Source: Sinorhizobium americanum
GTDB lineage: Bacteria > Pseudomonadota > Alphaproteobacteria > Rhizobiales > Rhizobiaceae
Assembly: GCF_001651855.1 (NCBI RefSeq)
Contig: NZ_LNQC01000056.1
Coordinates: 124,001-188,000 of the forward strand
Length of the DNA: 64,000 nucleotides
Direction: 5' to 3'
Shown: in pieces, positions 1-64,000 of the stretch
How the letters are laid out: every line of letters begins with the position of its first letter
How positions within the stretch are numbered: the stretch's first letter is position 1
Notes under the pieces: model-generated
What the model saw: the letters and a program-made list of their open reading frames with translations, nothing else
What the model was told of the DNA's origin: nothing
Databases searched by the model: none
Made by a program: the position numbers and the translations under genes

Positions 1-300
1 ACACTCAACGGCGCGGAATTCCGTTTCCTGCGTCTGGAACTGGACCTTTCGCAGAAGTCGCTTGGCGTCATCCTCGGCGTCACCGAACAGGCCGTCGCCA
101 AATGGGAGAAGGCGAAGGACAAGGCTGTTGCCAACAGGTCGGCAGAACGCCTCTTGAGGCTGGCGTATATCAACTATCTGGATGGCAAGCCGGAATTCTC
201 GGCGGTCATCGACCGGATCACGCAACTCGACGCGGAGATCGCGGAACATGAATTGCGGCTCACCAGAGAGCAAAATGGCTGGCACAAGATAGCCGCATAA
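1..300 (+). CDS. HTH-domain regulator, antitoxin-like (5' end outside window)
   Basis: This is the C-terminal 99 residues of a gene that begins left of the window. An XRE-type helix-turn-helix is visible at residues 5-40 (FRFLRLELDLSQ, then ILGVTEQAVAKWE). A helical tail follows. The pattern FLR-x5-LSQ-x7-GV-x4-VAKWE is typical of the DNA-binding half of YgiT/MqsA-like or HigA-like antitoxins, which often carry an N-terminal zinc finger. That part would lie outside the window, so the toxin-antitoxin role is inference. It is the only rightward gene of the element and ends at a strong terminator. It lies inside the island that ends at the tRNA-Leu fragment at 3150-3204. Confidence 0.6.
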   Translation, partial: TLNGAEFRFLRLELDLSQKSLGVILGVTEQAVAKWEKAKDKAVANRSAERLLRLAYINYLDGKPEFSAVIDRITQLDAEIAEHELRLTREQNGWHKIAA

Positions 301-307
301 GTGAGAA

Positions 308-332
308 AAACCCCGAACACAATTCGGGGTTT
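308..332. terminator. Bidirectional rho-independent terminator
   Basis: A perfect 10-bp inverted repeat (AAACCCCGAA / TTCGGGGTTT) with a 5-nt loop lies 8 bp after the HTH gene stop and is followed by a T-rich tract. It sits between the convergent HTH gene and the RepA-like ATPase gene and could serve both. Confidence 0.8.
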
Positions 333-504
333 CTTCTTTTGCGCTTTTCCTTTTTTCTTCTCGAAGCGCGCGACGCCTGCCCCAAAGGGCAAGCGCGCTT
401 ATTACGTAGTAATAGGGGCGGGCGAACACACCCCTTAAATGATTGAAATCGCAGCGAAATCGCCAAGGCTGGAACAGGCCGGAAAAAGGCGGGCGAACAC
501 AGTG

Positions 505-1560
505 CTAGAAGTTGCATTTCACAACCTCCAATCTGTATTGCCTTTTCGACGGCGGACCATGCGCAACATTGGCAATCCGCCCGTCATTCAACAGCGCATA
601 CATGGCCGCCTTCAGCGATTTCAGCGACACGTTTTCGTTCTGCGGATCGCCGTAAAAAACCTTCGGCGCGAAGCTGTTGGATGAGGGACTAGCGGAAACA
701 AAAAGGTTCTGGCTGTTGTGGATTTGCAGGAGTCTCAGGAACACCCGCTCGGCCTTGTCCGCCCTGCCGATGTCCGATCCCGCGCGTTCCTGCCTGTCGG
801 TGCAGCGATAGCAGCCCATGTCCCACTTGACGTTGACGACGAGGCCCTGCGGACCGTAATTCGGCTTTTGGCTGACGAGTATCCGCCGCCCATCGTCCGG
901 GCCATCTGCCTCGGCATCGTCCGGCTTCCGCATGTCGACTTGATTGCGGATGGTGTTCGTCCAGCCGGTCGAACCGGAATTGCCGGTCTTTTGGTTGAGG
1001 CCCGCGAGCGACGGATGCGCGAGCACAATCAGCGTCGTGCCGTATTTCTTGGCGAGCGCCCGGAGATAGTTGCTGACCTTCGTCGCTGCATTGCGGTTTA
1101 TTTCGTCGATGTCGGCGAGTTGCGCGCGGTTGTCGAGCACGACGAGTTCCGGTTTAAGATGTCCGATGGTGTTTTCCAGCAGCCGAAATAGCAGCGTCTT
1201 CTTGACGTAGCTCCTTTGCCCGACGAATAGCGCCTTGTCCTCAACATCGGACAGGTCGCAGATTTCGAGATTGTAGAGCAGCCGCGCCTCGAACATTTCC
1301 GCTGCGGCGATGTCGAGGACTCGTTGGTGGTTGACGTCTAGTTCGTCCTCTGCGCTGACATAGAGCACCTTGCCACGGCGGCGGACGGGACGCCCGAGCC
1401 AATGGGTCTCGGGATAGTCCCTTTCGGGAAGCGCGACGGCGCAGGCGAGTTGCAGCGAGGACAGGCTTTTGCCGATGGCCCCCGCGCCGGTCAGGTAACT
1501 GAGATCGTCGGCAAGGAACAATCCATGCCCGTCGAGGAACTCGATCGGCTTCAATTTCAT
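505..1560 (-). CDS. RepA-like AAA ATPase (RecA-fold, replication helicase type)
   Basis: A 351-residue protein with a Walker A motif near the N terminus (GAGAIGKSL, Lys31) and a Walker B-like strand ELVVLDN near residue 140. The motif LIVLAHPS follows at about residue 180. This order matches the AAA_25/RepA family of hexameric NTPases that act as plasmid or phage replicative helicases, and related proteins are common on integrative elements. Walker A has Ile in place of the usual Gly/Val, which is conservative. The gene lies convergent to the HTH gene and upstream of nothing but the integrase within the element, so a role in excision-linked replication is plausible but inferred. The start is an ATG directly after an AT-rich intergenic stretch. 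Confidence 0.65.
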   Translation of the reverse strand: MKLKPIEFLDGHGLFLADDLSYLTGAGAIGKSLSSLQLACAVALPERDYPETHWLGRPVRRRGKVLYVSAEDELDVNHQRVLDIAAAEMFEARLLYNLEICDLSDVEDKALFVGQRSYVKKTLLFRLLENTIGHLKPELVVLDNRAQLADIDEINRNAATKVSNYLRALAKKYGTTLIVLAHPSLAGLNQKTGNSGSTGWTNTIRNQVDMRKPDDAEADGPDDGRRILVSQKPNYGPQGLVVNVKWDMGCYRCTDRQERAGSDIGRADKAERVFLRLLQIHNSQNLFVSASPSSNSFAPKVFYGDPQNENVSLKSLKAAMYALLNDGRIANVAHGPPSKRQYRLEVVKCNF

Positions 1561-1729
1561 GGGTCATCCTCACCGTCGATCTCTGTTGCTACCATCGAAT
1601 AGTAGATGATCACGTTTGATGGATGAAGAGTGTAGAAACTTGACGTGTTCGTTAGCGTGACGATGAAACTATGTATAAAGTGCAGATTTGCATCTATTTG
1701 ACGCTAAGTAACTCAAACAAAAGAAAGGA

Positions 1730-1750
1730 AAGGGGGCGACGCGCCCCCTT
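1730..1750 (-). terminator. Terminator of the integrase gene
   Basis: A 9-bp GC-rich stem (AAGGGGGCG / CGCCCCCTT) with a 3-nt loop lies 27 bp after the integrase stop. On the minus strand it is followed by a pyrimidine tract rich in T. Confidence 0.75.
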
Positions 1751-1776
1751 GTGTTCATTGGATTAGGCTTTTCCCG

Positions 1777-2991
1777 TCAACCGTTCCGCGAAAGTTCCTT
1801 CACATCTGCTGTAGGTTTGTTGAAGACGTTGATAATCCCGGCTGTCCGCTCGACGCCCTTGCGCGCGAGACTTTCGGAGCGCTTCACGTACCGCATCGCC
1901 ATCGCTGGCGTCTTCCAGCCGAAGGTCTGCATCAGTTCGGAGACGTTGGCACCGTTCACAGCGGCATGCGTCGCGCACGTTGATCGCAGCCGGTGAGGGG
2001 TGATCCGTTCGACGCCCGCTTCCTCGCAGACGGCGGTGAGCGCCGCGAGAACGTCAGAGTAACCGATGGGTTGCCTACCTTTCCGGTTGGAAAACACATA
2101 GCCCATCCGGTGCGGCTGGTTGTCGATGAGCATGGCGGCATCGGTTGAAAGCGCGGTCGCGTGAATCTTCGTTGCTTTGTCGTCGAGATGCACTTCGAGG
2201 CGCTGCAAGCTCACCTGATCCCACCGCAGCAGCCGCGCTGCCGAAATCCGCCAGCCGGAAACCGCGACGAACCGCAAGAGGTCGCCCATCGGACCGTCTA
2301 CCTTACCGAGCGCGACGATGAACGGCGGCAGCGCCTGTTCGTCCAGCCATGTGTCGTTCGGAGTCTCAGTGAAGCGGGGAACCTTTGAGCAAGGGTTATC
2401 GGTTCGCCAGCCTTGCAGCATCGCGAAGGACATCATCTTCGACAACACCGCCAAGGCGCGATTGCAATCGGTCTTCTTGTGTTTGAACTTCACCCGCAGC
2501 GCATCGACCTCGGCGCGGGTGATGTCAGCGACACGGCGACCCCTGAACGACGGTTCGATGATGCGGCGGTAACGACCGCGATAGTCTTTCGGCGTCTCTC
2601 CGGATTTCATTGCAAGATGTTGTTCGTCGAACAGTTCCCAAAGCTGCTCAATGGTCGGTTGCGCCTTTTTCGCGGCCCGGATCGCGGCCGGATCATCTCC
2701 GTTCTTGACGGCTTGCAGCATCTGCCGCGCCTGTTCGCGCGCCTCGTCGGCAGTGAACGTCGGCGACTTGCCAATCGACAGCCACTTTCGTTTCGGCTTC
2801 TCGCCATCCTTGACCTTTAGCGGCGGCAGATACTCGACGAGGAACTCGCGGGTAATGCTGTCGTCGGCGGTGCGGCGGCAACGCAGCATGAAGCCGGTCA
2901 ACTTGCTGTCGCGAACTTTAAGGGCATCCTTGCCCCTCATCAGTTTCGGAACGCGGTTCTTAACGAAGTCCTCGGAAATGAAGTCAGCCAT
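1777..2991 (-). CDS. Tyrosine site-specific integrase of genomic island
   Basis: A 404-residue tyrosine recombinase of the island/P4 type. The N-terminal region (residues 10-95) resembles the DUF4102 arm-binding domain, followed by a SAM-like core-binding domain (about 110-205). The catalytic domain has Arg248 in SGWRIS, His333-x-x-Arg336 in HRLR, Trp359 in FGWK at the usual His/Trp position, and the nucleophile Tyr368 in MRYVK. All catalytic positions are present, so the enzyme should be active. The gene starts about 160 bp from a tRNA-Leu 3' fragment, which is the usual arrangement of an integrase and its attachment site. The element therefore extends left, out of the window. Confidence 0.92.
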   Translation of the reverse strand: MADFISEDFVKNRVPKLMRGKDALKVRDSKLTGFMLRCRRTADDSITREFLVEYLPPLKVKDGEKPKRKWLSIGKSPTFTADEAREQARQMLQAVKNGDDPAAIRAAKKAQPTIEQLWELFDEQHLAMKSGETPKDYRGRYRRIIEPSFRGRRVADITRAEVDALRVKFKHKKTDCNRALAVLSKMMSFAMLQGWRTDNPCSKVPRFTETPNDTWLDEQALPPFIVALGKVDGPMGDLLRFVAVSGWRISAARLLRWDQVSLQRLEVHLDDKATKIHATALSTDAAMLIDNQPHRMGYVFSNRKGRQPIGYSDVLAALTAVCEEAGVERITPHRLRSTCATHAAVNGANVSELMQTFGWKTPAMAMRYVKRSESLARKGVERTAGIINVFNKPTADVKELSRNG

Positions 2992-3149
2992 AAATCCCTT
3001 GTCCTTTTTTGGCCCGACATTTGGCCCTACTTTTCATGATGTCGAGCGATATCAGTCGCTACTGTCTGATGACAGTTATATGTCGGAAATGCTTGATTTA
3101 CAATGGTTTTGAGGAAGCAAGCGGAAGCAGTCAGAAGCGGCAAAAAATT

Positions 3150-3204
3150 GACTTAAAATCCCTCGCCGCAAGGCTTACGGGTTCGATCCCCGTCGTCCGC
3201 ACCA
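3150..3204 (+). repeat. Attachment site: 3' fragment of tRNA-Leu(UAA)
   Basis: The sequence reads as the 3' part of a tRNA gene on the plus strand. It has the anticodon loop CTTAAAA (anticodon TAA), the 3' anticodon stem TCCCT, a variable arm, the T arm ACGGG-TTCGATC-CCCGT, the acceptor strand CGTCCGC, then A and CCA. The 5' half (acceptor GCGGACG, D arm) is missing, so this is not a working tRNA. Such a fragment is what integration into a tRNA gene leaves at the distal junction. An intact tRNA-Leu should lie left of the window. Confidence 0.85.
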
Positions 3205-3237
3205 CCAATCACTGAAATGCCGGCGCTGCCCTCTCAA

Positions 3238-3828
3238 TCACTCCGCCGCAATCTTGAACGGCTGGTCGACGGTCGCGCTCTTGCCGCTGTTGATGTCGTT
3301 GAAGCGGAAGCGCAGGACGTAGTCGCCAGCAGGCGCGCCGCTGACGTCGACGGTTAGCGTCGCATAAATCTCCTGGTTGCGGAGATAGCCGGTGAAGGTG
3401 AAGTCGCCGAAGGCCTTGCGGGTCGCGAGCACCTCGCCCTTGGGGCTGACGATGTCGAGATCGACGGTGAAGTGCGTTTCGAGCTTGCCCTTGGCGCTTG
3501 CGTCCTTCCAGGTGAGACCGACCGGCTCGACATAGGAGAGCAGCGTCTCGCCGGGTTTGAAGACCGAATCCTGCTTCGGCTCGTACATGGCGTAGCCTGC
3601 CGGTTCGGCCGTGACGAAAAGCGCCTTGCCGATCGCGAAGGGAAGGGTTTGCGAGAAGGCGCTGATAGCTTGCCGCAGCGTGTCGCGGGCGCCTGCCGCG
3701 TCGCCTTCGCTTGCCTGTTTTTCCGCTTTCACCGCGGCATCGGAAAGCGGCCCCGCTTCGGTTTCGGAAGCGGCCAGGGCAGGGGCCGCCAGGGCCAGCA
3801 TCGCCAGCATGGAGAGATAGTTCGCCAT
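3238..3828 (-). CDS. Secreted periplasmic protein of unknown function
   Basis: The protein has 196 residues from the ATG at 3828. This start is chosen over an upstream in-frame ATG because it opens directly into a signal peptide (MANYLSMLAMLALAAPALA, predicted cut after ALA). The mature part has an Ala-rich helical segment, then a beta-rich region (about residues 75-195) with FTVDLDIVSPKGEV and GDYVLRFRFNDINSG, which looks like an immunoglobulin-like or C2-like sandwich. I recognise no enzyme motif. It is the first chromosomal gene beyond the island junction and stands divergent to ilvA, with about 215 bp between them. Confidence 0.7.
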   Translation of the reverse strand: MANYLSMLAMLALAAPALAASETEAGPLSDAAVKAEKQASEGDAAGARDTLRQAISAFSQTLPFAIGKALFVTAEPAGYAMYEPKQDSVFKPGETLLSYVEPVGLTWKDASAKGKLETHFTVDLDIVSPKGEVLATRKAFGDFTFTGYLRNQEIYATLTVDVSGAPAGDYVLRFRFNDINSGKSATVDQPFKIAAE

Positions 3829-4044
3829 CGCAGTTTCCCAGCATCCCGATTGCTGAAAAACTGTCGGCATTTGGCATGCGCAAGTCAAGATGAAGGAGAC
3901 TGCCGTGACCGCAGCCGATCGGCGTAGAGTGACGGTTCGCGAGTGTTTGCCAAGCCCAGGCGCGCATCATGTCAAAACGATGGTTTCAGTCACAGCAATG
4001 TGCGATAGCGACAGAAATCAAGATCGTACGGGTGATGGCACGAG

Positions 4045-5292
4045 ATGAAGCAGGATGTTGAACAGGCGGCAGCGGCGATGCGCGAGATCTTTCCGGCGAC
4101 GCCGCTGCAGCTCAACGATCACCTGAGCGCGCGCTACGGCGCCACCATCTATCTGAAGCGCGAGGATCTTTCGCCGGTGCGCTCCTACAAGATCCGCGGC
4201 GCCTTCAACTTCTTCCGCAAGGCACTTGCGGCGGGTGCTTCCGGCAAGACCTTCGTCTGCGCGTCGGCCGGAAACCATGCGCAGGGCTTTGCCTTCGTCT
4301 GCCGGCACTTCGGCGTTCCGGGCATCGTCTTTATGCCGGTAACGACGCCGCAGCAGAAAATCGACAAGACCCGCATCTTCGGCGGCGAATACATCACCAT
4401 TCGCCTTGTCGGCGATATATTCGACCAATGCTACCAGGCCGCTCGCGACCATGTCGAGGCAATTGCCGGCGTGATGGTGCCGCCTTTCGATCATGCCGAT
4501 ATCATCGAAGGGCAGGCGACCGTCGCGGCGGAGATCGTCGAGCAATTGCCGGAGGGGCTGCTCCCCGATCTCGTCGTGCTGCCGGTCGGCGGCGGCGGAC
4601 TGGCGGCAGGCGTCACCGGGTATTTCCGCGATGCCCTGACGAACGACCGGTTCATGTTCTGCGAGCCGGAGGGCGCGCCGAGCCTCAGGCGTAGCCTCGA
4701 GGCGGGCAGCGTCGTGACGCTCGATCAGGTGGACAATTTCGTCGACGGCGCTGCGGTGGGGCGGATCGGCGACCTCAATTTCTCGGCGCTCCGCGGTTTT
4801 GCGCCGGAGCAGGTGATGCTTCTCGCCGAGAATGCCATCTGCCTGACCATCACCGAGATGCTGAACGTCGAAGGCGTGGTTCTCGAGCCGGCCGGCGCGC
4901 TGTCGATTACTGCGCTGGAAGTACTCGGTCGCGAGCGGCTGGGAGGCAAAACGGTGGTCGCGGTCGTTTCCGGCGGCAATTTCGACTTCGAGCGCCTGCC
5001 GGACGTCAAGGAGCGCGCCATGCGCCATGCGGGGTTGAAGAAATACTTCATTCTGCGCATGGCGCAGCGGCCGGGCGCCTTGCGCGATTTCCTCAATCTG
5101 CTGGGCGAAGAGGATGACATCGCCCGGTTTGAATATCTGAAAAAGTCGGCGCGCAATTTCGGCTCCGTGCTGATCGGTATCGAGACCAAGCATGCGGAGA
5201 ACTTCCCGCTGCTGAAGCAGCGTTTCGACGCGGCCGGGCTGCGATACCAGGACATCACCGAGAACGAGATTCTCGCCAATCTGGTCATCTGA
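4045..5292 (+). CDS. ilvA: Threonine dehydratase (threonine ammonia-lyase)
   Basis: A 415-residue fold-type II PLP enzyme that deaminates threonine to 2-oxobutyrate, the first step of isoleucine synthesis. The PLP lysine is Lys49 in SPVRSYKIRGA, the substrate loop is SAGNHAQG, and the phosphate-binding glycine loop is PVGGGGLAAG. The C-terminal 80 residues (from about 335, FILRMAQRPGALRDFL) form an ACT-like regulatory domain, so feedback control by isoleucine is likely. Length fits the short biosynthetic IlvA type with one regulatory domain. The long antisense reading frame here is a shadow. It is monocistronic, with hlyU following after about 80 bp. Confidence 0.93.
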   Translation: MKQDVEQAAAAMREIFPATPLQLNDHLSARYGATIYLKREDLSPVRSYKIRGAFNFFRKALAAGASGKTFVCASAGNHAQGFAFVCRHFGVPGIVFMPVTTPQQKIDKTRIFGGEYITIRLVGDIFDQCYQAARDHVEAIAGVMVPPFDHADIIEGQATVAAEIVEQLPEGLLPDLVVLPVGGGGLAAGVTGYFRDALTNDRFMFCEPEGAPSLRRSLEAGSVVTLDQVDNFVDGAAVGRIGDLNFSALRGFAPEQVMLLAENAICLTITEMLNVEGVVLEPAGALSITALEVLGRERLGGKTVVAVVSGGNFDFERLPDVKERAMRHAGLKKYFILRMAQRPGALRDFLNLLGEEDDIARFEYLKKSARNFGSVLIGIETKHAENFPLLKQRFDAAGLRYQDITENEILANLVI

Positions 5293-5370
5293 CGGCCATT
5301 GCCGCTGCGTCGCGCAAGTGAATCAACTTTTGGCTTTGACAGAGGCCGAAGCCACAGCTAACCATGAGCT

Positions 5371-5688
5371 ATGGCATCGTTTTTCTCGAAATTGTTCGGC
5401 CTCTCCGGCGGCTCCGAAAAGCCGGCCGAGCCCGCTCCGGGCAAGACCGAGTCCTATGCGGATTGCCTGATCCGCGCGACGCCGATGCGCGAGGGCGCGC
5501 AGTTCCGGCTTGCCGGCAGCATCGAAAAGGTGTTGCCCGGCGGAACGAAGGTGCGCCATTTCATTCGTGCCGATCTCTTCACGTCCGAGCAGGACGCCAT
5601 CGATTCGGCACTCCGCAAGGGCCGGCAGATCGTCGACGAGCAGCGCGCGGCGCTCTTTGCCGATGAGGCACAGTCGCGCTCGGTGTAA
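5371..5688 (+). CDS. HlyU-family protein
   Basis: A 105-residue protein that begins MASFFSKLFGLSGG and carries the conserved core of the HlyU family: ATPMREGAQFRLAGSI, then HFIRADLF, then ALRKGRQIVDEQ. In Vibrio, HlyU regulates the hemolysin gene, but rhizobial members are small proteins of unknown target, so only the family name is safe. The start at 5371 is preferred to the overlapping ATG at 5364 in another frame because only this frame gives the conserved sequence. No HTH is visible. A palindromic intergenic element follows the gene. Confidence 0.8.
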   Translation: MASFFSKLFGLSGGSEKPAEPAPGKTESYADCLIRATPMREGAQFRLAGSIEKVLPGGTKVRHFIRADLFTSEQDAIDSALRKGRQIVDEQRAALFADEAQSRSV

Positions 5689-5752
5689 GCAGGACAATCT
5701 TGTTCTGCAGCAATCGGTTGCAGTGTTTTCTTAACATGTAAGTCAAGTTCTT

Positions 5753-5800
5753 GGGGCGCTCGCCCCCTCTGGCCTACCGGCCGGGCCGGCACGCCAGAGG
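5753..5800. repeat. Intergenic palindromic element (RIME-like)
   Basis: Two adjacent inverted repeats occupy the gap between convergent hlyU and cpdB: GGGGCG/CGCCCC with a 2-nt loop at 5753-5766, and CCTCTGGC/GCCAGAGG at 5766-5800. The sequence GCTCGCCCCCTCTGGCC resembles the start of rhizobial intergenic mosaic elements (RIME). The resemblance is from memory. The hairpins could also end transcription of either gene, though no T tract is present. Confidence 0.45.
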
Positions 5801-5813
5801 CCACCTGCTCCCT

Positions 5814-7796
5814 CTATAGCCTGATGCGGAAGCGCGCAAAGCCGTCGGCGCCGTCGCCGGCGTCTTCGACGTCGACGGCCTTGACCTGAGCCAAAAATTG
5901 TCTTGCCTTCGGGCCGCTGTCGAAGACGACGCTGGTGTCCTTGAGCGGTGCAAATTTCCAATTGGCGTCGGCCGACGGATTGATCGTCCCTTGCTCCACG
6001 ATGTAGCGCACGATCACGTCGCGGTTGGTGTCGGGAGCTACGAAGACGACCTTGTCGGCTGCGATCTCCGGGAAATGCCCGCCGCCGCCGGCGCGGTAGT
6101 TGTTGGTTGCCACGACGAATTTCTGGGCGGGGTCGATCGGCTTGCCGTCGAACTGCAGGTCGCGGATGCGGCTTGCCGAGGCGTTCACCAGATTGCCGTC
6201 CTTGTCGTATTTGGCCGGCTGAGAAAGATCGATCTGATAGGTGACGCCGTCGATCACGTCGAAATTATAGGACGGGAAGTCGCCGTTGATGAGGTTCGCG
6301 TCGGTCGAGCCCGGCGCGATCTGGTTGAAGATCCCGGCAGACATTTCGAGCCAGTTTCGGACCTGTTCGCCGGTGATGACGACAGCCTGCACCGTGTTTG
6401 GATAGAGGTAGAGGTCGGCGACGTTCTTGATGGCGATGTCGCCGGCCGGAACGTCGGTATAGTAGTCGGCGCCGCCGCGTCCGCCGGCCTTGAAGGGCGC
6501 CGCCGCCGAAAGCACCGGCAGGTCCTTGTGCTCGGTATCCTTCAGCATGTCGCGGATGTACCAGGTCTGCGCCTGGCTGACGATCTGCACCGAAGGATCG
6601 TCGGCAACGAGGGCGAAATAGGAATAGAGCGGCGCGGAGGTCTTGCCGACGGGGGTGCGGACATAGGCGAGCGTCGCCTCGTGATCCTTCTGCGCCGCCG
6701 CCAGCACTTCCGGCTTGTCGCCGACCTCGGCGATGACCTTCTTCTCCTCCCGCCGGTAGATCGGCCGTGCTTCGCTCGTCGAACCGATCACCCGCCACGC
6801 ACCGCCATCGCGCTCGAGGAGGAGATCGATCAGGCCGAGATGTGAGCCCCAGAAGCCACCCATCACGCCGGGTTTGCCGGAGATGAGCCCGGTCTTGTTG
6901 TCGACGCCTGCGACCGCATCGAACTTCGGCCCCGGAAAGTCGAGATGGCTGTGGCCGGTGACGATGGCGTCGATGCCGTCGATCGCCGCCAGGGGCACGG
7001 AGGCGTTTTCGAGATTTTCCGCATAGGCCTGCTGTCCAATGCCGGAATGGGAGAGGGCGATGACGATATCGGCGCCTTCCTCGCGGATCTGCGGCACCCA
7101 GGCTTCGGCGGCCTTGACCATGTCGCGGGCATTCGCCTTGCCTTCGACATTCTTGGCGTCCCAGGTCACGATCTGCGGTGGCACGAATCCGATCAGCCCG
7201 ATACGGATCGGGTGTTCCTCCCCGGCGCCGTCCTTCACCTTCCGATCGAGGATGACGTAGGGCTTGAGGAAAAGTTCGTCCTGGCGGGGGCTGGCGGCGA
7301 GCGCGCCCTTGGTCAGGTTGGCGCAGACGATCGGAAAATTCGCGCCGTTCAACACATTGAACATGAAGTCCAGGCCGTAGTTGAACTCGTGGTTGCCGAG
7401 CGTGCCGCAATCATAGCCGAGCACGTTCATGGCGGCGATGATCGGGTGCATGTCGCCGGCCTTCATGCCGCGCTTGTAGGCGATGTAGTCGCCCATCGGG
7501 TTGCCCTGCAGGAAGTCACCATTGTCGACGAGGATGGCATTGGTCGCCTCGGCACGGATCGCGTCGACGATCGAGGCGGTGCGCGCCAGCCCGAGCGTGT
7601 CGTTCGGCTTGTCGGCGTAATAGTCGTAGGGGAACACATGCACGTGCAGGTCGGTCGTCTCCATGATCCGGAGATGGGCCTGGTTGGCGGCAGCTCTGAC
7701 GGAGAAGGGATGCAGCACGGCGAGGGCCGAGGAGGCAGCCAGCCCGCCGAGCAGGGCGCGGCGGGAAATGGGATGCAGCGCGATCTTTGAAGTCAT
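5814..7796 (-). CDS. cpdB: Periplasmic 2',3'-cyclic-nucleotide 2'-phosphodiesterase / 3'-nucleotidase
   Basis: The protein has 660 residues from the ATG at 7796, chosen because it opens a twin-arginine signal (SRRALLGGLAAS, Ala-rich core, cut near VRAAA). An N-terminal metallophosphoesterase domain follows: TTDLHVH, then DNGDFLQGNP, then GNHEFNYG, then ALSHSG and GHSH, which supply the two-metal site. The C-terminal 5'-nucleotidase domain carries AGGRGGADYYTD and ATNNYRAGGGG. Length and motif order match CpdB. The enzyme hydrolyses 2',3'-cyclic nucleotides and 3'-nucleotides to nucleosides in the periplasm, which salvages phosphate and bases. Export folded by Tat is inferred from the RR motif. 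Confidence 0.93.
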   Translation of the reverse strand: MTSKIALHPISRRALLGGLAASSALAVLHPFSVRAAANQAHLRIMETTDLHVHVFPYDYYADKPNDTLGLARTASIVDAIRAEATNAILVDNGDFLQGNPMGDYIAYKRGMKAGDMHPIIAAMNVLGYDCGTLGNHEFNYGLDFMFNVLNGANFPIVCANLTKGALAASPRQDELFLKPYVILDRKVKDGAGEEHPIRIGLIGFVPPQIVTWDAKNVEGKANARDMVKAAEAWVPQIREEGADIVIALSHSGIGQQAYAENLENASVPLAAIDGIDAIVTGHSHLDFPGPKFDAVAGVDNKTGLISGKPGVMGGFWGSHLGLIDLLLERDGGAWRVIGSTSEARPIYRREEKKVIAEVGDKPEVLAAAQKDHEATLAYVRTPVGKTSAPLYSYFALVADDPSVQIVSQAQTWYIRDMLKDTEHKDLPVLSAAAPFKAGGRGGADYYTDVPAGDIAIKNVADLYLYPNTVQAVVITGEQVRNWLEMSAGIFNQIAPGSTDANLINGDFPSYNFDVIDGVTYQIDLSQPAKYDKDGNLVNASASRIRDLQFDGKPIDPAQKFVVATNNYRAGGGGHFPEIAADKVVFVAPDTNRDVIVRYIVEQGTINPSADANWKFAPLKDTSVVFDSGPKARQFLAQVKAVDVEDAGDGADGFARFRIRL

Positions 7797-8019
7797 GGCG
7801 GTCTCCGTATTCAAGCCCCGTTCGGGCGCGTCAAGAACGTGCAAGGCGCCGGCAATGGCGCGCCCGCAGCGCAACCTGTCCGCGCGACTATGACCGACTG
7901 GAGCGGAACGGCAAGCGGCAGAATCTTGCCTGTTTTTCGCCGCGTCGTAAGCCGGTAAAGCTTTGTTCAATTTCTAGCTTTAAGGAACGGTCGAGTGAAA
8001 ACGGAAGTCTCCTGCGCGC

Positions 8020-9267
8020 ATGCCAAACGCCAATCTCATGCTCCTGCTTGCCGAGGCCTTGGTTTATGTCGCGTCGATGATTGGGCTTCTTCACCTGCGC
8101 GCTCGCCTGGGGCTCGGCGTTTTCGTGGCGGCCCTCGGCGTCATGCATTTCATCGAGACCTATCTTGCCGCCGTCTTTTACGTTCAGCTGCCGTTCGGGG
8201 TGATCTCTCCAGGCTCGGCCGTGTTCTTTTCCGGCAAGCTCATGATGATCCTTCTCCTTTACGTGAAGGAGGACGCGGCGACGGTCCGCCAGCCGATCTA
8301 CGGCTTGCTTGCCGGCAACTTTTTGACGGTGGCGCTCAGCCTGCTCTTGCGGCGGCATGATACCGTCTCGGTCGTCGCCGGTCGCGTCGCCGATATCGCC
8401 TTCATCGACGAGATGGGCTGGCTCATGGTCTGGGGCACGACGCTGCTCTATTTCGATTCGCTGATCATCATCCTGCTCTACGAGAAGCTGGGGCGATGGT
8501 TCCGCCGCTTCGTCACGATGCGCTTCCTGATCTGCGGCGTGATCGTGCTGACATTCGACCAGCTCGGCTTCTATGCCGCGCTCCGCTTCGTGAACGGTGC
8601 GCCCTGGGACGTGTTCTGGGGCGGGTGGATGGCGAAGATGCTGGCCGCCCCCTTCTATGCCGTAGCCATCGGCTTTTACCTCAGGTCCTCGCGTCATGCC
8701 TTCCTGGCGATTTCCGAACGGCCGCTCGGCGACGTCTTCAACGACCTCACCTTTCGCGAGCGCTACGAGGATCTATTGTCGCGTTCCGGTCACGATACCC
8801 TGACGGGCGCGCTGGACCGTGGTCGCTTCGAAAGAGAAGGGCAGCAGATGATGCGCGACGCGGCGGCGGAGGGCGCGCCGCTCAGCCTGATGCTCATCGA
8901 TGTCGACCGCTTCAAGAGCGTCAACGATCAGTTTGGCCATATGGAAGGCGACCGCGTGCTGAAGAAACTGGCCGAAGCGGTCAAGGCAAACCTCCAGCCC
9001 GACGATCGCCTGTTTCGTTATGGCGGCGAGGAATTCGTCGTGCTTTGCCCGGGGCTCCCCTATGCGGGTGTGCATTCGCGGGCCGAGGACATACGGCTGG
9101 CAGTCTCCACGGGAGTAAAGACGCCGAACGGTCACTCGGTGACCACGAGCATCGGCGTGTCGTCGACGCTTGCCGATGGCGCCGGGATCAACGAATTGCT
9201 GGCGCAGGCCGATATTCGTCTCTATGCCGCCAAGAATACCGGCCGCAACCGGGTGGTCGGCCGTTGA
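8020..9267 (+). CDS. Membrane-bound diguanylate cyclase (GGDEF)
   Basis: A 415-residue protein. Residues 5-225 contain six or seven hydrophobic helices, then a linker (LGDVFNDLTFRERYEDLLSR) leads into a GGDEF domain (about 255-415). The signature is GGEEF at residues 335-339 and the metal site DVDRFKSVND is intact, so c-di-GMP synthesis from two GTP is expected. The inhibitory I-site, normally RxxD at residues 326-329, reads QPDD here. The arginine is absent, and product inhibition may be weak. I cannot assign the membrane sensor to a named MASE type. It is divergent from cpdB and converges on the Lrp-type regulator gene. Confidence 0.9.
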   Translation: MPNANLMLLLAEALVYVASMIGLLHLRARLGLGVFVAALGVMHFIETYLAAVFYVQLPFGVISPGSAVFFSGKLMMILLLYVKEDAATVRQPIYGLLAGNFLTVALSLLLRRHDTVSVVAGRVADIAFIDEMGWLMVWGTTLLYFDSLIIILLYEKLGRWFRRFVTMRFLICGVIVLTFDQLGFYAALRFVNGAPWDVFWGGWMAKMLAAPFYAVAIGFYLRSSRHAFLAISERPLGDVFNDLTFRERYEDLLSRSGHDTLTGALDRGRFEREGQQMMRDAAAEGAPLSLMLIDVDRFKSVNDQFGHMEGDRVLKKLAEAVKANLQPDDRLFRYGGEEFVVLCPGLPYAGVHSRAEDIRLAVSTGVKTPNGHSVTTSIGVSSTLADGAGINELLAQADIRLYAAKNTGRNRVVGR

Positions 9268-9279
9268 TCGGCGCGAGTG

Positions 9280-9741
9280 TCAGATCCCGACATTCGGACG
9301 GTCGATGATCTCGCGCAGCGAGAAGCTCGAATTGATCTTGACGACATGCGGAAGCGCCGACAGCCAGTCGCGATGAATGCGCTCGTAATCTTCGAGATCC
9401 CGAGCCGCGACACGCAGGATATAGTCGTATTCCCCGGACATCAGATAACAGACGAGCACATTCGGGCAGAGTTTGACTGCCCCTTCGAATTCGGCGAGCG
9501 TTTTGGCGAACTGGCCGGAGAGTGAAATGTGCACGATCACCATGATCTTGTAGTCGAGCGCCTTATGGGCGATACGGGCGTGATAGCCCGCGATCGTGCC
9601 GGTCTTTTCGAGGATGTCGACCCGCCGCGAACAGGCGGAAGGCGACAGGCCGACCTTGGCGGCAAGATCGGCATTCGAGATCCTGCCCTCTTGCTGCAGG
9701 ATCCTCAAAATCGAACGATCAATGGCGTCTAGCTCACCCAT
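9280..9741 (-). CDS. Lrp/AsnC-family transcriptional regulator of ald
   Basis: A 153-residue protein with an N-terminal winged HTH ([19 protein letters not shown], then [21 protein letters not shown]) and a C-terminal RAM/ACT-like ligand-binding domain ([10 protein letters not shown], then GEYDYILRV). Lrp/AsnC proteins form octamers and respond to amino acids. The gene is divergent from alanine dehydrogenase with about 156 bp between them. This is the common arrangement in alphaproteobacteria in which the regulator (AldR-like) activates ald when alanine is present. The specific role is inferred from position. Confidence 0.9.
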
Positions 9742-9897
9742 TCGTGTTTTCCCTCAATCAGAAAGTTTCTCACGCAACAAACGTCGAAAGCAATGCGCCG
9801 AGGGACGCGCCTTTGCAAGGACATTCTCGCCGGCATCTGCTTTCCTTGTCTGATCATCAATGCTGCGAAAGCGGACAGACAGGAGAGGAACGCGAAG

Positions 9898-11016
9898 ATG
9901 CGTGTCGGTTGCCCGAAGGAAATCAAAAATCATGAATACAGGGTCGGCCTGACGCCGGGATCGGTACGGGAATATGTCGCCCACGGCCACGAGGTGATTG
10001 TCGAAACGAAGGCCGGAGCGGGCATCGGAGCCGACGACGACGCCTATCGCGCCGCCGGCGCGCGGATCGTTCCGGCGGCCAAGGACGTGTTCGAAAAGGC
10101 GGACATGGTCGTCAAGGTCAAGGAGCCGCAGCCGTCCGAGTGGACGCAACTGCGCGAAGGCCAGGTTCTCTATACTTATCTTCATCTGGCGCCGGATCCC
10201 GAGCAGACGAGGGGATTGCTGAATTCGGGCGTCACCGCCGTTGCCTATGAGACGGTGACGGATGAGCGTGGCGGCCTGCCGCTGCTTGCTCCCATGTCTG
10301 AAGTGGCCGGGCGGCTTGCCATCCAAGCTGGCGCCACCTCACTTCAAAAGGCCAATGGCGGCCGTGGCATCCTGCTCGGCGGCGTGCCCGGCGTGCTTCC
10401 CGCCAAGGTGGCGATCATCGGCGGCGGCGTCGTCGGTCTGCACGCCGCGAAGATGGCCGTTGGCCTCGGCGCCGACGTTTCGATCCTCGACCGCTCGATT
10501 CCGCGTCTGCGCCAGCTCGACGACATCTTCAACGGCCGCGTCCATACGCGCTATTCGACGATCGACGCCCTGGAGGAGGAGGTGTTTTCCGCCGATCTGG
10601 TAATCGGCGCCGTGCTGATTCCGGGCGCCGCCGCACCGAAGCTCGTCACACGCGAAATGCTGTCGGGCATGAAGAAGGGCGCGGTGATCGTCGACGTCGC
10701 AATCGACCAGGGCGGCTGCTTCGAGACCTCGCATGCGACGACCCATTCCGAGCCGACCTATGAGGTGGACGGCATCGTGCATTACTGCGTCGCCAACATG
10801 CCGGGCGCCGTGCCGATCACGTCGGCGCATGCACTCAACAACGCGACACTCTATTACGGCCTTCAGCTTGCCGATCGTGGGCTCAAAGCGATTGCCGAGG
10901 ACCGGCATTTGCGGGCGGGCCTCAACGTCCATCGCGGCCGGGTGACCAATGCCCCCGTCGCCGAGGCACTCGGCTATGATTCCCATGCTCCGGAAAGCGT
11001 CCTCCACGTCGCCTGA
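9898..11016 (+). CDS. ald: Alanine dehydrogenase
   Basis: The protein has 372 residues from the ATG at 9898, which follows an AGGAG ribosome-binding site by 10 bases. An earlier in-frame ATG gives a non-family leader and is rejected. The N terminus [20 protein letters not shown] is the family hallmark. The NAD-binding Rossmann loop is [15 protein letters not shown], and [12 protein letters not shown] is near the C terminus. The enzyme reversibly converts L-alanine to pyruvate and ammonium with NAD. It probably serves alanine catabolism under control of the adjacent divergent Lrp-type gene. Confidence 0.96.
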
Positions 11017-11030
11017 GCGGTGAAGATAAA

Positions 11031-11069
11031 CCTGGCCCGGCGTAGTACGTTGTAGGATGCCGGGCCGGG
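11031..11069. terminator. Hairpin between convergent ald and DUF1203 gene
   Basis: An 11-bp inverted repeat (CCTGGCCCGGC / GCCGGGCCGGG, one wobble) with a 17-nt loop lies 14 bp after ald and 2 bp before the stop of the opposing gene. It lacks a clear T tract, so termination is likely but not certain. Confidence 0.55.
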
Positions 11070-11071
11070 CT

Positions 11072-11539
11072 TCAGGCCGCCTCGATGCGGCACTGGTAGC
11101 AATTGTATTTGGCGGAGCGCACATGGACATAAGCGATGTCCGTCCGTGCCAGCAGTTCTTCTGCACGCTGCTCGAGCATCTCCGCAGGGAAGACGCCGCC
11201 GCTCCCGTAGACGATGCGCTCGTCGCTGCCGTATCCGCGAAGGAGGTATTCCTTGCTGGATGCGAGGATGGGCGGCAGTAAGGCTCCGTCCGGCGCCCGG
11301 CATTGATCGGCATGCATGAAGATCGGGCCGGTTTCAGCGTAAGGCTGGGCTGACGAAAACGGCCGATAAGCGAGGATCAGATAAGCGTCACCCTCTTCGA
11401 CATTGCGCAGGCAGTGTCGGCACGGAACGCCGACGCCGTCAGAGATGTGCCGTTCCGGCAGGTTTCCATAGGCATCTCGTCCGCCCTGCCATAGCCGTGC
11501 CGCGTCCCGGTCGGGCATCGCGATATATCGCAGCGTCAT
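11072..11539 (-). CDS. DUF1203-family protein
   Basis: A 155-residue protein with two CxxC-like pairs (VPCRHCLRNV near residue 40 and NCYQC at the C terminus), a GDAYLILAYRPF segment, and GPIFMHADQC. This layout matches the DUF1203 family, whose function is unknown. The paired cysteines suggest metal binding or a structural zinc. The gene is convergent with ald and follows the GNAT gene in the same direction, about 78 bp away, and could belong to the same transcript. No signal peptide or membrane helix is visible. Confidence 0.75.
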   Translation of the reverse strand: MTLRYIAMPDRDAARLWQGGRDAYGNLPERHISDGVGVPCRHCLRNVEEGDAYLILAYRPFSSAQPYAETGPIFMHADQCRAPDGALLPPILASSKEYLLRGYGSDERIVYGSGGVFPAEMLEQRAEELLARTDIAYVHVRSAKYNCYQCRIEAA

Positions 11540-11617
11540 GGGTTCTTCTCCTGTTCTTGTCGACGAGGAGAATGGGCCCTTGCGCCTGGTTGCGACACCC
11601 GAAACTTGCCGGAGAGG

Positions 11618-12190
11618 TCAGAGCTTCTTCGCGAAGGTGAGCAGCTCGTCGTCGCTCAAGGGGCGAACGATCGCCTCCCGCGTCGCCACCGGAGAAAAGC
11701 CGAACTGCTGGTAGAGCTGCAATGCCCGAGGGTGGTCGAGGCTGTTCGTGGTGACCCTGACCTTACGCGGGTCCATCGCCCAGGCGGCAAACAGCGTCTG
11801 CAGTAGGAACCATTTCCCGAGGCCGAGGCCGAGGGCATGTTCCATGAGCCCGAAATGGGTAAGCTCGATGACGTCGCCATCGCGCTGCTGCAGTTCGAAG
11901 AAGCCGGCGGGCGCACCGTTGACATAGAGGACCGTCAGGTTCGTCTTCTTGTTGTGGAGTACCGCCGCCAGGTCTTCATCGCTCATCCGCAGTCGCTCCG
12001 CCCAGTGCCAGCGCTTGCCGACACGCAGATAGAGGAAGCGGTAATAGGGAAGCGGAATGTCGGACACCCGCAGGATCGCGGTGTGGATGTTGACGGGCAC
12101 CGGCAGGCTTTGCTTTGGCGGCGCCGTCATCTCGAGCTCAGTCACGTGGGCCGTGATCGCAGCGGGCTTCGATCCTTGCATGGTTTTCAC
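11618..12190 (-). CDS. GNAT-family N-acetyltransferase
   Basis: Up to 190 residues. The acetyl-CoA loop is the region LGLGLGKWFLLQTLF, followed by NSLDHPRALQLYQQFGF, the typical motif A and B arrangement of GNAT enzymes. The substrate is unknown. A GTG start at 12190 overlaps the stop of sseA (GTGA), so the two are probably translationally coupled. An ATG at 12181 is an alternative start that removes three residues. The conserved domain begins about 30 residues further in, so either start is acceptable. Confidence 0.85.
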   Translation of the reverse strand: MKTMQGSKPAAITAHVTELEMTAPPKQSLPVPVNIHTAILRVSDIPLPYYRFLYLRVGKRWHWAERLRMSDEDLAAVLHNKKTNLTVLYVNGAPAGFFELQQRDGDVIELTHFGLMEHALGLGLGKWFLLQTLFAAWAMDPRKVRVTTNSLDHPRALQLYQQFGFSPVATREAIVRPLSDDELLTFAKKL

Positions 12191-13050
12191 TCTCTACCGA
12201 TGGCAACCGGGGTATCGGGGCGGCTACCCCATTCCGACCAGGAACCATCATAGAGCGTATTGTCCGTATGTCCCAATGATTGAAGCGCAAGCGTGATGAT
12301 TGCCGCCGTCACACCGGATCCGCAGGTCGTGACGACCGGCTTGGTCAGGTCGATGCCGGCCTCCGCGAAGGTCTGGCGCAATGCGTCGAGATCCTTGAGC
12401 TTGCCCGCTTCTGAGAAGGTCCCGGAGGGAAGGCTTAGAGCGCCGGGCATATGCCCCGACCGCATGCCGGCGCGAGGCTCCGGTTCCTCTCCGAAAAAGC
12501 GGCCGGTGCTACGGGCATCGGCGACCTGGGCGAGACGGTTTTCGACGATGTCCTTCATGCGCTCGAAGGAGGTGACGGCCTTGGCGTCGAAGCTTGCATG
12601 GAATGAACGCGGTGCGGGGCTCGAAATCTCGGCGGTCGTGGGGCGTCCCTCGGCCTTCCAGCCGTCCATGCCGCCATCAAGGACGAAGACGTTCCTCGCG
12701 CCCATGATGCGGAACAGCCACCAGACCCGCGGCGCGGTGAAGATGCCCGGTCCGTCATAGACGACGATCGTGTCGGTCTCGCTGATGCCCATGGCGCCGA
12801 CGGCTTCGGCAAAAGATTCGGGAGAGGGTAGGGTATGCGGCAACCCGCTCGACTGGTCGGCGATCGCATCCTGATCGAAGAAGACGGCCCCCGGAATATG
12901 CGCGGCTTGGTATTCCGCCTTGGGGTTGCGCTTCTGCGCCGGCAGGTACCAGGCGGCATCGACGATCTTGACGCTGGGATCGTCAAGGCGCTGCTCGAGC
13001 CAGTCCGGGGAAACGATGAAGGCGCTTCTTTTGTTGTTCTCGTTGTTCAT
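12187..13050 (-). CDS. sseA: 3-mercaptopyruvate sulfurtransferase
   Basis: A 287-residue protein of two rhodanese domains. The C-terminal domain carries the catalytic loop CGSGVTA (Cys243), the signature that separates mercaptopyruvate sulfurtransferases from thiosulfate sulfurtransferases. The N-terminal domain has YDGPG where a cysteine would be and is the usual inactive half. The enzyme moves sulfur from 3-mercaptopyruvate to thiol or cyanide acceptors, in cysteine breakdown. It lies in one direction with the AlaX and cysteine synthase genes upstream, with a 20-bp gap, which makes a small cysteine-related cluster. Confidence 0.94.
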   Translation of the reverse strand: MNNENNKRSAFIVSPDWLEQRLDDPSVKIVDAAWYLPAQKRNPKAEYQAAHIPGAVFFDQDAIADQSSGLPHTLPSPESFAEAVGAMGISETDTIVVYDGPGIFTAPRVWWLFRIMGARNVFVLDGGMDGWKAEGRPTTAEISSPAPRSFHASFDAKAVTSFERMKDIVENRLAQVADARSTGRFFGEEPEPRAGMRSGHMPGALSLPSGTFSEAGKLKDLDALRQTFAEAGIDLTKPVVTTCGSGVTAAIITLALQSLGHTDNTLYDGSWSEWGSRPDTPVAIGRE

Positions 13051-13070
13051 TGTCGTTTCCTCCGTGGACT

Positions 13071-13820
13071 TTAAGAGGCGGCACGGTCTTCGGGTGTTCC
13101 GAAGCGGATCCGGAACCGCCGGTTCTCCTTACCCTTCTTCTCGATCTTGGCGATGTGAATGGCGCCGACTTCCTGCGTCTCCGAGACATGGGTGCCGCCG
13201 CAAGGCTGGCTGTCGATGGAGGAGTCTTCGCCGATGCACACGAGGCTCACGCGCCCCATGCCGATGGGAGGGCGGACATTCTTGGATTTGACGATGCCCG
13301 GATTAGCGGCGAGTTCGTCGTCGGTGATCCATTGCACATAGACCGGATGGTTCGCATCGACGAGCTTCATCAGCGCCGCCGTCACTTCGTCCTTGTCGAT
13401 TGTCTCGCCCATGTCGAAATCGACGCGGCTCTCCTCCTCGCCGACGGCGGCGCCGGTGACGGGGTAGGGGCAAATGACGGAGAGCAGGTGGCATGCCGTG
13501 TGCATGCGCATCAGCCGGTAGCGGCGCGGCCAGTCGATGTGGAGAACGAGCTTCTCGCCGAGCGTCGGCCGTGCCTGTCCGTCGGCGGGGACATGCACGA
13601 TGACATCCTTGGTTGCGCCATGCCGGGTCTCGACGATCGGAATCCGACTGCCGTCCTTGCGCTCGAAAAAGCCCGTGTCGCCAGGCTGGCCGCCGGACGT
13701 GGCATAGAAACAGGTCTGGTCGAGTTCGATCCCGCCGTCTTCCAGGACCGCCGTGACGCTTGCTTCGCAGGTCGAGAGGTAGAAATCCTCGCGGAAGAGG
13801 GCGGTCACGGTCCTGGTCAT
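13071..13820 (-). CDS. AlaX-type alanyl-tRNA editing protein
   Basis: A 249-residue free-standing homologue of the AlaRS editing domain. The four zinc ligands are visible: His107 and His111 in HTACH, and Cys207 and His211 in CGGTH. The N-terminal beta-barrel includes ATSGGQPGDTG, the glycine-rich motif of the longer AlaX-M class. The enzyme hydrolyses mischarged Ser-tRNA(Ala), and possibly Gly-tRNA(Ala), in the cytoplasm. It starts 7 bp after the cysteine synthase stop and likely shares its transcript. Confidence 0.92.
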   Translation of the reverse strand: MTRTVTALFREDFYLSTCEASVTAVLEDGGIELDQTCFYATSGGQPGDTGFFERKDGSRIPIVETRHGATKDVIVHVPADGQARPTLGEKLVLHIDWPRRYRLMRMHTACHLLSVICPYPVTGAAVGEEESRVDFDMGETIDKDEVTAALMKLVDANHPVYVQWITDDELAANPGIVKSKNVRPPIGMGRVSLVCIGEDSSIDSQPCGGTHVSETQEVGAIHIAKIEKKGKENRRFRIRFGTPEDRAAS

Positions 13821-13827
13821 CGAGAGA

Positions 13828-14868
13828 CTATCCGACGGGTTCGTATGGAACGGTGATGTTCGAACTTCTATTCAGCCAGGCCGGGACCGGAAGGCCCTTC
13901 GAGGCGAGGAAGTCCGGATTGAAGAGCTTCGACTGATAGCGGTTACCATAGTCGCAGAGGATCGTCACGATCGTATGTCCGGGGCCGAGCTCGCGGGCCA
14001 GTCGAACCGCACCGGCAATATTGATGCCGCTGGAGCCGCCGACGCAGAGGCCTTCCCTCTCTATGAGGTCGAAGACATAGGGCACCGCTTCCGAGTCGGG
14101 AATCTGATAGGCGAAATCCGGCGTAAAGCCCTCGAGGTTGGCGGTCACGCGGCCCTGGCCGATGCCCTCGGTGATAGAGCTTCCGCTCGCCTTCAGCTCG
14201 CCATGGGCATAGTAGTTGAAAAGTGCCGCCCCTTCCGGATCGGCTATGCCGATCTTGACGGCCGGGTTCTTGGCGCACAAGCCCTGCGCCACGCCAGCGA
14301 GCGTCCCGCCGGAGCCGACGGCGCAGATGAAGCCGTCGACCTTACCATCGGTGTCGCGCCAGATCTCCGGTGCCGTCGTCTGGACATGCGCCTCCCGGTT
14401 CGCGACGTTGTCGAACTGGTTCGCCCAAATGGCACCGTTCGGTTCGGTCTTGGCGAGTTCGGCCGCCAGCCGGCCGGAGACCTTCACGTAGTTGTTGGGG
14501 TTCTTGTAGGGCACCGCCGGAACCTCGACCAGCTCGGCGCCGAGGAGTCGCAGCGCGTCCTTCTTCTCCTGGCTCTGGGTTTCGGGGATGACGATCACGG
14601 TGCGATAGCCGAGCGCGCTGCCGACGACCGCCAGTCCGATGCCGGTATTGCCTGCCGTTCCTTCGACGATCACGCCGCCGGGGCGCAACTGGCCGGCCTT
14701 CTCGGCCTCGCGGATGATCCAGAGCGCTGCCCGATCCTTCACCGATTGACCGGGATTGAGGAACTCCGCCTTGCCGAGGATGGTGCAGCCGGTGGCTTCG
14801 GAAACGGCGTTGAGCCGGATCAACGGCGTATTGCCGATGGCTTCGAGCACGGACGGATGGACACTCAT
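13828..14868 (-). CDS. cysK: Cysteine synthase A-like PLP enzyme
   Basis: The protein has 346 residues from the ATG at 14868, preceded by GTGAGG, which serves as ribosome-binding site. A GTG 15 bp upstream is possible but less likely. The PLP lysine is Lys44 in PGQSVKDRA, the asparagine loop is GTAGNTG, and the phosphate-binding loop is GSGGTLAG. It catalyses O-acetylserine plus sulfide to cysteine. The protein is about 30 residues longer than typical CysK because of a C-terminal extension, as in several alphaproteobacterial forms. It heads the cluster cysteine synthase, AlaX, SseA, GNAT. Confidence 0.88.
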   Translation of the reverse strand: MSVHPSVLEAIGNTPLIRLNAVSEATGCTILGKAEFLNPGQSVKDRAALWIIREAEKAGQLRPGGVIVEGTAGNTGIGLAVVGSALGYRTVIVIPETQSQEKKDALRLLGAELVEVPAVPYKNPNNYVKVSGRLAAELAKTEPNGAIWANQFDNVANREAHVQTTAPEIWRDTDGKVDGFICAVGSGGTLAGVAQGLCAKNPAVKIGIADPEGAALFNYYAHGELKASGSSITEGIGQGRVTANLEGFTPDFAYQIPDSEAVPYVFDLIEREGLCVGGSSGINIAGAVRLARELGPGHTIVTILCDYGNRYQSKLFNPDFLASKGLPVPAWLNRSSNITVPYEPVG

Positions 14869-15174
14869 CTTGGAAAACCTCACGCTGGACGGAACGATGG
14901 CCGGGCCTCAGCCAAGCATTAACCTCGACGAACGGCAAGCGACAAACAATTGAAGCAGAATCGCCGAAATATTGGCGTGTTTTCGGCTCAGGCTGTTCAA
15001 CAGGCAAGAAATAGCGTTTCGCCGCTTTCCTGTCCCGGGCAAAAATCGTCTCCGCGGTCAAATTGATGGGCGGGAAGCGGAAAACGGGGACTGGATCTGC
15101 CGTCGGAGAGGCAACTGGGTTCGGACCTGCCGAGCCTTCCGGGAAGGAATTCCTGGACGACGTGCGAGGACGAA

Positions 15175-16023
15175 ATGATGACTGCATTTACCGCCCGCCC
15201 CGAACATGGATGGGCATGGGTCACCGGGGCAAGTTCCGGAATAGGGCGCGCCGTTGCGCTGCGACTGGTGGAGGAGGGCTATTCGGTCGTCGTCACGGCG
15301 CGCAGTCACGAGAAGCTTGTCGCTCTTCAGCATGAGGTCGACGGGCCGGGGAAGATCGTCGTGCTCGACGGCGACGTCACCGACCCGCACGACATGGAGC
15401 GGTTGCTGACGGCGGTCGAATACGATCATGGCCGGGTGGCATTGGCGATTCTCAACGCCGGAGTTGCCATTCCCGTGCGCGGTGACGACCTTCATCTCGA
15501 GGCGTTCGACAAAAGTTTCGCGGTCAATCTGCATGGTGTCGTCAATTGTCTCGTGCCGTTGGTCGAGCACATGAAGGCAAACGGCCACGGGCAAATCGCC
15601 ATCATGTCGTCGGTGGCGGGCTATGGCGGGCTGCCGATGAGCGCCGCCTATGGCGCCACCAAGGCGGCCCTCATCAACATGACCGAGAGCCTGAAATTCG
15701 ACCTCGATCGGATCGGCATCAGGCTCCAACTGATCTGTCCCGGCTTCGTGGCGACGCGTGGCTCGGTGAAGAACAACCTGCCGCGCCCGGCCCTTGTCAG
15801 CGCCGACGAGGCGGCGGAATGGATTTGCACCGGATTGAAGTCGAGACATTTCGAGATCACTTTCCCGAAACGCTTCACTTATGCCGTCAAGTTGCTGCGG
15901 CTCCTGCCCTACGGCGCCTATTTCGCCCTTCTCGACTGGCTCGTGTCCGGCCCCGGCCCGCATGGTACAGCTCCGAAGCGCAAGCAGTCGCCATCCGACA
16001 AGCGGCCGCGTCAGGCGGTGTGA
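15175..16023 (+). CDS. Short-chain dehydrogenase/reductase
   Basis: A 282-residue classical SDR. The cofactor motif TGASSGIG is at residues 17-24, NAGV is near 100, and the catalytic Ser (MSSVAG) and YxxxK (YGATK) are intact, so it should be an active NAD(P)-dependent oxidoreductase. The C-terminal 60 residues carry a hydrophobic stretch (LLPYGAYFALLDWLV) and a basic tail, as in membrane-associated SDRs acting on lipid-like substrates. The substrate is unknown. Two adjacent ATG codons (15175 and 15178) are possible starts. Confidence 0.9.
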   Translation: MMTAFTARPEHGWAWVTGASSGIGRAVALRLVEEGYSVVVTARSHEKLVALQHEVDGPGKIVVLDGDVTDPHDMERLLTAVEYDHGRVALAILNAGVAIPVRGDDLHLEAFDKSFAVNLHGVVNCLVPLVEHMKANGHGQIAIMSSVAGYGGLPMSAAYGATKAALINMTESLKFDLDRIGIRLQLICPGFVATRGSVKNNLPRPALVSADEAAEWICTGLKSRHFEITFPKRFTYAVKLLRLLPYGAYFALLDWLVSGPGPHGTAPKRKQSPSDKRPRQAV

Positions 16024-16100
16024 AGCACCAGCACTGCGCCGAAGATGAGGATCAGGCCAAGCCAGCCGATCGGCTTCAGCTTCTCTCGCCAGCGCGATGC
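16011..16100 (-). pseudogene. Possible 3' remnant of an EamA/DMT-type transporter
   Basis: The minus strand encodes LKPIGWLGLILIFGAVLVL before a stop. This resembles the last helix and preceding loop of EamA-family permeases (usual form E-x-L-x-P-x-x-W-x-G-x2-LI-x2-G). Nothing upstream on that strand continues the family. The fragment overlaps the SDR 3' end by 13 bp. Confidence 0.35.
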
Positions 16101-16325
16101 GGTCCTCCGGCAGCGGTCTCGGTGGAGGGTGTTGACTACCCGATACCTACTTCCGGTGTTGGACGCTACTGGAAGGATGATCTCTGGAGTGCCGTGCACG
16201 CGCCGCGCGTATCGTAGCGCTGCCGCTGCACGCGCCTTGAGGCAAATAGACGTTAATCGGGAGCTGTCGGCCAGCGAATGAGCGGAACAGGACGCCCCCG
16301 GCTACGCTGCGTCCTTTTGCAGCGA

Positions 16326-16613
16326 TTATTTAACCTGCATGAGGGTCAGCTTGCCGTTGACCCGCTCGGCGACGAACTCGACATTCCTTCCTTAAGCTTC
16401 TGCAGGATGGCGTCTCCCCCGACGCGGAACACCATCGTCATCGCAGGCATGTCGAGGCTCTTCGTTCCTCGCGTGAAGCGTCACCTTCTTTGCCTTGCAG
16501 TCGATTTTCTTGACCGTGGCCTTGGTGAACTCGGCTGCGAGAGCGCCGTAAGTGGTGCCAAGCGCGAGGGCGCAGGCGAAGATGAGCTTGAGCGGTTTCG
16601 TCAGCTTTCTCAT
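16326..16613 (-). pseudogene. CusF-like copper-binding protein, two frameshifts
   Basis: Starting at the ATG at 16613, frame one gives a signal peptide (LIFACALALGTTYGALA) and EFTKATVKKIDCKAKKVTLHA. A second frame continues SLDMPAMTMVFRVGGDAILQKLKEG. A third frame gives VEFVAERVNGKLTLMQVK and a stop. Joined, these rebuild a complete CusF-type periplasmic copper chaperone of about 95 residues with the metal ligands of the MPxMTMxF motif. Two indels therefore break the gene. If there are no sequencing errors it is a recent pseudogene. Confidence 0.8.
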
Positions 16614-16730
16614 ATTCTCTGCATCGGCGTTCTCCCTGCTTGATGAATCCCGGCGGCTGATCAAGGTCCCGCGCGCTCTTGCCAGTGCTTCGAACCGCTC
16701 CCATCCTTCTGTCAGCAATGGAGGAGAACC

Positions 16731-16802
16731 ATGGCAGACGATCCGAAGAAGCAAGGCCGCGACCGCAAGCTTGCATCGACGCAAGAGCACGAGGTCGCCT
16801 AG
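16731..16802 (+). pseudogene. Truncated DUF3606-like small protein
   Basis: A good AGGAG site precedes an ATG that encodes MADDPKKQGRDRKLASTQEHEVA and then two stops. The start MADDPKK...QEHEV resembles the N terminus of small rhizobial DUF3606-type proteins, which normally run another 35 residues. The following 90 bp contain short open stretches in other frames. Confidence 0.4.
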
Positions 16803-17045
16803 TAAAGCAGCGAAGGTTTTGCGGCAGAAGGCTCTGGAGGCGATCCGCCCAGCAGGGCCGAGCCGAGATGATGGAATATCTCGAAAAGAAGTAGCAGATT
16901 ACGTTAGGAGACTGACCATCTAAAGGCAAAGAGCACCAGCACGGCAAGGATCAAGACGATGCTCAACTTTACGCCGGCGTATCGGAGGTCCCGGAGGTTC
17001 CCGCCAAACGTCACATCGGCCGGTTCTGTTTCTATCCCATGAGCG

Positions 17046-17252
17046 TCATCCACGCCGGATGGCGAGCGTCTTCAGCAGTTCAAGATCTCGCACACCTGAC
17101 TGGTAGAGCGTAAACACTCTGGCTGCGAGATCTTCCGCTTCCGGCCCTTCGTTTGGAATACAATACTCTGCCAGCAACTCATCGAACACTATGCCGAGCA
17201 TATCCACTTCGGCAGTAGTGATTGGTCGGGAAGGTTCATCGCGGCGCTCCAT
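17046..17252 (-). CDS. Small conserved-type hypothetical protein
   Basis: The protein has 68 residues from the ATG at 17252, which has a strong GAGGAGG ribosome-binding site 5 bases upstream. An upstream in-frame ATG lacks one. The sequence is acidic and helical in the middle (VDMLGIVFDELLAEYCIP, then AEDLAARVFTLYQSG) and ends in RRG. The pattern, an ExxDLAARVFxLYQSG helix, looks like small soluble proteins common in rhizobia, but I know of no function. It stands alone inside a decayed region. Confidence 0.55.
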   Translation of the reverse strand: MERRDEPSRPITTAEVDMLGIVFDELLAEYCIPNEGPEAEDLAARVFTLYQSGVRDLELLKTLAIRRG

Positions 17253-17807
17253 GGCGCCTCCTCGGCCCGGTTGCGTGACTGGAGTTCCCAGCCGTGCGGC
17301 CATGCCTTGCATTAGGGCTTTATTATATACAGCATACGCGTGCTCCGCGCACGATGTAAGATCGTCAATCGGTTAATGTGACGCTTCGCGGTCCTTTGGC
17401 ATTAGATGGCAAGACATATGCGAACACCGCAGCCAGCCTTCGGCATCCGTCGTTCAAGAGAAGCGACGATTATGAGTTGACATAGATCGGACTACGCCAC
17501 TCGTCCTCTTAGCACGCGCTATTCCTCACGCGGTTCGGCAAGGGCCGTTCTCGGCCGTGCCGCGGTTATCGCTTCCTTTGTCGGTGCCGTCGCCACCGTG
17601 TTTTTCCTGGCCCCGGCCGTTGTTTCCCTTGGCCGTCTCTTCAGGTGGGCAGTAATCACCAGCGTGATCAGATGCTCGCCCACCTTCACGCTGCCGATGG
17701 CGTCGCACGCGAAGCCGCAGTGCATTGGCATCGTCTTTTTGGCTACGTGCTGGTCGACTCCGACAATGTTTCGCCCCGTCCCCAAAACGGCCCCATTGGC
17801 TTTCCAG
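17253..17807. other. Decayed region without a convincing gene
   Basis: No complete gene is supported. On the minus strand between about 17520 and 17807 two overlapping frames give partly plausible peptides (KVGEHLITLVITAH in one, a Gly/Asp/Asn-rich tail in another). This suggests a frameshifted gene that might have continued from the lipoprotein-like ORF at 17808-18023. Confidence 0.4.
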
Positions 17808-18023
17808 CTAAATTCCGCCGGTGCCGAAGGTTGGCAGCGGGGTGAAGTCGGGAAAGCCAAGCCGGGGATAATCGCAGCGAATATCGTACTTGGACGGTAA
17901 TTCAGTACGGCGACAGCTCGGGTCGGTTTCGTAGGCGTACCCAGGCAGATACACATATCGGCTGCTTTGGTTACAGCCCAATATCAATGCCCAAATGAGG
18001 GCTGATTTTAGCAGGACTTTCAT
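17808..18023 (-). CDS. Possible small lipoprotein, perhaps the 5' part of a broken gene
   Basis: A 71-residue ORF with a basic start (MKVLLKSALIWALILGC), a hydrophobic core and a lipobox ending in Cys17, so lipidation by the Lgt/LspA pathway is plausible. The rest (SRYVYLPGYAYETDPSC) is Tyr/Pro rich with several cysteines. It stops early, and the sequence downstream stays open in another frame. The protein may be complete or may be the front of a frameshifted one. I recognise no family. Confidence 0.35.
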   Translation of the reverse strand: MKVLLKSALIWALILGCNQSSRYVYLPGYAYETDPSCRRTELPSKYDIRCDYPRLGFPDFTPLPTFGTGGI

Positions 18024-18469
18024 GACGTGACCCCTCGAGAGAACATACCCGCGCAGGTACTAGTCACATGTCTGCTTTGTCGGCTTCGAGTCTCTCTGAT
18101 GACCGGCGGACCAAAAACAAACTCTCTCATGAAACAGTGTGAACTGCGATTTGAACAAAAGTGTTAGCGCGAGCTGAGCGAACTCCGCCTCCTGATCAGA
18201 GAAGGAAAGCGAGAGCCCTGCGGCATTCTGGGTCGGTCTAAGTTCCGCTCCGCACCCAGGATAATCTCGATCAACGCTGCGGTGATGAACCGACTGGCAG
18301 AATCTCTGACTGGCAATTTTTCGAGCGATCGTCTTGCTCGTTTCACCGTTTAGCAGTCGCTTCAGGTGAAGCTGCGCGCCCGACGGCGCCGTAGCTGGTG
18401 ACGAAGCGGTTGTCATCGATGTTCCCCGATAGAGTCGGGTTGCTGGCATCGAGCTCTAGGGAACAATCG
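18024..18469. other. Intergenic region with a trace of a LuxR-type HTH
   Basis: No intact gene is seen. On the minus strand near 18305-18370 the peptide LKRLLNGETSKTIARKI resembles the start of a LuxR/NarL DNA-binding domain, but the recognition helix does not follow in frame. This may be a decayed response-regulator end. Confidence 0.3.
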
Positions 18470-18589
18470 ATGACCGACGATATGATGAACCTGCGCGCGC
18501 TATGACTCCGAATTGCGATTTGCTGCGCCAGATGATCGGCTTCGCCGCCGAGCGGCTGATGGGGCTCGAGGTCGCAGCCCCCACTTTCG
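18470..18589 (+). pseudogene. IS256-family transposase, N-terminal stub
   Basis: The plus strand reads MTDDMMNLRAL, then after a frame change DLLRQMIGFAAERLMGLEVAAPT. This is the conserved N terminus of IS256/Mutator transposases of the ISRm3 type. The rest of the roughly 400-residue protein is absent. The stub ends inside the 61-bp palindrome at 18565-18625. Confidence 0.6.
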
Positions 18590-18625
18590 CCGGTGACCGG
18601 CGAAAGTGGGGGCTGCGACCTCGAG
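18565..18625. repeat. 61-bp perfect palindrome with 30-bp arms
   Basis: The left arm 18565-18594 (starting CTCGAGGTCGCAGCC) is the exact reverse complement of 18596-18625, with one central base. The left arm is also the coding end of the transposase stub, so the right arm looks like an inverted copy of it. No T tract follows, so it is not a typical terminator. Confidence 0.9.
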
Positions 18626-18682
18626 TGTCCTATCATTTGGAGGACCGATAATGGGCCGCCGAGGGCGCCGCGACAAGCCCAT

Positions 18683-20023
18683 TCACTGAACGAGCCTGAT
18701 AGCGCCCGGATTCAATATCTGGTTGTCAGCCAATTCGCTCTCACAGTCGATTGCAAATCCGCTGTTGCCGATCATGGTGATTTCTTGCGCGATGATGCGC
18801 ACACATTCGCCTCCGCTTGATCCATTGCCGGAATATTGGATCTCCTTGGATGCAGGCATGTATATGATACCGCTCAGCAAGGAGTTGCTGTTGCCGTTGA
18901 TCACGGCCGGCTCCGTATTGTTCCGGCCTGAAACGATTACGAAGCCGGCCCACTCACCGCTTGTGGCTGCTGTCACACGAAAATCGGAGCCACCATGAAG
19001 GTCGACCTCAGCGCCGTTGAGAAGGAAGAATGTCACGCCCTCGCCACTGACTGTCGACTGGCTCGCGAACTTCAGGACACCGCCGTCGATGATGTAATTA
19101 CCGGGCAGAAGGGTTACCTTTCCTTTGATCTCGAGTTCCCCGTAGGTGCCTGGTTTCAGCGTAACACTGTATGCATCCGGAACCTTGCTCGGCGTCTTGC
19201 CGGTGCCGTTGCAGTCCCCATTGCCGCCCCCATTTCCTACAAACTCTTGACCGCAACCAGACAGATTCACCCAGTTTCCCGCCGTCGGCATGGCTTTCTT
19301 TCTGAAGGGATCTGGTGTTCGTGAAACGCCCTCACGGGCCTGCTGGCAAGCCAACTCCAGATGAGCTAGGGCCGCATACACCTTGCCGGTTGCGTAAAGA
19401 CATTCAGCTCTGAGAGTGGCTGTCCCGCTCAGGTAGATTGATTGTGTGTCATCTGAGTTCGACGTAATCGTACAGTTTGACGTATCTACCGCCGCACTTC
19501 CGCTAACCTCTATTGCGCGACTGGCCGTCGGATGCAGGGCTAAAATGCAAGCTTCCCTATCCGCCAGTCGCGCGGCAACGCTTATTTTACTAATTTCGAA
19601 AGGCTTCAGGCCCCAGAACACCGGGTTATACTGTGCGGCATAATATGCCTGAACCCTCGTCTCCTGGCCAACCTCAGAGAAGGTAAATTGCACTGCAGGT
19701 CCTTCAGGAGAGGCTGAATTGTATCCATCGGCGGCAGAAGGCGTTTGAAAGTTGGCAAAAAACAATCTGTTCGCATCAATCCGCACCGCGTTCTCGCTCT
19801 CGCCTTCCCCGTAGGACCGCACGGCCTTTATGGCCGCAGCATCTAGCGCATCTTGCATCTTGGAAGCTTCCCTGGCCGCGTTCGCTATATTCACCGCCAC
19901 CGAACCGCCAAGGAATAGCACCGGAACCAATAGAGCCGTCATGAGGCCGAAGTTGCCGCTCTCATCCTTCAGCAGACGCTGCATCGTAGTTAAGACTTTA
20001 ATCATGTCTATCGATGCCCCCAT
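18683..20023 (-). CDS. TadG-like pilus assembly / TadE-family surface protein
   Basis: A 446-residue protein with the TadE/G N terminus: a short basic stretch, DESGNFGLMTALLVPVLFLGGSVAVNIA as the single membrane helix, then a helical segment QDALDAAAIKAVRSYG. The large C-terminal part is beta-rich, with LKPGTYGELEIKGKVTLLPGNYIIDGG resembling a right-handed beta-helix. It is likely anchored in the inner membrane with the rest in the periplasm or assembled with Flp-type pili. There are no other tad genes nearby. Starts at residues 1, 7 or 14 are possible and none has a strong ribosome-binding site. Confidence 0.8.
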   Translation of the reverse strand: MGASIDMIKVLTTMQRLLKDESGNFGLMTALLVPVLFLGGSVAVNIANAAREASKMQDALDAAAIKAVRSYGEGESENAVRIDANRLFFANFQTPSAADGYNSASPEGPAVQFTFSEVGQETRVQAYYAAQYNPVFWGLKPFEISKISVAARLADREACILALHPTASRAIEVSGSAAVDTSNCTITSNSDDTQSIYLSGTATLRAECLYATGKVYAALAHLELACQQAREGVSRTPDPFRKKAMPTAGNWVNLSGCGQEFVGNGGGNGDCNGTGKTPSKVPDAYSVTLKPGTYGELEIKGKVTLLPGNYIIDGGVLKFASQSTVSGEGVTFFLLNGAEVDLHGGSDFRVTAATSGEWAGFVIVSGRNNTEPAVINGNSNSLLSGIIYMPASKEIQYSGNGSSGGECVRIIAQEITMIGNSGFAIDCESELADNQILNPGAIRLVQ

Positions 20024-20490
20024 TTCAGGAAATGACGACTCTAGGCGTTGTTCATTGAACTCCCGTTTGCAAATTCATTAGAATTTTTGCATCTGGCTAT
20101 TACCAGAGCGCGACGATGAAATTGGGAGGATCGGCAAAGATATATGTGTTTAACGTCGATGAGCGTTGATCGCTTCCACTACGGATCGCGAACGATGTCC
20201 AGGGATACCCAGCCTATTCCCGGAATATCGTCAGTCACGACGGTCGACGTAGGATCGAGCTGCGGCGTCACGGCCCTCCACATCTAGAGCAACGGACGTT
20301 CAAGTGAATCCATATCCTGCGGCGTTGAAGTAGTTTCTGCATTCGGCTGGAGAGAACAGGGCGCAGATGTCGCCGATGGCTTTCCAGAGTGCTGCGGACG
20401 GTCTTTCCTTTGGAGCGGATGCCTCGGCTTGGCGAGCGGCGCGAGTCGCGAGGGTTCGAGGCGTTCAGCTTGCGCTCGGCTGCGAAAAGA
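20024..20490. other. Intergenic region, no supported gene
   Basis: Only a 34-residue minus-strand ORF at 20179-20283 (ending GIGWVSLDIVRDP) looks protein-like, without a ribosome-binding site or family. It may be a remnant. Confidence 0.4.
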
Positions 20491-21315
20491 TCACTTCCTT
20501 CCTGACCCCACGAAGGCCGGCATCGGGATTAGATAGCTCCCGTCGACGGAGCGAAACTGCTTTATGCCGTTCGCAATCGTAGTGGAGATGGCGCTTCGCA
20601 CCGCCTCGGTTTGGGCCATCAGAAGGCCACGGGCGCGCACACCCCCTTCGAGGATCGCGGTTATCATCCCGAACGGATCGTCCATTATCCAAGTCTGATC
20701 CACCCCCGCGACGGTCACGTCCACAAACCCGGATTCTTCGAATGCTGCCCTCAATTTCGCCGGCTCGCTGAACTGAAAGAAATCGGGGCCGTGGGGCAGG
20801 GGTACGTCGAGGTTGCCGTGCTTCTTAATTGCGCCGAAGAGCAGGCCAAAGCCGTTGGTCGGTTCTGGCGCCTGCCAAACACTAGCGGCGAGATATCCCC
20901 CTAGCTTCAGCACACGATGCATTTCGGAGAATGCGGACCGGGGATCTGAAACGTGGATTATGCCGTATCCGCAAACGATGGCATCAAAGTTTTCGGCGTC
21001 AAACGGCAAAGCTTGGGCGTCACCCTCCAGAAACTCCGCCTCGGGCACGTTGCGTCGGGCGATTTCTATGACTTTGCTGGAGAAGTCGAGACCGACGACT
21101 TGCGCGCCCAAGTCGACCGCTGCTCGGGCGAGCATTCCCGGGCCGGTGCAGACGTCGAGGACGCGCATTCCCTTCGCAACGTGGGCGGCGGCCAATAGAG
21201 TTGGCACGGTTTCCGAGGTAAGGCGGGCAAAATGCTGGTCGTATCCTAGGCTGGCATCTTCCCACCCGGTGTGTTCGAATTCACGAAAGGCTGTTGGATC
21301 GCGAGAACTCTCCAT
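20491..21315 (-). CDS. Class I SAM-dependent methyltransferase
   Basis: The protein has 274 residues from the ATG at 21315, with a GGAGGG site 5 bases upstream. Motif I is VLDVCTGPG, motif II VVGLDFS, then FDAIVCGYGIIHV and VLKLGGYLAASVW. This is the UbiE/Methyltransf_11 fold for small molecules or quinones. The substrate is unknown. The tail (SVDGSYLIPMPAFVGSGRK) is typical of methyltransferases described as UbiE-like in soil bacteria. It stands about 160 bp downstream of the monooxygenase gene in the same direction, and co-transcription is possible but not shown. Confidence 0.88.
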   Translation of the reverse strand: MESSRDPTAFREFEHTGWEDASLGYDQHFARLTSETVPTLLAAAHVAKGMRVLDVCTGPGMLARAAVDLGAQVVGLDFSSKVIEIARRNVPEAEFLEGDAQALPFDAENFDAIVCGYGIIHVSDPRSAFSEMHRVLKLGGYLAASVWQAPEPTNGFGLLFGAIKKHGNLDVPLPHGPDFFQFSEPAKLRAAFEESGFVDVTVAGVDQTWIMDDPFGMITAILEGGVRARGLLMAQTEAVRSAISTTIANGIKQFRSVDGSYLIPMPAFVGSGRK

Positions 21316-21473
21316 CGTACCCTCCTGCAAAGAAGAGAGAAAATCATTATGCAGCAATACTAAATTAGTTTCATGGCACTTCTAAATGGAGCGGGACGCT
21401 TTCTCTCCGCTCTGCATCAGGTCTTTGTTCTTCAGAACAAGAGCACGCAAATGCCGGCCTCGGGCAAATCCAT

Positions 21474-22712
21474 CTATGCAGGATGATCTGCCCTTTGGGT
21501 GAGGTGGTTCACCAGACGCAAGGCCTCTTCAGCAACCCCTGGTATGGTGCCTGATTTGCGCGTCGTTGCGAAATCGAGACCGGCAAAATAGACTCCGGGA
21601 ACGGCCGCTATCCCGTCCTTGTGGATGGGCTGTCCGCTCGCATCAAGAACGCCGGGAATTTGGATCCATTGGAAATTCCCCTTAAAGCCGGTGCACCAGA
21701 TGACCGATCTGATGTTGCTCGTCGACAAGGCGATCGAGCGGATTGGTGGATCAGGAAGGCACCGTTCTATCATCTCGGCAGGGTCATCCTCGGCTGACGG
21801 CGCGTTAAGCCCCGCGCGTTCGATATACCGGTCAATAAAGCGCTTGACCTCCGCTGAACTCTCGTCCGCAAAGCGAATGTGATCAACCAAGTCATTGTCG
21901 AATAGCAGGGCGTTTTTTTCGGCGCCGATGAACCGCCCTAGCAACACAATGCCCTGAGCACTCAGTGATTGCAGGCTGATCGTATGAGTGGCACCGAGCA
22001 AAGCTCGTGGCGGCAGCTTCCCGGAAGGTAAAACGAGTTCTTCGCGCGGCACGTCCAGATAGCCCGAGAGGGTCATCCAATTGAAGATGTCGCCGCCACG
22101 ATACCGGCGCACCAAGCGGCCGGCGCGGCTGGTCGCCAGAAAAACCGAGCGACCGGCAAGCACCAGGTCCTCGGCGATCTGTCCCCCCGACTGACCGCTA
22201 CCGACCACCAGGACCGAACCGTCCTCCAGATCGGCAGCATTGCGATAGTTGGAGGCATCAAGCTGGTAAAGTGACCGCGGCAGTTGCCCCCACCAATGCG
22301 GCCGCATCGGGCAATTCAGGCTGCCGCTGGCGACCACCAAATTACGGGCGGAGAACCGACCCTGCGGCGTCGCCACCTCAAACAGCCTATCGTCTCCCGT
22401 CACTTCGTGGACCGGAGTTCTGGCTCTCACCGGCAGTCCATGTCGGTCGGCGTAGCTCTCAAGATAGATGACGAAATCATGCTGGGTACTCGCACCCCAA
22501 GGGTCCGGCCCATCGTAGGAATCGCCGGGCAGTAGCGATCGTATTCTCGGCGAATTTAGCCGGAACGAGTCCCATCTCTGCGTCCGCCATGTCTCGCCGA
22601 TCCGCTTTCGCTCGAGCACCTCATGATCGAGAGCTCGTTGCTTGAGGAAGTAGCTGACGCCGAGTCCCGCTGAGCCGGCGCCTATGACGACGGCATCAAG
22701 AATCCCATTCAT
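21474..22712 (-). CDS. FAD-dependent monooxygenase (CzcO/flavin-containing type)
   Basis: The protein has 412 residues from the ATG at 22712. The long upstream reading frame is not coding because it overlaps the HlyD end and lacks any family similarity. The FAD-binding motif is GAGSAGLGVSYFL at the N terminus and the second dinucleotide loop, for NADPH, is VVGSGQSGGQIAEDL. Both are preserved. The C-terminal VYFAGLDFATTRKSGTIPGV closes the FAD fold. Such enzymes oxygenate organic substrates with NADPH and O2. The substrate is unknown, and its link to the secretion locus upstream is only positional. Confidence 0.88.
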   Translation of the reverse strand: MNGILDAVVIGAGSAGLGVSYFLKQRALDHEVLERKRIGETWRTQRWDSFRLNSPRIRSLLPGDSYDGPDPWGASTQHDFVIYLESYADRHGLPVRARTPVHEVTGDDRLFEVATPQGRFSARNLVVASGSLNCPMRPHWWGQLPRSLYQLDASNYRNAADLEDGSVLVVGSGQSGGQIAEDLVLAGRSVFLATSRAGRLVRRYRGGDIFNWMTLSGYLDVPREELVLPSGKLPPRALLGATHTISLQSLSAQGIVLLGRFIGAEKNALLFDNDLVDHIRFADESSAEVKRFIDRYIERAGLNAPSAEDDPAEMIERCLPDPPIRSIALSTSNIRSVIWCTGFKGNFQWIQIPGVLDASGQPIHKDGIAAVPGVYFAGLDFATTRKSGTIPGVAEEALRLVNHLTQRADHPA

Positions 22713-22881
22713 GCTACCCCCTAAGGTCGCGCGGTGAGAGGAGGTGAAAACTACGTCCACCATGTCGCAGCCGAGTTGGCCATTCAACCAGCTCTGGGGC
22801 CGAGATCGGATGGATCCTGGACTTCTCCGTGCCCAGATCTCGCGGCCTCCTGTAGTGTGGCCGAGTCTTTCTAGGCTTAGG

Positions 22882-24426
22882 CTAGTTCTCAATAAGGCTC
22901 CGCCGACCGCTGTCGAGGATCGGGGCAAGAAGATATGTGAACAGGCTCTGCTCGCCGTCCATGAGCATGACCTCCGCCGGCATCCCCGGAATAAGGTGCA
23001 CGTCGTCGAGCTTTGCAAGGTCCGTAGGCGCGACCACCACTTTCGCCAGGAAATAGGTCGTTCCCGTTCGTTCATCGGCGATCGCATCCGCTGAGATCGA
23101 GCGCAGCCGGCCATGAATGAGCGGCAAGTTCCGCTGTCGATAAGCCGTGAGAATCACGCGGGCGGACATCCCGGATCTGACGCGCTCGATGTCGATCGGT
23201 CGGACCCGGGCGTCGATGACCACTCCGCTGTCATTTGGAACCAGGTCGAGCAGCGGCTGTCCTGGATCGATGACGCCTCTCTCCGTCGTGACGCGCAGAT
23301 TCATCACCGTGCCGGGAAGCGGAGCTCGAATGACTGTGCGCTCAAGTATGTCCTCGCGTGTCGGTAGCTGGCTTTTGAGCTCAGCCAGGATCCGGCGCAT
23401 TTCGGCGAGCTCCGCACCGAGCTTTTCCTGGCGCTCTTCGGCTATCGTAAGCAATTGCAGTCTCGTTTCGCCAACGGCTTGTGCATTCTCGGCGATCTTC
23501 GCCCGGTTCGCTGCCTTTGCGGCTGCGATGTCGGCACGATGACGCTTGAGAGCCAATATTCGCGGTTTGCGCTCCAAATGCTTTTCGAGGAGGTCCTGCG
23601 CGGCCGTAATTTCTTCGTCGATCAGCGCGATCTGCTCGGTTTCAGCGGCGATCACCTCCCGCAGGCCCGCGTTCTGCTCCTCGAGTTGCCGAGTGCGCGC
23701 CTCCAGGATCTGTATGCGCCCCTGATGCGCTGCTCGCCGGCTGACAAATAGTTGCCGCTGCCCTTCCATCAGTCGCTGTAGGCCCGCAGAGCTGCTGTTG
23801 TGAATGAGAAAGTCCGGAAAGCCGATTTCGGCAGCGTCGGTCCGCTCGGCCTCGAGTCGAGCCTCCGTTGCCAGAACGTGCAGAAGCCGCTCCCGTATTT
23901 CCGCGTCTTGAGACCTGGCCCTGATGTCATCGAGGGTAATCAGCGGATCTCCAACCTTGACCACATCACCCTCGCGAACGTGAATCGACCGAATGATCCC
24001 GCCTTCGAGGTGCTGAACGGTCTTGCGATACCCGTCGGGGCTGACGACCCCCGGGGCGAGCGACGCGCTCGCCAGCGGGGCGAGCACGGACCAGCCGCCC
24101 AACACGAGGATGAACAGTATGATTGCCAGAAGCCCCAAACGACGCGGCATCCGGGTGGCGGTCGCGAGCGCATCGGGCGACTTTTCGGCGCCGCGTCGAC
24201 CGCTGAAGCGAAGCGTGCGCGCAAGGACGAAAAAGACGACCGCTGCAGTCCCCGAGACGATGAGTGCAATGGTCGTGTCGCTCAATTCGATGCCGGCAAG
24301 CGCCAACTGGTCACGGATCGTAGTGATCGTCGCGGCGTAACCGGCCGGCAGCGCCTCCATGGCGCGGGATAGCCGCGTCTCGGTCCAGATCACAGCAAAA
24401 TTGATCAAATCCAGCATATCAGACAT
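22882..24426 (-). CDS. Type I secretion HlyD-family membrane fusion protein
   Basis: A 514-residue periplasmic adaptor, longer than usual. After about 70 N-terminal residues with one predicted helix and a second helix (LLAIILFILVLGGWSVLAPLAS), the lipoyl-like domain reads VVSPDGYRKTVQHLEGGIIRSI. A long coiled coil follows (about 210-360), then the beta-barrel RAPLPGTVMNLRVTT and VIDPGQPLLDLVP. The protein bridges the inner-membrane ABC exporter and a TolC-type outer-membrane channel, which is not in this window. It starts 3 bp after the exporter gene, so the two form one operon (PrsE-like). Confidence 0.92.
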   Translation of the reverse strand: MSDMLDLINFAVIWTETRLSRAMEALPAGYAATITTIRDQLALAGIELSDTTIALIVSGTAAVVFFVLARTLRFSGRRGAEKSPDALATATRMPRRLGLLAIILFILVLGGWSVLAPLASASLAPGVVSPDGYRKTVQHLEGGIIRSIHVREGDVVKVGDPLITLDDIRARSQDAEIRERLLHVLATEARLEAERTDAAEIGFPDFLIHNSSSAGLQRLMEGQRQLFVSRRAAHQGRIQILEARTRQLEEQNAGLREVIAAETEQIALIDEEITAAQDLLEKHLERKPRILALKRHRADIAAAKAANRAKIAENAQAVGETRLQLLTIAEERQEKLGAELAEMRRILAELKSQLPTREDILERTVIRAPLPGTVMNLRVTTERGVIDPGQPLLDLVPNDSGVVIDARVRPIDIERVRSGMSARVILTAYRQRNLPLIHGRLRSISADAIADERTGTTYFLAKVVVAPTDLAKLDDVHLIPGMPAEVMLMDGEQSLFTYLLAPILDSGRRSLIEN

Positions 24427-24429
24427 GCT

Positions 24430-26196
24430 TCATTCCCACGCGGAAAGGTGGTTCTCGCGGCCGACAACCTGTGTTCGATTTTCTGGATGAGGAGCTTGCA
24501 GGGGTCTTGCGGGCGCCGTTCCCGGCGGCTGTACTTGCCGCACCATCTGCTCGCGCGGGCCGAAGGCAGCAACGGCGCCGCTATGAAGTGCCAGGACCTT
24601 GTCGGCGCACTTCAGCACGGAAGCGCGGTGCGTGACGATCAACACGGTCGTTCGAAGCTGCTTGAGCGTCGTCAGTGCTTCGATCAGAGCCCGGTCTCCG
24701 GCCTCATCCATGTTCGCATTCGGCTCGTCCAACACGACGAATGCCGGATCGCCGTACAAGGCGCGCGCCAGCCCGAGGCGCTGCCGCTGCCCCAGTGAGA
24801 TCCGCTGCGAGTGCAGTGCGATTTCGGTTTCGTAGCCGTTCGGCAATGAGAGGATCAGTTCGTGAACGCCGGCGACTTCCGCTGCCTGGATCAGCGCGTT
24901 GCTGTCCACCTCCCGGAAACGTGCGATGTTCTGAGCCACCGTGCCTGGCAGGAGCTCGACCTGCTGCGGCAAATAGCCGATATGCGGACCTAACTCCTCC
25001 GGGTCCCAATCGAAAACGTCGGCCGCGTCGAGGCGGACGTGACCCTTGGTCGGTTTCCAGGCGCCGACAGCGAGGCGACAGAGCGTCGATTTGCCGGCGC
25101 CAGACGGTCCGACCACTGCACAGTTTTCGCCCGGTTGGATCGCGAAGCTGATGGCGCTGAGGACAGGCTCCTGTGTGCCGGGAGGCAAATAGAACACGTT
25201 CTCGAAGGCGAGCCCGCCTTTCGGACGGGGGAGGGTGACGCGGTCGTGGTCACCGTTTGACGTGCCGGCGAAGAGTTCCTTCAGGTTTGCATGGGCGTTC
25301 CTTGCTGCCACTAAGGAACGCCAGGCACCGGTCGCCCGTTCGATCGGCGCGAGCGCGCGGCCCATGACGATGGACCCTGCAATCATCGCGCCCGCGGTCA
25401 TCTCGCCGAGAAGGACGAAATAGGCGCCAACAGCCAGGATAGCAATCTGCAGGATCAGCCGTAGGCTGCGCGAAATCGAAAGGATCGTGGTCGTCCGATC
25501 GGCCAGGAGCTGCTGTTCGGCCACCACTTCGGCCTGACGGCGGCGCCAACGGTCGAAGACAGCCTGTGCCATGCCGAGAGGTCGGATCGTCTCGCCGCCA
25601 TCGACATAGCGCATGGCATTCTCCTGATGGGCCTTGGTGACGGCTGTGACGCGCTTCTGGCGGTCCCGTGTCAGCGCATCGTTTGTCAAGGCGAGCCCGA
25701 GGAGGATGGCGGCGCCGCCGGTGGCAACCACACCCAGGGCAGGGTGCAAAGCCCAGATGAAGGCGAGGAAGATGACGCTCCAGGGCATGTCGAGTAGGGC
25801 GAGCACGGCATCGCCCGCATAGAAGGACCTGAGGTCGGTCACGTCGCGGCTGCCAGCGCGCCCTTCCTTGCCCGCGAGCCGCACTTCCATGGCGCGTTTC
25901 AGCATCGGCGCGTTGAGCTCGCTGTCGAGCCAGCCGGCCGCACGGCCGAGGACCACCCGCCTTGCCTGCTCGAGCGCGCCGTAAATGACCACGGCAAAAA
26001 TCGCTATCAACGTCAGCCACAGGAGCGTGTCCAGCGACCCGCTCGACAGCACCCGGTCATAGACCTGCAGCATGTAGATGCTGCTGACGAGGAGCAAGAG
26101 GTTGAGCAGGCAGCTCAGCAAGATCAGCAGCGGGAACTGCCTGCGGATAGCGCTTATGACTTCCTGGAGACGGGTTGTACTGGTATGAGCTGGCAT
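24430..26196 (-). CDS. Type I secretion ABC transporter, permease-ATPase
   Basis: A 588-residue half-transporter. The membrane domain has six helices (residues 20-310, starting FPLLILLSCLLNLLLLVSS), with VSSIYMLQVYDRVLSS, the hallmark of PrsD/AprD-type exporters. The ATPase domain (about 335-560) has Walker A GPSGAGKST, Q-loop YLPQQVELLPGTVAQNI, a signature variant SLGQRQRLGLARAL (usual LSGGQ), and Walker B FVVLDEPNANMD. It powers export of the adhesin-like protein encoded directly upstream. An N-terminal peptidase domain is absent, so the substrate is not cleaved. Confidence 0.94.
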   Translation of the reverse strand: MPAHTSTTRLQEVISAIRRQFPLLILLSCLLNLLLLVSSIYMLQVYDRVLSSGSLDTLLWLTLIAIFAVVIYGALEQARRVVLGRAAGWLDSELNAPMLKRAMEVRLAGKEGRAGSRDVTDLRSFYAGDAVLALLDMPWSVIFLAFIWALHPALGVVATGGAAILLGLALTNDALTRDRQKRVTAVTKAHQENAMRYVDGGETIRPLGMAQAVFDRWRRRQAEVVAEQQLLADRTTTILSISRSLRLILQIAILAVGAYFVLLGEMTAGAMIAGSIVMGRALAPIERATGAWRSLVAARNAHANLKELFAGTSNGDHDRVTLPRPKGGLAFENVFYLPPGTQEPVLSAISFAIQPGENCAVVGPSGAGKSTLCRLAVGAWKPTKGHVRLDAADVFDWDPEELGPHIGYLPQQVELLPGTVAQNIARFREVDSNALIQAAEVAGVHELILSLPNGYETEIALHSQRISLGQRQRLGLARALYGDPAFVVLDEPNANMDEAGDRALIEALTTLKQLRTTVLIVTHRASVLKCADKVLALHSGAVAAFGPREQMVRQVQPPGTAPARPLQAPHPENRTQVVGRENHLSAWE

Positions 26197-26270
26197 CGAT
26201 TACCTTCCGCGACTGGAAACCTTGCTGGGAAGGTGCGAGCCCACCCACCGGGGGCGGGCTCGCAGCCGTG

Positions 26271-29200
26271 TCAGACAACCGCCTCGATCAGATCGATCGA
26301 GAACGAATCGGAACTGCTGTCGCCATCGCCGTCGAACAGGGTCGCGGTGAAGTCGAGCTGGAGCGGCTCGGGGTCGAACACCTGCTCGACCGAGAACGCG
26401 ATCACCGGGATCTTGATGGTCCCCTCTCCCATGGTGAGCTGGACCGCGTCGATTTGCTTGGCCCCACCGTCGATCTCGAAGGAAAAGCCGCCCGCCGCCA
26501 CGCCCGAGGTGACCGGGGTCAGCATGCCGGCCGTGACCTTCGTCGCCGCCTGGACGGTTCCGTCGGTATAATAGACGGTGAAATAGAGCTCCTCGGTGGC
26601 CGGGTTATAGCCGCCGACGGAGTTGTCGATGAACACCGTCACCTTGTCCACTACCGTCTCGGGGTTGACGACGAAGCTCTCGTCGCCCGAGGTGATCGAG
26701 GTGCCCGCAAAGGCTCCAGTCCCGGCGCCCTCACTCGCACCGTTGAGATTGTTGTTGTTGATGCCGATGCCCGAGGTCGACACGTTCATCTGCGTCGACG
26801 GGTTGATCAGGCTCGGGATCGGGAACAGCCCCTCGATCTGCGCCTCCGTCAGGTCGCCGGCTCCCTCGACAACGAGATCTTCGATGTCGTTAGTCGGGGG
26901 TGAGGACACGCCTTGGATCGGCGCCGTCGCGACGACGCCGAAGAACACGATGTCGTCGGCTCCCGCCTCGCTGCCGCCGAACAGCAGAGTCTGCACTGCG
27001 TCGGGTCCACCTGCCTTGAGCGATCCCTGCGAGGTGTCGAAGGTCCTAGTAGTCGGAGGCGGCGTCGTCACATCGAGGTCGTAAGTGTCGTTGACCGGAT
27101 CGAAAGTCAAAGTGAAGCCCACCGTCTCATCGGTGCCGTCGCCGTTGAAGTCGTCCGTGATCGACCCGGTGAACGTGAAGTTGCCCGTCTTTGTCAGGGC
27201 GGTGTCGACGGTGATAAGTCCATCGTCGTCGATCTCGTAACTGTCAAAGTTCACGCTCAGCGACGCGAACCCGTCGCTGCCGGGATTGTTGTCGTCCCAG
27301 GTGCCCTGGGCACCGTCGTCATAGTTTCCATTCGAGTCAGCGACCGTGACGGCCGGCCCGTCATCCTCGAAGTCGATCAGGCTGCCGAGCTCGATCTTGT
27401 CCGAGCCGGTGTCACCATCGCCGTCGGTCAGTGTCGCCTGCAGTTCGACCAGTCCGGAGGCCATGCTCACTGCGCTGTCATGGTCGTTCGAGTCCGCGCC
27501 GTGGCTGAGTGCCCGGTAAAGCGTGGTCGTCACGTTGCCGGTCGCGCTGGCAACCGCGATGGTAAACACCAGGTGGTTGCCGGTTGCGCTGCGGCCCTCG
27601 ATCACGCCGCCATTGTTGACGAGCACCACGGCCGAGCCTGTGGCGATGTCGGTGAGGCCGGTCGCGCCGGCATTCAGCACCAGCGAATAGGCCTTGCCAT
27701 CCTGGCCGTCGGAGCCCGCATCGACGGTCTCGCTGAACAGCGTCGCCGCGGTCGTGACGGCGTAGCCAATCGCGCCCGCCGGCGCCCCGGCGGTGGTCTC
27801 GTCGTTCGGCTGCGCATTGCCGGGCTCATCCTTGGCCGAGCCGCCGGTGCCGACCGACTCGTCGACCCCGATAGTCGGCGCCAGTGAGGTCAGGTCGATC
27901 GCCGGCCCGTCATCCTCGAAGTCGATCAGGCTGCCGAGCTCGATCTTGTCCGAAGCGGTGTCGGTATCGCGGTCGGTCAGCGTCGCCTGCAGTTCGACCA
28001 GCCCGGTAGCCATGCTCACCGCGCTGTCATGGTCGTTCGAGTCCGCGCCGTGGTCAAGCGCCCGATAGAGCGTGGTCGTTACGTTGCCTGTCGCGCTGGC
28101 AACCGCGATGGTAAACACCAGGTGGTTGCCGGTTGCGCTGCGGCCCTCGATCACGCCGCCATTGTTGACGAGCACCACAGCCGAGCCTGTAGCGATGTCG
28201 GTGAGGCCGGTGGCGCCGGCATTGAGCACCAGCGAGTAGGCCTTGCCGTCCTGGCCGTCGGAGCCCGCATCGGCAGTCTCACTGAACAGAGTCGCCGCCG
28301 CCGTGACTTTGTAGCCGATCGCGCCAGCCGGCGCCCCGGCGGTGGTCTCGTCGTTCGGCTGCGCATTGCCGGGCTCGTCCTTGGCCGAGCCGCCTGTGCC
28401 GACCGACTCGTCGACTCCAATTCTCGGCGCGAGCGAGGTCAGGTCGATCGCCGGCCCGTCATCCTCGAAGTCGATCAGGCTGCCGAGCTCGATCTTGTCC
28501 GAGCCGGTGTCTCCGTCGCCGTCGGTCAGCGTCGCCTGCAGTTCGACCAGCCCGGAGGCCATGCTCACCGCGCTGTCATGGTCGTTCGAGTCCGCGCCAT
28601 GGCTGAGGGCCCGGTAAAGCGTGGTCGTTACGTTGCCGGTCGTGCTGGCGACCGCGATGGTGAACACGAGATGATTGCCGGTTGCGCTACGGCCTTCGAC
28701 AACCCCGCCGACGAGAGAGAGCACCACCGCCGAGCCTGTGGCGATGTCGGTGAGGCCCGTCGCGCCGGCTGTGAGCACGAGCGAATAGGCCGTCCCGTCC
28801 TCTCCGTCCGAGCCCGGCTCGGTTGTTTCGGAGAAGAGCGTCGCTGCCGCCGTGACCGCATAGCCGATCGCGCCCGCCGGCGCCCCGGCCGCGGCCTCGT
28901 CGTTGGCCGCTGCACCGCCCGGCTCGTCCTTCGTCGAGCCGCCGGTACCGACCGACTCGTCGACCGCGATTGTCGGCGCGAGCGACGTCAGGTCGATCGC
29001 CGGCCCGTCATCCTCGAACCTGACCTTGGAGCCGACCTCCTCGACGTCACTGGATACCTGCGTGATTGTGAAGCCGCCGAGATCGAAGGAAACGTTGCTG
29101 CCTTGGCCCGATGCCGGCTGATCGTTGCGGATCAGCACGCGATTATGATCGTCGGTGGTCGTGTACTGGATGATGTCGTCATCCTTTACGCCCGTGATCG

Positions 29201-30377
29201 TGGCTATGCCGCCACTTATCGTGACGTTCACACCGAGGGTGCCGGTGACGTCGACCCCGCCGCGGATGACCTGCACCGACGCGATGGCGACGGCGGCATC
29301 ACCCGTCGTGAGCGGATTATTGTCGATATAGCCGGTCCCGCTTGCGTCTGCCGTGAGAAAGGCTTGAAGCTCCACGGTCGCGGTCGTGTTGGCATTTCCG
29401 GGCGTCATTTGCGAGATCGTGAACGCGGCGCCCGTAACGTCCTGGGCATAGCCGCTGAAAGCGATGTTGGATTCGAGGTTTGCTTCCGTCGGCGTGAGAC
29501 CGGGAACGAGGAAGTTGGAATTGGCCCCGGTCACGAAGGTGACGACCAACGCCTTCTGGGCCTTGATCTGCTGACCTTCGGTGCCGAGCGTGGTGGCACC
29601 GCCGCCCTGGCCGGTATTGACCGTGTCGCCGTCATTCGACACATTCTGGCCAGCCGACTGGTCGGCCGGATCCTCGCCGGTGACAAGGATTGCCAGCGAC
29701 GTGTTTCCGAACATCATGAAGAGGTTCTGGCCGGAAGGCGCATTTGCGAAGGAAAAGTCATTCTCCGCGACAGCGGCGACGAACAGCTTGTCCGCCAGGT
29801 CGAGGGACTCGTCATGGTCATCCGTGGTGTGTGCCAGCGTGTAGCCGTCCGCGAGCACGGTCCACATCTTGGCCCCGATGGTGATGTTGCTGGCGTTCTT
29901 CACCTCCTCGAGATAGATGGCGAACACGATGGGATCGTCACCGCTATCCCCAGCCACGCCGTAGACAATATTGTTGTCGTCCGGATCGGCGAAAAGATAG
30001 ATTTCAGTGATAGTCCCGTCAGGAGCTACGGCAGACAAGCCGCTGTTGAGGGTGGAGGTCGCGCCTGCCTCATAGGCCGTGAACGCGGCACCATTCTCGC
30101 CTCTAAACGCGAAGTCGGTGGTAGCCGTGGCGCCAGTGACAGTGATGATGTTGGCACCGGTGTTGCCGGCGGCGCCGTTGTGGCCGCTCAGCGCCGCCTC
30201 GGCGAATGTCACCACCCCATGTGAGCTCAGCGCGGTCGAAAACGCCGCCGGCAGGGGGTTGCTCGTATCGTTGTCATCAGCGTCACCCGCGGGGGACGGT
30301 GTTGCAGTTGCGTTCTGCAGGTCTTCGGTCTCGTCGAGAACGACAAACGCGCCAGCTGATGTGATCGCGATAGCCAT
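26271..30377 (-). CDS. Large T1SS-exported repeat protein (adhesin-like)
   Basis: A 1368-residue acidic protein, starting at an ATG with a GGAGG site 7 bases upstream. It has no Sec signal. An N-terminal block (1-460) is followed by three tandem 183-residue units that start FEDDGPAIDLTSLAP, then a 300-residue C-terminal part ending DGDGDSSSDSFSIDLIEAVV, a typical uncleaved type I signal. The repeats resemble the T1SS-143/DUF5801 class of secreted repeat proteins, and Asp-rich motifs (DGDGDTGSD, SNDHDSA) suggest calcium binding. Classical GGxGxD nonapeptides are not seen. It heads the operon with its exporter and adaptor. A role in attachment or biofilm is inferred. Confidence 0.85.
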   Translation of the reverse strand: MAIAITSAGAFVVLDETEDLQNATATPSPAGDADDNDTSNPLPAAFSTALSSHGVVTFAEAALSGHNGAAGNTGANIITVTGATATTDFAFRGENGAAFTAYEAGATSTLNSGLSAVAPDGTITEIYLFADPDDNNIVYGVAGDSGDDPIVFAIYLEEVKNASNITIGAKMWTVLADGYTLAHTTDDHDESLDLADKLFVAAVAENDFSFANAPSGQNLFMMFGNTSLAILVTGEDPADQSAGQNVSNDGDTVNTGQGGGATTLGTEGQQIKAQKALVVTFVTGANSNFLVPGLTPTEANLESNIAFSGYAQDVTGAAFTISQMTPGNANTTATVELQAFLTADASGTGYIDNNPLTTGDAAVAIASVQVIRGGVDVTGTLGVNVTISGGIATITGVKDDDIIQYTTTDDHNRVLIRNDQPASGQGSNVSFDLGGFTITQVSSDVEEVGSKVRFEDDGPAIDLTSLAPTIAVDESVGTGGSTKDEPGGAAANDEAAAGAPAGAIGYAVTAAATLFSETTEPGSDGEDGTAYSLVLTAGATGLTDIATGSAVVLSLVGGVVEGRSATGNHLVFTIAVASTTGNVTTTLYRALSHGADSNDHDSAVSMASGLVELQATLTDGDGDTGSDKIELGSLIDFEDDGPAIDLTSLAPRIGVDESVGTGGSAKDEPGNAQPNDETTAGAPAGAIGYKVTAAATLFSETADAGSDGQDGKAYSLVLNAGATGLTDIATGSAVVLVNNGGVIEGRSATGNHLVFTIAVASATGNVTTTLYRALDHGADSNDHDSAVSMATGLVELQATLTDRDTDTASDKIELGSLIDFEDDGPAIDLTSLAPTIGVDESVGTGGSAKDEPGNAQPNDETTAGAPAGAIGYAVTTAATLFSETVDAGSDGQDGKAYSLVLNAGATGLTDIATGSAVVLVNNGGVIEGRSATGNHLVFTIAVASATGNVTTTLYRALSHGADSNDHDSAVSMASGLVELQATLTDGDGDTGSDKIELGSLIDFEDDGPAVTVADSNGNYDDGAQGTWDDNNPGSDGFASLSVNFDSYEIDDDGLITVDTALTKTGNFTFTGSITDDFNGDGTDETVGFTLTFDPVNDTYDLDVTTPPPTTRTFDTSQGSLKAGGPDAVQTLLFGGSEAGADDIVFFGVVATAPIQGVSSPPTNDIEDLVVEGAGDLTEAQIEGLFPIPSLINPSTQMNVSTSGIGINNNNLNGASEGAGTGAFAGTSITSGDESFVVNPETVVDKVTVFIDNSVGGYNPATEELYFTVYYTDGTVQAATKVTAGMLTPVTSGVAAGGFSFEIDGGAKQIDAVQLTMGEGTIKIPVIAFSVEQVFDPEPLQLDFTATLFDGDGDSSSDSFSIDLIEAVV
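27352..28998 (-). repeat. Three tandem 549-bp coding repeats
   Basis: The sequence GCCGGCCCGTCATCCTCGAA begins at 27352, 27901, 28450 and, for the partial fourth copy, 28999. The period is exactly 549 bp, or 183 codons. The first two units are nearly identical at the DNA level and the third has more substitutions. This points to recent duplication or conversion within the adhesin gene. Confidence 0.95.
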
Positions 30378-30970
30378 GTTTCATCCTCCCTCATAAACCG
30401 CCCTAGCGGTTGTCAGTGGTGTGCGAGTCCCCAGGCCGCTGGAAAGGCCAGGGTACACCTGCTGTCATGGACGTGATGGGGAAGTGGCAGCCGCAGGCCG
30501 CCTGCAAAAAACGGACACCCAGAGAACCGCCGGCTGCGCATCGTCTTGCGGACCAGCATTCACATCGCTGTGGCGATGGAAAGAATCCCCTTGTAGCGCT
30601 CTTCAAGGCTGCCATCGCTGAACTCCTCCACGCGTGTCCACGTGAAGGCACTCCCTCGTTCAGATGAGGTCGTCAGCCATCTGTCGGATTAGGAGCCTAC
30701 CCCTACTCGTTACCTGCTCCCATGCTCGGTAGATAGCGGCGGCATTCTTTTAGAGAGCGCTTATTTTCAGTGTTCTTCAAGTCACCCTTAAGAGGTACTC
30801 AGAATGGGCTATCATTCTCTGCCGGATAATGTCTTTGGAGTAGCCCATGGAGCGATCATAGACATTTGTCCCATCTATTGCAGAGGAGGGCATGACAAGC
30901 TCCGGGTTGCTGAAGGTGATCCGCCGCCGGCAGATCACGCTGTTTCAGAGCGGTCAGGCGGCCGTGCTCT
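30378..30970. other. Long leader region of the adhesin operon
   Basis: No credible gene is present. An inverted repeat ATGGGCTA/TAGCCCAT spans about 30804-30847. The region probably contains the promoter of the secretion operon, but I cannot place a convincing -35/-10 pair. Confidence 0.4.
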
Positions 30971-30974
30971 TCAT

Positions 30975-31207
30975 CTAGCCAAAAGCAGCCAGAAGCGCCT
31001 GCGCTGCCTCACTCGATGAGGCCGGGTTCTGACCGGTGATGAGCTGGTCATCGACGACTGTGTGCACGCCCAGTCCTTGATCGTGGAGGAGACCGCACCG
31101 AGGCTGATGAGCTCGCCCTCGACGAGGAACGGCACGACGTGCGTGAGACCTACAGCCTCTTCCTCGCTGTTGGTGAAGCCAGTGACGTAGCGCATGACCA
31201 TGCCCAA
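30975..31207 (-). pseudogene. C-terminal remnant of a DJ-1/PfpI-type amidotransferase, frameshifted
   Basis: The minus strand reads VTGFTNSEEEAVGLTHVVPFLVEGELISLG and then, in another frame, VDDQLITGQNPASSSEAAQALLAAF and a stop. Together they match the last 70 residues of class I glutamine-amidotransferase-like (DJ-1/PfpI) proteins, including the family ending LITGQNPASS. The N-terminal two thirds with the active-site cysteine are missing. Confidence 0.7.
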
Positions 31208-31285
31208 AAGCGGGCTCTAATCCGCTCCCACTCACGACAAACGCTGTGAATGTAGCGAAAATTCGCGCATATTTACTCTTCGCTA

Positions 31286-33166
31286 ATGTGCCCCGCAGGA
31301 GCGGACATCGCTGTGGATCGAAAGCTCGCAGCCATTCTTTCAGCCGATGTTGCCGGGTTCAGTCGCCTTGCGGCACTGGACGAGGAGGGCACGCTTCAGG
31401 CACTTGATCTGTGCCGCAGCCGGATTGCCGAATTAGTGGACCAACATGGCGGCCGCATCTTCGGCAGCGCAGGTGACGGCCTTGTCGCCGAGTTCCCAAG
31501 TGCTGTTCAGGCCGTCCGGTGTTCCGTAGAAATCCAGCGCGGCCTTCCCAGCCTTTCAGAAAACCTCCCACCCGATTACCGCTTGGAATATCGCATCGGC
31601 GTTAATCTCGGCGACGTGGTTGTGTCGGGAGACGATCTTCTCGGCGACGGCGTCAACATCGCGGCACGCCTGCAGGAGATCGCTGCCCCGTCAACCATCT
31701 GCATTTCCGCATCGGTGCGCGAGCATCTCGACGGCAAGGTGCCGTTCAGGCTGACCAGCCTCGGCGAACGGACCCTGAAGAACATCCCCAGGCTCATTTA
31801 CGTGTTCCGGGTCGACTGGCAGCAGGAGACATCCAACGGGCGCGGCATTGCGTCCGTCTTCGCACCGGCGATCCACGGTGAGAAGGATAGGCCTTCCATC
31901 GCCGTCCTGCCGTTCGAGACCGGGGGACCCGACCAGGAATGGTTCTCCAACGGGATTGCGGAAGACATTACCACGGCGCTGGCGAAGAGCCGGAGGCTGC
32001 GGGTCGTTTCGAAGAATTACAGTTTTGCCTTCAAGGGGCACGACATCCGGGGAAACGAGATCGCACGCGAGCTCCACGTCCGATATCTCCTGGAAGGAAG
32101 CGTGCGCCTGTCGGGCGAGCGCGTGCGCGTCTCCACGCGGCTGCTTGAGGGAGCGACCGGAGAATTGCTCTGGGCGGAGCGGTTCGACCGGGAGTATGCC
32201 AACGTATTTGCGATCCAAGACCAGATCACCGAAGCTGTCGTCCAGCACTTGGAACTCGAACTGATGCCGGAGGAGCGCCAGGCCATCCAGCAGGCCCGTA
32301 CGGACAATGTCGAGGCCTATCACTACGAGCTGCGGGGTCGGCAATTGGCGCTGGCATTGACGAAGTCAAATCTCCAGCTAGCCCGGAGCATGTTCGCCAA
32401 GGCGGCAGAACTCGATGCCGGCTACGCGCGCGCCTATGCCGGCATGGTGATCTGCGATTGTTACCTGCGCGAGTGGCACGGCCAGAAGGTACCGGCGGGT
32501 GAGATCCTGCCCATCGCGGACAAGGCGGTGGATCTCGACCCCGGTCTTCCGGAGGCGCACACAGCACGGGGATTTGCGCTGTTCTGCAACGAAAAATACG
32601 ATGATGCAGACCGCTCATATCGGCAGGCTCTCTCCATCGATCCGAACTCATACGACGCCAACTTCTTCTTCGCCTCGACCATCGTGCGCTTCCGAAACGA
32701 CCGGGAGAGGATGGTGTCGCTGTTCAAGCTGGCCGCCCGGCTGCGGCCGGACGACTACGTTTCGCCGATGATGATCGCCGGCTTTCTCGGCAAGAACGAT
32801 CCGGAAAGACTGGAATGGGCAAGGGCATGTGTCGAACGGGCGGAACGCGCTGTGGACCTCTATCCTGAGAATGCCTCGCCATTGCATCGCGGCGCGGTGG
32901 CGCTTGCCTACCTCGGCGACGGGGAGAAGGCCCACTCCTGGCTGGCGCGCGCTCTCGCGATCGACCCGGATGAGTTTATTGCACTGGTCAATGCGGCGAG
33001 CATTCATGCTCAGTTCGGCGAAGTGGAAGACGCGCTGCACTATCTCGAAAAGGCCACCCGGAAAGTCCCGCAGAACACGATAGATATGCTGCGAAACGAT
33101 GTCGACTTCGAGGCAATCCGAGATCACCCGCGCTTTTCGCTGGTTCTTCGCCCGCGCAATTCGTGA
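31286..33166 (+). CDS. Class III adenylate/guanylate cyclase with TolB-like and TPR domains
   Basis: A 626-residue protein. The cyclase domain (10-180) has the first metal-binding Asp in ILSADVAGFSRL, the second in FGSAGDGLVAEFPS, and GDGVNIAARLQEIA with the catalytic Asn/Arg region intact. Next comes the TolB-like segment SIAVLPFETGGPDQEWFSNGIAEDITTAL (about 205-330), then TPR repeats to the end. Such cytoplasmic cyclases are greatly expanded in Sinorhizobium. The start may be the ATG at 31286 or a GTG at 31313 just before DRKLAAILSADV. It is the only intact member of the cyclase/TPR family in this cluster. Confidence 0.88.
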   Translation: MCPAGADIAVDRKLAAILSADVAGFSRLAALDEEGTLQALDLCRSRIAELVDQHGGRIFGSAGDGLVAEFPSAVQAVRCSVEIQRGLPSLSENLPPDYRLEYRIGVNLGDVVVSGDDLLGDGVNIAARLQEIAAPSTICISASVREHLDGKVPFRLTSLGERTLKNIPRLIYVFRVDWQQETSNGRGIASVFAPAIHGEKDRPSIAVLPFETGGPDQEWFSNGIAEDITTALAKSRRLRVVSKNYSFAFKGHDIRGNEIARELHVRYLLEGSVRLSGERVRVSTRLLEGATGELLWAERFDREYANVFAIQDQITEAVVQHLELELMPEERQAIQQARTDNVEAYHYELRGRQLALALTKSNLQLARSMFAKAAELDAGYARAYAGMVICDCYLREWHGQKVPAGEILPIADKAVDLDPGLPEAHTARGFALFCNEKYDDADRSYRQALSIDPNSYDANFFFASTIVRFRNDRERMVSLFKLAARLRPDDYVSPMMIAGFLGKNDPERLEWARACVERAERAVDLYPENASPLHRGAVALAYLGDGEKAHSWLARALAIDPDEFIALVNAASIHAQFGEVEDALHYLEKATRKVPQNTIDMLRNDVDFEAIRDHPRFSLVLRPRNS

Positions 33167-33290
33167 AGTATCGGCGCCGGAAAATCTCCTCCGGGAGCCA
33201 GCCTCACGTCAGAGGGAGATTCGATCCTCAAGTCGAGCCACTTACGAGTGGCTGCCCGAACGCAATCTCGCGCCACATCGAAGCAGCGTT

Positions 33291-34538
33291 TTAGACGGTG
33301 ATACTCGTCCCTATGTCGCCGTTCAACAGCCGCCTCAGGTGAAAGCTCGCAAGCCGGTCCTCCGCGTTGCGGCCGACCAAGGCGGCAAACGACGCGACCG
33401 CATCACAATCGCCGACCTCCAGCTTTTCGAAAGCCTCCACGTACGCCCTTGTTTCTGCGCTGGCACATTGATCGGCTTTGAGCGGCTCGAAAGCGCGGAT
33501 CGGCACGGTGCGACCTCTGAGGAGGAGGTCGCCCACAGGGCGGCCGCAAAAGTGCTGCGCGTTGGTGGCAATGCTGGCGCTCACACACACTCGGGTCCCG
33601 AACGTCTTGTTGGCTGCCTGCAGGCGCGCGGCAACGTTAATGGTGTCGCCATAGGCGCTGTAGTCGAAGAACCTTCCTCCCCCGAAGTTTCCGACGACGG
33701 CGGGTCCGGCATGCACGCCAATCCGCGTGTGGCCGAGAGCAATTCCTTCTCCGCACCAGTGTTCGCGGAACGAGCAGGCAAAGGCGTCAAGTTCGAGTGA
33801 ACAGGCGACTGCGCGCGTGGCGTGGTCCGGCTGATCGGAGGGCGCCCCGAACAGCACGTGGAGCGCATCACCGATGATCTTGGCCACCGTGCCATCATGC
33901 GCGAACACAATGTCGGTCATCCCGGCGATGTAATCGTTCAAAAGCTGCCCGAGCAGCTTCGGTTCAATCGTCTCCACGAGGGTGGTAAAACCGGTCAAGT
34001 CGGTAAAAAGAGACGCAACCTCTCGGCGCGTTCCGCCGAGATTGACGGCATGGATGCCGCTGGCAAGGCGATCAGCCAGATTAGGTGAGAAGTAACGCGA
34101 AAGCGACGCGCGCGCCTGCTCCGCCTCCGCCTGTCGGCGCTGAGCCTCGCGCAGGGCCTCGACGTGGTGAATCGTCTTTGCGATTGTAGCTTCGAGATCG
34201 TAAAAATCGATCGGCTTCGTGACGAAGTCATAGGCACCGCGGTTCATAGCAGTGCGGATGTTGGCCATGTCGCTGTATGCGGAAACAACGATCGTCGAGA
34301 GTTCGTCCCGCCTCTCCTGAAGCTTCGACAACAGCGACAGCCCGTCCATGCGCGGCATATTGATGTCGCTCAGCACCAAATCCACATCTTGGTGGTCAGC
34401 CAGTACTGCCAGCGCCTCAACACCGTCGCGGGCAAAGAGAAAGCGCAGCGTCCCGCCCCGGATCTGCTTGCGGAACTTCTGGACGAGAAGAAGTTCCAGA
34501 TCCGGCTCATCGTCGACGACGAGAATGCAGGTGCTCAT
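33291..34538 (-). CDS. Response regulator with class III cyclase output domain
   Basis: A 415-residue protein. The receiver domain (1-125) has acidic DDEPD, phospho-acceptor Asp in [13 protein letters not shown], and Lys in TKPID. A helical linker (about 135-165, coiled-coil-like) leads to a cyclase domain (170-365) with [24 protein letters not shown] and [15 protein letters not shown]. All metal and catalytic signatures appear. It should make cAMP in response to phosphorylation. Its start overlaps the previous receiver gene by 4 bp, so it is part of a kinase-receiver-cyclase operon. Confidence 0.92.
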
Positions 34539-34924
34539 CGGAGGCTACCAACACGGTTCTCGATTTCTTCTCTGAGTGCAACGAAGTCGATCGGCTTCGC
34601 AAGCAATGCCTCGGCGCCACCTTCAAGGGCTCTGCGCTTCGTTTCCGGATCTCCATAGGCGGTAATCATGATCACGGGCACATCAGGCCGAATGCTTCTC
34701 GCCATCGGCAGCAATTCGAGGCCGCTCATGCCTGGCATGTTAATATCCGACAGGATGAGAATGAGTGTAACATCGCTGGCATCAACGATTCGCGCGAGTG
34801 CGGACGCCGCCGACTGTGCGAACTCCATTGCGAAACGTCCAGAACGCAGGTCTCGGCGGAATTGCTGGCGGAAAAGCAGCTCGATATCCGGTTCGTCATC
34901 GACGACTAGAATGAGAAGGCTCAT
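34535..34924 (-). CDS. Single-domain response regulator
   Basis: A 129-residue CheY-like receiver without an output domain. DDEPD, the phospho-acceptor Asp in [13 protein letters not shown], Thr/Ala in MITAYG and Lys in LAKPID are intact. It lies between the four-GAF kinase and the receiver-cyclase and overlaps both by 4 bp, so all three are co-translated. It may be a phosphate sink or shuttle that tunes signal flow from the kinase to the cyclase. It is strikingly similar to the receiver of its neighbour, which suggests duplication. Confidence 0.9.
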
Positions 34925-37900
34925 GATCTGCCCTCCTGCTTTGCAACCGGAGCCGCGATCCGTGGTAATCGGATGCGAAACTCGGTGTATTGACCAAGTT
35001 CCGTATCGACTTCGATCGAACCTCCGTGTTGCTTGACAACGATGTCGTGGCTGAGGGAGAGGCCGAGCCCTGTGCCCTCGCCAGCAGGCTTGGTTGTAAA
35101 GAAGGGATTAAACATCTTCTCCCGTACCTTGGCCGGGATGCCGGGCCCATTGTCGCGAATAATGATCTCGACGCTGTCACCGAGGTTCCTGGTTTTTGCA
35201 GCCAGTGTCGGCTCATACCGTTCACGGGTATCGGAAGCTGCGCGCCTGCCTGTGGCATAGAAGCCGTTGGCGATCAGATTAAGGAGGACCCGCGTGATCT
35301 CTTGCGGGTAAAGGTCGACCTCACCGGCGGCCGGGTCGAGGGATTTCTCGAGCGTTATGTTGAAGCCCTGCTTCTCGGCACGGGCGCCGTGATAGGCGAG
35401 ATTGAGGCTCTCCTCGACGAGGGCATTTATGTCGACTGCTCGCCGCTCTCCCACCCCTTGGCGTGAGTGCAGAAGCATGTTCTTGACGATTGAGTCGGCA
35501 CGCTTCCCATGTTCGACAATCTTTTCGAGATTGCCCCTGAGCATCACAGCCAACTCGTCTATCTCGGCCCGCGCGCTCCCCTCGGAGACCGCGCCGTCGA
35601 GCGCCCGTTGCAACTCCTCCACCAGTTCGACCGAGATCGCCGAAAAGTTATTGACGAAGTTCAGTGGGTTTTTGATTTCGTGCGCGATGCCGGCGGTCAG
35701 TTGCCCAAGTGAAGCGAGTTTTTCGGTTTGAACCAACCTGTCCTGCGCGGTCCTCAACTCCTCGAGCGAGCGTGACAGCGCCTCGGTTCTCTCCTGCACT
35801 TCCTGAAAGAGCCGGACGTTTTCGATGGCGATCACCGCCTGATCGGCGAAAGTCGACGCCAATTCGACCTGCTTGTCGGTGAATGGCCGAACGGCCGAGC
35901 GGGTCAATGCAAGCACGCCGATTGGGCTCCCCTCGCGCAAGAGTGGCACACCGAGCACCGTACGAAATCCACCAAGTCGTTGCCCTTCGCGCAGCTCGTA
36001 TTCGGGATCATCAAGGACGTCGGCTACCTGGACGGGCCGAACCTCGAGCAGGGTTCGCCCAACTATGGTCCCGCGCCCCGGCTCCAGCGGGAGAGCCCGC
36101 AGATATCGTCCGAACTCCTGCGACAAACCAAAGTCGGCGACCGGATAATGCGCGTCTCCCATCGGCCGGGTCATCGTTGCCATGTCCGCATCGCAAAGCC
36201 GGGCAGCGGACGCTACGAGCGTGTCTAGCACCAATTGAAGGTCGAATGCCGATCGGCTGATAACCTTCAGAACGTCGGCGGTCGCCGTCTGCTGCTCCAG
36301 CGCCCCCGCGAGCTCTGCTGTGCGCGCATTCACTTCGTCAAACAGCCGCACGTTCTCGATCGCAATCACCGCCTGGTCGGCAAAGGTCTGGAGAAGTCCA
36401 ATCTGCTTCTCGGTGAAAGGCTTGACTTCGGTCCGGCGTATGACGAGACCACCGATAGCTTCCTGCCGCCGGAGCAGGGGCGCCGCCAAGATGGTACGAT
36501 GACCCATCCGCACGGCCATCCGGTGGCCGTCCGGGTATTCGTCGGCCTCGGTCGTCAGATCAGTCACATGAATCGGTCTTCTGTCCAGGACGGCCCGGCC
36601 AGTGACCCAGTCCCGGGACACTGGCCAGCTAAAGAAATCCATTGGAATCGGCCCATGATGGGCTCTCGCATGGAGCGAGTCTCCATCCTTCAGCAGTATC
36701 ACTGCATCGTAAGCGTCGCAAAGCCGCACGGCAGACTCAACAAGCGTGTCAAGCACCGCCTGGAGGTCGAATGCTGACCGGCTGATGACTTTGAGGACGT
36801 CCGCTGTCGCAGTTTGCTGCTGCAGCGATTCTTTGAGCTCAAGATTGCGCTTGTCCAGATCGGTGAAGAGCCGAACGTTCTCGATCGCGATCACCGCCTG
36901 ATCGGCGAAGGTTCGCAGCAGCGCGACCTGTCGCTCCGGAAAACATCCGACCTCGCGCCGATCGACGCCGATTGCTCCGATGGGACGGCCGTTCAGCGTG
37001 AGCGGCACACCGATGGCACTGCGGTAGGACATGATCTTCGCCAACGAGAGGAGTTGATACTCGGGATCGGCAAACACGTCCGCAATTTGCTCTATGGTAC
37101 CGCTGAGAAAGGCACGCCCCGTCACATTGGTCCTGCTTGGCTTCCGGGGAAAAATGGCACGGGTCGCTTCTATGCCTTCGCGAGAGACACCATGATAGGC
37201 AACCGGGTGCATGAGTTCCCCGTCGAACCGGAAGACAAAGCAGAATTCCGCCGCGCACAGCCTCGCCGCGTTCTTTGCGATTGAGTCGAACACCGGCTGC
37301 ACGTCGGTGGGCGAAGTTGAGATGACGCGCAGGATCTCACTTGTGGCCGACTGCTGCTCAAGTGCCTCTGTGAGCTCTCGATTGCGCGCTTGGGCCTCTT
37401 CAAACAGGCGGACGTTCTCGATGGCGATCACCGCCTGATCGGCGAAAGTTCGCAGGAGCTCGACATGGCGCTCTGGAAACAAGCCGCCCTCGCGTCGAGT
37501 AACGGCGATTGATCCAATTGGCCGCCCGTTGAGGACCAGCGGCACGCCGATGGCGCTGTTGTAGGATACGATTCTCGCGAGCGAGAGCATCTTGTAATCA
37601 GCGTCCTCATAGACGTCGGGAATTTGCTCGACGGCACCGCTCAGAAAGGCTCGCCCGGTGACATTACCTCTACTAGGTCGCTGCGGAAAATTGGCACGTA
37701 CTGCTTCAATACCTTCCTGTGAAACTCCGTGATAGGCTGTCGGGTGTAGCAGTTCTCCATCGAACCGAAATACGAAGCAAGATTCTGCTTCACACAGCCT
37801 CGCTGCGTTCTCCGCTATCGCCTGGAAAACCGGCTGTACGTCGTTGGGGGAGAGCGAAATGACACGCAGGATTTCGCCGGTCGCCGCCTGCTGTTCGATT

Positions 37901-38031
37901 GCCTCGGCAAGCTCGCGTCTGAGCAGTTCCACCTGACGTCTGATGCTCCGGCTCGACTGCTCCACGGTACGCCCCCCAGCAGTGCTCACAAGCGACCGGT
38001 TCAGCACGGTCTTCAGCCTCGCGGTGACCAA
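34921..38031 (-). CDS. Hybrid-free sensor histidine kinase with four GAF domains
   Basis: A 1036-residue cytoplasmic kinase with no membrane helix. Four GAF domains follow each other at about residues 64-210, 244-390, 424-564 and 602-742, joined by nearly identical linkers ([18 protein letters not shown]). The first two share most residues, so they arose by duplication. A coiled coil leads to the HisKA region with phospho-acceptor His784 in [12 protein letters not shown]. The HATPase domain has [24 protein letters not shown]. The ligands are unknown. It is the first gene of the operon with a receiver and a receiver-cyclase and is their likely phosphodonor. Confidence 0.93.
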
Positions 38032-38510
38032 TGGCAGGGCCGCAATGCCAACGAGAATACCTTATTCGGTTAGCGGTGACGAGATTTAGCTCCTGCTTAT
38101 GAGCTGCGGGTGAGCTTCCATGTGGAACGCCCAGGCGCGCCAGCTGGGGGTTCCGGCGGACCCATCTGTGACACGCGGGGCGGATTGCACGCGCCTTGCA
38201 GCCACGCGGAGCAGGATTTTGCAGTGCTCGTGTGGGGATGCCGCGTACGCGTCAACCGGACATGCAAATGTGTTCAACTCAGTCCAGCCCTCAACGGGTA
38301 ATCCCGCCTTCACCAGTCCTCAGCGGAATTGCTCGGACCCACCCCTTTAAGCCAAACGATGACTGTCTCTGATTTAGGCCTATTCTGCGTTGAACCGACG
38401 GTCTGCAATGGTCTCAAGCCAAGACGTTCATCGCGTTCACCGTAGATGAAAGGGGCGAAGAACCTGGAGTTCCAGCCTAGCGAGGGGATTCCACGCCAAA
38501 GAGGTCGGTC
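38032..38510. other. Intergenic region, no supported gene
   Basis: This 480-bp gap lies upstream of the kinase operon and downstream of the broken hydrolase-cyclase. A 75-residue minus-strand ORF at 38086-38313 has no family or ribosome-binding site. The kinase promoter should lie at the left end. Confidence 0.4.
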
Positions 38511-39842
38511 CTATGGTGCATCCGTGGCGGCGTAAATCTGCCAACTTCCGGGAACGTCACGTAGGGTCACTTCACCAAGTGCCTTGAATGCGACACCGGC
38601 GCCGACCACGAGATCCTTGACCGTGCCGGAGACGATGACGTCGCTCGCCCCGGCGTGATCGAGCAGGCGCTAGGCGAGGTGCACGGCGATCCCGCTCAAG
38701 TCATTGCCCCGCTTCTCGCACTCCCCGGTGTGGAGGGCGGCACGCACGGCGAGCCCCATGTCGGCCGCCCGATGGCGTATCGCAGAAGCGCATTGGATGG
38801 CCCGGCTCGGTCCGTGAAAGACTGCCAAGAAGCCATCTCCGGTCGTCTTTATTTCACTGCCGCCGAAGCGATCGAGTTCAGCTCGCACGGCAGCATCGTG
38901 GCGGTGCAGGAGCTCCTCCCACCGCCGATCACCGAGCTCGGCCGCGATGGAGGTGGAGCCGACGATGTCGGTGAACAACACGGTGAGCAGGATGCGTTCC
39001 GACGCTGGCTGCGGTCGAATGCCGGTCAGAAACTCCTCGATTTCGTCGAGAGTGCGGTCGGCATCGCCGGCCCAAATCACGTGATCGTCGCCCGGAAGTT
39101 CCACCCATTTTGCTCCTGGAATGTGATCGGCGACGTAGCGGCCCTCCTCGACATTCACCCATCGGTCTCCGGTCCGGTGCAGGACGAGCGTGGGAACATG
39201 GATGGCGCTGAGAATTCCGCGAACATCGATCTCGGTGTTCCAGCGCCAGAGGTCGATGGCATCCTGCGGCGAGGCGGAATTGCGCAAGTATCCGGCAAGC
39301 CAGTCGCGCGCCTCCTTATCGTGGACGTGACTCGGCGCCGCGTTGCTGAGATCAAATGCTCCGCCCCAGTCTCGCGCGATCGCGGCGAGTTCTTCGTCGA
39401 CCTGCTCGCGGGTCTTCGCCCATGGGTAATCTTCTGCCCACAGTCCTTTGGCGAAAGATCCGTTGAGCACGAGTGCGGCGGTCTTCTCAGGATAGGTGGC
39501 CGCGAACAGCATGCACATATTGCCGCCTTCGGAGGTGCCCATCAGCGCCGCTCGGCGAGAACCTGCAGCATCTAGGACCGCCTGCATGTCTCGCATTCGT
39601 TCCTCCAGAGTTGGAAACCCGACATTGCGATCGGACAGACCCGTGCCGCGCTTGTCGAACAGAATCAACCGCGAAAACGCGCTCAGCCGCTCGAACACAT
39701 GCGCCAAAGGAGGAAAGATCCAGGCATAATCCAGATTGGATACCCAGCCCGGCACATAGATGATATCGAGCGGGCCATCGCCGATCGTCTGATAAGCGAT
39801 GTTCAATCCGTCACTTCTTGCGTAGCGTGTGCTCGGTCGCAT
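38511..39842 (-). pseudogene. Alpha/beta-hydrolase / class III cyclase fusion with in-frame amber stop
   Basis: The protein reads 390 residues to a TAG at 38670-38672. The hydrolase part (10-275) has the nucleophile elbow GTSEGG, LILFDKRGTGLSD, and a late His in DDHVIW. The cyclase part has TVLFTDIVGSTSI and IKTTGDGFLAVFHGP and breaks off at GIAVHLA. After the TAG the same frame continues RLLDHAGASDVIVSGTVKDLV to a TAG at 38511, which is exactly the missing end of the cyclase domain. One nonsense change thus removes the last 52 residues. It is a pseudogene, or a truncated protein with an active hydrolase, unless the amber codon is read through. Confidence 0.85.
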
Positions 39843-40090
39843 TGTACAAGAGTAGCACGATGCACCGACGCTCGCATTGCCAATGCAGAGGCTGGAGGGC
39901 GGCTTCGGCCCAATCGGTGGCGCCCGTTTCCCCTTTCACCGGCGACTCCATTGGGGCTGGTTTGCTTGTTCCTTTAAAGCTCGCCAAGGTGGAAACCGCA
40001 CCATTTTGACGAGCAAATGTTGGGGCCGCTGACATCGCTCGGCCGATTGCCTCATTCCTATGGCCTTGTCTATAGACTATGGTTCCCGTC

Positions 40091-41627
40091 ATGGTGGAGC
40101 CGTTCTATGCCTTTGGTGATTTCGTGCTTGAACCCAGCCGCGGCCTGCTGCAGCGGAGCGGTAACGCCGTCGCTATTGGCCAGCGCGGCCTTGCGCTCCT
40201 TCAGGCGCTGCTCGAGGCCCGAGGACAGGTCCTGTCCAAGCATGACCTGATGGAACGAGGCTGGCCGAATACAGTCGTCGAAGAAAGCAATCTTACCGTT
40301 CAGATTGCGGCCTTGCGCAAGGCGCTCGGCACGGCTCCCGACGGGCGGGAGTGGATCACGACGATCCCGCGCACAGGCTATCGATTTGTCACGTCTGCGG
40401 GGGGCGAGTGTTGCTGCCGATTTCATGCCGATCAGGCCAACGCTTGCGGTTCTGCCCTTCATCAATCTCGATGGCAGTCCCGACCAAGATTATTTCGCAG
40501 ATGGCGTAGTGAACGACATCATTACGGCGCTCACCCGCTTCAGGAGCTTCGCAGCGGTCGCCCGGCATTCCTCGTCCGCGTACAAGGGGAGTTTTCCGGA
40601 TGTGCGCCTGGTCGCCAAGGAACTCGGCGTCAGCTACCTCCTCCAAGGCACCGTCAGGCGGTCGGGTAATCGATTAAGGATCGCGGCGCAACTCGTCGAC
40701 GGCGACAGTGGAATACACCTTTGGGCCCAGAGTTTCGACGGTGAAATTGGCGACCTGTTCGATTTCCAGGACCGGATAACCGAGAGTGTCGCGACTCTGG
40801 TCGAACCGCATATTCAGACCGCCGAGATCGAGCGATCGCGGCGGGAGCGGTCGGGAAGCATCGCCGCCTACGACGTCTATCTGCGGGCCCTGGCAAAAAT
40901 CTCGACGGAGACCGAATTCGATAACGCCGAAGCGTACGCGCTCCTGCTGAAGGGGTTGGAGGCCGAACCTGACAACGCCCTCCTACTTTCCCATGCCGCC
41001 TGGGCTCTCGAACATAGGCACACGATGGGCTGGCCCCCGCTAGGTGAGGACGACGTGGGAGAATGCGCGGCGCTGGCGCGCCGAGGCCTCGAACACGCAG
41101 CGGGAGATGCTATAGTGATGGCGCATTGCGGCGTCGCGCTGTTGCAGACCGCCAAAGAGTACGATTGGGCGATGGCGGTCCTGCAATCTGCGGCGGAAGC
41201 CAACCCGAACAATCTAATGGTTGTCGTCAGAGCGGGCCTTGCACATCTTCATTGCGGCAGCCTTGAGGAGGCGCTCGCCCATTTCCAAAGGGCCAACCGG
41301 CTGAGCCCCGGCGATCGAGGCGCGCACTTCTCGCTCTGCGGGATCGCGGACGTGCACCTGATCCGCGGCGACTACGACGAAGCCACATCTTGGGCTGCTC
41401 GCGCACTCGCAAGCAACCCCAACTTTGACCCGACCCTCTGGGTGCTGATCGCTGCCAATGCGCATCTCGGCTGCATGGAGGAAGCACACCGCTATCTCCG
41501 CGCGCTTAAGCGGCTCACTCCGGCAGTTACAATCGTCCGCATCAAGGCAGGGCAGCCTGCCAAGGATCCGACGAGGATTGCCGCCTTGCTCGAAGGGCTG
41601 CGGAGGGCGGGCGTCGAGGAAGGCTGA
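40091..41627 (+). pseudogene. Winged-helix / TolB-like / TPR regulator with one frameshift
   Basis: The first frame (ATG at 40091) gives an OmpR/CadC-type winged helix of about 105 residues: FYAFGDFVLEPSRGLLQR, then LTVQIAALRKALG and IPRTGYRFVTS. The second frame, shifted by one base, continues RPTLAVLPFINLDGSPDQDYFADGV (TolB-like) and then TPR repeats to 41627. The shift falls at a run of six G at 40399-40404. Joined, the parts give a familiar domain order of rhizobial regulators related to the cyclase/TPR genes next door. The cause may be decay, phase variation at the G run, or a sequencing error. Confidence 0.82.
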
Positions 41628-42188
41628 CAATTTAGAACGCTTCGGAATTTTTTCGAGGGCGATTCAAGACAGGAAGGGCGTCGTGATCGAGCCTATCCCC
41701 CACACGCGACTGACCGCGATGAGGACGGAGCAGATGCTTACGACGTTGACCATACTGTCCCGAGACCAAGGCAATATTTACGTTCCGCATCGCGGATATA
41801 ATCGCGAGAAACAGTCCGAGTCACGAGATGCAGTCGTGAAACAAGCGAGCGGTCCGTGGCAACTCCGGAATTTCTCCATGGGCTTCCTGGGCCTTCCCAG
41901 GCGAAATCTGTTCCACATCTCCTCGGTGAAGGGTCCAGTCAAGGGCTTGTGACAGGCAAGCCTCGAAAGCTCGTCGCGACAGGCCGTCAAGATTTCGCGG
42001 GTCCATTCTCTGTGCGCAAGGAGGCGATTGCTCACGCGGCCCGCGGTCGAAGCAGTCCGGAGATAGTCTCCGTTATCTAGTCCGAACGTCGCACAGCATC
42101 TCGTCTGAATGGCGACCCTTTGATCACCGAACTGATCAGGATGGAGATTTTCTGCGGAACGGCCTCTATTAAGAGCATAGGGGGGCAA
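41628..42188. other. Intergenic region between two broken paralogues
   Basis: A 560-bp stretch with only short ORFs without family or ribosome-binding sites on both strands. I see no RNA gene or insertion sequence in it. Confidence 0.4.
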
Positions 42189-42962
42189 ATGGGCGAAGCG
42201 TCTTCGACCAGCCCAATCGACCGTCGTTTGGCTGCTGTCGTCGTCGCGGACGTCGTCGGCTATTCCCGTATGATGGAGGCAGACGAGTCGGAAACATTAC
42301 GTGCTCTCGCTGAAGCCCGCGAGGCCGTGGTCGAACCGCTTGTTCGGGAGTGCAGCGGCAGGATCGTCAAGCTCCTCGGCGATGGTCTGCTCCTCGAATT
42401 TGCGAGCGTCGTGCGAGCGGTCGACTGCTCGATCCGTATTCAGCGGCAGATGAGGGAAGCCAATGCCTCACTTCCGGACCTGCGAAGGATAGTCTTCCGA
42501 ATAGGAATAAATCTCGGCGATATTGTCGGACGCCTTGCGCTATTCGGAAATTGCTCTTGCCATGAGCCCACGCGACATCAACGTGCAAGTCGCGAGGGGG
42601 ATGGTTCTCTCCTATGCTGGCCGCCACGACGAAGGGCTCTCCCTCGTGCGGCGTGCATGCAGCTTCGAGCCATTGTTGCCGCCGACGTTCGTCTCCAGCT
42701 TGGGGGACTGCTGTTATCTGTCCCGCGAATTCGAATCGGCATTGGAGGCTTACCGATCGCTCATCGATCCTCCGCACTTCTTCCGACTGAACGAGGCGGC
42801 CTGTCTCGCCCAGCTCGGGAGGATCGAAGAGGCCAAGCAGGCTGCGCGCGAGTTACCCGCCGACTTCGATGCAGCATTGTACGCACTATTGACCGCGGAG
42901 ATCTACAGCTTGGACGAGGATGCCGACCTTTGGACTGATGGATTGCGTGACGCTCAAGCGGC
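42189..42962 (+). pseudogene. Class III cyclase/TPR gene with large internal deletion
   Basis: From the ATG at 42189 the cyclase domain starts normally: RRLAAVVVADVVGYSRMM, then KLLGDGLLLEFASV and FRIGINLGDIV. At about 42525 the frame changes and the sequence continues SDALRYSEIALAMSPRDINV, a TPR region that runs to about 42962. The second half of the cyclase domain and the TolB-like part, perhaps 300 codons by comparison with the gene at 31286, are missing at the junction. The product cannot be an active cyclase. Confidence 0.8.
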
Positions 42963-43042
42963 AACTCCGGCGACTTCGAGCAAAAGGAAGAGACCGTCAA
43001 TAGCCAGCGTTGCAGCCGATCGGAAATCACAGGGGCCTGCCA

Positions 43043-43123
43043 TTACTGCCGTCGTTCGTGTCGTCCTAGCCGAGCGTTCGATTCCAGGAAGCGATGCGCC
43101 TCGACGATCTGGTCGAAGGGAAA
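43043..43123 (-). pseudogene. 3' remnant of a quinone-oxidoreductase / zinc-type alcohol dehydrogenase gene
   Basis: The minus strand encodes FPFDQIVEAHRFLESNARLG and then a stop. This is the conserved C-terminal helix of MDR-superfamily quinone oxidoreductases (usual form FPFDQIVEAHRFLESN...GKIVV). Upstream sequence is not in the family, so only about 26 codons remain. It lies directly downstream of the second integrase gene. Confidence 0.6.
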
Positions 43124-43203
43124 GGTCCCTGGCGATGACGGGCGATCTGAACGCTCTGCCGCTTCAGAACCAGATCGCTTTGATTTCCATCAGATTTCGG
43201 AGC

Positions 43204-44538
43204 TTAGTCCGTTTTGTCGCCCGGTGGCCACGTAAACGCTATTTCCTGCAGGAACTCCTGCCGCTGCTCCATGTCCGCGCCGTCGCCATATTTCGGCCGG
43301 CCGAACTCGTGCCCCATCAGATCGGCCTGCATCCGCTCGGAGCAGCCGGCGCTCTCGATGCGGTCCTGGAAGCTATGACGCAGCGAATAGATAACGTGAT
43401 CGGCGCTGGGGAAGAGCTTAGCGTTCCGCATCACCTTGTTGATCAGCGCCGAGGCGTGATCGGCCTTGTCCTGGTAGCGTTTGAAACCTTCAGGGCGCTT
43501 TCTCATCGCCCATAGAGAGACGCCTACGAGCGGCACCCGCCTGATCGAATAATCGGTCTTTTGCCGCCGATCCTCGCGATCAGCGACCTCGACATGCGGA
43601 ACCTCATCATCGAGCCGAATATCCTGCGGACGCAGATTGCAGACCTCACCTAAGCGCAGGCCTGTCTCCACCATTGCATAGACGATAAAACGCGCATCCT
43701 CGTTCATGTTATCGAGCGCACCTGGCGCCAGAATTTTCTCGCGGATCCAAGCGATGGGAAAGGGGGGGCGCTTCTTAAGCTTGGTCGCGTTAGTTTCCTT
43801 GATGCGTGCCCTTTCCCATGCCAAATGAAAATCGGTATGCAACGCATCGTCGATCACCGACAGCATACCCATAATGTCGCTGAAGCAGCGATTCGCGCTG
43901 TAGGCTGTCAGGCCCTCTCTAGCAATTTTGCTCGTCCACCACTCTCGGAGCCTCAGGACATCCCGCCTGCGAACCCCCGCCAACTCCACGTCGCCGAGCT
44001 CCTCGATCGCGTAACGAATTGCCCTCTTGCGCGAGGTTTTATGCTTTCGCAACTGATCCTTGGACATGCCCGTCAGGCCGGCGGCATTGTGCCGCTCGTA
44101 GAGCGTCCAAATATCGCTGAGGCGTGGTGAGGGCTCAACGACTACGCCCAAGACCGCCTCTACGATGGCCGGCTGGCTTGCGTGCCTCCTGGCGACAGTG
44201 AGTCGTTCGTGTAATTCGTCGAATGGCCCCGTCGCCAATTCGGTGACCGGCTTGTACGTATAACCGAGCGAGTGAACGATCTTAACCGCGGCCTCGTAGC
44301 GCGCGAAGGCGTTGTCATTTTCATTTCCGGCGAGGAGCGCGCGCCAGAAGTCCTCGGCTGCGTCATGCACCAGTTGTCCCCGCTCCAAGGCAGTCTTCAG
44401 GCTCTTTGTCTTCAGCGACTTCTTGATATGGGAGCGTTTGTCGAGATGAGCGACATCAGTCGGAACACGGCGGTAATATCGGTAGATGCCGCTTGCTGGG
44501 TGTTTCACAACGTAACGTGAAATATCATCCGAGCCCAT
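43204..44538 (-). CDS. Tyrosine site-specific integrase next to tRNA-Asn
   Basis: The protein has 444 residues from the ATG at 44538. A longer frame exists, but its extra 33 residues are Leu/Trp/Phe-rich without similarity. It has an N-terminal DUF6538-like segment (YVVKHPASGIYRYYRRVP), a core-binding domain (about 150-290) and a catalytic domain with Arg in VETGLRLGEVCNLR, His-x-x-Arg (YSLRHSF), His in LMGHEFG and a nearby Tyr in KYGDG. This layout is intact and probably active. It lies 170 bp from the 3' end of tRNA-Asn, the usual position for an island integrase, so the element would extend left. Confidence 0.9.
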   Translation of the reverse strand: MGSDDISRYVVKHPASGIYRYYRRVPTDVAHLDKRSHIKKSLKTKSLKTALERGQLVHDAAEDFWRALLAGNENDNAFARYEAAVKIVHSLGYTYKPVTELATGPFDELHERLTVARRHASQPAIVEAVLGVVVEPSPRLSDIWTLYERHNAAGLTGMSKDQLRKHKTSRKRAIRYAIEELGDVELAGVRRRDVLRLREWWTSKIAREGLTAYSANRCFSDIMGMLSVIDDALHTDFHLAWERARIKETNATKLKKRPPFPIAWIREKILAPGALDNMNEDARFIVYAMVETGLRLGEVCNLRPQDIRLDDEVPHVEVADREDRRQKTDYSIRRVPLVGVSLWAMRKRPEGFKRYQDKADHASALINKVMRNAKLFPSADHVIYSLRHSFQDRIESAGCSERMQADLMGHEFGRPKYGDGADMEQRQEFLQEIAFTWPPGDKTD

Positions 44539-44668
44539 CGAATGCCGCTTCTCCGCTGTCCTGTAGGTCAAAAAGTACCCAAAAAGTACCCAAAATGGCA
44601 AGTTCCAATCGAACTCTACGAGGTGCGGCTCGCGCACTTGTCTTGATAAGTCTTTGAAGGTGAAAAGA

Positions 44669-44702
44669 AAAAGGCCTGCACCATTAGAAGTGCAGGCCTT
44701 TT
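44669..44702. terminator. Strong bidirectional terminator
   Basis: A perfect 13-bp inverted repeat (AAAAGGCCTGCAC / GTGCAGGCCTTTT) with an 8-nt loop. On the minus strand it follows the tRNA-Asn 3' end by 6 bp and must end that transcript. Confidence 0.88.
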
Positions 44703-44707
44703 GAAAC

Positions 44708-44782
44708 TGGCTCCCCGGGCCGGATTCGAACCGGCGACCTATCGATTAACAGTCGAGTGCTCTACCGCTGAGCTACCAGGGA
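44708..44782 (-). tRNA. tRNA-Asn(GTT)
   Basis: On the minus strand a full cloverleaf folds: acceptor TCCCTGG/CCGGGGA, D arm with AGCTCAGCGGTAGAGC, anticodon loop CTGTTAA (GTT), T arm with GGTTCGAATCC, discriminator G and encoded CCA at 44708-44710. A terminator follows directly. Confidence 0.97.
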
Positions 44783-44923
44783 ACATCTGCGCCGCAGAAG
44801 TGAGGCTGCTAATACAAATGCTTTTCCGATTTGCCAAGCGATTTTTCAAAAAAAATCTCGGGCCGCGGTTGTCACCCTGTGGAGAAGGCACCAACTGTTG
44901 GGAAGTTGGTTTAAAGAGGCATA

Positions 44924-45211
44924 ATGGCAAACGGCGGCAAGAAGAGATATTTCGGCATCGATCCGCAAACGCATCAAATCGTGCTCGGCAGGTGGCGAAT
45001 CCGGCTGCCCCACTCGCCGGCCCTGCGCATCTTGATCGGCTCGCTGCTCGTCGTTTGTGGTCTGCTCGGTTTTCTTCCGGTTCTCGGATTCTGGATGGTG
45101 CCGCTCGGGCTGCTCGTTCTGTCGCATGACATACCTGCGGTGCGCCGCGCCCGCCGCAAGCTTGCCGTCTGGTGGGCGCGTCGACGCGGAACGGAGAATT
45201 CCGGGAAGTAG
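44924..45211 (+). CDS. Small two-helix membrane protein
   Basis: A 95-residue protein with a basic, polar N-terminal part (KKRYFGIDPQTHQIVLGRWRI), two membrane helices (ILIGSLLVVCGLLGFLP and GFWMVPLGLLVLS) separated by a short Leu-Pro-Val turn, and a strongly basic tail (RRARRKLAVWWARRR). The helix pair resembles the PGPGW family of putative transmembrane proteins, function unknown. It starts 140 bp from tRNA-Asn on the opposite strand. It is likely host chromosome rather than mobile DNA. Confidence 0.75.
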   Translation: MANGGKKRYFGIDPQTHQIVLGRWRIRLPHSPALRILIGSLLVVCGLLGFLPVLGFWMVPLGLLVLSHDIPAVRRARRKLAVWWARRRGTENSGK

Positions 45212-45509
45212 AGCCGGCCGGAACTCAGTGACGCTTGCTTCCACCCACGTCGTTTAACGCATTCCGACACTTCCGTGATGCACCAGGCACGGGCGGTGGC
45301 TTGTCACTTACGCTGAGATCAACGGCGCCAGGTTACGGCGGCCGCCGCTTGCAACCGTGGTGGCTCCGATTCTGCGCTGTTACCGTGGCAGGACTGCAAC
45401 TGCCATATACTATGTAAGGTAGAGATAACGCCTAGAGGCACGCTTCTCTTGAATTTTCCCCACGGACACAGTCTTGTTACAAAACTGTCATAATCCGGGG
45501 CTCAGAAAA

Positions 45510-46292
45510 ATGTTCGACGACAGGATCGAACTTTCTAATTGGCGTGAATGCGCCGCTGGCCATCAGCGCAGCATCTTCGAGAATCGGCTCTATCCGAGTG
45601 TTCTCATCAAGGTTCTGAAGCTGGGCTCCAGAGAAGCAAGCGGCGCGCGTATCTCAAAGAGAGCGTTCCTCAACCGGTTCAAGCGTTTCGGGGCCTATCG
45701 AACGTTTCGGCGTGAAGTTGACGAGTTCCTCGAACAGGCGAGAAAGTTCTCCCTCGCAGACGGTATCGAACTGCCGATACCGAAGATATTCGGCTTTGCT
45801 CAGACCGAGCACGGCCTGGGCCTCGTGGTGGAAAAAATCACCAGGCGCGATGGGCAGCTCGCGCCCACCCTCGCTCAACTGGCGTTTTCGGGGCAGCTCA
45901 CCGCCAGGCATCTCACGATGGTCGACGAAATCTTCGAGCGGTTTCGCCGCCTGCACATCGTCATGATGGATGTAAATCCGGGCAATTTCGTCGTTACCGA
46001 TCGCCGTGGTGACGATGAACTCATCTGCGTTGACGGTACGGGAGAGAAGAGTTTCCTGCGCATTTTCGCTCTCTCTCGCCCCGCGAACGACATCAAGCTC
46101 AGGCGGATGCGCCTGAAACTGCTGACGAAGCTGGCGAGAATATTGGAGCATCCCGCCGCGGTACCTGGAGACAAATCTGTCTACGCCGCACTGACGCGCC
46201 ACTCAAAGCCGACCGGCCGCTATCTGCGCTTGTCAACTGCCTCGCCGCATCCGGCGCTCTTGGCGGCGCTCTTGTCGAGCGTACCGGTCTAA
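45510..46292 (+). CDS. YrbL/PhoP-network-type kinase-like protein
   Basis: The protein has 260 residues from the ATG at 45510. An upstream ATG adds 12 residues without similarity. It begins RIELSNWRECAAGHQRSIFENRL, and YPSVLIKVLK supplies a Lys in the position of the kinase beta-3 lysine. VVEKITRRDG is a hinge-like segment, HIVMMDVNPGNFVV a catalytic-loop-like HxxxxDxxxxN, and ICVDGTGEKS stands in the DFG position. This matches the YrbL (PhoP regulatory network protein) family, a protein-kinase-like fold. Activity and substrate are unknown. It sits between two tRNA genes used as integration targets. Confidence 0.75.
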   Translation: MFDDRIELSNWRECAAGHQRSIFENRLYPSVLIKVLKLGSREASGARISKRAFLNRFKRFGAYRTFRREVDEFLEQARKFSLADGIELPIPKIFGFAQTEHGLGLVVEKITRRDGQLAPTLAQLAFSGQLTARHLTMVDEIFERFRRLHIVMMDVNPGNFVVTDRRGDDELICVDGTGEKSFLRIFALSRPANDIKLRRMRLKLLTKLARILEHPAAVPGDKSVYAALTRHSKPTGRYLRLSTASPHPALLAALLSSVPV

Positions 46293-46515
46293 TCGGCTCA
46301 ACAGGTAGAGACTTCGGGGCCGCTTCGCGCCAAGCCTAGCCTATAGGGCCCGGCAGGCGAAAGACGCGGCGATTTAATTTTGGGTCGCGGCTCGACGACC
46401 CATAAACAACGACGTGAGCTGTGGGAAAGCCGGGAGCAGATTGCTACCAGCTAAGGGCGTTGCGCCGGATCGAGCACCTGATCGCGTGGCGTAGAATCGA
46501 TAATTGAGTGTCTAA

Positions 46516-46589
46516 TGGAGGCCTCGCCCGGAATTGAACCGGGGTACAAGGATTTGCAGTCCTCTGCGTCACCACTCCGCCACGAGGCC
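46516..46589 (-). tRNA. tRNA-Cys(GCA)
   Basis: On the minus strand: acceptor GGCCTCG/CGAGGCC, anticodon loop with CTGCAAA (GCA), T arm with GGTTCAATTCC, discriminator T and CCA at 46516-46518. The gene is intact. Its 5' end faces the prophage integrase, 34 bp away. Confidence 0.97.
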
Positions 46590-46623
46590 TCTCGTGCTCG
46601 GAAAATCGAGCGATGGCGGGCGT

Positions 46624-47910
46624 TTAGCCCTTCCGATCCGATTTTGCAATAGCGGATTTCTGAAAAACGTCCTTGGCCATTTCTGAAATTGCGTTTTCGG
46701 ACTGTTCTTCCACAGCCTTGCCAGAAGTCGCCCCCATGCGCTTTTTCGTGGCTTCCAGAACGCGCTTTTCCGTCTCCTTGGCGTAGCCTCGATAGGCCTT
46801 CGCCGTCTTGTGCTTCGACAGCACCCGGCCTTGACCTTCGGTCAGGCCCATCTCTTCCAACTCGGTCATGCCGCCATGCCGGCATTTATCCAGGCTGAAG
46901 CCTTCGATCCCGAGTTTATCTCCCATCTCCCTGACCTCGTGCGCCAGGTACGTCCCGTCGCCGAAGAGCTGGCCGTTCTTCTTGCACACGATCGACGTGC
47001 CGTAGCGGGGTGTCTGCCCCAGGACCTCTTCGGCGTCCTGGTAGAGCATCACCGTCGTGCCGTCCTCCTCGGTGAATTCCAGCGGGTGCGAGGCGGATTC
47101 CCCGTTCTTCCTGTGTTTGATCTGGATCTTGTCCGGATCCGAAGGGCCGCGATAGCCGCTCCAGGCGGCATAGCCGGCGCCGATCGACGACGGGCGCATC
47201 AGCCACTCGAAGGCGAGCACCGCGGCGGCCGCCAACTCTCCCCGTCCTTCCTTGATTGCTCCCTTGGCAAACTCGTAGACCGTCTCACGGTCGACATGTC
47301 CCTTCACGGCCTTTTCCCGCTTCTTCACCGTGACGCCTTCCCAGGGGTTCGGCGTGTCCTTGCGGAACAGGTCAGGATGATGCGGCTGCATGCGCTTCCA
47401 CATGGCCTTGCAGTACGTGATGACCTTCTCCGATGTCCGTGCCGCGCCTTCGCCGTGGAACGCGTGATAGAGCTTCTCCGCCGTGCTGACGCCGATCTGA
47501 TTGATCTTGGCATCGCCGAAACGGAATAGCGGGCCGGTCGCGCCGGCCTTAATCTTCATGTCGCAGACGCGGTCCAGCACCCGGCGGTAATCCGGCCGGC
47601 TGAATTCCGCGACGCGCTCGAGAAAGCTGTCATGCTTGAGATACGCGTTCACCAGCCACTCAACCGTGCCGTATCTCGTCAGGTCAGGCTCTTGGAAGGG
47701 ATTGCGCTCTTTGCGCCACTCGTCCAGACGCTCATTCCAGACGGCCGCCGCCTCGTTCAATTCCTTCTGCGATAGGTCGTGCCCGAGCGTGGCGGAGGTG
47801 TAGGGTGCGCCGGCTTTGCGAAAGGCGGTCGGGCAGGTCCAGAAATAGGAGATCGAGCCGTTCTGTTTGCGCTTGAACGAGGTGTAGCGCGGCATGGACA
47901 CCGGAACCAT
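46624..47910 (-). CDS. int: Prophage tyrosine integrase
   Basis: The protein has 428 residues from the ATG at 47910. The longer upstream frame overlaps the excisionase-like gene and is not coding. The N-terminal part carries YTSFKRKQNGSISYFWTC, the core-binding domain lies at about 80-200, and the catalytic domain has Arg in FEWLMRPSSIG, a CRHGG motif at the His-x-x-Arg region, HKTAKAYRGYAKET at the C-terminal Tyr. It is translationally coupled to the preceding gene (TAATG). It ends the leftward early operon, as in lambdoid phages, and lies 34 bp from tRNA-Cys. Confidence 0.88.
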   Translation of the reverse strand: MVPVSMPRYTSFKRKQNGSISYFWTCPTAFRKAGAPYTSATLGHDLSQKELNEAAAVWNERLDEWRKERNPFQEPDLTRYGTVEWLVNAYLKHDSFLERVAEFSRPDYRRVLDRVCDMKIKAGATGPLFRFGDAKINQIGVSTAEKLYHAFHGEGAARTSEKVITYCKAMWKRMQPHHPDLFRKDTPNPWEGVTVKKREKAVKGHVDRETVYEFAKGAIKEGRGELAAAAVLAFEWLMRPSSIGAGYAAWSGYRGPSDPDKIQIKHRKNGESASHPLEFTEEDGTTVMLYQDAEEVLGQTPRYGTSIVCKKNGQLFGDGTYLAHEVREMGDKLGIEGFSLDKCRHGGMTELEEMGLTEGQGRVLSKHKTAKAYRGYAKETEKRVLEATKKRMGATSGKAVEEQSENAISEMAKDVFQKSAIAKSDRKG

Positions 47911-48155
47911 TAAAGTGCCTCCGGGTCTCCGCCGGCGGCCGCGGCCTCGGGATTGATCACCTTGTCTAGGTCGGTCTTCCGCCATGCCCGGAATTTGCCC
48001 TTGCCCGTGCCCATGTCGATAAAGGGTAGGGGCCAAATGGTCCCGACCCGGCTCATAAAGGCATCGACTGTCTTCTCGCCAGCATAAGCGGCGGCGAGCT
48101 CGTCGCGTAAGACGGCCGGCCAGCATCCTGTGGGAATGACAGCGTGCTTGGTCAT
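47910..48155 (-). CDS. Excisionase-like small DNA-binding protein
   Basis: The protein has 81 residues from the ATG at 48155 (GGGGAT upstream). An ATG at 48182 would overlap the gene before. PAVLRDELAAAYAGEKTVDAFMSRV reads as the first helices of a MerR/AlpA-type winged helix, and FIDMGTGKGKFRAWRKTDLDKVI as wing and C-terminal strand. This pattern is usual for small phage proteins upstream of int in rhizobial prophages, and a role as recombination directionality factor is likely. It overlaps int by one base. Confidence 0.65.
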   Translation of the reverse strand: MTKHAVIPTGCWPAVLRDELAAAYAGEKTVDAFMSRVGTIWPLPFIDMGTGKGKFRAWRKTDLDKVINPEAAAAGGDPEAL

Positions 48156-48156
48156 C

Positions 48157-48390
48157 TTATCCCCGATTTCCAATAGCGCCATCTGGCGGGGCGAGGGCGT
48201 TGTCGATCAAGTCGAGCACTTCGTCTTCAAACTCGGCATGGTCCTTGGCGATCGTCAGAGCGTTGATCAGCTTCCCGACTAACGCCATCGTTTCCATGCG
48301 GGTCATCGTCGGGCCGACGAGTTCTTCCGCGCGAGCGCGGATGTCCGCCGGCAGCTCGTAAAATTGGATGGTGGCTTCGGTGTAGGTCAT
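48157..48390 (-). CDS. Small phage protein, unknown function
   Basis: A 77-residue acidic, helical protein: YTEATIQFYELPADIRARAEELV, then ALTIAKDHAEFEDEVLDLIDNAL. No motif is recognised. It overlaps the upstream gene by 4 bp (ATGA) and is 1 bp from the excisionase-like gene, so it is certainly in the leftward early operon. The acidic charge would suit a DNA-mimic or protein-binding role, but that is speculation. Confidence 0.6.
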   Translation of the reverse strand: MTYTEATIQFYELPADIRARAEELVGPTMTRMETMALVGKLINALTIAKDHAEFEDEVLDLIDNALAPPDGAIGNRG

Positions 48391-48842
48391 GGCTTGGCAT
48401 CATTCTCAGGAGCGGGCAGAAGGCCTTGCGACGTCGTGCGCTCGTAAATGGTCTCGCCGGTCGGAAGCAGGATCTGCCCGAGGAAAGCGGCGTCGAATGA
48501 TAGGATGCCGGTCTCGATCGCTGTCAACTGCCCTTTGATCCAATCGCGAAGGATCGACCAGACAGCAATCTGACCTTTCTCGAGTGCGCGCCGCTCGTGC
48601 TCGGCCTTGCTCATCCGCATCCGGCTAGAATACGGGTTCTCCTTCAGCCAGGCGGCCGCGTAGCCTTTCGCGTTGGCCTCGACCTGCACCATCCGGCCGC
48701 GATACTCGAACTGGATGATGACCTTGCCCTCGGCGAAATCTTCCATAGGGGCGAACTTCGAGCATCCGAAAGCCTGGATGGTCTTGCGGATATCGTCCAT
48801 CGCCGAACGGCCGGACGTGCTGTTGGAGTAGGGAAGGCTCAT
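48387..48842 (-). CDS. Phage protein of unknown function
   Basis: A 151-residue protein. The central part (FAEGKVIIQFEYRGRMVQVEANAKGYAAAWLKENP) is beta-strand then helix. A basic helix follows (SKAEHERRALEKGQIAVWSILRDWIKGQLTAIETG), and a C-terminal strand LLPTGETIYERT. Proteins of this shape are common in rhizobial prophages, without known function. An alternative start is the ATG at residue 15. It overlaps its neighbours by 4 bp on both sides and is co-translated. Confidence 0.6.
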   Translation of the reverse strand: MSLPYSNSTSGRSAMDDIRKTIQAFGCSKFAPMEDFAEGKVIIQFEYRGRMVQVEANAKGYAAAWLKENPYSSRMRMSKAEHERRALEKGQIAVWSILRDWIKGQLTAIETGILSFDAAFLGQILLPTGETIYERTTSQGLLPAPENDAKP

Positions 48843-49228
48843 CGGCTGACGACCTCCCCCGTGCGGCGGTCAACAACCGTGCCGTCCATGCAGCGCTTGA
48901 AGCGCGGGTGGGAGAGGCTGGATTTCGGTTTGGTGATGCCGAGGTGCTTCTTCCGAACCTTGGCGATCTTGGATTTCACCTTCATCTCGACGGCCGTCTT
49001 GCGGCGGTGCGGCTCGCGCAGTGCAGGGAAGAGATTGCTCTCCCGGTGCTCGCCGCCAAGGATCAGCGCAACCTTGTGCTCGACGTCCCATTCATCCCGG
49101 ATCGGATCGATCTTCCGGCCGGTCAAATAGCAGATGCCGCCCTCTCGATCGAAGACGCGCATCCGGACACGCGGCGGGACCTTCTGGTCGTCGTTTCTTC
49201 CGATCCATTCTTCCACCGAGCGAGCCAT
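48839..49228 (-). CDS. HNH endonuclease family protein
   Basis: The protein has 129 residues from the ATG at 49228. It has RVFDREGGICYLTGRKI with one Cys of the usual pair, then DEWDVEHKVALILGGEH, which holds the central HNH signature (the EH and downstream N of SNLFP). Lysine-rich helices follow (KSKIAKVRKKHLG). The zinc-binding CxxC is reduced to CYLTG. Small HNH proteins act in phages as nicking or packaging enzymes. Position in the early left operon argues against packaging. A gap of 295 bp separates it from the gene upstream. Confidence 0.75.
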   Translation of the reverse strand: MARSVEEWIGRNDDQKVPPRVRMRVFDREGGICYLTGRKIDPIRDEWDVEHKVALILGGEHRESNLFPALREPHRRKTAVEMKVKSKIAKVRKKHLGITKPKSSLSHPRFKRCMDGTVVDRRTGEVVSR

Positions 49229-49523
49229 CACGCACGCCCCCAGCAATGAATTCTCGATCTTGCGATCGACGCAGGAACCTTGTTGGTCAAACGCCGTTGA
49301 GCATTCAACAGGCGCGAAGGAGCGCTGCGATGGACTTTAAAATGATGATGCACATCCATGCACGGATGGGCCCTTGCGGAACGGAAAATCCTCCGTATCT
49401 CCGTAACCGGTCGGCGATTAAGCAGACCGATAAGTCGAAAACATCTTCCGGTGAGGGCGCGAACGTCGGTAGCAACCGAAAAGGTGAAAAGGCGCCCGAT
49501 CAGACTTGAGAGAGCTGAATTCA

Positions 49524-50225
49524 TCATGCTCTCCCCGTCAGCTTGCGCGTCCGCTGCAAGGCGTCGAGCTGCTTGTTGGTGGTTTCTATCGAGGACGCTG
49601 CAGGGCGCGATTCGGTCCGCTCGCTGTCGACCTGGTCGATGTTCTGCTTGATGACCGTGAAAGTGTAGGCGGCAACCCAAGGGTTAGCGTCCCACGCGCC
49701 GGCCCCGTTGATCTGGTCCCAGAGCCATGCATACCAGCCGATCGGATAGGCGTCCTTGATCTCGGCGATGCCGGTTCTCGCGCGCTGCTCAGGGGCCGGC
49801 CACCCTTCTGCGGCGGCATCGTCTTCGCTGATATCCTGCAACCGCTCGACGCGAACGTCGGTGACGATCAGCGTCAGGCGCGAATCCTGCCGGCGCATGA
49901 AGATCGACGAACGCCAGCGAGAAAGCTCCGGTTGCACGTCATCGGCGCGGTAGTAGACCAGCTTGGTAAGGTCCGGGCAGGCCATGTGATCATCGCCGTT
50001 GTCGCCAACGCGAGCGTGCGTTTCTTTGACCCATAAGCGGTCTCCAACATAAGCCTTCACGACCATTGGTGTTGCAGCGCCTGGCACTGTCTCATCCCAC
50101 CAGTCGCCGTTTTCCAAATAGGGCGCGGTTGGCTGCGGCTTGATGAGACGCCGCGTCTGCGTCTTGCGGCCGGCGAGGAGCGACTGAACCATCGGACCGG
50201 AGAAGAGGATAGGGCGATCAGCCAT
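49524..50225 (-). CDS. Phage ASCH/morphogenesis-type protein of unknown function
   Basis: The protein has 233 residues from the ATG at 50225. The N terminus RPILFSGPMVQSLLAGRKTQTRRLIKP is very characteristic of a phage protein family with an ASCH-like fold, and YVGDRLWVKETHARV follows. The fold has been linked to RNA or nucleotide binding, but the role in phages is not known. The longer frame reaching 50768 is spurious because it runs antisense-phase through the next gene. Stop and start overlap with the upstream gene (TGATG). Confidence 0.75.
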   Translation of the reverse strand: MADRPILFSGPMVQSLLAGRKTQTRRLIKPQPTAPYLENGDWWDETVPGAATPMVVKAYVGDRLWVKETHARVGDNGDDHMACPDLTKLVYYRADDVQPELSRWRSSIFMRRQDSRLTLIVTDVRVERLQDISEDDAAAEGWPAPEQRARTGIAEIKDAYPIGWYAWLWDQINGAGAWDANPWVAAYTFTVIKQNIDQVDSERTESRPAASSIETTNKQLDALQRTRKLTGRA

Positions 50226-50908
50226 CACGCGGCTCCCTTCGTTGATTTGGCGTAGGCCTCGAACGCTTCGCGATCGCCGTTGCAGCAGGTGTAGTAGGCG
50301 TTCGTCGGGCCGATCTTGTGATGGCTGTCCATGCGGAAGTGCGCCGGGCCAATCTGCATGCCCGGGAAGCGGAAGGCGACCATGATTTGAGCCCTGTGCC
50401 AGAAGCGCGAGCCCCAGGATCGCGTCAGGTAGGCGTGGTGGCCTCGGAACTTGTCTTCGTCGTCGCAGAATTCGGCATCGGGGAACCGCTGACGGACGAT
50501 AGCCTTGAAATCGTCGATGGCGGCCGCTTCCTCCTCTTGGCGTCGGGCTTCCTTCTTCATGCGCCGCCACTTGCAGCGCGCGCAGCAATAGACAGCACCG
50601 TGCATCGTTCCGACGACGCCGGAGACGGGAAGACGATGCTCCGTCTCCAGATCTTCGTCTATGGTGATGCCGCAGCCGCTGCATTCGAAGCGCCAGCCAT
50701 GATCGACGGAAACCTTTGCCGGGACGCCCTTTCCGGCAAATGCGTCGGCCCACGGCGCGCGGCGGCACTGGACATACGACAGCTCGCCGTCGCTATACTC
50801 GGCAGCGCCGGCCTTGGCGGCGACGATGGAGCGGTTTGCGAAATAGATGTCTCCGGTGAACTCGTCCTTTTCGAGCACTGCATAGGCCTTGAGGGGCATC
50901 GCGTTCAT
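50225..50908 (-). CDS. Phage zinc-ribbon-like protein, unknown function
   Basis: A 227-residue protein with two cysteine pairs that could hold zinc: FECSGCGITID and YCCARCKWRRMKKE. A charged helix follows (RQEEEAAAIDDFKAIVRQRFPDA), then an aromatic-rich C-terminal domain (GSRFWHRAQIMVAFRFPGM, then AYYTCCNGDREAFEAY). No enzyme signature is recognised. It is coupled to the genes on both sides by short overlaps (4 bp and 1 bp). Confidence 0.65.
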   Translation of the reverse strand: MNAMPLKAYAVLEKDEFTGDIYFANRSIVAAKAGAAEYSDGELSYVQCRRAPWADAFAGKGVPAKVSVDHGWRFECSGCGITIDEDLETEHRLPVSGVVGTMHGAVYCCARCKWRRMKKEARRQEEEAAAIDDFKAIVRQRFPDAEFCDDEDKFRGHHAYLTRSWGSRFWHRAQIMVAFRFPGMQIGPAHFRMDSHHKIGPTNAYYTCCNGDREAFEAYAKSTKGAA

Positions 50909-51111
50909 GCCGCACCGCCTTTCGCCGGCCAGATTGTTACGGTCTCGCCGTGCTCAAGCGCTTCGCGAACCAGCCAGACTATCTCCTCGTCGGTCTCGAA
51001 CGGCGCATGGGTTCGGCAAAGGTGGCCGTCGTCATCGCGGGTTTCCGCCTGCCAACCGGCCTTGCGCACATCTTCGGACGTCTGAAGGTTGACAGGGAAC
51101 GGGTTCTTCAT
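50905..51111 (-). CDS. Small phage protein, unknown function
   Basis: A 68-residue acidic protein (LQTSEDVRKAGWQAETRDDDGHLC, then DEEIVWLVREALEHGETVTIWP). No family is recognised. It overlaps the neighbours by 4 bp on each side within the early left operon. Confidence 0.6.
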   Translation of the reverse strand: MKNPFPVNLQTSEDVRKAGWQAETRDDDGHLCRTHAPFETDEEIVWLVREALEHGETVTIWPAKGGAA

Positions 51112-51629
51112 GCTGCGGCTCCCGCATTTCGTTGACTTGTGCCGCGCTCGACGCCGATCAGATCGTCGAGGAAGTCGAGGACAGCCGTTTTGCTTTCCTG
51201 AAATTCCTGCTTGCCCATGGCCTTCATCGACTGGCTTTTCGCCACGTACCGGGTGACCGTCGCCTCTTTGACGTCAACGACCGAGAAGGCGTCGATCGGC
51301 CGGATGAACGCAGCCATGCGCGCCGCCTCTGCTTTCGAGCTGCAGACGATCGTGTGAGCGTCGCAGTAGCCGGTCCGGATCAGCGCATAGGCGCGTAGGT
51401 GCTCGGCGGATTCGGCGAACGGCAGCCCGGAATAGTGCTCCGGCAGATTGCGCCAGGTGTCGGCGACGGCGGCGAAATAATGCCGGTGCGAATTCATGCT
51501 CCGGTCGTTGTGGTCGGCGAGCGTATAGAACTCGCCGACCACGAAGCGCTTGTCGCACTCGCGGGCCCAGTGCCGGTTCGCCGGCTCAAAGGCCTCGCCG
51601 TTCCATTGAAGAAGGACAGGGCCGCCCAT
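51108..51629 (-). CDS. Phage recombination-locus protein (DUF1367-like)
   Basis: A 173-residue protein. The N-terminal half (LQWNGEAFEPANRHWAREC, then VVGEFYTLADHNDRSMNSHRHYFA) resembles DUF1367/YfdO-type phage proteins, in which SHRHYFA is conserved. The C-terminal half contains KSQSMKAMGKQEFQESK and an ending helix. Relatives are found next to recombinase genes, as here beside bet. The function is unknown, perhaps in recombination or Holliday-junction handling. It lies 2 bp from bet and overlaps the next gene by 4 bp. Confidence 0.65.
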   Translation of the reverse strand: MGGPVLLQWNGEAFEPANRHWARECDKRFVVGEFYTLADHNDRSMNSHRHYFAAVADTWRNLPEHYSGLPFAESAEHLRAYALIRTGYCDAHTIVCSSKAEAARMAAFIRPIDAFSVVDVKEATVTRYVAKSQSMKAMGKQEFQESKTAVLDFLDDLIGVERGTSQRNAGAAA

Positions 51630-51631
51630 GG

Positions 51632-52612
51632 TCAGCCCGCCGCCAACGGTTGCTTGAGAAGCTCGGCGTCGGACGGCCCCTTCGCCACCGGCCGGCTCGG
51701 CTTACGCGCGATTGCCGCCTCGATTTCCTTCTTGAGTGCGAGCGCGTCGCCCGGCTGCAGAGCCCAGAAGCGCTTCAGCGGCTCTCGGTTCGCGTCCTGC
51801 CACTTCGCCACGGTCTCAGGCGTCGATTCCTTGATGAAGCGCATCACCTCGTCGGCGAACTTCCCGACCGGAACGTTTTCGAGCGCCCAGTTGTCGCCCC
51901 AGGTGACGGTGATGGAGTTGTCGGCGCCGATCGCGCGCATCCGGTTGTCTTCGCGCTCCCTGAGGACGATTTCAGAGGCGGTGAGGTCGAGAACCTTGGC
52001 GCGGTCCAGTTCGGCTTCGTCATAGAGACCGGTGAACTGCTCGGGCCAGCCGGCGCGCAGCGCCTGCATTTCGGCGCACTTGGCGATCATCAGGCGCGGC
52101 ATACGCGCCCAGTTGCCGCTATCGTCGAGTGTCTGATTGCCGGTCTTGTAGTTCTTGCCGGTCTGCTCGTTCTTCGCCCACTCCTCCTTGATCGGAGCGA
52201 ACTCGTCCCAGAAGGACTGCCCGGCGACTTCGTACCATTCGCCAGACTTCGGATCCTGCTTCCACAGGAAGACAGTCGCGGAAACGATGCCGTGCGGGTT
52301 CAGCGGACCTTTCAGCCCCGGATCGAACTCATAGGACGGGGGCTTGCTCGCCGGCCGGTAATCGCCGCAGCGCTGCGCGATAACGCGCTGGCCGTCGCGG
52401 CTGATGATGATGGTCATGTTGCGCTTCTCGGCATTGTTCTTCGAGAAGACCATCGGGATGATCTGTTTCAGGAACGGGTCGAGGCGCTTGGCCTTCGCGA
52501 CTTCCATGTAGAGGTTGAATTCTTCGTCATTGCAGTCCTTCGCAATGGTCTGCTTGACCAAAGTGATCTGCTTGGACGTCAGGTCGAACGTGGTGATAGA
52601 ATTCATGGTCAC
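51632..52612 (-). CDS. bet: Bet/RecT-type single-strand annealing protein
   Basis: A 326-residue protein. SKQITLVKQTIAKDCNDEEFNLYMEVAKAKRLDPF is the family start, followed by KQIIPMVFSK, TIIISRDGQRVIAQRCGDY and LMIAKCAEMQALRAGWPEQFTGLY, all hallmark motifs of phage Bet recombinases. It anneals complementary single strands during phage recombination. A partner exonuclease is not apparent among the visible neighbours. It overlaps the Gp157-like gene by 4 bp. Confidence 0.93.
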   Translation of the reverse strand: MTMNSITTFDLTSKQITLVKQTIAKDCNDEEFNLYMEVAKAKRLDPFLKQIIPMVFSKNNAEKRNMTIIISRDGQRVIAQRCGDYRPASKPPSYEFDPGLKGPLNPHGIVSATVFLWKQDPKSGEWYEVAGQSFWDEFAPIKEEWAKNEQTGKNYKTGNQTLDDSGNWARMPRLMIAKCAEMQALRAGWPEQFTGLYDEAELDRAKVLDLTASEIVLREREDNRMRAIGADNSITVTWGDNWALENVPVGKFADEVMRFIKESTPETVAKWQDANREPLKRFWALQPGDALALKKEIEAAIARKPSRPVAKGPSDAELLKQPLAAG

Positions 52613-53139
52613 TTCCTCCGGACCGTGAGAGAGAACGAGCCGTTGTCGAGCGTGGCGCCGGGAATGGTGGCGCCGCCTTCGCGCAGATCGGCGGTGAGAG
52701 CTTTCTTGTCGAGCTTCGGCGCGGGGCGCGGCTGCTCAACCCAGTATTTGGCCGGTATGTCGGCTTCATCGGTGACGATCAGGCCGGCGGCGCGCTTGGT
52801 GAGCGACAGCGTTGCCGTCGGCAGCTTAAGTGAGGTCTGATCGGTGGCGAGCATCGCCTGCTCGATCAGGGTGCGGATGCGCTCGGCGCGCTTCTCGACA
52901 GCCTTGCGGCGCGCCTCGAACTCGGCTTCCTTGGCTTTGAGCCCAATCACGAGAACATCGCATTCGTCGAGTTCCGCGATTGCCTCTTCGATGGCCTCCA
53001 TGAGGTTCGTTTCGCCTTCGATGGTGTCGGCGACCAGTTCGGCGTCGTCATCGGCGCCTCGGTTGCGGAGATCGGCCAGAAGGGCCTTTGCCGCCTCGGT
53101 CTGACGGCGGATGCTGTGTTCGATTGCTGGTGCGGTCAT
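52609..53139 (-). CDS. Siphovirus Gp157-family protein
   Basis: A 176-residue protein, mostly coiled-coil helix in the first 100 residues (EDECDV..LVIGLKAKEAEFEARRKAVEKR). It ends in the Gp157 pattern LKLPTATLSLTKRAAGLIV, then DEADIPAKYW and LDKKALTADLREG, then a final beta strand NGSFSLTVRRK. Gp157 proteins were first noted in Streptococcus thermophilus siphophages, in connection with phage resistance, and are commonly found next to RecT/Bet genes. Their biochemical role is unclear. Confidence 0.85.
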   Translation of the reverse strand: MTAPAIEHSIRRQTEAAKALLADLRNRGADDDAELVADTIEGETNLMEAIEEAIAELDECDVLVIGLKAKEAEFEARRKAVEKRAERIRTLIEQAMLATDQTSLKLPTATLSLTKRAAGLIVTDEADIPAKYWVEQPRPAPKLDKKALTADLREGGATIPGATLDNGSFSLTVRRK

Positions 53140-53140
53140 G

Positions 53141-53353
53141 TCAGACGCTCCTGGCTTTGACGATTTGAAGGTGGACCTGTTCCGTCTTCCAGAAGCCGAC
53201 GGCGAGCACGCCGAGAAAAGTCGCGAGGAAGATCAGGAACAGAGCAGTAGTGTAGGTTGCTCGGTTGAACTGCTTGAGCGCAGTCAGGTCCGGCTCGGGC
53301 TTGACGCAGCGGTTGCAGGAGCAGCCGAAAGCGGCGGCGGGGCACTCTTTCAT
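53141..53353 (-). CDS. Small single-helix membrane protein
   Basis: A 70-residue protein with several N-terminal cysteines (CPAAAFGCSCNRCVKP) and one membrane helix (YTTALFLIFLATFLGVLAVGFW). The cysteine cluster may bind metal or form disulfides. No family is recognised. It overlaps the upstream gene by 4 bp and lies 1 bp before the Gp157-like gene. A location in the membrane suggests a superinfection or cell-envelope role, but that is a guess. Confidence 0.6.
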   Translation of the reverse strand: MKECPAAAFGCSCNRCVKPEPDLTALKQFNRATYTTALFLIFLATFLGVLAVGFWKTEQVHLQIVKARSV

Positions 53354-53571
53354 TCTGCCGCCTCCAATCGCGCCCCATGCGATATCCGCACGCGGTTCTC
53401 GTATTCGCGCTGATCGATGTAGAAGCCCTCGCCGAAGCCGGAGGCGCGCAAGATCGCGCAGGCATCAAGGATCGCACGGTTATAAGCTTCGTCCTCGGCG
53501 GAGAACGAGCCGCCTCCGAGCGCTTCAATCTCGCGGTACAGTTCGTGCAGCTTCACGCGGCGCGGGGTCAT
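53350..53571 (-). CDS. Small phage protein, unknown function
   Basis: A 73-residue acidic protein (VKLHELYREIEALGGGSFSAEDEA, then ILDACAILRASGFGEGFYID). No family is recognised. It overlaps neighbours by 4 bp on each side near the start of the leftward operon. Confidence 0.6.
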   Translation of the reverse strand: MTPRRVKLHELYREIEALGGGSFSAEDEAYNRAILDACAILRASGFGEGFYIDQREYENRVRISHGARLEAAE

Positions 53572-53795
53572 GCGGCGCTCCTTTCGGCGGCAATTGAAAG
53601 AGGGAAATCAGGGAAGGCAGACCAGCGCTCGAAGCCTTCGACGGTCGTGCCGGGGAAGGCGGCGGCTTCCTCGATCGCAGCTTCTTCCGAACGGAAGATC
53701 AGAGCGTCGTCGACCTCGTAGGAGAAGAAGCCCTCATCGGTCAGGACGCGGCCAACCTCGTCTTCAATGCGGTAGCGGGTAACCATCGTGCCCAT
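53568..53795 (-). CDS. First gene of the leftward early operon, unknown function
   Basis: The protein has 75 residues from the ATG at 53795, which has AAGGGG 7 bases upstream. A TTG at 53801 is less likely. The sequence is acidic (RIEDEVGRVLTDEGFFSYEVDDAL, then FPGTTVEGFERWSAFPDFP) without a known motif. Its promoter and operators lie 43-96 bp upstream. First genes of such operons often encode antitermination or host-takeover proteins, but nothing here proves it. Confidence 0.6.
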   Translation of the reverse strand: MGTMVTRYRIEDEVGRVLTDEGFFSYEVDDALIFRSEEAAIEEAAAFPGTTVEGFERWSAFPDFPLSIAAERSAA

Positions 53796-53837
53796 GTCCA
53801 AACCCCTTCGGCAGGAAGTTGCCGTGTCGATAGGAGG

Positions 53838-53867
53838 ACTATAGGAAAAAGCCTATTTACATGTCAA
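53838..53867 (-). promoter_or_regulatory. Leftward early promoter (PL-like)
   Basis: On the minus strand a perfect -35 TTGACA (53867-53862) is followed after 18 bp by -10 TATAGT (53843-53838). The start of transcription should fall near 53831, about 35 bp before the first gene. One operator covers the spacer and -10, and another lies directly upstream of the -35. Confidence 0.8.
53841..53856. promoter_or_regulatory. Operator OL-a, ATAGG-N6-CCTAT
   Basis: A perfect 5+5 palindrome (ATAGG AAAAAG CCTAT) overlapping the -10 and spacer of the leftward promoter. It is the same 16-bp motif as between the repressor and Cro-like genes. Confidence 0.8.
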
Positions 53868-53875
53868 TAGGAAAA

Positions 53876-53891
53876 ATAGGAATTAGCCTAT
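53876..53891. promoter_or_regulatory. Operator OL-b, ATAGG-N6-CCTAT
   Basis: A perfect site (ATAGG AATTAG CCTAT), 35 bp from OL-a centre to centre, upstream of the -35. An extra half-site ATAGG lies between them at 53867-53871. Confidence 0.78.
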
Positions 53892-54279
53892 ACGCGATCG
53901 GTTTTTCTCTGGAAGAGGCTGGCGTGAACGTTTCCGAGGCGGACTGTCCAGATAACGAAATGTTATCCAAGTACGGAAAAAGTGACCGTTCGATTCAGGC
54001 ACAAAAGCTGTGCCGCGTTGAGCCGAAATCGCCGGAAACTTGAGTATTCCCTAAACTACGTTCCAGAGAACCCTAGAAAAGTGCCGGCGGATAAGCAGTG
54101 GATTGTTAGAAAGCTGTCTTAAAGGTTGAGGCGCTCGGCGCTCGGTCGCGGAAAGTATGACAGTTCTGTGACAACCCACAAATATTCCCTTAAAGAAATA
54201 CTTCTGTCGGAACATGCAACTGCTGCGTTAACGTGCAGGGCGTACCCAAAATCGGTAAGCTGTTGCAGCGAGGCGCAAA
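53892..54279. other. Region between left operators and the S24-like gene
   Basis: No gene is supported. The 60-residue plus-strand ORF at 53861-54043 starts inside the operator region without a ribosome-binding site and is rejected. The promoter of the gene at 54280 should lie in the right half. No clear pair is seen. Confidence 0.4.
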
Positions 54280-54642
54280 ATGCATGAGCTATTTAATCCG
54301 AACCTTCCGCCCGAAGCTCTCCTGTCTGGTCGCTTCCGCATCCATGCGGTGAAATCCGACGCGATGGAGCCGGCGCTCCGCGGAGGGCGCGATTATGCGC
54401 TTCTCGCACCGGTAACTGCATATCAGGGAGAGGGGACCTACCTCATCGACGACGGCCTCTCGCTCGACCTCTACCGCGTTACCAACACGCTGGAGAAATG
54501 CGGCGCCCTTTGTCTGTCCAGGGAAAACCCACGCTACGGATCGAAGACGATCGGCAGGGATGATTTCAACGAAAGAGTTGTCGGCATCGTCGTGGCCGAT
54601 ATCAAAGTGCGAAACGAGCGGTTTCTCGCAGCTAGACGGTGA
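54280..54642 (+). CDS. S24/LexA-fold protein without catalytic serine or HTH
   Basis: A 120-residue protein. It has the layout of the C-terminal self-cleavage domain of LexA/CI repressors: FRIHAVKSDAMEPALRGGRDYALLAP corresponds to the GDSM-x-P region, TYLIDDGLSLDLYRV to the segment that carries the general-base Lys, then VVGIVVADIKV. The nucleophile is Ala28 instead of Ser, and the Lys position holds Leu or Tyr. No DNA-binding domain precedes it. It should be proteolytically dead. It overlaps the CI-like gene tail to tail by 11 bp. A dimerisation partner or antirepressor for CI is conceivable. This is inference. Confidence 0.65.
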   Translation: MHELFNPNLPPEALLSGRFRIHAVKSDAMEPALRGGRDYALLAPVTAYQGEGTYLIDDGLSLDLYRVTNTLEKCGALCLSRENPRYGSKTIGRDDFNERVVGIVVADIKVRNERFLAARR

Positions 54643-55318
54643 AGCGGCCGATGTAGCGACCCACGATGTGGATCTCGTCGAGAGTGAACTCGCGCTCCGA
54701 ATGGCGCGGGTTATCGGAGATTATCTTCACGGTCACCGTCTCGGCGCCAGGACGCGATGTCACCTCGAGGCGCTTCACGACGACTCCGCCAAATTCATCT
54801 GCAAGCGCGTAGACGCCATCCGGTGATGGCACTCGATGACGCGTATCGATGAATACTACGTCGCCGTCACCAATGGTAGGTGACATAGAGTCCCCCTGCG
54901 CCGGGAAGGCGGCAACGTGAGCCGCCTTTACGCCCATCCTCGCCAGCATCCACTCGGGAAGGCGCCAGTGATCGCGGACGACTTCTTTCGCGAAGGTGAT
55001 GCCGTTCCGGCTGGTTTGCTCGAGAGCACTGAAACCGCCGGCGCCGAGGCCTGCGACCAGGTCAATCTCGGGAATGTCTTTGCTCTTGTCATCGGTAGAC
55101 CGGCCGTCGCTACGTTCAGGAGCTCCCAAATCGCCTTCCGGCAAGTCCAGGATCTCCGAGAGGCGTGAGCGGACATCCTCTTTGAGCTTGGCCGGAATGT
55201 TCCTCTCCATGAACTGCTGCATGTAGGCGGCGTTCTTCCCAAGCTCCAGCGAGACCTCTTTGTAATTCAGGCCTCGCTCCTGCATCCGCTTCAGAATCGT
55301 TCGTCTCACCTGGTCCAT
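54632..55318 (-). CDS. CI/LexA-like prophage repressor
   Basis: A 228-residue protein. The HTH (residues 5-55) includes LNYKEVSLELGKNAAYMQQFM. The cleavage site is probably Ala93-Gly94 in GLGAGGF. The S24 peptidase domain has Ser144 in QGDSMSPT and Lys182 in VVVKRL, so RecA-stimulated autocleavage on DNA damage is expected. It is divergent from a Cro-like gene, with three operator-type sites in the 85-bp gap. It should maintain lysogeny by blocking both early promoters. A perfect minus-strand TATAAT at 55377-55372 is a candidate -10 for its own promoter. Confidence 0.92.
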   Translation of the reverse strand: MDQVRRTILKRMQERGLNYKEVSLELGKNAAYMQQFMERNIPAKLKEDVRSRLSEILDLPEGDLGAPERSDGRSTDDKSKDIPEIDLVAGLGAGGFSALEQTSRNGITFAKEVVRDHWRLPEWMLARMGVKAAHVAAFPAQGDSMSPTIGDGDVVFIDTRHRVPSPDGVYALADEFGGVVVKRLEVTSRPGAETVTVKIISDNPRHSEREFTLDEIHIVGRYIGRFTV

Positions 55319-55333
55319 GAAAAAATCACTGGC

Positions 55334-55390
55334 ATAGGAATTGACAGGAAGCGAATAGGAATGTACCTATCATTATAGTGATAGTCCTAT
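55334..55390. promoter_or_regulatory. Right operator array between CI-like and Cro-like genes
   Basis: Three sites are spaced by 20-21 bp: a degenerate one at 55334-55349 (first half ATAGG intact), a perfect one at 55355-55370 (ATAGG AATGTA CCTAT), and one with a single mismatch at 55375-55390 (ATAGT GATAGT CCTAT). A TTGACA at 55341-55346 may be the -35 for rightward transcription. The order and spacing recall the lambda OR1-OR3 region. Confidence 0.8.
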
Positions 55391-55403
55391 TAGGAATTGG
55401 GCG

Positions 55404-55604
55404 GTGTCCGAACTCGAAGCTTTCAAGACCACGGTGGAAACCTTCATCGCCGATCGGAACATGACGCCGACGCAGTTCGGCAAGCAGTTCGCAGGCGATC
55501 CGCTTTTCGTCTTCCAGCTGAGAGACGGGCGCGAACCGAGGACGCAGACGCGCGAGCGCATCCTGCAGGCGATGGAAGCTTCTGAACAGGAGAATGCGGC
55601 ATGA
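55404..55604 (+). CDS. Cro-like HTH protein
   Basis: A 66-residue protein starting at GTG 55404. FKTTVETFIADRNMTPTQFGKQFAGDPLFVFQLRDGR reads as a compact HTH in which TPTQFGKQ and PLFVFQLR are helices 2 and 3. A charged helix ends it (QTRERILQAME). The position is divergent to the CI-like repressor across a shared operator array. A Cro-like role in the lytic switch is the simplest reading. Confidence 0.75.
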   Translation: MSELEAFKTTVETFIADRNMTPTQFGKQFAGDPLFVFQLRDGREPRTQTRERILQAMEASEQENAA

Positions 55605-55606
55605 CG

Positions 55607-55867
55607 TCACTTCTCCTCAAGCGCCCGCAGGTCGCGGCACATTTGCCAGATGACGTCCTTCGGCATCCTCAGGCGAACGGCAATGACCGCCTTCTCAACG
55701 CCATCGCCGTTTCGGGAGAGGGTGGCGAACGTCAATCGGATGATCCCGTCGACTTCCTCGATCTCGGTGACGATGTCGCTGAACAGCGCCGGAGCGCCGT
55801 GATCGAAGATCGGTGCGACACCGTCCGGCCCTCCCTTGAACCGGGTTTTGCCGACCGTCTGCTTCAT
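55607..55867 (-). CDS. Small prophage protein on opposite strand, unknown function
   Basis: An 86-residue protein. GAPALFSDIVTEIEEVDGIIRLTFATLSRNGDG reads as a beta-rich half, and EKAVIAVRLRMPKDVIWQMCRDLRAL as the rest. Similar short proteins with the VRLRMP ending occur in rhizobial mobile DNA, as far as I recall, without known function. It is leftward within an otherwise rightward operon and only 2 bp from the Cro-like stop, so it has its own promoter. It may be a lysogenic-conversion gene. Confidence 0.55.
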   Translation of the reverse strand: MKQTVGKTRFKGGPDGVAPIFDHGAPALFSDIVTEIEEVDGIIRLTFATLSRNGDGVEKAVIAVRLRMPKDVIWQMCRDLRALEEK

Positions 55868-55938
55868 GCTGGTTCCCCCTCTGTTGGCTGGCGTGCTCGG
55901 CGCGCTTCGATCGACGAGATGAATGCGAGGGCGGCGCG

Positions 55939-56739
55939 ATGACTTCCGACGCTCAGATCAAAGCTTTCATCGACCGCATCCTTCGCTTGAAGGAAGAGCA
56001 AGACACGATCGGCGAAGACATCCGCGACATCTACGCGGAAGCCAAGAGCATGGGCTTCGACAAGACCGCCATGGGCAACGTCGTCGCGCACCTCCGCAAG
56101 GTGTCGAAGAAGGGCCATGACACCGTTGCGGAGCAGGGCGCCATCTTCGATCTGTACCTGGCTGCATACGAGGGTCATGCGCCTGCGCCCGCCCGCGCAC
56201 GAGAAAACATTGAGAAATTTGACCGCGAAGCACGCGCCAAGCGCCGCACTTCCGAAGCTATGGATGACAACAAAGCATTCTCTGCCGAGTTGGCTGCAGC
56301 TGGCCTGATCTCGGAAGAGGCGCACGCAGAACACGTCGCACTCTCCGATGCCGTCGCCAGGAAGTACGGGGCAGGAGTCGTCGACCACGAGACCGGCGAA
56401 ATCCTCGACGATCAGCCCCGTTCCGACGGTGGCCTGAACATCGTCACCAAGCACACCGAAATCGCCTCGTCCCCTCAAGGCGAAACCGCATCCCCCAGCG
56501 CTGAGGTGGAAGCCGCCAGCGCCAACGCAGGAGGCGAAGATGTAGACCGCAGCGCGGAGCGCGCCACCGCCGCACGTAACGAAGCGGATGCCACCGTCAC
56601 TCCGGCATCCGCTTTCACCGCCAAGCCCAGAAGCGCACTCCGGCCGAACTGCCGGAACCCTGAAGCATGCGCCGGATATGGCGACAAGCATTGTCATGCC
56701 TGCACCGTTGCGAAGCGCCAGCAAGAGGAAGTCGCCTAA
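55939..56739 (+). CDS. GapR/DUF2312-domain protein with long C-terminal extension
   Basis: A 266-residue protein. Residues 1-80 match GapR (DUF2312): IKAFIDRILRLKEEQDTIGEDIRDIYAEAKSMGFD, then VVAHLRKVSKKGHD and GAIFDLYLAAYEG. GapR is an alphaproteobacterial nucleoid protein that grips overtwisted AT-rich DNA ahead of the replication fork. Host GapR is about 90 residues. Here a 180-residue tail is added, low in structure (EVEAASANAGGEDV), and ending in a Cys-rich patch (CRNPEACAGYGDKHCHAC) that could bind zinc. It starts the main rightward operon. Confidence 0.82.
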   Translation: MTSDAQIKAFIDRILRLKEEQDTIGEDIRDIYAEAKSMGFDKTAMGNVVAHLRKVSKKGHDTVAEQGAIFDLYLAAYEGHAPAPARARENIEKFDREARAKRRTSEAMDDNKAFSAELAAAGLISEEAHAEHVALSDAVARKYGAGVVDHETGEILDDQPRSDGGLNIVTKHTEIASSPQGETASPSAEVEAASANAGGEDVDRSAERATAARNEADATVTPASAFTAKPRSALRPNCRNPEACAGYGDKHCHACTVAKRQQEEVA

Positions 56740-57105
56740 ATGTTCAACGCCTTTGTCCGCCTCTCCAAAGCTGAAGACGCCATGGCGCAGCGCGCGATTG
56801 AAAAGGGCGTCGGTCTCGATCGCGCCCACGTATCGCGCATAGAGCTTTCGCAGATGGTCGCCGACTTCGCCGCCAAGAAAGGCGTCCGCCGGTTCGATCA
56901 AGGCGAATCCGGCTCCTACGAAGGCGTGCAGCACTTCCTTCTCTCCCGCGGCTACGAGCTGCGCCGCCGCGTCCACAAGTTCGAACTGAAGAAGGTCGGA
57001 ACGGGCGGCCGCGCGAAGAGCATGGACTGGGGCAGCGTCCTCGACTTCGTCGACCAGCTGCGCGTCGGCGAGGGCAAGGAAACGCTCAAGAGGAGGGCTG
57101 CCTGA
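56740..57105 (+). CDS. Phage protein of unknown function
   Basis: A 121-residue basic protein, ATG directly after the GapR-like stop. FNAFVRLSKAEDAMAQRAIEKGVGLDRAHVSRIEL is helical, FAAKKGVRRFDQGESGSYEGVQHFLLSRGYELRRRVHKFELK mixed. No known motif is seen. The basic C-terminus (RAKSMDWGSVLDFVDQLRVGEG) suggests nucleic-acid contact. It overlaps the next small gene by one base (TGATG). Confidence 0.65.
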   Translation: MFNAFVRLSKAEDAMAQRAIEKGVGLDRAHVSRIELSQMVADFAAKKGVRRFDQGESGSYEGVQHFLLSRGYELRRRVHKFELKKVGTGGRAKSMDWGSVLDFVDQLRVGEGKETLKRRAA

Positions 57106-57200
57106 TGCCACTGATGTTCTTCCTGTTACCGGTGTTCCCAATGTTCCCGTTCGTCGCCGTGCTGGCGGCTTGGGAAGACATATGGGGGTCGAAGCAATGA
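57105..57200 (+). CDS. 31-residue hydrophobic peptide
   Basis: A short ORF coupled by TGATG to the gene upstream. Its product (PLMFFLLPVFPMFPFVAVLAAW then an acidic end) is one membrane helix. Small membrane peptides are frequent in phage early operons. Coding is likely from the coupling but unproven. Confidence 0.45.
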   Translation: MPLMFFLLPVFPMFPFVAVLAAWEDIWGSKQ

Positions 57201-57256
57201 ACGCGCTGGATCTCGGCAACGACGAGCGGATCAAGAAGGGGGTCCCCCATGTCTAG
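57197..57256 (+). CDS. Possible 19-residue peptide ORF
   Basis: An ATGA overlap with the 31-residue ORF and another overlap with the next ORF form a chain. The peptide (NALDLGNDERIKKGVPHV) has no recognisable feature. Confidence 0.25.
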   Translation: MNALDLGNDERIKKGVPHV

Positions 57257-57380
57257 TTCTCTTTCGGTCACCATTGCCACCACCGGCGCGACTATCTGGC
57301 TTCTGCTGTTGCTGATGCCGTTTCTGTCCCGGTTCATCGCCCATGAATTCCGCCGCCGCGGATACACGGCAAAGGATTGA
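57249..57380 (+). CDS. 43-residue single-helix membrane protein
   Basis: The ATG at 57249 overlaps the previous small ORF. The product has one hydrophobic helix (VTIATTGATIWLLLLLMPFL) then a basic tail (HEFRRRGYTAKD), consistent with N-out/C-in topology. Its stop lies at the foot of the first hairpin of the structured segment. Confidence 0.5.
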   Translation: MSSSLSVTIATTGATIWLLLLLMPFLSRFIAHEFRRRGYTAKD

Positions 57381-57447
57381 GCGCTTTCACCTCCTCCCGA
57401 GGCGCTCAACGCTGGTCCCGGTCCTCCTCCTCCCGATCGGGGCCAGC
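57377..57447 (+). ncRNA. Tandem hairpins with anti-Shine-Dalgarno loops (cuckoo / alpha-r14-like)
   Basis: Hairpin 1 (57377-57409) has an 8-bp stem TTGAGCGC/GCGCTCAA and the loop TTTCACCTCCTCCCGAG. Hairpin 2 (57411-57447) has a 10-bp stem GCTGGTCCCG/CGGGGCCAGC with one wobble and the loop GTCCTCCTCCTCCCGAT. Both loops present CCTCCTCCC, the motif of rhizobial anti-SD small RNAs such as alpha-r14/NfeR1 and the so-called cuckoo RNAs. The motif binds ribosome-binding sites of target mRNAs. No protein in this stretch is convincing. Strand and boundaries are inferred from the loops; no promoter was identified. Confidence 0.6.
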
Positions 57448-57454
57448 AACTCTC

Positions 57455-57638
57455 AACCTGATGCGCTTGTTCGCCAGGTTCATGACCACGGCTCGAACAG
57501 CGACACCCAAGGGGATGGGAGCCGGCGACGACGAGGTCACGTCGCCGGCTGTAGGGGCGGACGTTGCGGCGGAGCCCCTACGAAGCGGAAAGACTTGGGA
57601 GGGACCGGCAGCCGTTGGCGCGGTCCGGTCCTCTCCCT
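57455..57638 (+). other. Four further consecutive inverted repeats after the anti-SD hairpins
   Basis: Stems: AACCTG/CAGGTT at 57455-57480; AGCCGGCGAC/GTCGCCGGCT at 57520-57550; TAGGGGC/GCCCCTA at 57552-57580; GGACCG/CGGTCC at 57602-57626, which has GGGAGG and CTCTCCC extending it. ORFs across this segment are Ser/Arg-rich shadows, so it looks like structured non-coding RNA, a long leader or a protein-binding site such as a nut-like or origin region. Confidence 0.55.
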
Positions 57639-57706
57639 CGGAAGTAATGCCTGTGCGCATGCGCTTCTCCTTCACAAGAGAAACGATCTCACAGGAGACT
57701 CACAAG

Positions 57707-58105
57707 GTGCTGGAATTCAGAAACACGACCTTGTCCAAACGTGACAAGGCGAAAAGGAATAAGGCAATGTCCGATGTTTCTTATGCGCAAAATCTTTTCA
57801 GAGAAGCATTTCCAGAGAAGCGCTACGGCAGTGTCAAGAACCTGTTGTTTGAAGCTCAGCGTTTCATCTCCAAACACGTACGGAAAGACTTCACCCATCG
57901 TCGTGCGCGTTCGATCTGGGAAGGATCGGCCCGCCGCATCGACGCTGAAGAAATGGACGCGCTGCGGATCGCAGCAATCGAGGAGAGCAAGCGTGAACAA
58001 CGAGAAATCCGTGCCCGTCTGGCTGTCCTGGATGCGAAGCTTGCCGCTGTCCGTGCGGCTGAAGCTCGCTCGCCGGTGGCAGCGCATCGCAAACGAGCGC
58101 GCTGA
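57707..58105 (+). CDS. Basic phage protein of unknown function
   Basis: The protein has 132 residues from GTG 57707, chosen because AGGAGA stands 9 bases upstream. Longer frames reach into the hairpin region and lose sense. SKRDKAKRNKA is basic, SYAQNLFREAFPEKRYGSVKNLLFEAQRFISKHV helical, then FTHRRARSIWEGSARRIDAEEMDALR, followed by a coiled-coil-like end. The structure suggests DNA or RNA binding, without a family name. The next small gene overlaps its 3' part in another frame. Confidence 0.65.
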   Translation: MLEFRNTTLSKRDKAKRNKAMSDVSYAQNLFREAFPEKRYGSVKNLLFEAQRFISKHVRKDFTHRRARSIWEGSARRIDAEEMDALRIAAIEESKREQREIRARLAVLDAKLAAVRAAEARSPVAAHRKRAR

Positions 58106-58154
58106 CTGGGTCGAGTACATCGCTCCTGAACTGAAGGACGAGGACAGCCAATGA
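57993..58154 (+). CDS. 53-residue phage protein overlapping its neighbours
   Basis: GTG at 57993 with a strong AGGAGAG site 7 bases upstream. The product (EKSVPVWLSWMRSLPLSVRLKLARRWQRIANER, then DWVEYIAPELKDEDSQ) is amphipathic and basic then acidic. It overlaps the upstream gene by 113 bp in another frame, and the downstream gene by 4 bp (ATGA). The ribosome-binding site and coupling argue that it is real. Confidence 0.6.
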   Translation: MNNEKSVPVWLSWMRSLPLSVRLKLARRWQRIANERADWVEYIAPELKDEDSQ

Positions 58155-58711
58155 GCATCTATGTTCTCCGATCAGACAATCTCGTGAAGATCGGTTTCAC
58201 CGACGATCTCCGGGCCCGAGTTCAGGCGATTGTTGCAGCTGTGCCGGTACCCGTGGAGTTCGTCGGGCATATGCCGGGAGGCAGGGAAGTCGAAGCGCAT
58301 CTTCACGGCGTCTTCGCTCAATCGCTCTTCGCGAGGGAATGGTTCGTAGAGACGCCGGCTATGCGGTCGCTGTTCGAAACCATCCTCATCCCGAACCTAC
58401 CTGAAGTCGCCACTCAAAAGCAGCGCAAGCGGACAGCTCAGACAGAAGCGCAGGCGGAACTCTCCACACGGGTCAGAGACGCTGCGGAACAGCGCTGGCC
58501 CCGGCTTAGCAAGGCCGAACGCGTTGAAGCTCTCGCCGCTGATCTTGGTTGGAACCGAGGCAGGGCCAAGGATCTCTACTACGCCGATCCCCGCGTTTCT
58601 TTAAGGGATTTTGAGCGCGCGGAACTCGATGTGTGGTTCGCGCGGCGCTTGGAATACGCCATCGCGCCTGAGCTGCGTGAGGAAGAAGGCGAGAAGGAAC
58701 AGGATCAATGA
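58151..58711 (+). CDS. GIY-YIG-type (T5orf172/MUG113-like) protein
   Basis: A 186-residue protein. The N-terminal SIYVLRSDNLVKIGFTDDLRARVQAI is the T5orf172 variant of the GIY-YIG nuclease fold, in which Y-V-L and K-I-G replace GIY and YIG. The family Glu and His (REVEAHLHGVF) and REWF follow. The C-terminal half (RVRDAAEQRWPRLSKAERVEALAADLGWNRGRAKDLYY) is helical and may bind DNA. A nicking or homing-type nuclease is possible, but many members lack shown activity. It is coupled to the upstream small gene. Confidence 0.75.
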   Translation: MSIYVLRSDNLVKIGFTDDLRARVQAIVAAVPVPVEFVGHMPGGREVEAHLHGVFAQSLFAREWFVETPAMRSLFETILIPNLPEVATQKQRKRTAQTEAQAELSTRVRDAAEQRWPRLSKAERVEALAADLGWNRGRAKDLYYADPRVSLRDFERAELDVWFARRLEYAIAPELREEEGEKEQDQ

Positions 58712-58734
58712 TGGTTTCAATGCCCCAGCGGCAA

Positions 58735-59532
58735 CTAGGCCTCGATCGCCTTCATGCTGAGCAGGAGTTTGCCGTTGTACTCCGCGCCGTCGGCGCCCGA
58801 ATGAACTCGACGATGGCAGTTCGGGCAGAGCGCGATGACGAAGCGCGGGTCGTCCGGCCCGCCGTCGGTGAGCCGGCGAATGTGGTGGGGCTCGAGGTAG
58901 GGCACACCGTTAGTCCGGAGGAACGGCGCCGATTGAGTGCACCCTTCACAATGTCCTTTGGCACGGGCAACGACATAGTCGCGAACGTCGCGGCTGCGTT
59001 CGAATACGGTGGCCGTCGACTTAGCCTTGCCAGGAGCAGGGGTGGCAGCCGCGAATGCACGTTTGCGCAGCTCTGCGAGGTTGTCGGTGGCCGGGAGGAT
59101 ATCGTCGACGACGGTGGTCACATTGTCGATTGGGCGAAGCTCAAAAACGAAAGCGTCCCGCATGTTCCCCGCTCGATCTGGCGCGCGGCGTGTCTGGTAA
59201 CCCTCGCAGATCATTTCGCCCTCAAATTCCACGCCGTTCGGCAGAATTTTGAAGAGCAGAATGCTCTTTCCATTGACGGCCTGTTCCGCGATCGCGCGGT
59301 TGCCCTTCTGCATGACCATGTCGCCGATCTGGCCTTCACCGAAATACTCGAAGACGCCGTCGTCGCGCCACCGGTCGCTATAACCGTGTGCCTCACCTTC
59401 CTCGCCGGTGAAAATGACGATGACGGCATGCTCCGCGGGCGTGACGATCCCGCCGCGCTGCTGACCGTTAAACCTGCCATGTATATCTGCCCGGCGATTG
59501 TAGATCCGGCCCCGCTCAAAACCCCAAGACAT
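58735..59532 (-). CDS. McrA-like HNH restriction endonuclease
   Basis: The protein has 265 residues from the ATG at 59532. An upstream in-frame start adds 33 Arg-rich residues and is rejected. The N-terminal domain (RIYNRRADIHGRFNGQQRGGIVTP, then WRDDGVFEYFGEGQIGDM) resembles the reader domain of some HNH restriction enzymes of the McrA type. The C-terminal HNH domain has GHCEGCTQSAPF, then EPHHIRRLTDGGPDD and LCPNCHRRVH, with both CxxC pairs for zinc and the catalytic His. It is leftward inside the rightward operon, so independently expressed. A defence gene of the lysogen against modified phage DNA is likely, by inference. Confidence 0.8.
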   Translation of the reverse strand: MSWGFERGRIYNRRADIHGRFNGQQRGGIVTPAEHAVIVIFTGEEGEAHGYSDRWRDDGVFEYFGEGQIGDMVMQKGNRAIAEQAVNGKSILLFKILPNGVEFEGEMICEGYQTRRAPDRAGNMRDAFVFELRPIDNVTTVVDDILPATDNLAELRKRAFAAATPAPGKAKSTATVFERSRDVRDYVVARAKGHCEGCTQSAPFLRTNGVPYLEPHHIRRLTDGGPDDPRFVIALCPNCHRRVHSGADGAEYNGKLLLSMKAIEA

Positions 59533-59609
59533 TCTTTCCCCCGTCGCTCGATTGAGCGAGTTTTCGCATCTTCGGGTTGCGTCAGGGTTAATGTGGCGAG
59601 GGCGCGCGC

Positions 59610-59798
59610 ATGACCATCTCGCACGCCACAATCATCGAATGGGCCGAAGCCCAGAAGCGCCAGAAGTTCACTTGGCTGGAAGATCACGGCCCGCGCTCCA
59701 AGCGCCCCCGTCCTGAGACTGAAGCCGAAAACAAGCTGCGCGACATCGCCATGCTCGACGCCGTCATTGCCATCTGCAAGGCGAGGGTGGCTGCATGA
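59610..59798 (+). CDS. Small phage protein, unknown function
   Basis: A 62-residue helical protein (HATIIEWAEAQKRQKFTWLEDHGP, then EAENKLRDIAMLDAVIAICKARV). No family is recognised. It begins 77 bp from the divergent HNH gene, so a rightward promoter may lie in that gap. Confidence 0.5.
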   Translation: MTISHATIIEWAEAQKRQKFTWLEDHGPRSKRPRPETEAENKLRDIAMLDAVIAICKARVAA

Positions 59799-59821
59799 GA
59801 GCGGGAAGGGCAGGTACGACC

Positions 59822-60004
59822 TCAGTTGGTCATCCTCTGCGGGATCTCCTCGCCGGGCAGCGGACTGATGTCGGGGGCCTCGTCCGGGCCTACGTCGGGC
59901 TCTGGCTCTTCGATCGGTGGCTCCGGCAGATCTGGCGGCACATCCGGCGGCATGTCTGGCGGGAATTCAGGGTCATTGGGCTTCGGAATCGGCGTCCTAG
60001 GCAT
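59822..60004 (-). CDS. Proline/acid-rich 60-residue protein
   Basis: It starts at ATG 60004 with a perfect GGAGG site 7 bases upstream. The product is a Pro-Glu-Asp run (PNDPEFPPDMPPDVPPDLPEPP, split by acidic residues) with no predicted fold. Proteins of this composition are seen in rhizobia, function unknown. The leftward direction between rightward genes suggests a separately expressed accessory gene. Confidence 0.55.
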   Translation of the reverse strand: MPRTPIPKPNDPEFPPDMPPDVPPDLPEPPIEEPEPDVGPDEAPDISPLPGEEIPQRMTN

Positions 60005-60072
60005 TCAGGCCTCCTCTTTGATGGCGCAACCGATACTGGGCCGTGTTTGTTCCAGGAGCCGGGAGGTGAGGC

Positions 60073-60642
60073 GTGACCGATTGGTTCTTCGACCCGCTTC
60101 TCCCGCTCCATTACGAGATGATCGTCATCGATATCCCGTGGCCGTTCGATCTCTACAGCGACGCCGGCGCGAAAAAGTCTGCGTCTGCTCAGTATGAGAC
60201 CATGACGACCGAGCAGATCCTCGACCTGCCAGTCGGGCAGCTCGCGAGCATGGATTGCTTGATTTACTCATGGGCGACCGCGCCGCATCTCCCGCTCGCC
60301 ATCGAGTGCCTGAAGGCATGGGGCTTCGAATACAAGAGCTTCATGACCTGGCGGAAGACGACGGCAGCCGGCAAGGTTCGCATGGGAACCGGCTACCGTG
60401 TCCGCACGACCGGCGAGATCGTGCTTGTCGGCACGCTCGGCAACCCGAAGCAATCCCATGTGCCGCCGACCATCTTCGACGGCGTGGCGCGCGAGCACAG
60501 CCGCAAGCCAGATGAGTTCTATGACCTCTGCGATCGGGTGATGCCGCACGCGCGGCGCGCTGACGTATTCGCTCGAGAGAGCCGCGCCGGCTGGCATGCG
60601 TTCGGGAACCAGGCGACCAAATTCGATGAGGTGGCTGCATGA
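60073..60642 (+). CDS. MT-A70-family adenine methyltransferase
   Basis: A 189-residue protein from GTG 60073 (GAGGTGAG upstream). The motif MIVIDIPWPF is the DPPW catalytic motif in the DIPW form. YETMTTEQILDLPVGQL, YSWATAPHLPLAIECLKAWGF and MGTGYRVRTTGEIVLVGTLG are all typical of phage MT-A70-like N6-adenine DNA methyltransferases. HSRKPDEFYDLCDRVMP is the closing signature. It would methylate adenine in phage or host DNA. The target sequence is unknown. It overlaps the next gene by 4 bp (ATGA). Confidence 0.88.
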   Translation: MTDWFFDPLLPLHYEMIVIDIPWPFDLYSDAGAKKSASAQYETMTTEQILDLPVGQLASMDCLIYSWATAPHLPLAIECLKAWGFEYKSFMTWRKTTAAGKVRMGTGYRVRTTGEIVLVGTLGNPKQSHVPPTIFDGVAREHSRKPDEFYDLCDRVMPHARRADVFARESRAGWHAFGNQATKFDEVAA

Positions 60643-60845
60643 TCCCGCTCAGCCACGCTGACAAGCGTCTATCTCGCTCGGCCGCCATGAGCGGCAAGAT
60701 GGATGAACGCCAGGCACTCGCTGCCATCATCCTCTGGAATTCAGGTCATTTCGACACATTCGACATCGCCCAGGTGCTCTCCTGCGGAGAAGACGCCGTG
60801 TGCCGGACCCTGCACGCTGCACGTCATGTAGGGAAGGGCGGTTGA
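60639..60845 (+). CDS. Small HTH-like phage protein
   Basis: A 68-residue protein. MDERQALAAIILWNSGHFDTFDIAQVLSCGEDAVCRTLHAAR reads as a tri-helical HTH with DIAQVLSCGEDAVCRTLH as helices 2 and 3, typical of a sigma-70-region-4-like or CRP-like fold. A role as a small regulator is inferred. It is coupled to genes on both sides by ATGA and TGATG overlaps. Confidence 0.65.
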   Translation: MIPLSHADKRLSRSAAMSGKMDERQALAAIILWNSGHFDTFDIAQVLSCGEDAVCRTLHAARHVGKGG

Positions 60846-61723
60846 TGGCCGTGAACGCTTACTTCATCGAAGGCCCAGCGCTGATCTCGTTCTCTGGCGG
60901 GCGCACCTCGGCATACATGCTCTATCAGATCCTGCAGGCGCATGGCGGGAAGCTGGCGGATGATGTGATTGTCTGCTTCGCCAATACCGGCAAGGAACGT
61001 GAGGAAACTCTTCGCTTCGTCTACGAATGCGGCTCTCGTTGGAACGTCAAAATCCATTGGGTCGAATGGCGGCGGGGAAAGCCAATATACGAAGAAGTCG
61101 GCTTCAACAGCGCCAGCCGCAACGGCGAGCCCTTTGCTGATCTGATCGCGTGGAAACAGCGCCTCCCTAACGGTTTCGAGCGATGGTGCACCGAGTTCCT
61201 CAAAGTCAAGGTCATGTTCTCCTTGGTCGAAGACAAACTCAGTCTGAAACCGGGAGAGTTTACCGAGGTCATAGGACTTCGGGACGATGAGGGGATTCGC
61301 ATCTTTCGCGGCCTTGAGGCTGCCGAGAAACACGGCCGCCGTGTTGCTTACCCGCTGGCCCGTTCGAAGGTCCGTAAACCTGACATCTGGAAATTCTGGC
61401 TTGGCGAGAATCGAGACCCGAAACGCCTCACGCATCCGTTGCCGCAAGGGTTCGACTTAGGTCTCTACCCGTGGGAGGGGAACTGCACCCTATGCTTCCA
61501 GAAAGGGAAAGGCATCCGAAAGCGGATCATCCGCGACAACCCTTCGGAGGCGCCATGGTGGATTTACCAAGAAGCCAGCCAGAACGGTTGGTTCGATAAG
61601 CGCGATCTCGTCGCGGAATTGGTCGCCCAGGTCCGAGCCAACCCCAGCTTTTTCGATGCCGACGACGACATGGATTACGACGTCGAGTGCGGCCTTCATT
61701 GCCCCTCGGAGGTAGCAGCATGA
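60845..61723 (+). CDS. Phosphoadenosine phosphosulfate reductase-family (PP-loop) protein
   Basis: The protein has 292 residues from the ATG at 60845. The PP-loop is LISFSGGRTSAYM, then VIVCFANTGKEREETLRFV and KVKVMFSLVEDKLSL. A cysteine pair stands in NCTLCFQKGKG, and a further Cys precedes the C-terminus. Phage members of this family are related to the DndC/TmcA-like adenylating sulfur-transfer enzymes, so nucleic-acid modification is possible, but sulfate assimilation is unlikely in a phage. The substrate is unknown. Confidence 0.85.
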   Translation: MAVNAYFIEGPALISFSGGRTSAYMLYQILQAHGGKLADDVIVCFANTGKEREETLRFVYECGSRWNVKIHWVEWRRGKPIYEEVGFNSASRNGEPFADLIAWKQRLPNGFERWCTEFLKVKVMFSLVEDKLSLKPGEFTEVIGLRDDEGIRIFRGLEAAEKHGRRVAYPLARSKVRKPDIWKFWLGENRDPKRLTHPLPQGFDLGLYPWEGNCTLCFQKGKGIRKRIIRDNPSEAPWWIYQEASQNGWFDKRDLVAELVAQVRANPSFFDADDDMDYDVECGLHCPSEVAA

Positions 61724-61911
61724 CACTCGAAGACGCAGCCGACGCCGTCCGAGCCTACATCAAGGAGAAGGGCTATGAAGGTGGCCGCTACCGATCCGAA
61801 TGGCTGGACATTGTCGATGAAGCCGTAACCGAGATCCGCGTGGAATTGGCGAACGGTCCAGTCGTCTTCGGGAAAGCTCCTGTTTGGGGTGAGCAGGAGG
61901 CGGTTGAGTGA
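61720..61911 (+). CDS. Small acidic phage protein
   Basis: A 63-residue protein (TLEDAADAVRAYIKEKGYEGGRYRSEWLDIVDEAVTEIRVEL), mostly helix. No family is recognised. It overlaps the PAPS-reductase-like gene by 4 bp and the next gene by 4 bp. Confidence 0.55.
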   Translation: MTLEDAADAVRAYIKEKGYEGGRYRSEWLDIVDEAVTEIRVELANGPVVFGKAPVWGEQEAVE

Positions 61912-62657
61912 GCATAATCGCCACCGCTTTGAAGCACATGCTCGCCGCCGGCATGGATCACGATGCGATTGTCGCTGCCGTCGCCGAGATGGAACGCGAC
62001 ATCGCGCCGGCCGTCGACCATGCTGCGGATAAGCGGCGGGAGTGGGATCGCGAACGGAAGCGGAAACAGCGGAATTCCTCTTTGTCCGGTGGAAGTCCGG
62101 TGGAAACGGGTGGAAATCAGGTGGACGCGGAAATCCTTTCCGCCCCTGAGGTTCCCCCCCACACCCCCCTTCCTAACCCCTCCAATCCTATTCCCCCTTC
62201 GCCCCCTAAAGGGGGCTCTTCCCCCGCCGAAGTCGATCAGGTCGTCACGGCTTTTTCGGACATGGCTCGCCAGGCCGGTCTTTCGGTGCCCAAGGCCATC
62301 ACGGCTTCTCGCCGTCGGTCGCTGCTGCTGCGGATCGAGGAACACGGCTTGCCGGCCGTCCTCGACGCCATCGAGCGCATTGGCCGCAGCCGCTTCTGCC
62401 GCGGCGAGAACGATCGAGGATGGCGCGCCGATCTCGACTTCCTCTGCCAGCCGAAGAGCTTCGTATCGATCCTCGAAGGCAAATACGACGATCGGCCATC
62501 GCATCCGCAGCAAGCGCCACCGCGCCCCCAGAGCCCCTCCATGCAGCGCCACCACGAAATCCACTCAAGGCTGAAACGAGAACTCTACGGTGAACCAGAT
62601 GACGAATTTGCCGGCACGACTGTCGACCTTGCAGCAGGAGATTTCCGCTCTCACTGA
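61908..62657 (+). CDS. Phage replication-type protein (helix-rich, DnaT/O-like)
   Basis: A 249-residue protein from GTG 61908. The N-terminal helices (IIATALKHMLAAGMDHDAIVAAVAEME) are followed by a very basic stretch (KRREWDRERKRKQRN). A Pro/Ser-rich linker comes next. The C-terminal domain has SRRRSLLLRIEEHGLPAVLDAIERIGRS, then GWRADLDFLCQPKSFVSILEGKYD. The last pattern (W-RADLDFLxxPxxFxxxLEGxY) is typical of phage replisome organiser or helicase-loader partners. A replication role is likely, by family resemblance only. Confidence 0.65.
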   Translation: MSIIATALKHMLAAGMDHDAIVAAVAEMERDIAPAVDHAADKRREWDRERKRKQRNSSLSGGSPVETGGNQVDAEILSAPEVPPHTPLPNPSNPIPPSPPKGGSSPAEVDQVVTAFSDMARQAGLSVPKAITASRRRSLLLRIEEHGLPAVLDAIERIGRSRFCRGENDRGWRADLDFLCQPKSFVSILEGKYDDRPSHPQQAPPRPQSPSMQRHHEIHSRLKRELYGEPDDEFAGTTVDLAAGDFRSH

Positions 62658-63378
62658 GAAGCTCGGCCCGGCCAGTGCCGACGAGATCGGCCAGTGCATC
62701 GAAGGCCTCATGAGCGGCGGCATGCGGGTCTCCGAAAGCATCACCGCGGCGAACCCCGTCGAGGAATACCGCCTCTCGCTGCGGAACGTCCCGGTCTACG
62801 GCCTGCGCCGAGCCTACGTGAAGCTCAAGCGCGGCGAATACGAAAACATCAACCTGGCCTTCATCCCGCTGCCGGCGGAACTGGCGGCCATGGCGAATGC
62901 CGAGTGCCGAATCCTGCGTGAGGACCGCATCCGCAAGCAGGAGACGCTTCGCGCGATCGAGGACAGCGTGAGCAGGACGTTGCCGAGCGCTCATGGTCTG
63001 ATGGACTTGCGTGTCACCCAGCGCGAGCGCGCCAACGAACTGGCGGCCAAAGGCTTCTATCTGGTCGCCCAGGGCGTCGATCATCAGGAGTTCGCGACGC
63101 TAGCCAGGTCGAGGGAACTGCCGGCCGGCTCAATCCTCCTTTGGGCCATCGACGAGGTCTGGTCGCCGATCGCGGTCCGCGTGAACCGGAGCGCCATGCA
63201 CACGCGCCTGAAGGTCCAAGCAGCCGAACCGATATCGCCTGAGCGGGCCGACGAGATCGCCCGCATGTTGGCGCTTCCCGATGCTCGCGAGGTCAGCGCC
63301 GAGCAGATGGCTTACCGCCGCAAGGCGCAGGAGGACATTGACGCCGTAGAGCCAGTGGAAGAGGAGCGCGCAGCATGA
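62590..63378 (+). CDS. Phage protein of unknown function
   Basis: A 262-residue protein. GTG at 62590 overlaps the replication-type gene by 68 bp, and an ATG at 62599 is equally possible. LSTLQQEISALTEKLGPASADEIGQCIEGLMSGGM is helical, NVPVYGLRRAYVKLKRGEYENINLAFIPLPAELAAM mixed, and FATLARSRELPAGSILLWAIDEVW near the centre. It shows no known motif. Proteins with this N-terminal pattern are regularly found next to replication genes in alphaproteobacterial prophages. Confidence 0.65.
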   Translation: MNQMTNLPARLSTLQQEISALTEKLGPASADEIGQCIEGLMSGGMRVSESITAANPVEEYRLSLRNVPVYGLRRAYVKLKRGEYENINLAFIPLPAELAAMANAECRILREDRIRKQETLRAIEDSVSRTLPSAHGLMDLRVTQRERANELAAKGFYLVAQGVDHQEFATLARSRELPAGSILLWAIDEVWSPIAVRVNRSAMHTRLKVQAAEPISPERADEIARMLALPDAREVSAEQMAYRRKAQEDIDAVEPVEEERAA

Positions 63379-63812
63379 CCACGCATGACCCGGCATTCAT
63401 CGAAGCAGCCGCGAAGCTTTGGAGGGACGGACTGTCAGCCTCGAAAATCGCCAAGGCTCTCGGCGGCAGCCGCAACGTTTTCGTCGGAATTGCCTACCGC
63501 AACCGGGACTTGTTTCCGAAACGGACGAAGCGAAAGCTACAAGTTAGGGCGCCGGCGCCACGCGTTCGTAAATCGCTGCAATTGCCCGCGCCCGCGTCGG
63601 CGTCTGCTGCGATCGAGGTCGGAATTTCGGCCATGGCGGACGGCGCCGAGCGGCTGCCTACCTCAAAGCAGCTTCATGAACTGAAGGCCGGTCAGTGCTG
63701 CTGGCCAATCAATAATGGCGGTCCGTATCTGTTCTGTGCAGCGGAAACGACAGGCCGCTACTGCAGCAACCACGCGGCAAGGTCCTTGAAGAAGAACGAG
63801 GTGCAGGAATGA
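63375..63812 (+). CDS. GcrA-like cell-cycle regulator
   Basis: A 145-residue protein. The N-terminal GcrA DNA-binding domain reads LWRDGLSASKIAKALGGSRNVFVGIAYRN (family: W-x-GLSAxQIAxxLG-x-SRNAVIGKxHR). The C-terminal domain has LKAGQCCWPINNGGPYLFCAAETTGRYCSNHAAR, the family CxWP, FC and YCxxH signature that binds the sigma-70 RNA polymerase. Host GcrA of Caulobacter activates promoters with methylated GANTC. A phage copy suggests takeover of methylation-dependent transcription. It is coupled to both neighbours by ATGA. Confidence 0.85.
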   Translation: MTTHDPAFIEAAAKLWRDGLSASKIAKALGGSRNVFVGIAYRNRDLFPKRTKRKLQVRAPAPRVRKSLQLPAPASASAAIEVGISAMADGAERLPTSKQLHELKAGQCCWPINNGGPYLFCAAETTGRYCSNHAARSLKKNEVQE

Positions 63813-64000
63813 GAAGATCACGTTGGTATGCAATCAGGGTTGCGCCAGGTTACCAGCGCATGGCCGCCGCCGACGATCGGCTGCCGGAAAGCCGGCGCAT
63901 GGAGTCGATCATCGAGCGGAACTGCCGCAAGGATGGCTTCGACATCTTCATGCCCTCGTTCTACGCCGAACTGAAACACCACAGGACGAACAAGCTCATC
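63809..64000 (+). CDS. NusG/RfaH-type antiterminator, N-terminal part (truncated by window)
   Basis: The first 64 residues: WYAIRVAPGYQRMA, then MESIIERNCRKDGFDIFMPSFYAELKHHRTNKLI. This is the NGN domain of NusG-family proteins (W-Y-x-x-R-x-x-P, then EGF-x-x-F-x-P). In phages such genes promote elongation through terminators in late or early operons. The C-terminal KOW domain lies outside the window. It overlaps the GcrA-like stop (ATGA). Confidence 0.8.
   Translation, partial: MRRSRWYAIRVAPGYQRMAAADDRLPESRRMESIIERNCRKDGFDIFMPSFYAELKHHRTNKLI

Follow-up and report, generated by a model that had tools for sequence, protein, structure and literature searches.

A conserved pair of hairpins with anti-Shine–Dalgarno loops in a prophage early region of Sinorhizobium americanum

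Hairpin RNAs that expose anti-Shine–Dalgarno (anti-SD) sequences have been described as chromosomal stress and nitrogen regulators in rhizobia and Rhodobacter. The ar14/NfeR1 family (RF02344) appears in PMC3927594 under the names RFM SmelA075 and SmelA099, and PMC10746234 describes NfeR1 as silencing ntrB through anti-SD loops that pair at the translation start, with its three loops being redundant. According to PMC10253847, RNase E releases the CcsR RNAs of Rhodobacter sphaeroides from an operon in which they follow a small-protein gene, and PMC3927594 describes two anti-SD stem-loops in RS0680a of Rhodobacter. Phages also encode small RNAs: AgvB and AsxR are prophage-borne and redirect host post-transcriptional control (PMC12559287). 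A search of the open literature, which did not extend to the 2015 cuckoo paper, found no title or abstract on anti-SD hairpin RNAs in phages, and the terms hairpin, small RNA, non-coding and sRNA are absent, by term search, from two papers on phiLM21-like prophages (PMC12429752 and PMC5537653).

Here we describe two adjacent hairpins, H1 and H2, in a prophage early region carried by a 64,000-nucleotide stretch of Sinorhizobium americanum DNA (NZ_LNQC01000056.1, positions 124,001 to 188,000), referred to below as the window. The pair is real and conserved. An earlier note on this DNA had reported two neighboring stem-loops presenting CCTCCTCCC, and both are found where it had placed them, in the computed fold as well as in the relatives. 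The decisive support is comparative, as the loops are retained and the stems co-vary, and the retention of loops on changing stems in related phages suggests that the phage uses the hairpins to block protein synthesis from chosen messages. The 301-nt segment 57360-57660 folds with a z-score of -3.4, and none of 100 shuffles was equally stable. The motif CCTCCTCCC has only two copies in the window, both in H1 and H2; motif count alone was dropped as evidence because two or more copies arose in 21 of 100 shuffles of the window.

Table 1. Features of the prophage early region around the hairpin pair (positions in the window).
Feature	Position	Strand	Remarks
CI/S24-like repressor	54632..55318	-	
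Small ORF in cro position	55404..55604	+	divergent from repressor; marks early operon
GapR-like gene	55939-56739		
Upstream small ORF	57249..57380	+	43 aa; hydrophobic by eye; stop codon in H1 5' arm
Rfam ar14 (RF02344) match	57372..57486	+	sub-threshold; 47.6 vs 58.8 bits, E = 2.5e-7
Hairpin H1	57377..57409	+	11 pairs, 57377-57387 with 57399-57409; loop CACCTCCTCCC, motif 57390-57398; conserved, co-varying
Conserved ORF	57406..57660	-	84 aa; convergent with + ORF; covers hairpins 3-6 and H2
Hairpin H2	57411..57447	+	13 pairs, 57411-57423 with 57435-57447; loop CTCCTCCTCCC, motif 57426-57434; conserved, co-varying
Hairpin 4	57520..57550		inverted repeat inside minus-strand ORF; compensatory changes, 94/97 regions
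Hairpin 5	57551..57581		inverted repeat inside minus-strand ORF; compensatory changes, 93/97 regions
Downstream gene, phrog_26665 (unknown function)	57706..58105	+	GTG start

As shown in Table 1, the pair lies on the cro side of a CI-type switch, among additional small plus-strand ORFs. The ORF in the cro position had no family match here, and the phiLM21 gene at that position is annotated as Cro-like. In the window both arms of H1 hold stop codons, that of the plus-strand ORF in the 5' arm and that of the minus-strand ORF in the 3' arm. An upstream plus-strand ORF that stops in the 5' arm of H1 is present in 53 of 75 relatives, and the other 22 have none in the positions searched. phiLM21 retains the hairpins although its next annotated plus-strand gene differs from that of the window. 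H1/H2 is probably a conserved RNA element of the early message, on the cro side, in a temperate phage of rhizobia that resembles phiLM21.

The pair resembles ar14/NfeR1 in its tandem hairpins, CCUCCUCCC loops and variable stems, but it has two hairpins where ar14 has three or four, lacks a terminator hairpin, shows no promoter above chance in a weak scan and sits in a phage early region. A search with the ar14 covariance model, suggested by the earlier note, did return a match on the plus strand, but at 47.6 bits this falls under the cut-off. The model matches 18 of 20 related phage records (all but RHph_N3_2 and L028, whose version of the downstream protein is only distantly related), each time below the cut-off of 58.8 bits, and the CcsR1 model (RF02791) also matches the plus strand, with 33.7 bits against a gathering cut-off of 65.3. 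We therefore rejected filing the pair as ar14 or as CcsR1, since the scores are under the cut-offs and a T-run terminator is missing. The layout is nevertheless that of CcsR: in most relatives the pair starts at the stop codon of the small upstream ORF, and it shares with CcsR1-4 and ccaF1 (the 'CIN1 locus' or cuckoo family) both the anti-SD loops and the position behind a small ORF. It differs from that locus in being phage-borne, in the convergent minus-strand gene that overlaps H2 and in its upstream ORF, which has no Pfam match and hence is not a DUF1127 protein. The cuckoo family is described by anti-SD modules in varying number on stems of any sequence, and the pair, with two conserved modules, fits that description. 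Like AgvB and AsxR, the element is predicted to be a prophage-borne small RNA; unlike these RNAs, which antagonize host sRNAs, it bears the host sRNA's own motif in its loops and should bind mRNAs.

Further anti-SD arrays of up to four modules occur elsewhere in the host genome (L012:1470-1630 and L009:1475-1630), the L012 array scoring 45.9 bits, under the ar14 cut-off. Two adjacent ar14 copies lie on the prophage-bearing contig outside the window (G000:C56:44125-44539; L006 and L008).

Relatives were picked by protein or DNA similarity and never by the motif. Five records of named phages were matched by blastn (two entries for phiLM21, RHph_TM3_3_3, RHph_N28_2 and RHph_N3_2); the phiLM21 match spans the hairpin region at 75% identity, and the RHph_N3_2 match is confined to the downstream gene. 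IMG/VR contributed 16 loci through the downstream protein and 104 relatives through the minus-strand protein, 80 of which were kept, and a scan of genome contigs contributed 11 loci (seven Sinorhizobium/Ensifer, two Rhizobium and two Rhizobiales). These 80 and 11, together with the window and L002, L003, L004, L015, L016 and L021, give 98 regions, 76 of them distinct. In all 76 distinct regions a hairpin finder blind to the motif placed one or more strong hairpins whose loops are anti-SD-like, and in 60 of them it placed two; the loop test was less strict than a search for the full motif (it asked for CCTCC, CTCCTC or CACCCC inside the loop or within three bases of it, CACCCC having been admitted only once L004 had been seen). 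Of 99 related phage or prophage loci, 97 are matched by the covariance model R1, each a single time and where the pair is expected; the two unmatched are RHph_N3_2 (L005) and L028. RHph_N3_2 has the downstream gene and no hairpin match, so the element can be missing beside that gene. Across 297 genomes of the family, with 15 candidates scored in each, R1 gave at least five matches including the window's own; occurrence is sporadic, and with 15 candidates per genome this count is no measure of rarity.

Compensatory stem changes in related prophages, a check proposed in the earlier note, were found in abundance. In an alignment of the 61 distinct sequences among the 97 R1 matches, 97.1% of cells are paired and double changes occur in 20 of 21 pairs (307 cells). 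The covariation score of 0.721 compares with 0.221 in shuffles, none of 500 reaching it, and slides leave 31-44% paired; this alignment was fitted to the structure and its sequences are related, not independent. An 11-sequence alignment over the same number of pairs behaves alike, with 98.2% of cells paired, 16 pairs (50 cells) changed on both sides, a score of 0.708 (shuffles 0.225, none of 500 reaching it) and 33-45% paired after slides of one to three columns. The 17-row alignment A4 had some badly placed stems; its successor A5, the 11-sequence alignment, omits L045, L108, L030, L082, L098, L004 and L016 (four of these rows were judged misaligned) and adds L075, and the recount on all 97 model matches upholds the A5 result despite the dropped rows. 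Stem variants such as TTGAGCGC, TTGATCGC, TTAAGCGC and TAGTCGCC each occur with a matching opposite arm, and these leave little doubt that the covariation is true.

The strand on which selection acts can be read from wobble pairs, as a G-T pair becomes an A-C mismatch when the opposite strand is read. Among 68 distinct hairpins we counted 52 G-T and 9 A-C, and with one hairpin per stem cluster (13 H1 and 11 H2, from loci with both hairpins) 18 and 1. The excess of G-T on the plus strand points to the plus-strand RNA, with CCUCCUCCC loops, as the molecule under selection. The early operon lies on this strand too, as do the ar14 and CcsR1 matches. Both the compensatory changes and the wobble polarity came out in favor of what the earlier note had proposed, an anti-SD-loop RNA akin to ar14 and cuckoo RNAs within the early operon of a phage.

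The remainder of the earlier proposal fared less well. It had described the segment as free of any credible protein, yet the minus-strand ORF (57406-57660) is conserved: its frame is uninterrupted in all 17 loci examined (the window, 14 loci identified through the downstream protein and two through DNA similarity), and it has 104 relatives in IMG/VR. Its pooled pN/pS is 0.52. Constraint is stronger in the AVVMRLANKRIRLRV core (pN 0.18-0.30, pS 0.52-0.72), slight in the part over hairpins 4 and 5 (pN 0.35-0.40, pS 0.42-0.44) and, on the protein level, weak in the tail (pN 0.35-0.42, pS 0.37-0.50). H2 overlaps the 3' coding end and on the minus strand encodes an EEE-rich tail, while the loop of H1 lies beyond the ORF's stop codon in the window and keeps its motif. 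The protein has no Pfam or PHROG match, and its structure model is poor (mean pLDDT 60.3, one helix). The four further inverted repeats of the earlier note are present in the fold, and hairpins 4 and 5 recur with co-variation, but hairpin 6 (57597-57636), though found in many relatives, recurs less regularly. Over 14 stems the polarity of hairpin 4 (one G-T, five A-C) leans, on these counts, toward action on the minus strand; hairpin 5 gave 11 G-T and 7 A-C over 24 stems, or 5 and 5 without three spurious long matches. A single plus-strand RNA of six hairpins, as first envisaged, was rejected for hairpins 3-6, which lie inside the conserved minus-strand ORF and of which hairpin 4 does not have plus-strand polarity. 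Of the two findings that had been named in advance as telling against an RNA, a conserved protein does exist but is antisense, and absent covariation is not what we see.

No promoter of its own stands out in a scan near 57370, where the relatives do not exceed the null either; the scan is weak, host ar14 copies themselves reaching just 6-9 of 12. Past H2, 45 of 47 relatives have at most three T in any 8 of 14 bases, whereas a T-run hairpin follows in five of five host ar14 copies. Because there is no T-run terminator, a processed 3' end has to be assumed, and the sub-cut-off ar14 and CcsR1 scores, the lack of a conspicuous promoter and the missing T-run together mean that a processed RNA embedded in the operon would fit better than a free-standing sRNA gene. 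We consider it rather probable, on the combined analysis, that the pair is a processed, trans-acting anti-SD RNA derived from the early mRNA. The pair would be cut from the polycistronic message just past the stop codon of the small ORF, and once freed its loops would pair in trans with Shine–Dalgarno sequences on messages of the host and the phage, keeping ribosomes off them when the prophage is induced or a cell is infected. The production of this RNA, its processing and its silencing of mRNAs are what we infer. Counted against this reading are the missing T-run, the absence of the hairpins from RHph_N3_2, an upstream ORF that is not DUF1127 and the 22 of 75 relatives in which no upstream ORF stopping in H1 was found.

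Duplex energies between the loops and 22 chosen start regions, several of them uncertain, span a wide range. The strongest start, at 60073, reaches -17.8 and -19.7 kcal/mol, compared with -17.2 kcal/mol for the 16S tail, calculated with what we take to be its sequence, and the start at 61908 also pairs well. Most strong Shine–Dalgarno sites would pair well, so these energies name no target. The start of the CI-like repressor (55318, minus strand) has hardly any Shine–Dalgarno match, unlike most early starts tested, and is the second weakest for one loop (-3.9) and the weakest for the other (-0.3).

Good pairing at early starts such as 60073 and 61908 would equally suit a cis element, in which the hairpins stay in the early mRNA and either tune translation of the same transcript through their loops or shield the upstream mRNA at its 3' end. 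The lack of a promoter-like site and of a terminator, the start of H1 at the upstream stop codon and a similar pair lying in frame inside an ATPase gene (on contig L183) are all in keeping with this idea. However, the placement of the hairpins and their spacing to downstream genes vary across phage types, phiLM21 has them in front of a different annotated gene, and protection of an mRNA by itself needs no loop motif; we regard a cis role as unlikely, though as the most credible of the alternatives.

The other two explanations turn on the minus strand, and we give each of them very little credence. As a decoy, a minus-strand transcript would display GGGAGGAGG loops and sponge 16S rRNA or the host ar14 RNAs; the loops of the opposite strand are perfect complements, and a conserved minus-strand gene ends within the hairpins, but the wobble polarity (52 to 9, and 18 to 1) favors the plus strand, which is also the strand that ar14 and CcsR1 match. 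Alternatively, H1 and H2 might merely mark a junction of convergent genes, as a two-way terminator or as a by-product of the tail of the minus-strand protein, given that both ORFs have their stop codons in the arms of H1 and that H2 encodes the EEE-rich tail. Against this, T-runs are lacking (45 of 47 relatives, as above), and the H1 loop keeps the motif although it lies past the minus-strand stop codon; the protein tail is only weakly constrained, the polarity favors one strand, and the same loops recur in unrelated phage contexts.

This recurrence came from two scans of IMG/VR for closely spaced pairs of exact CCTCCTCCC motifs, with 197 loci among the matches listed. Among these listed matches are 160 distinct sites, and in 64 of them each of the two motifs sits in a strong hairpin; for random positions within these loci the figure is 16 of 4800. 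The 64 form at least 30 stem clusters, sorted by hand into three of the window type, three of the ar14 type and 24 others, with 33 G-T and 12 A-C. Ten neighboring proteins, picked as recognizable from nine loci and eight stem clusters, all have PHROG matches, and regulators of the repressor or Cro type lie within 1.6 kb of the hairpins in L149, L157, L170, L173 and L199. By blastn of neighboring genes, L123 is linked, like L183, with phages of Rhizobium and Sinorhizobium whose fetched stretches show no such hairpins; BLAST of L157 and L148 returned no informative phage relatives, and the fetched stretches of RHph_TM3_3_14B, AP-16-3 and PBC5, named relatives of the other hairpin types, contain no such hairpin. 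Across these contexts the loops are the only common feature, the stems being unrelated.

Two of 13 contigs tested pass the ar14 cut-off, L121 with 81.2 and L123 with 80.5 bits; the other 11 are below. These two phage-contig copies (L121:999-1119 and L123:8583-8702, both on the minus strand) each include a third hairpin with a T-run behind it, and their promoter-like boxes score 9/12 and 8/12, values equaled or exceeded by 24 and 127 of 940 random stretches, respectively. A Mu Gam-like gene is located close to the L121 copy. In L183 (11170-11250, plus strand) the tandem hairpins are in frame in an ATPase ORF (phrog_1366), so that their sequence is translated as a protein linker.

A broader idea, which we offer tentatively and think somewhat less probable than not on this analysis, is that anti-SD arrays could be a general early-gene tool of temperate phages, captured or re-evolved in many unrelated lineages as free sRNA genes (the ar14 copies above cut-off), as pairs behind stop codons or inside coding frames. 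Made at induction, they might reset host and phage translation while the repressor, with its scant Shine–Dalgarno sequence, escapes.

The presence of this module, with its structure strongly selected, in the early region of a phage group, and on many phage contigs with unrelated stems, would mean that phages use anti-SD hairpin RNAs and possibly carry them between hosts' genomes and their own. In tractable plant symbionts it would also offer a phage RNA open to direct testing, its active site being defined as the loops.
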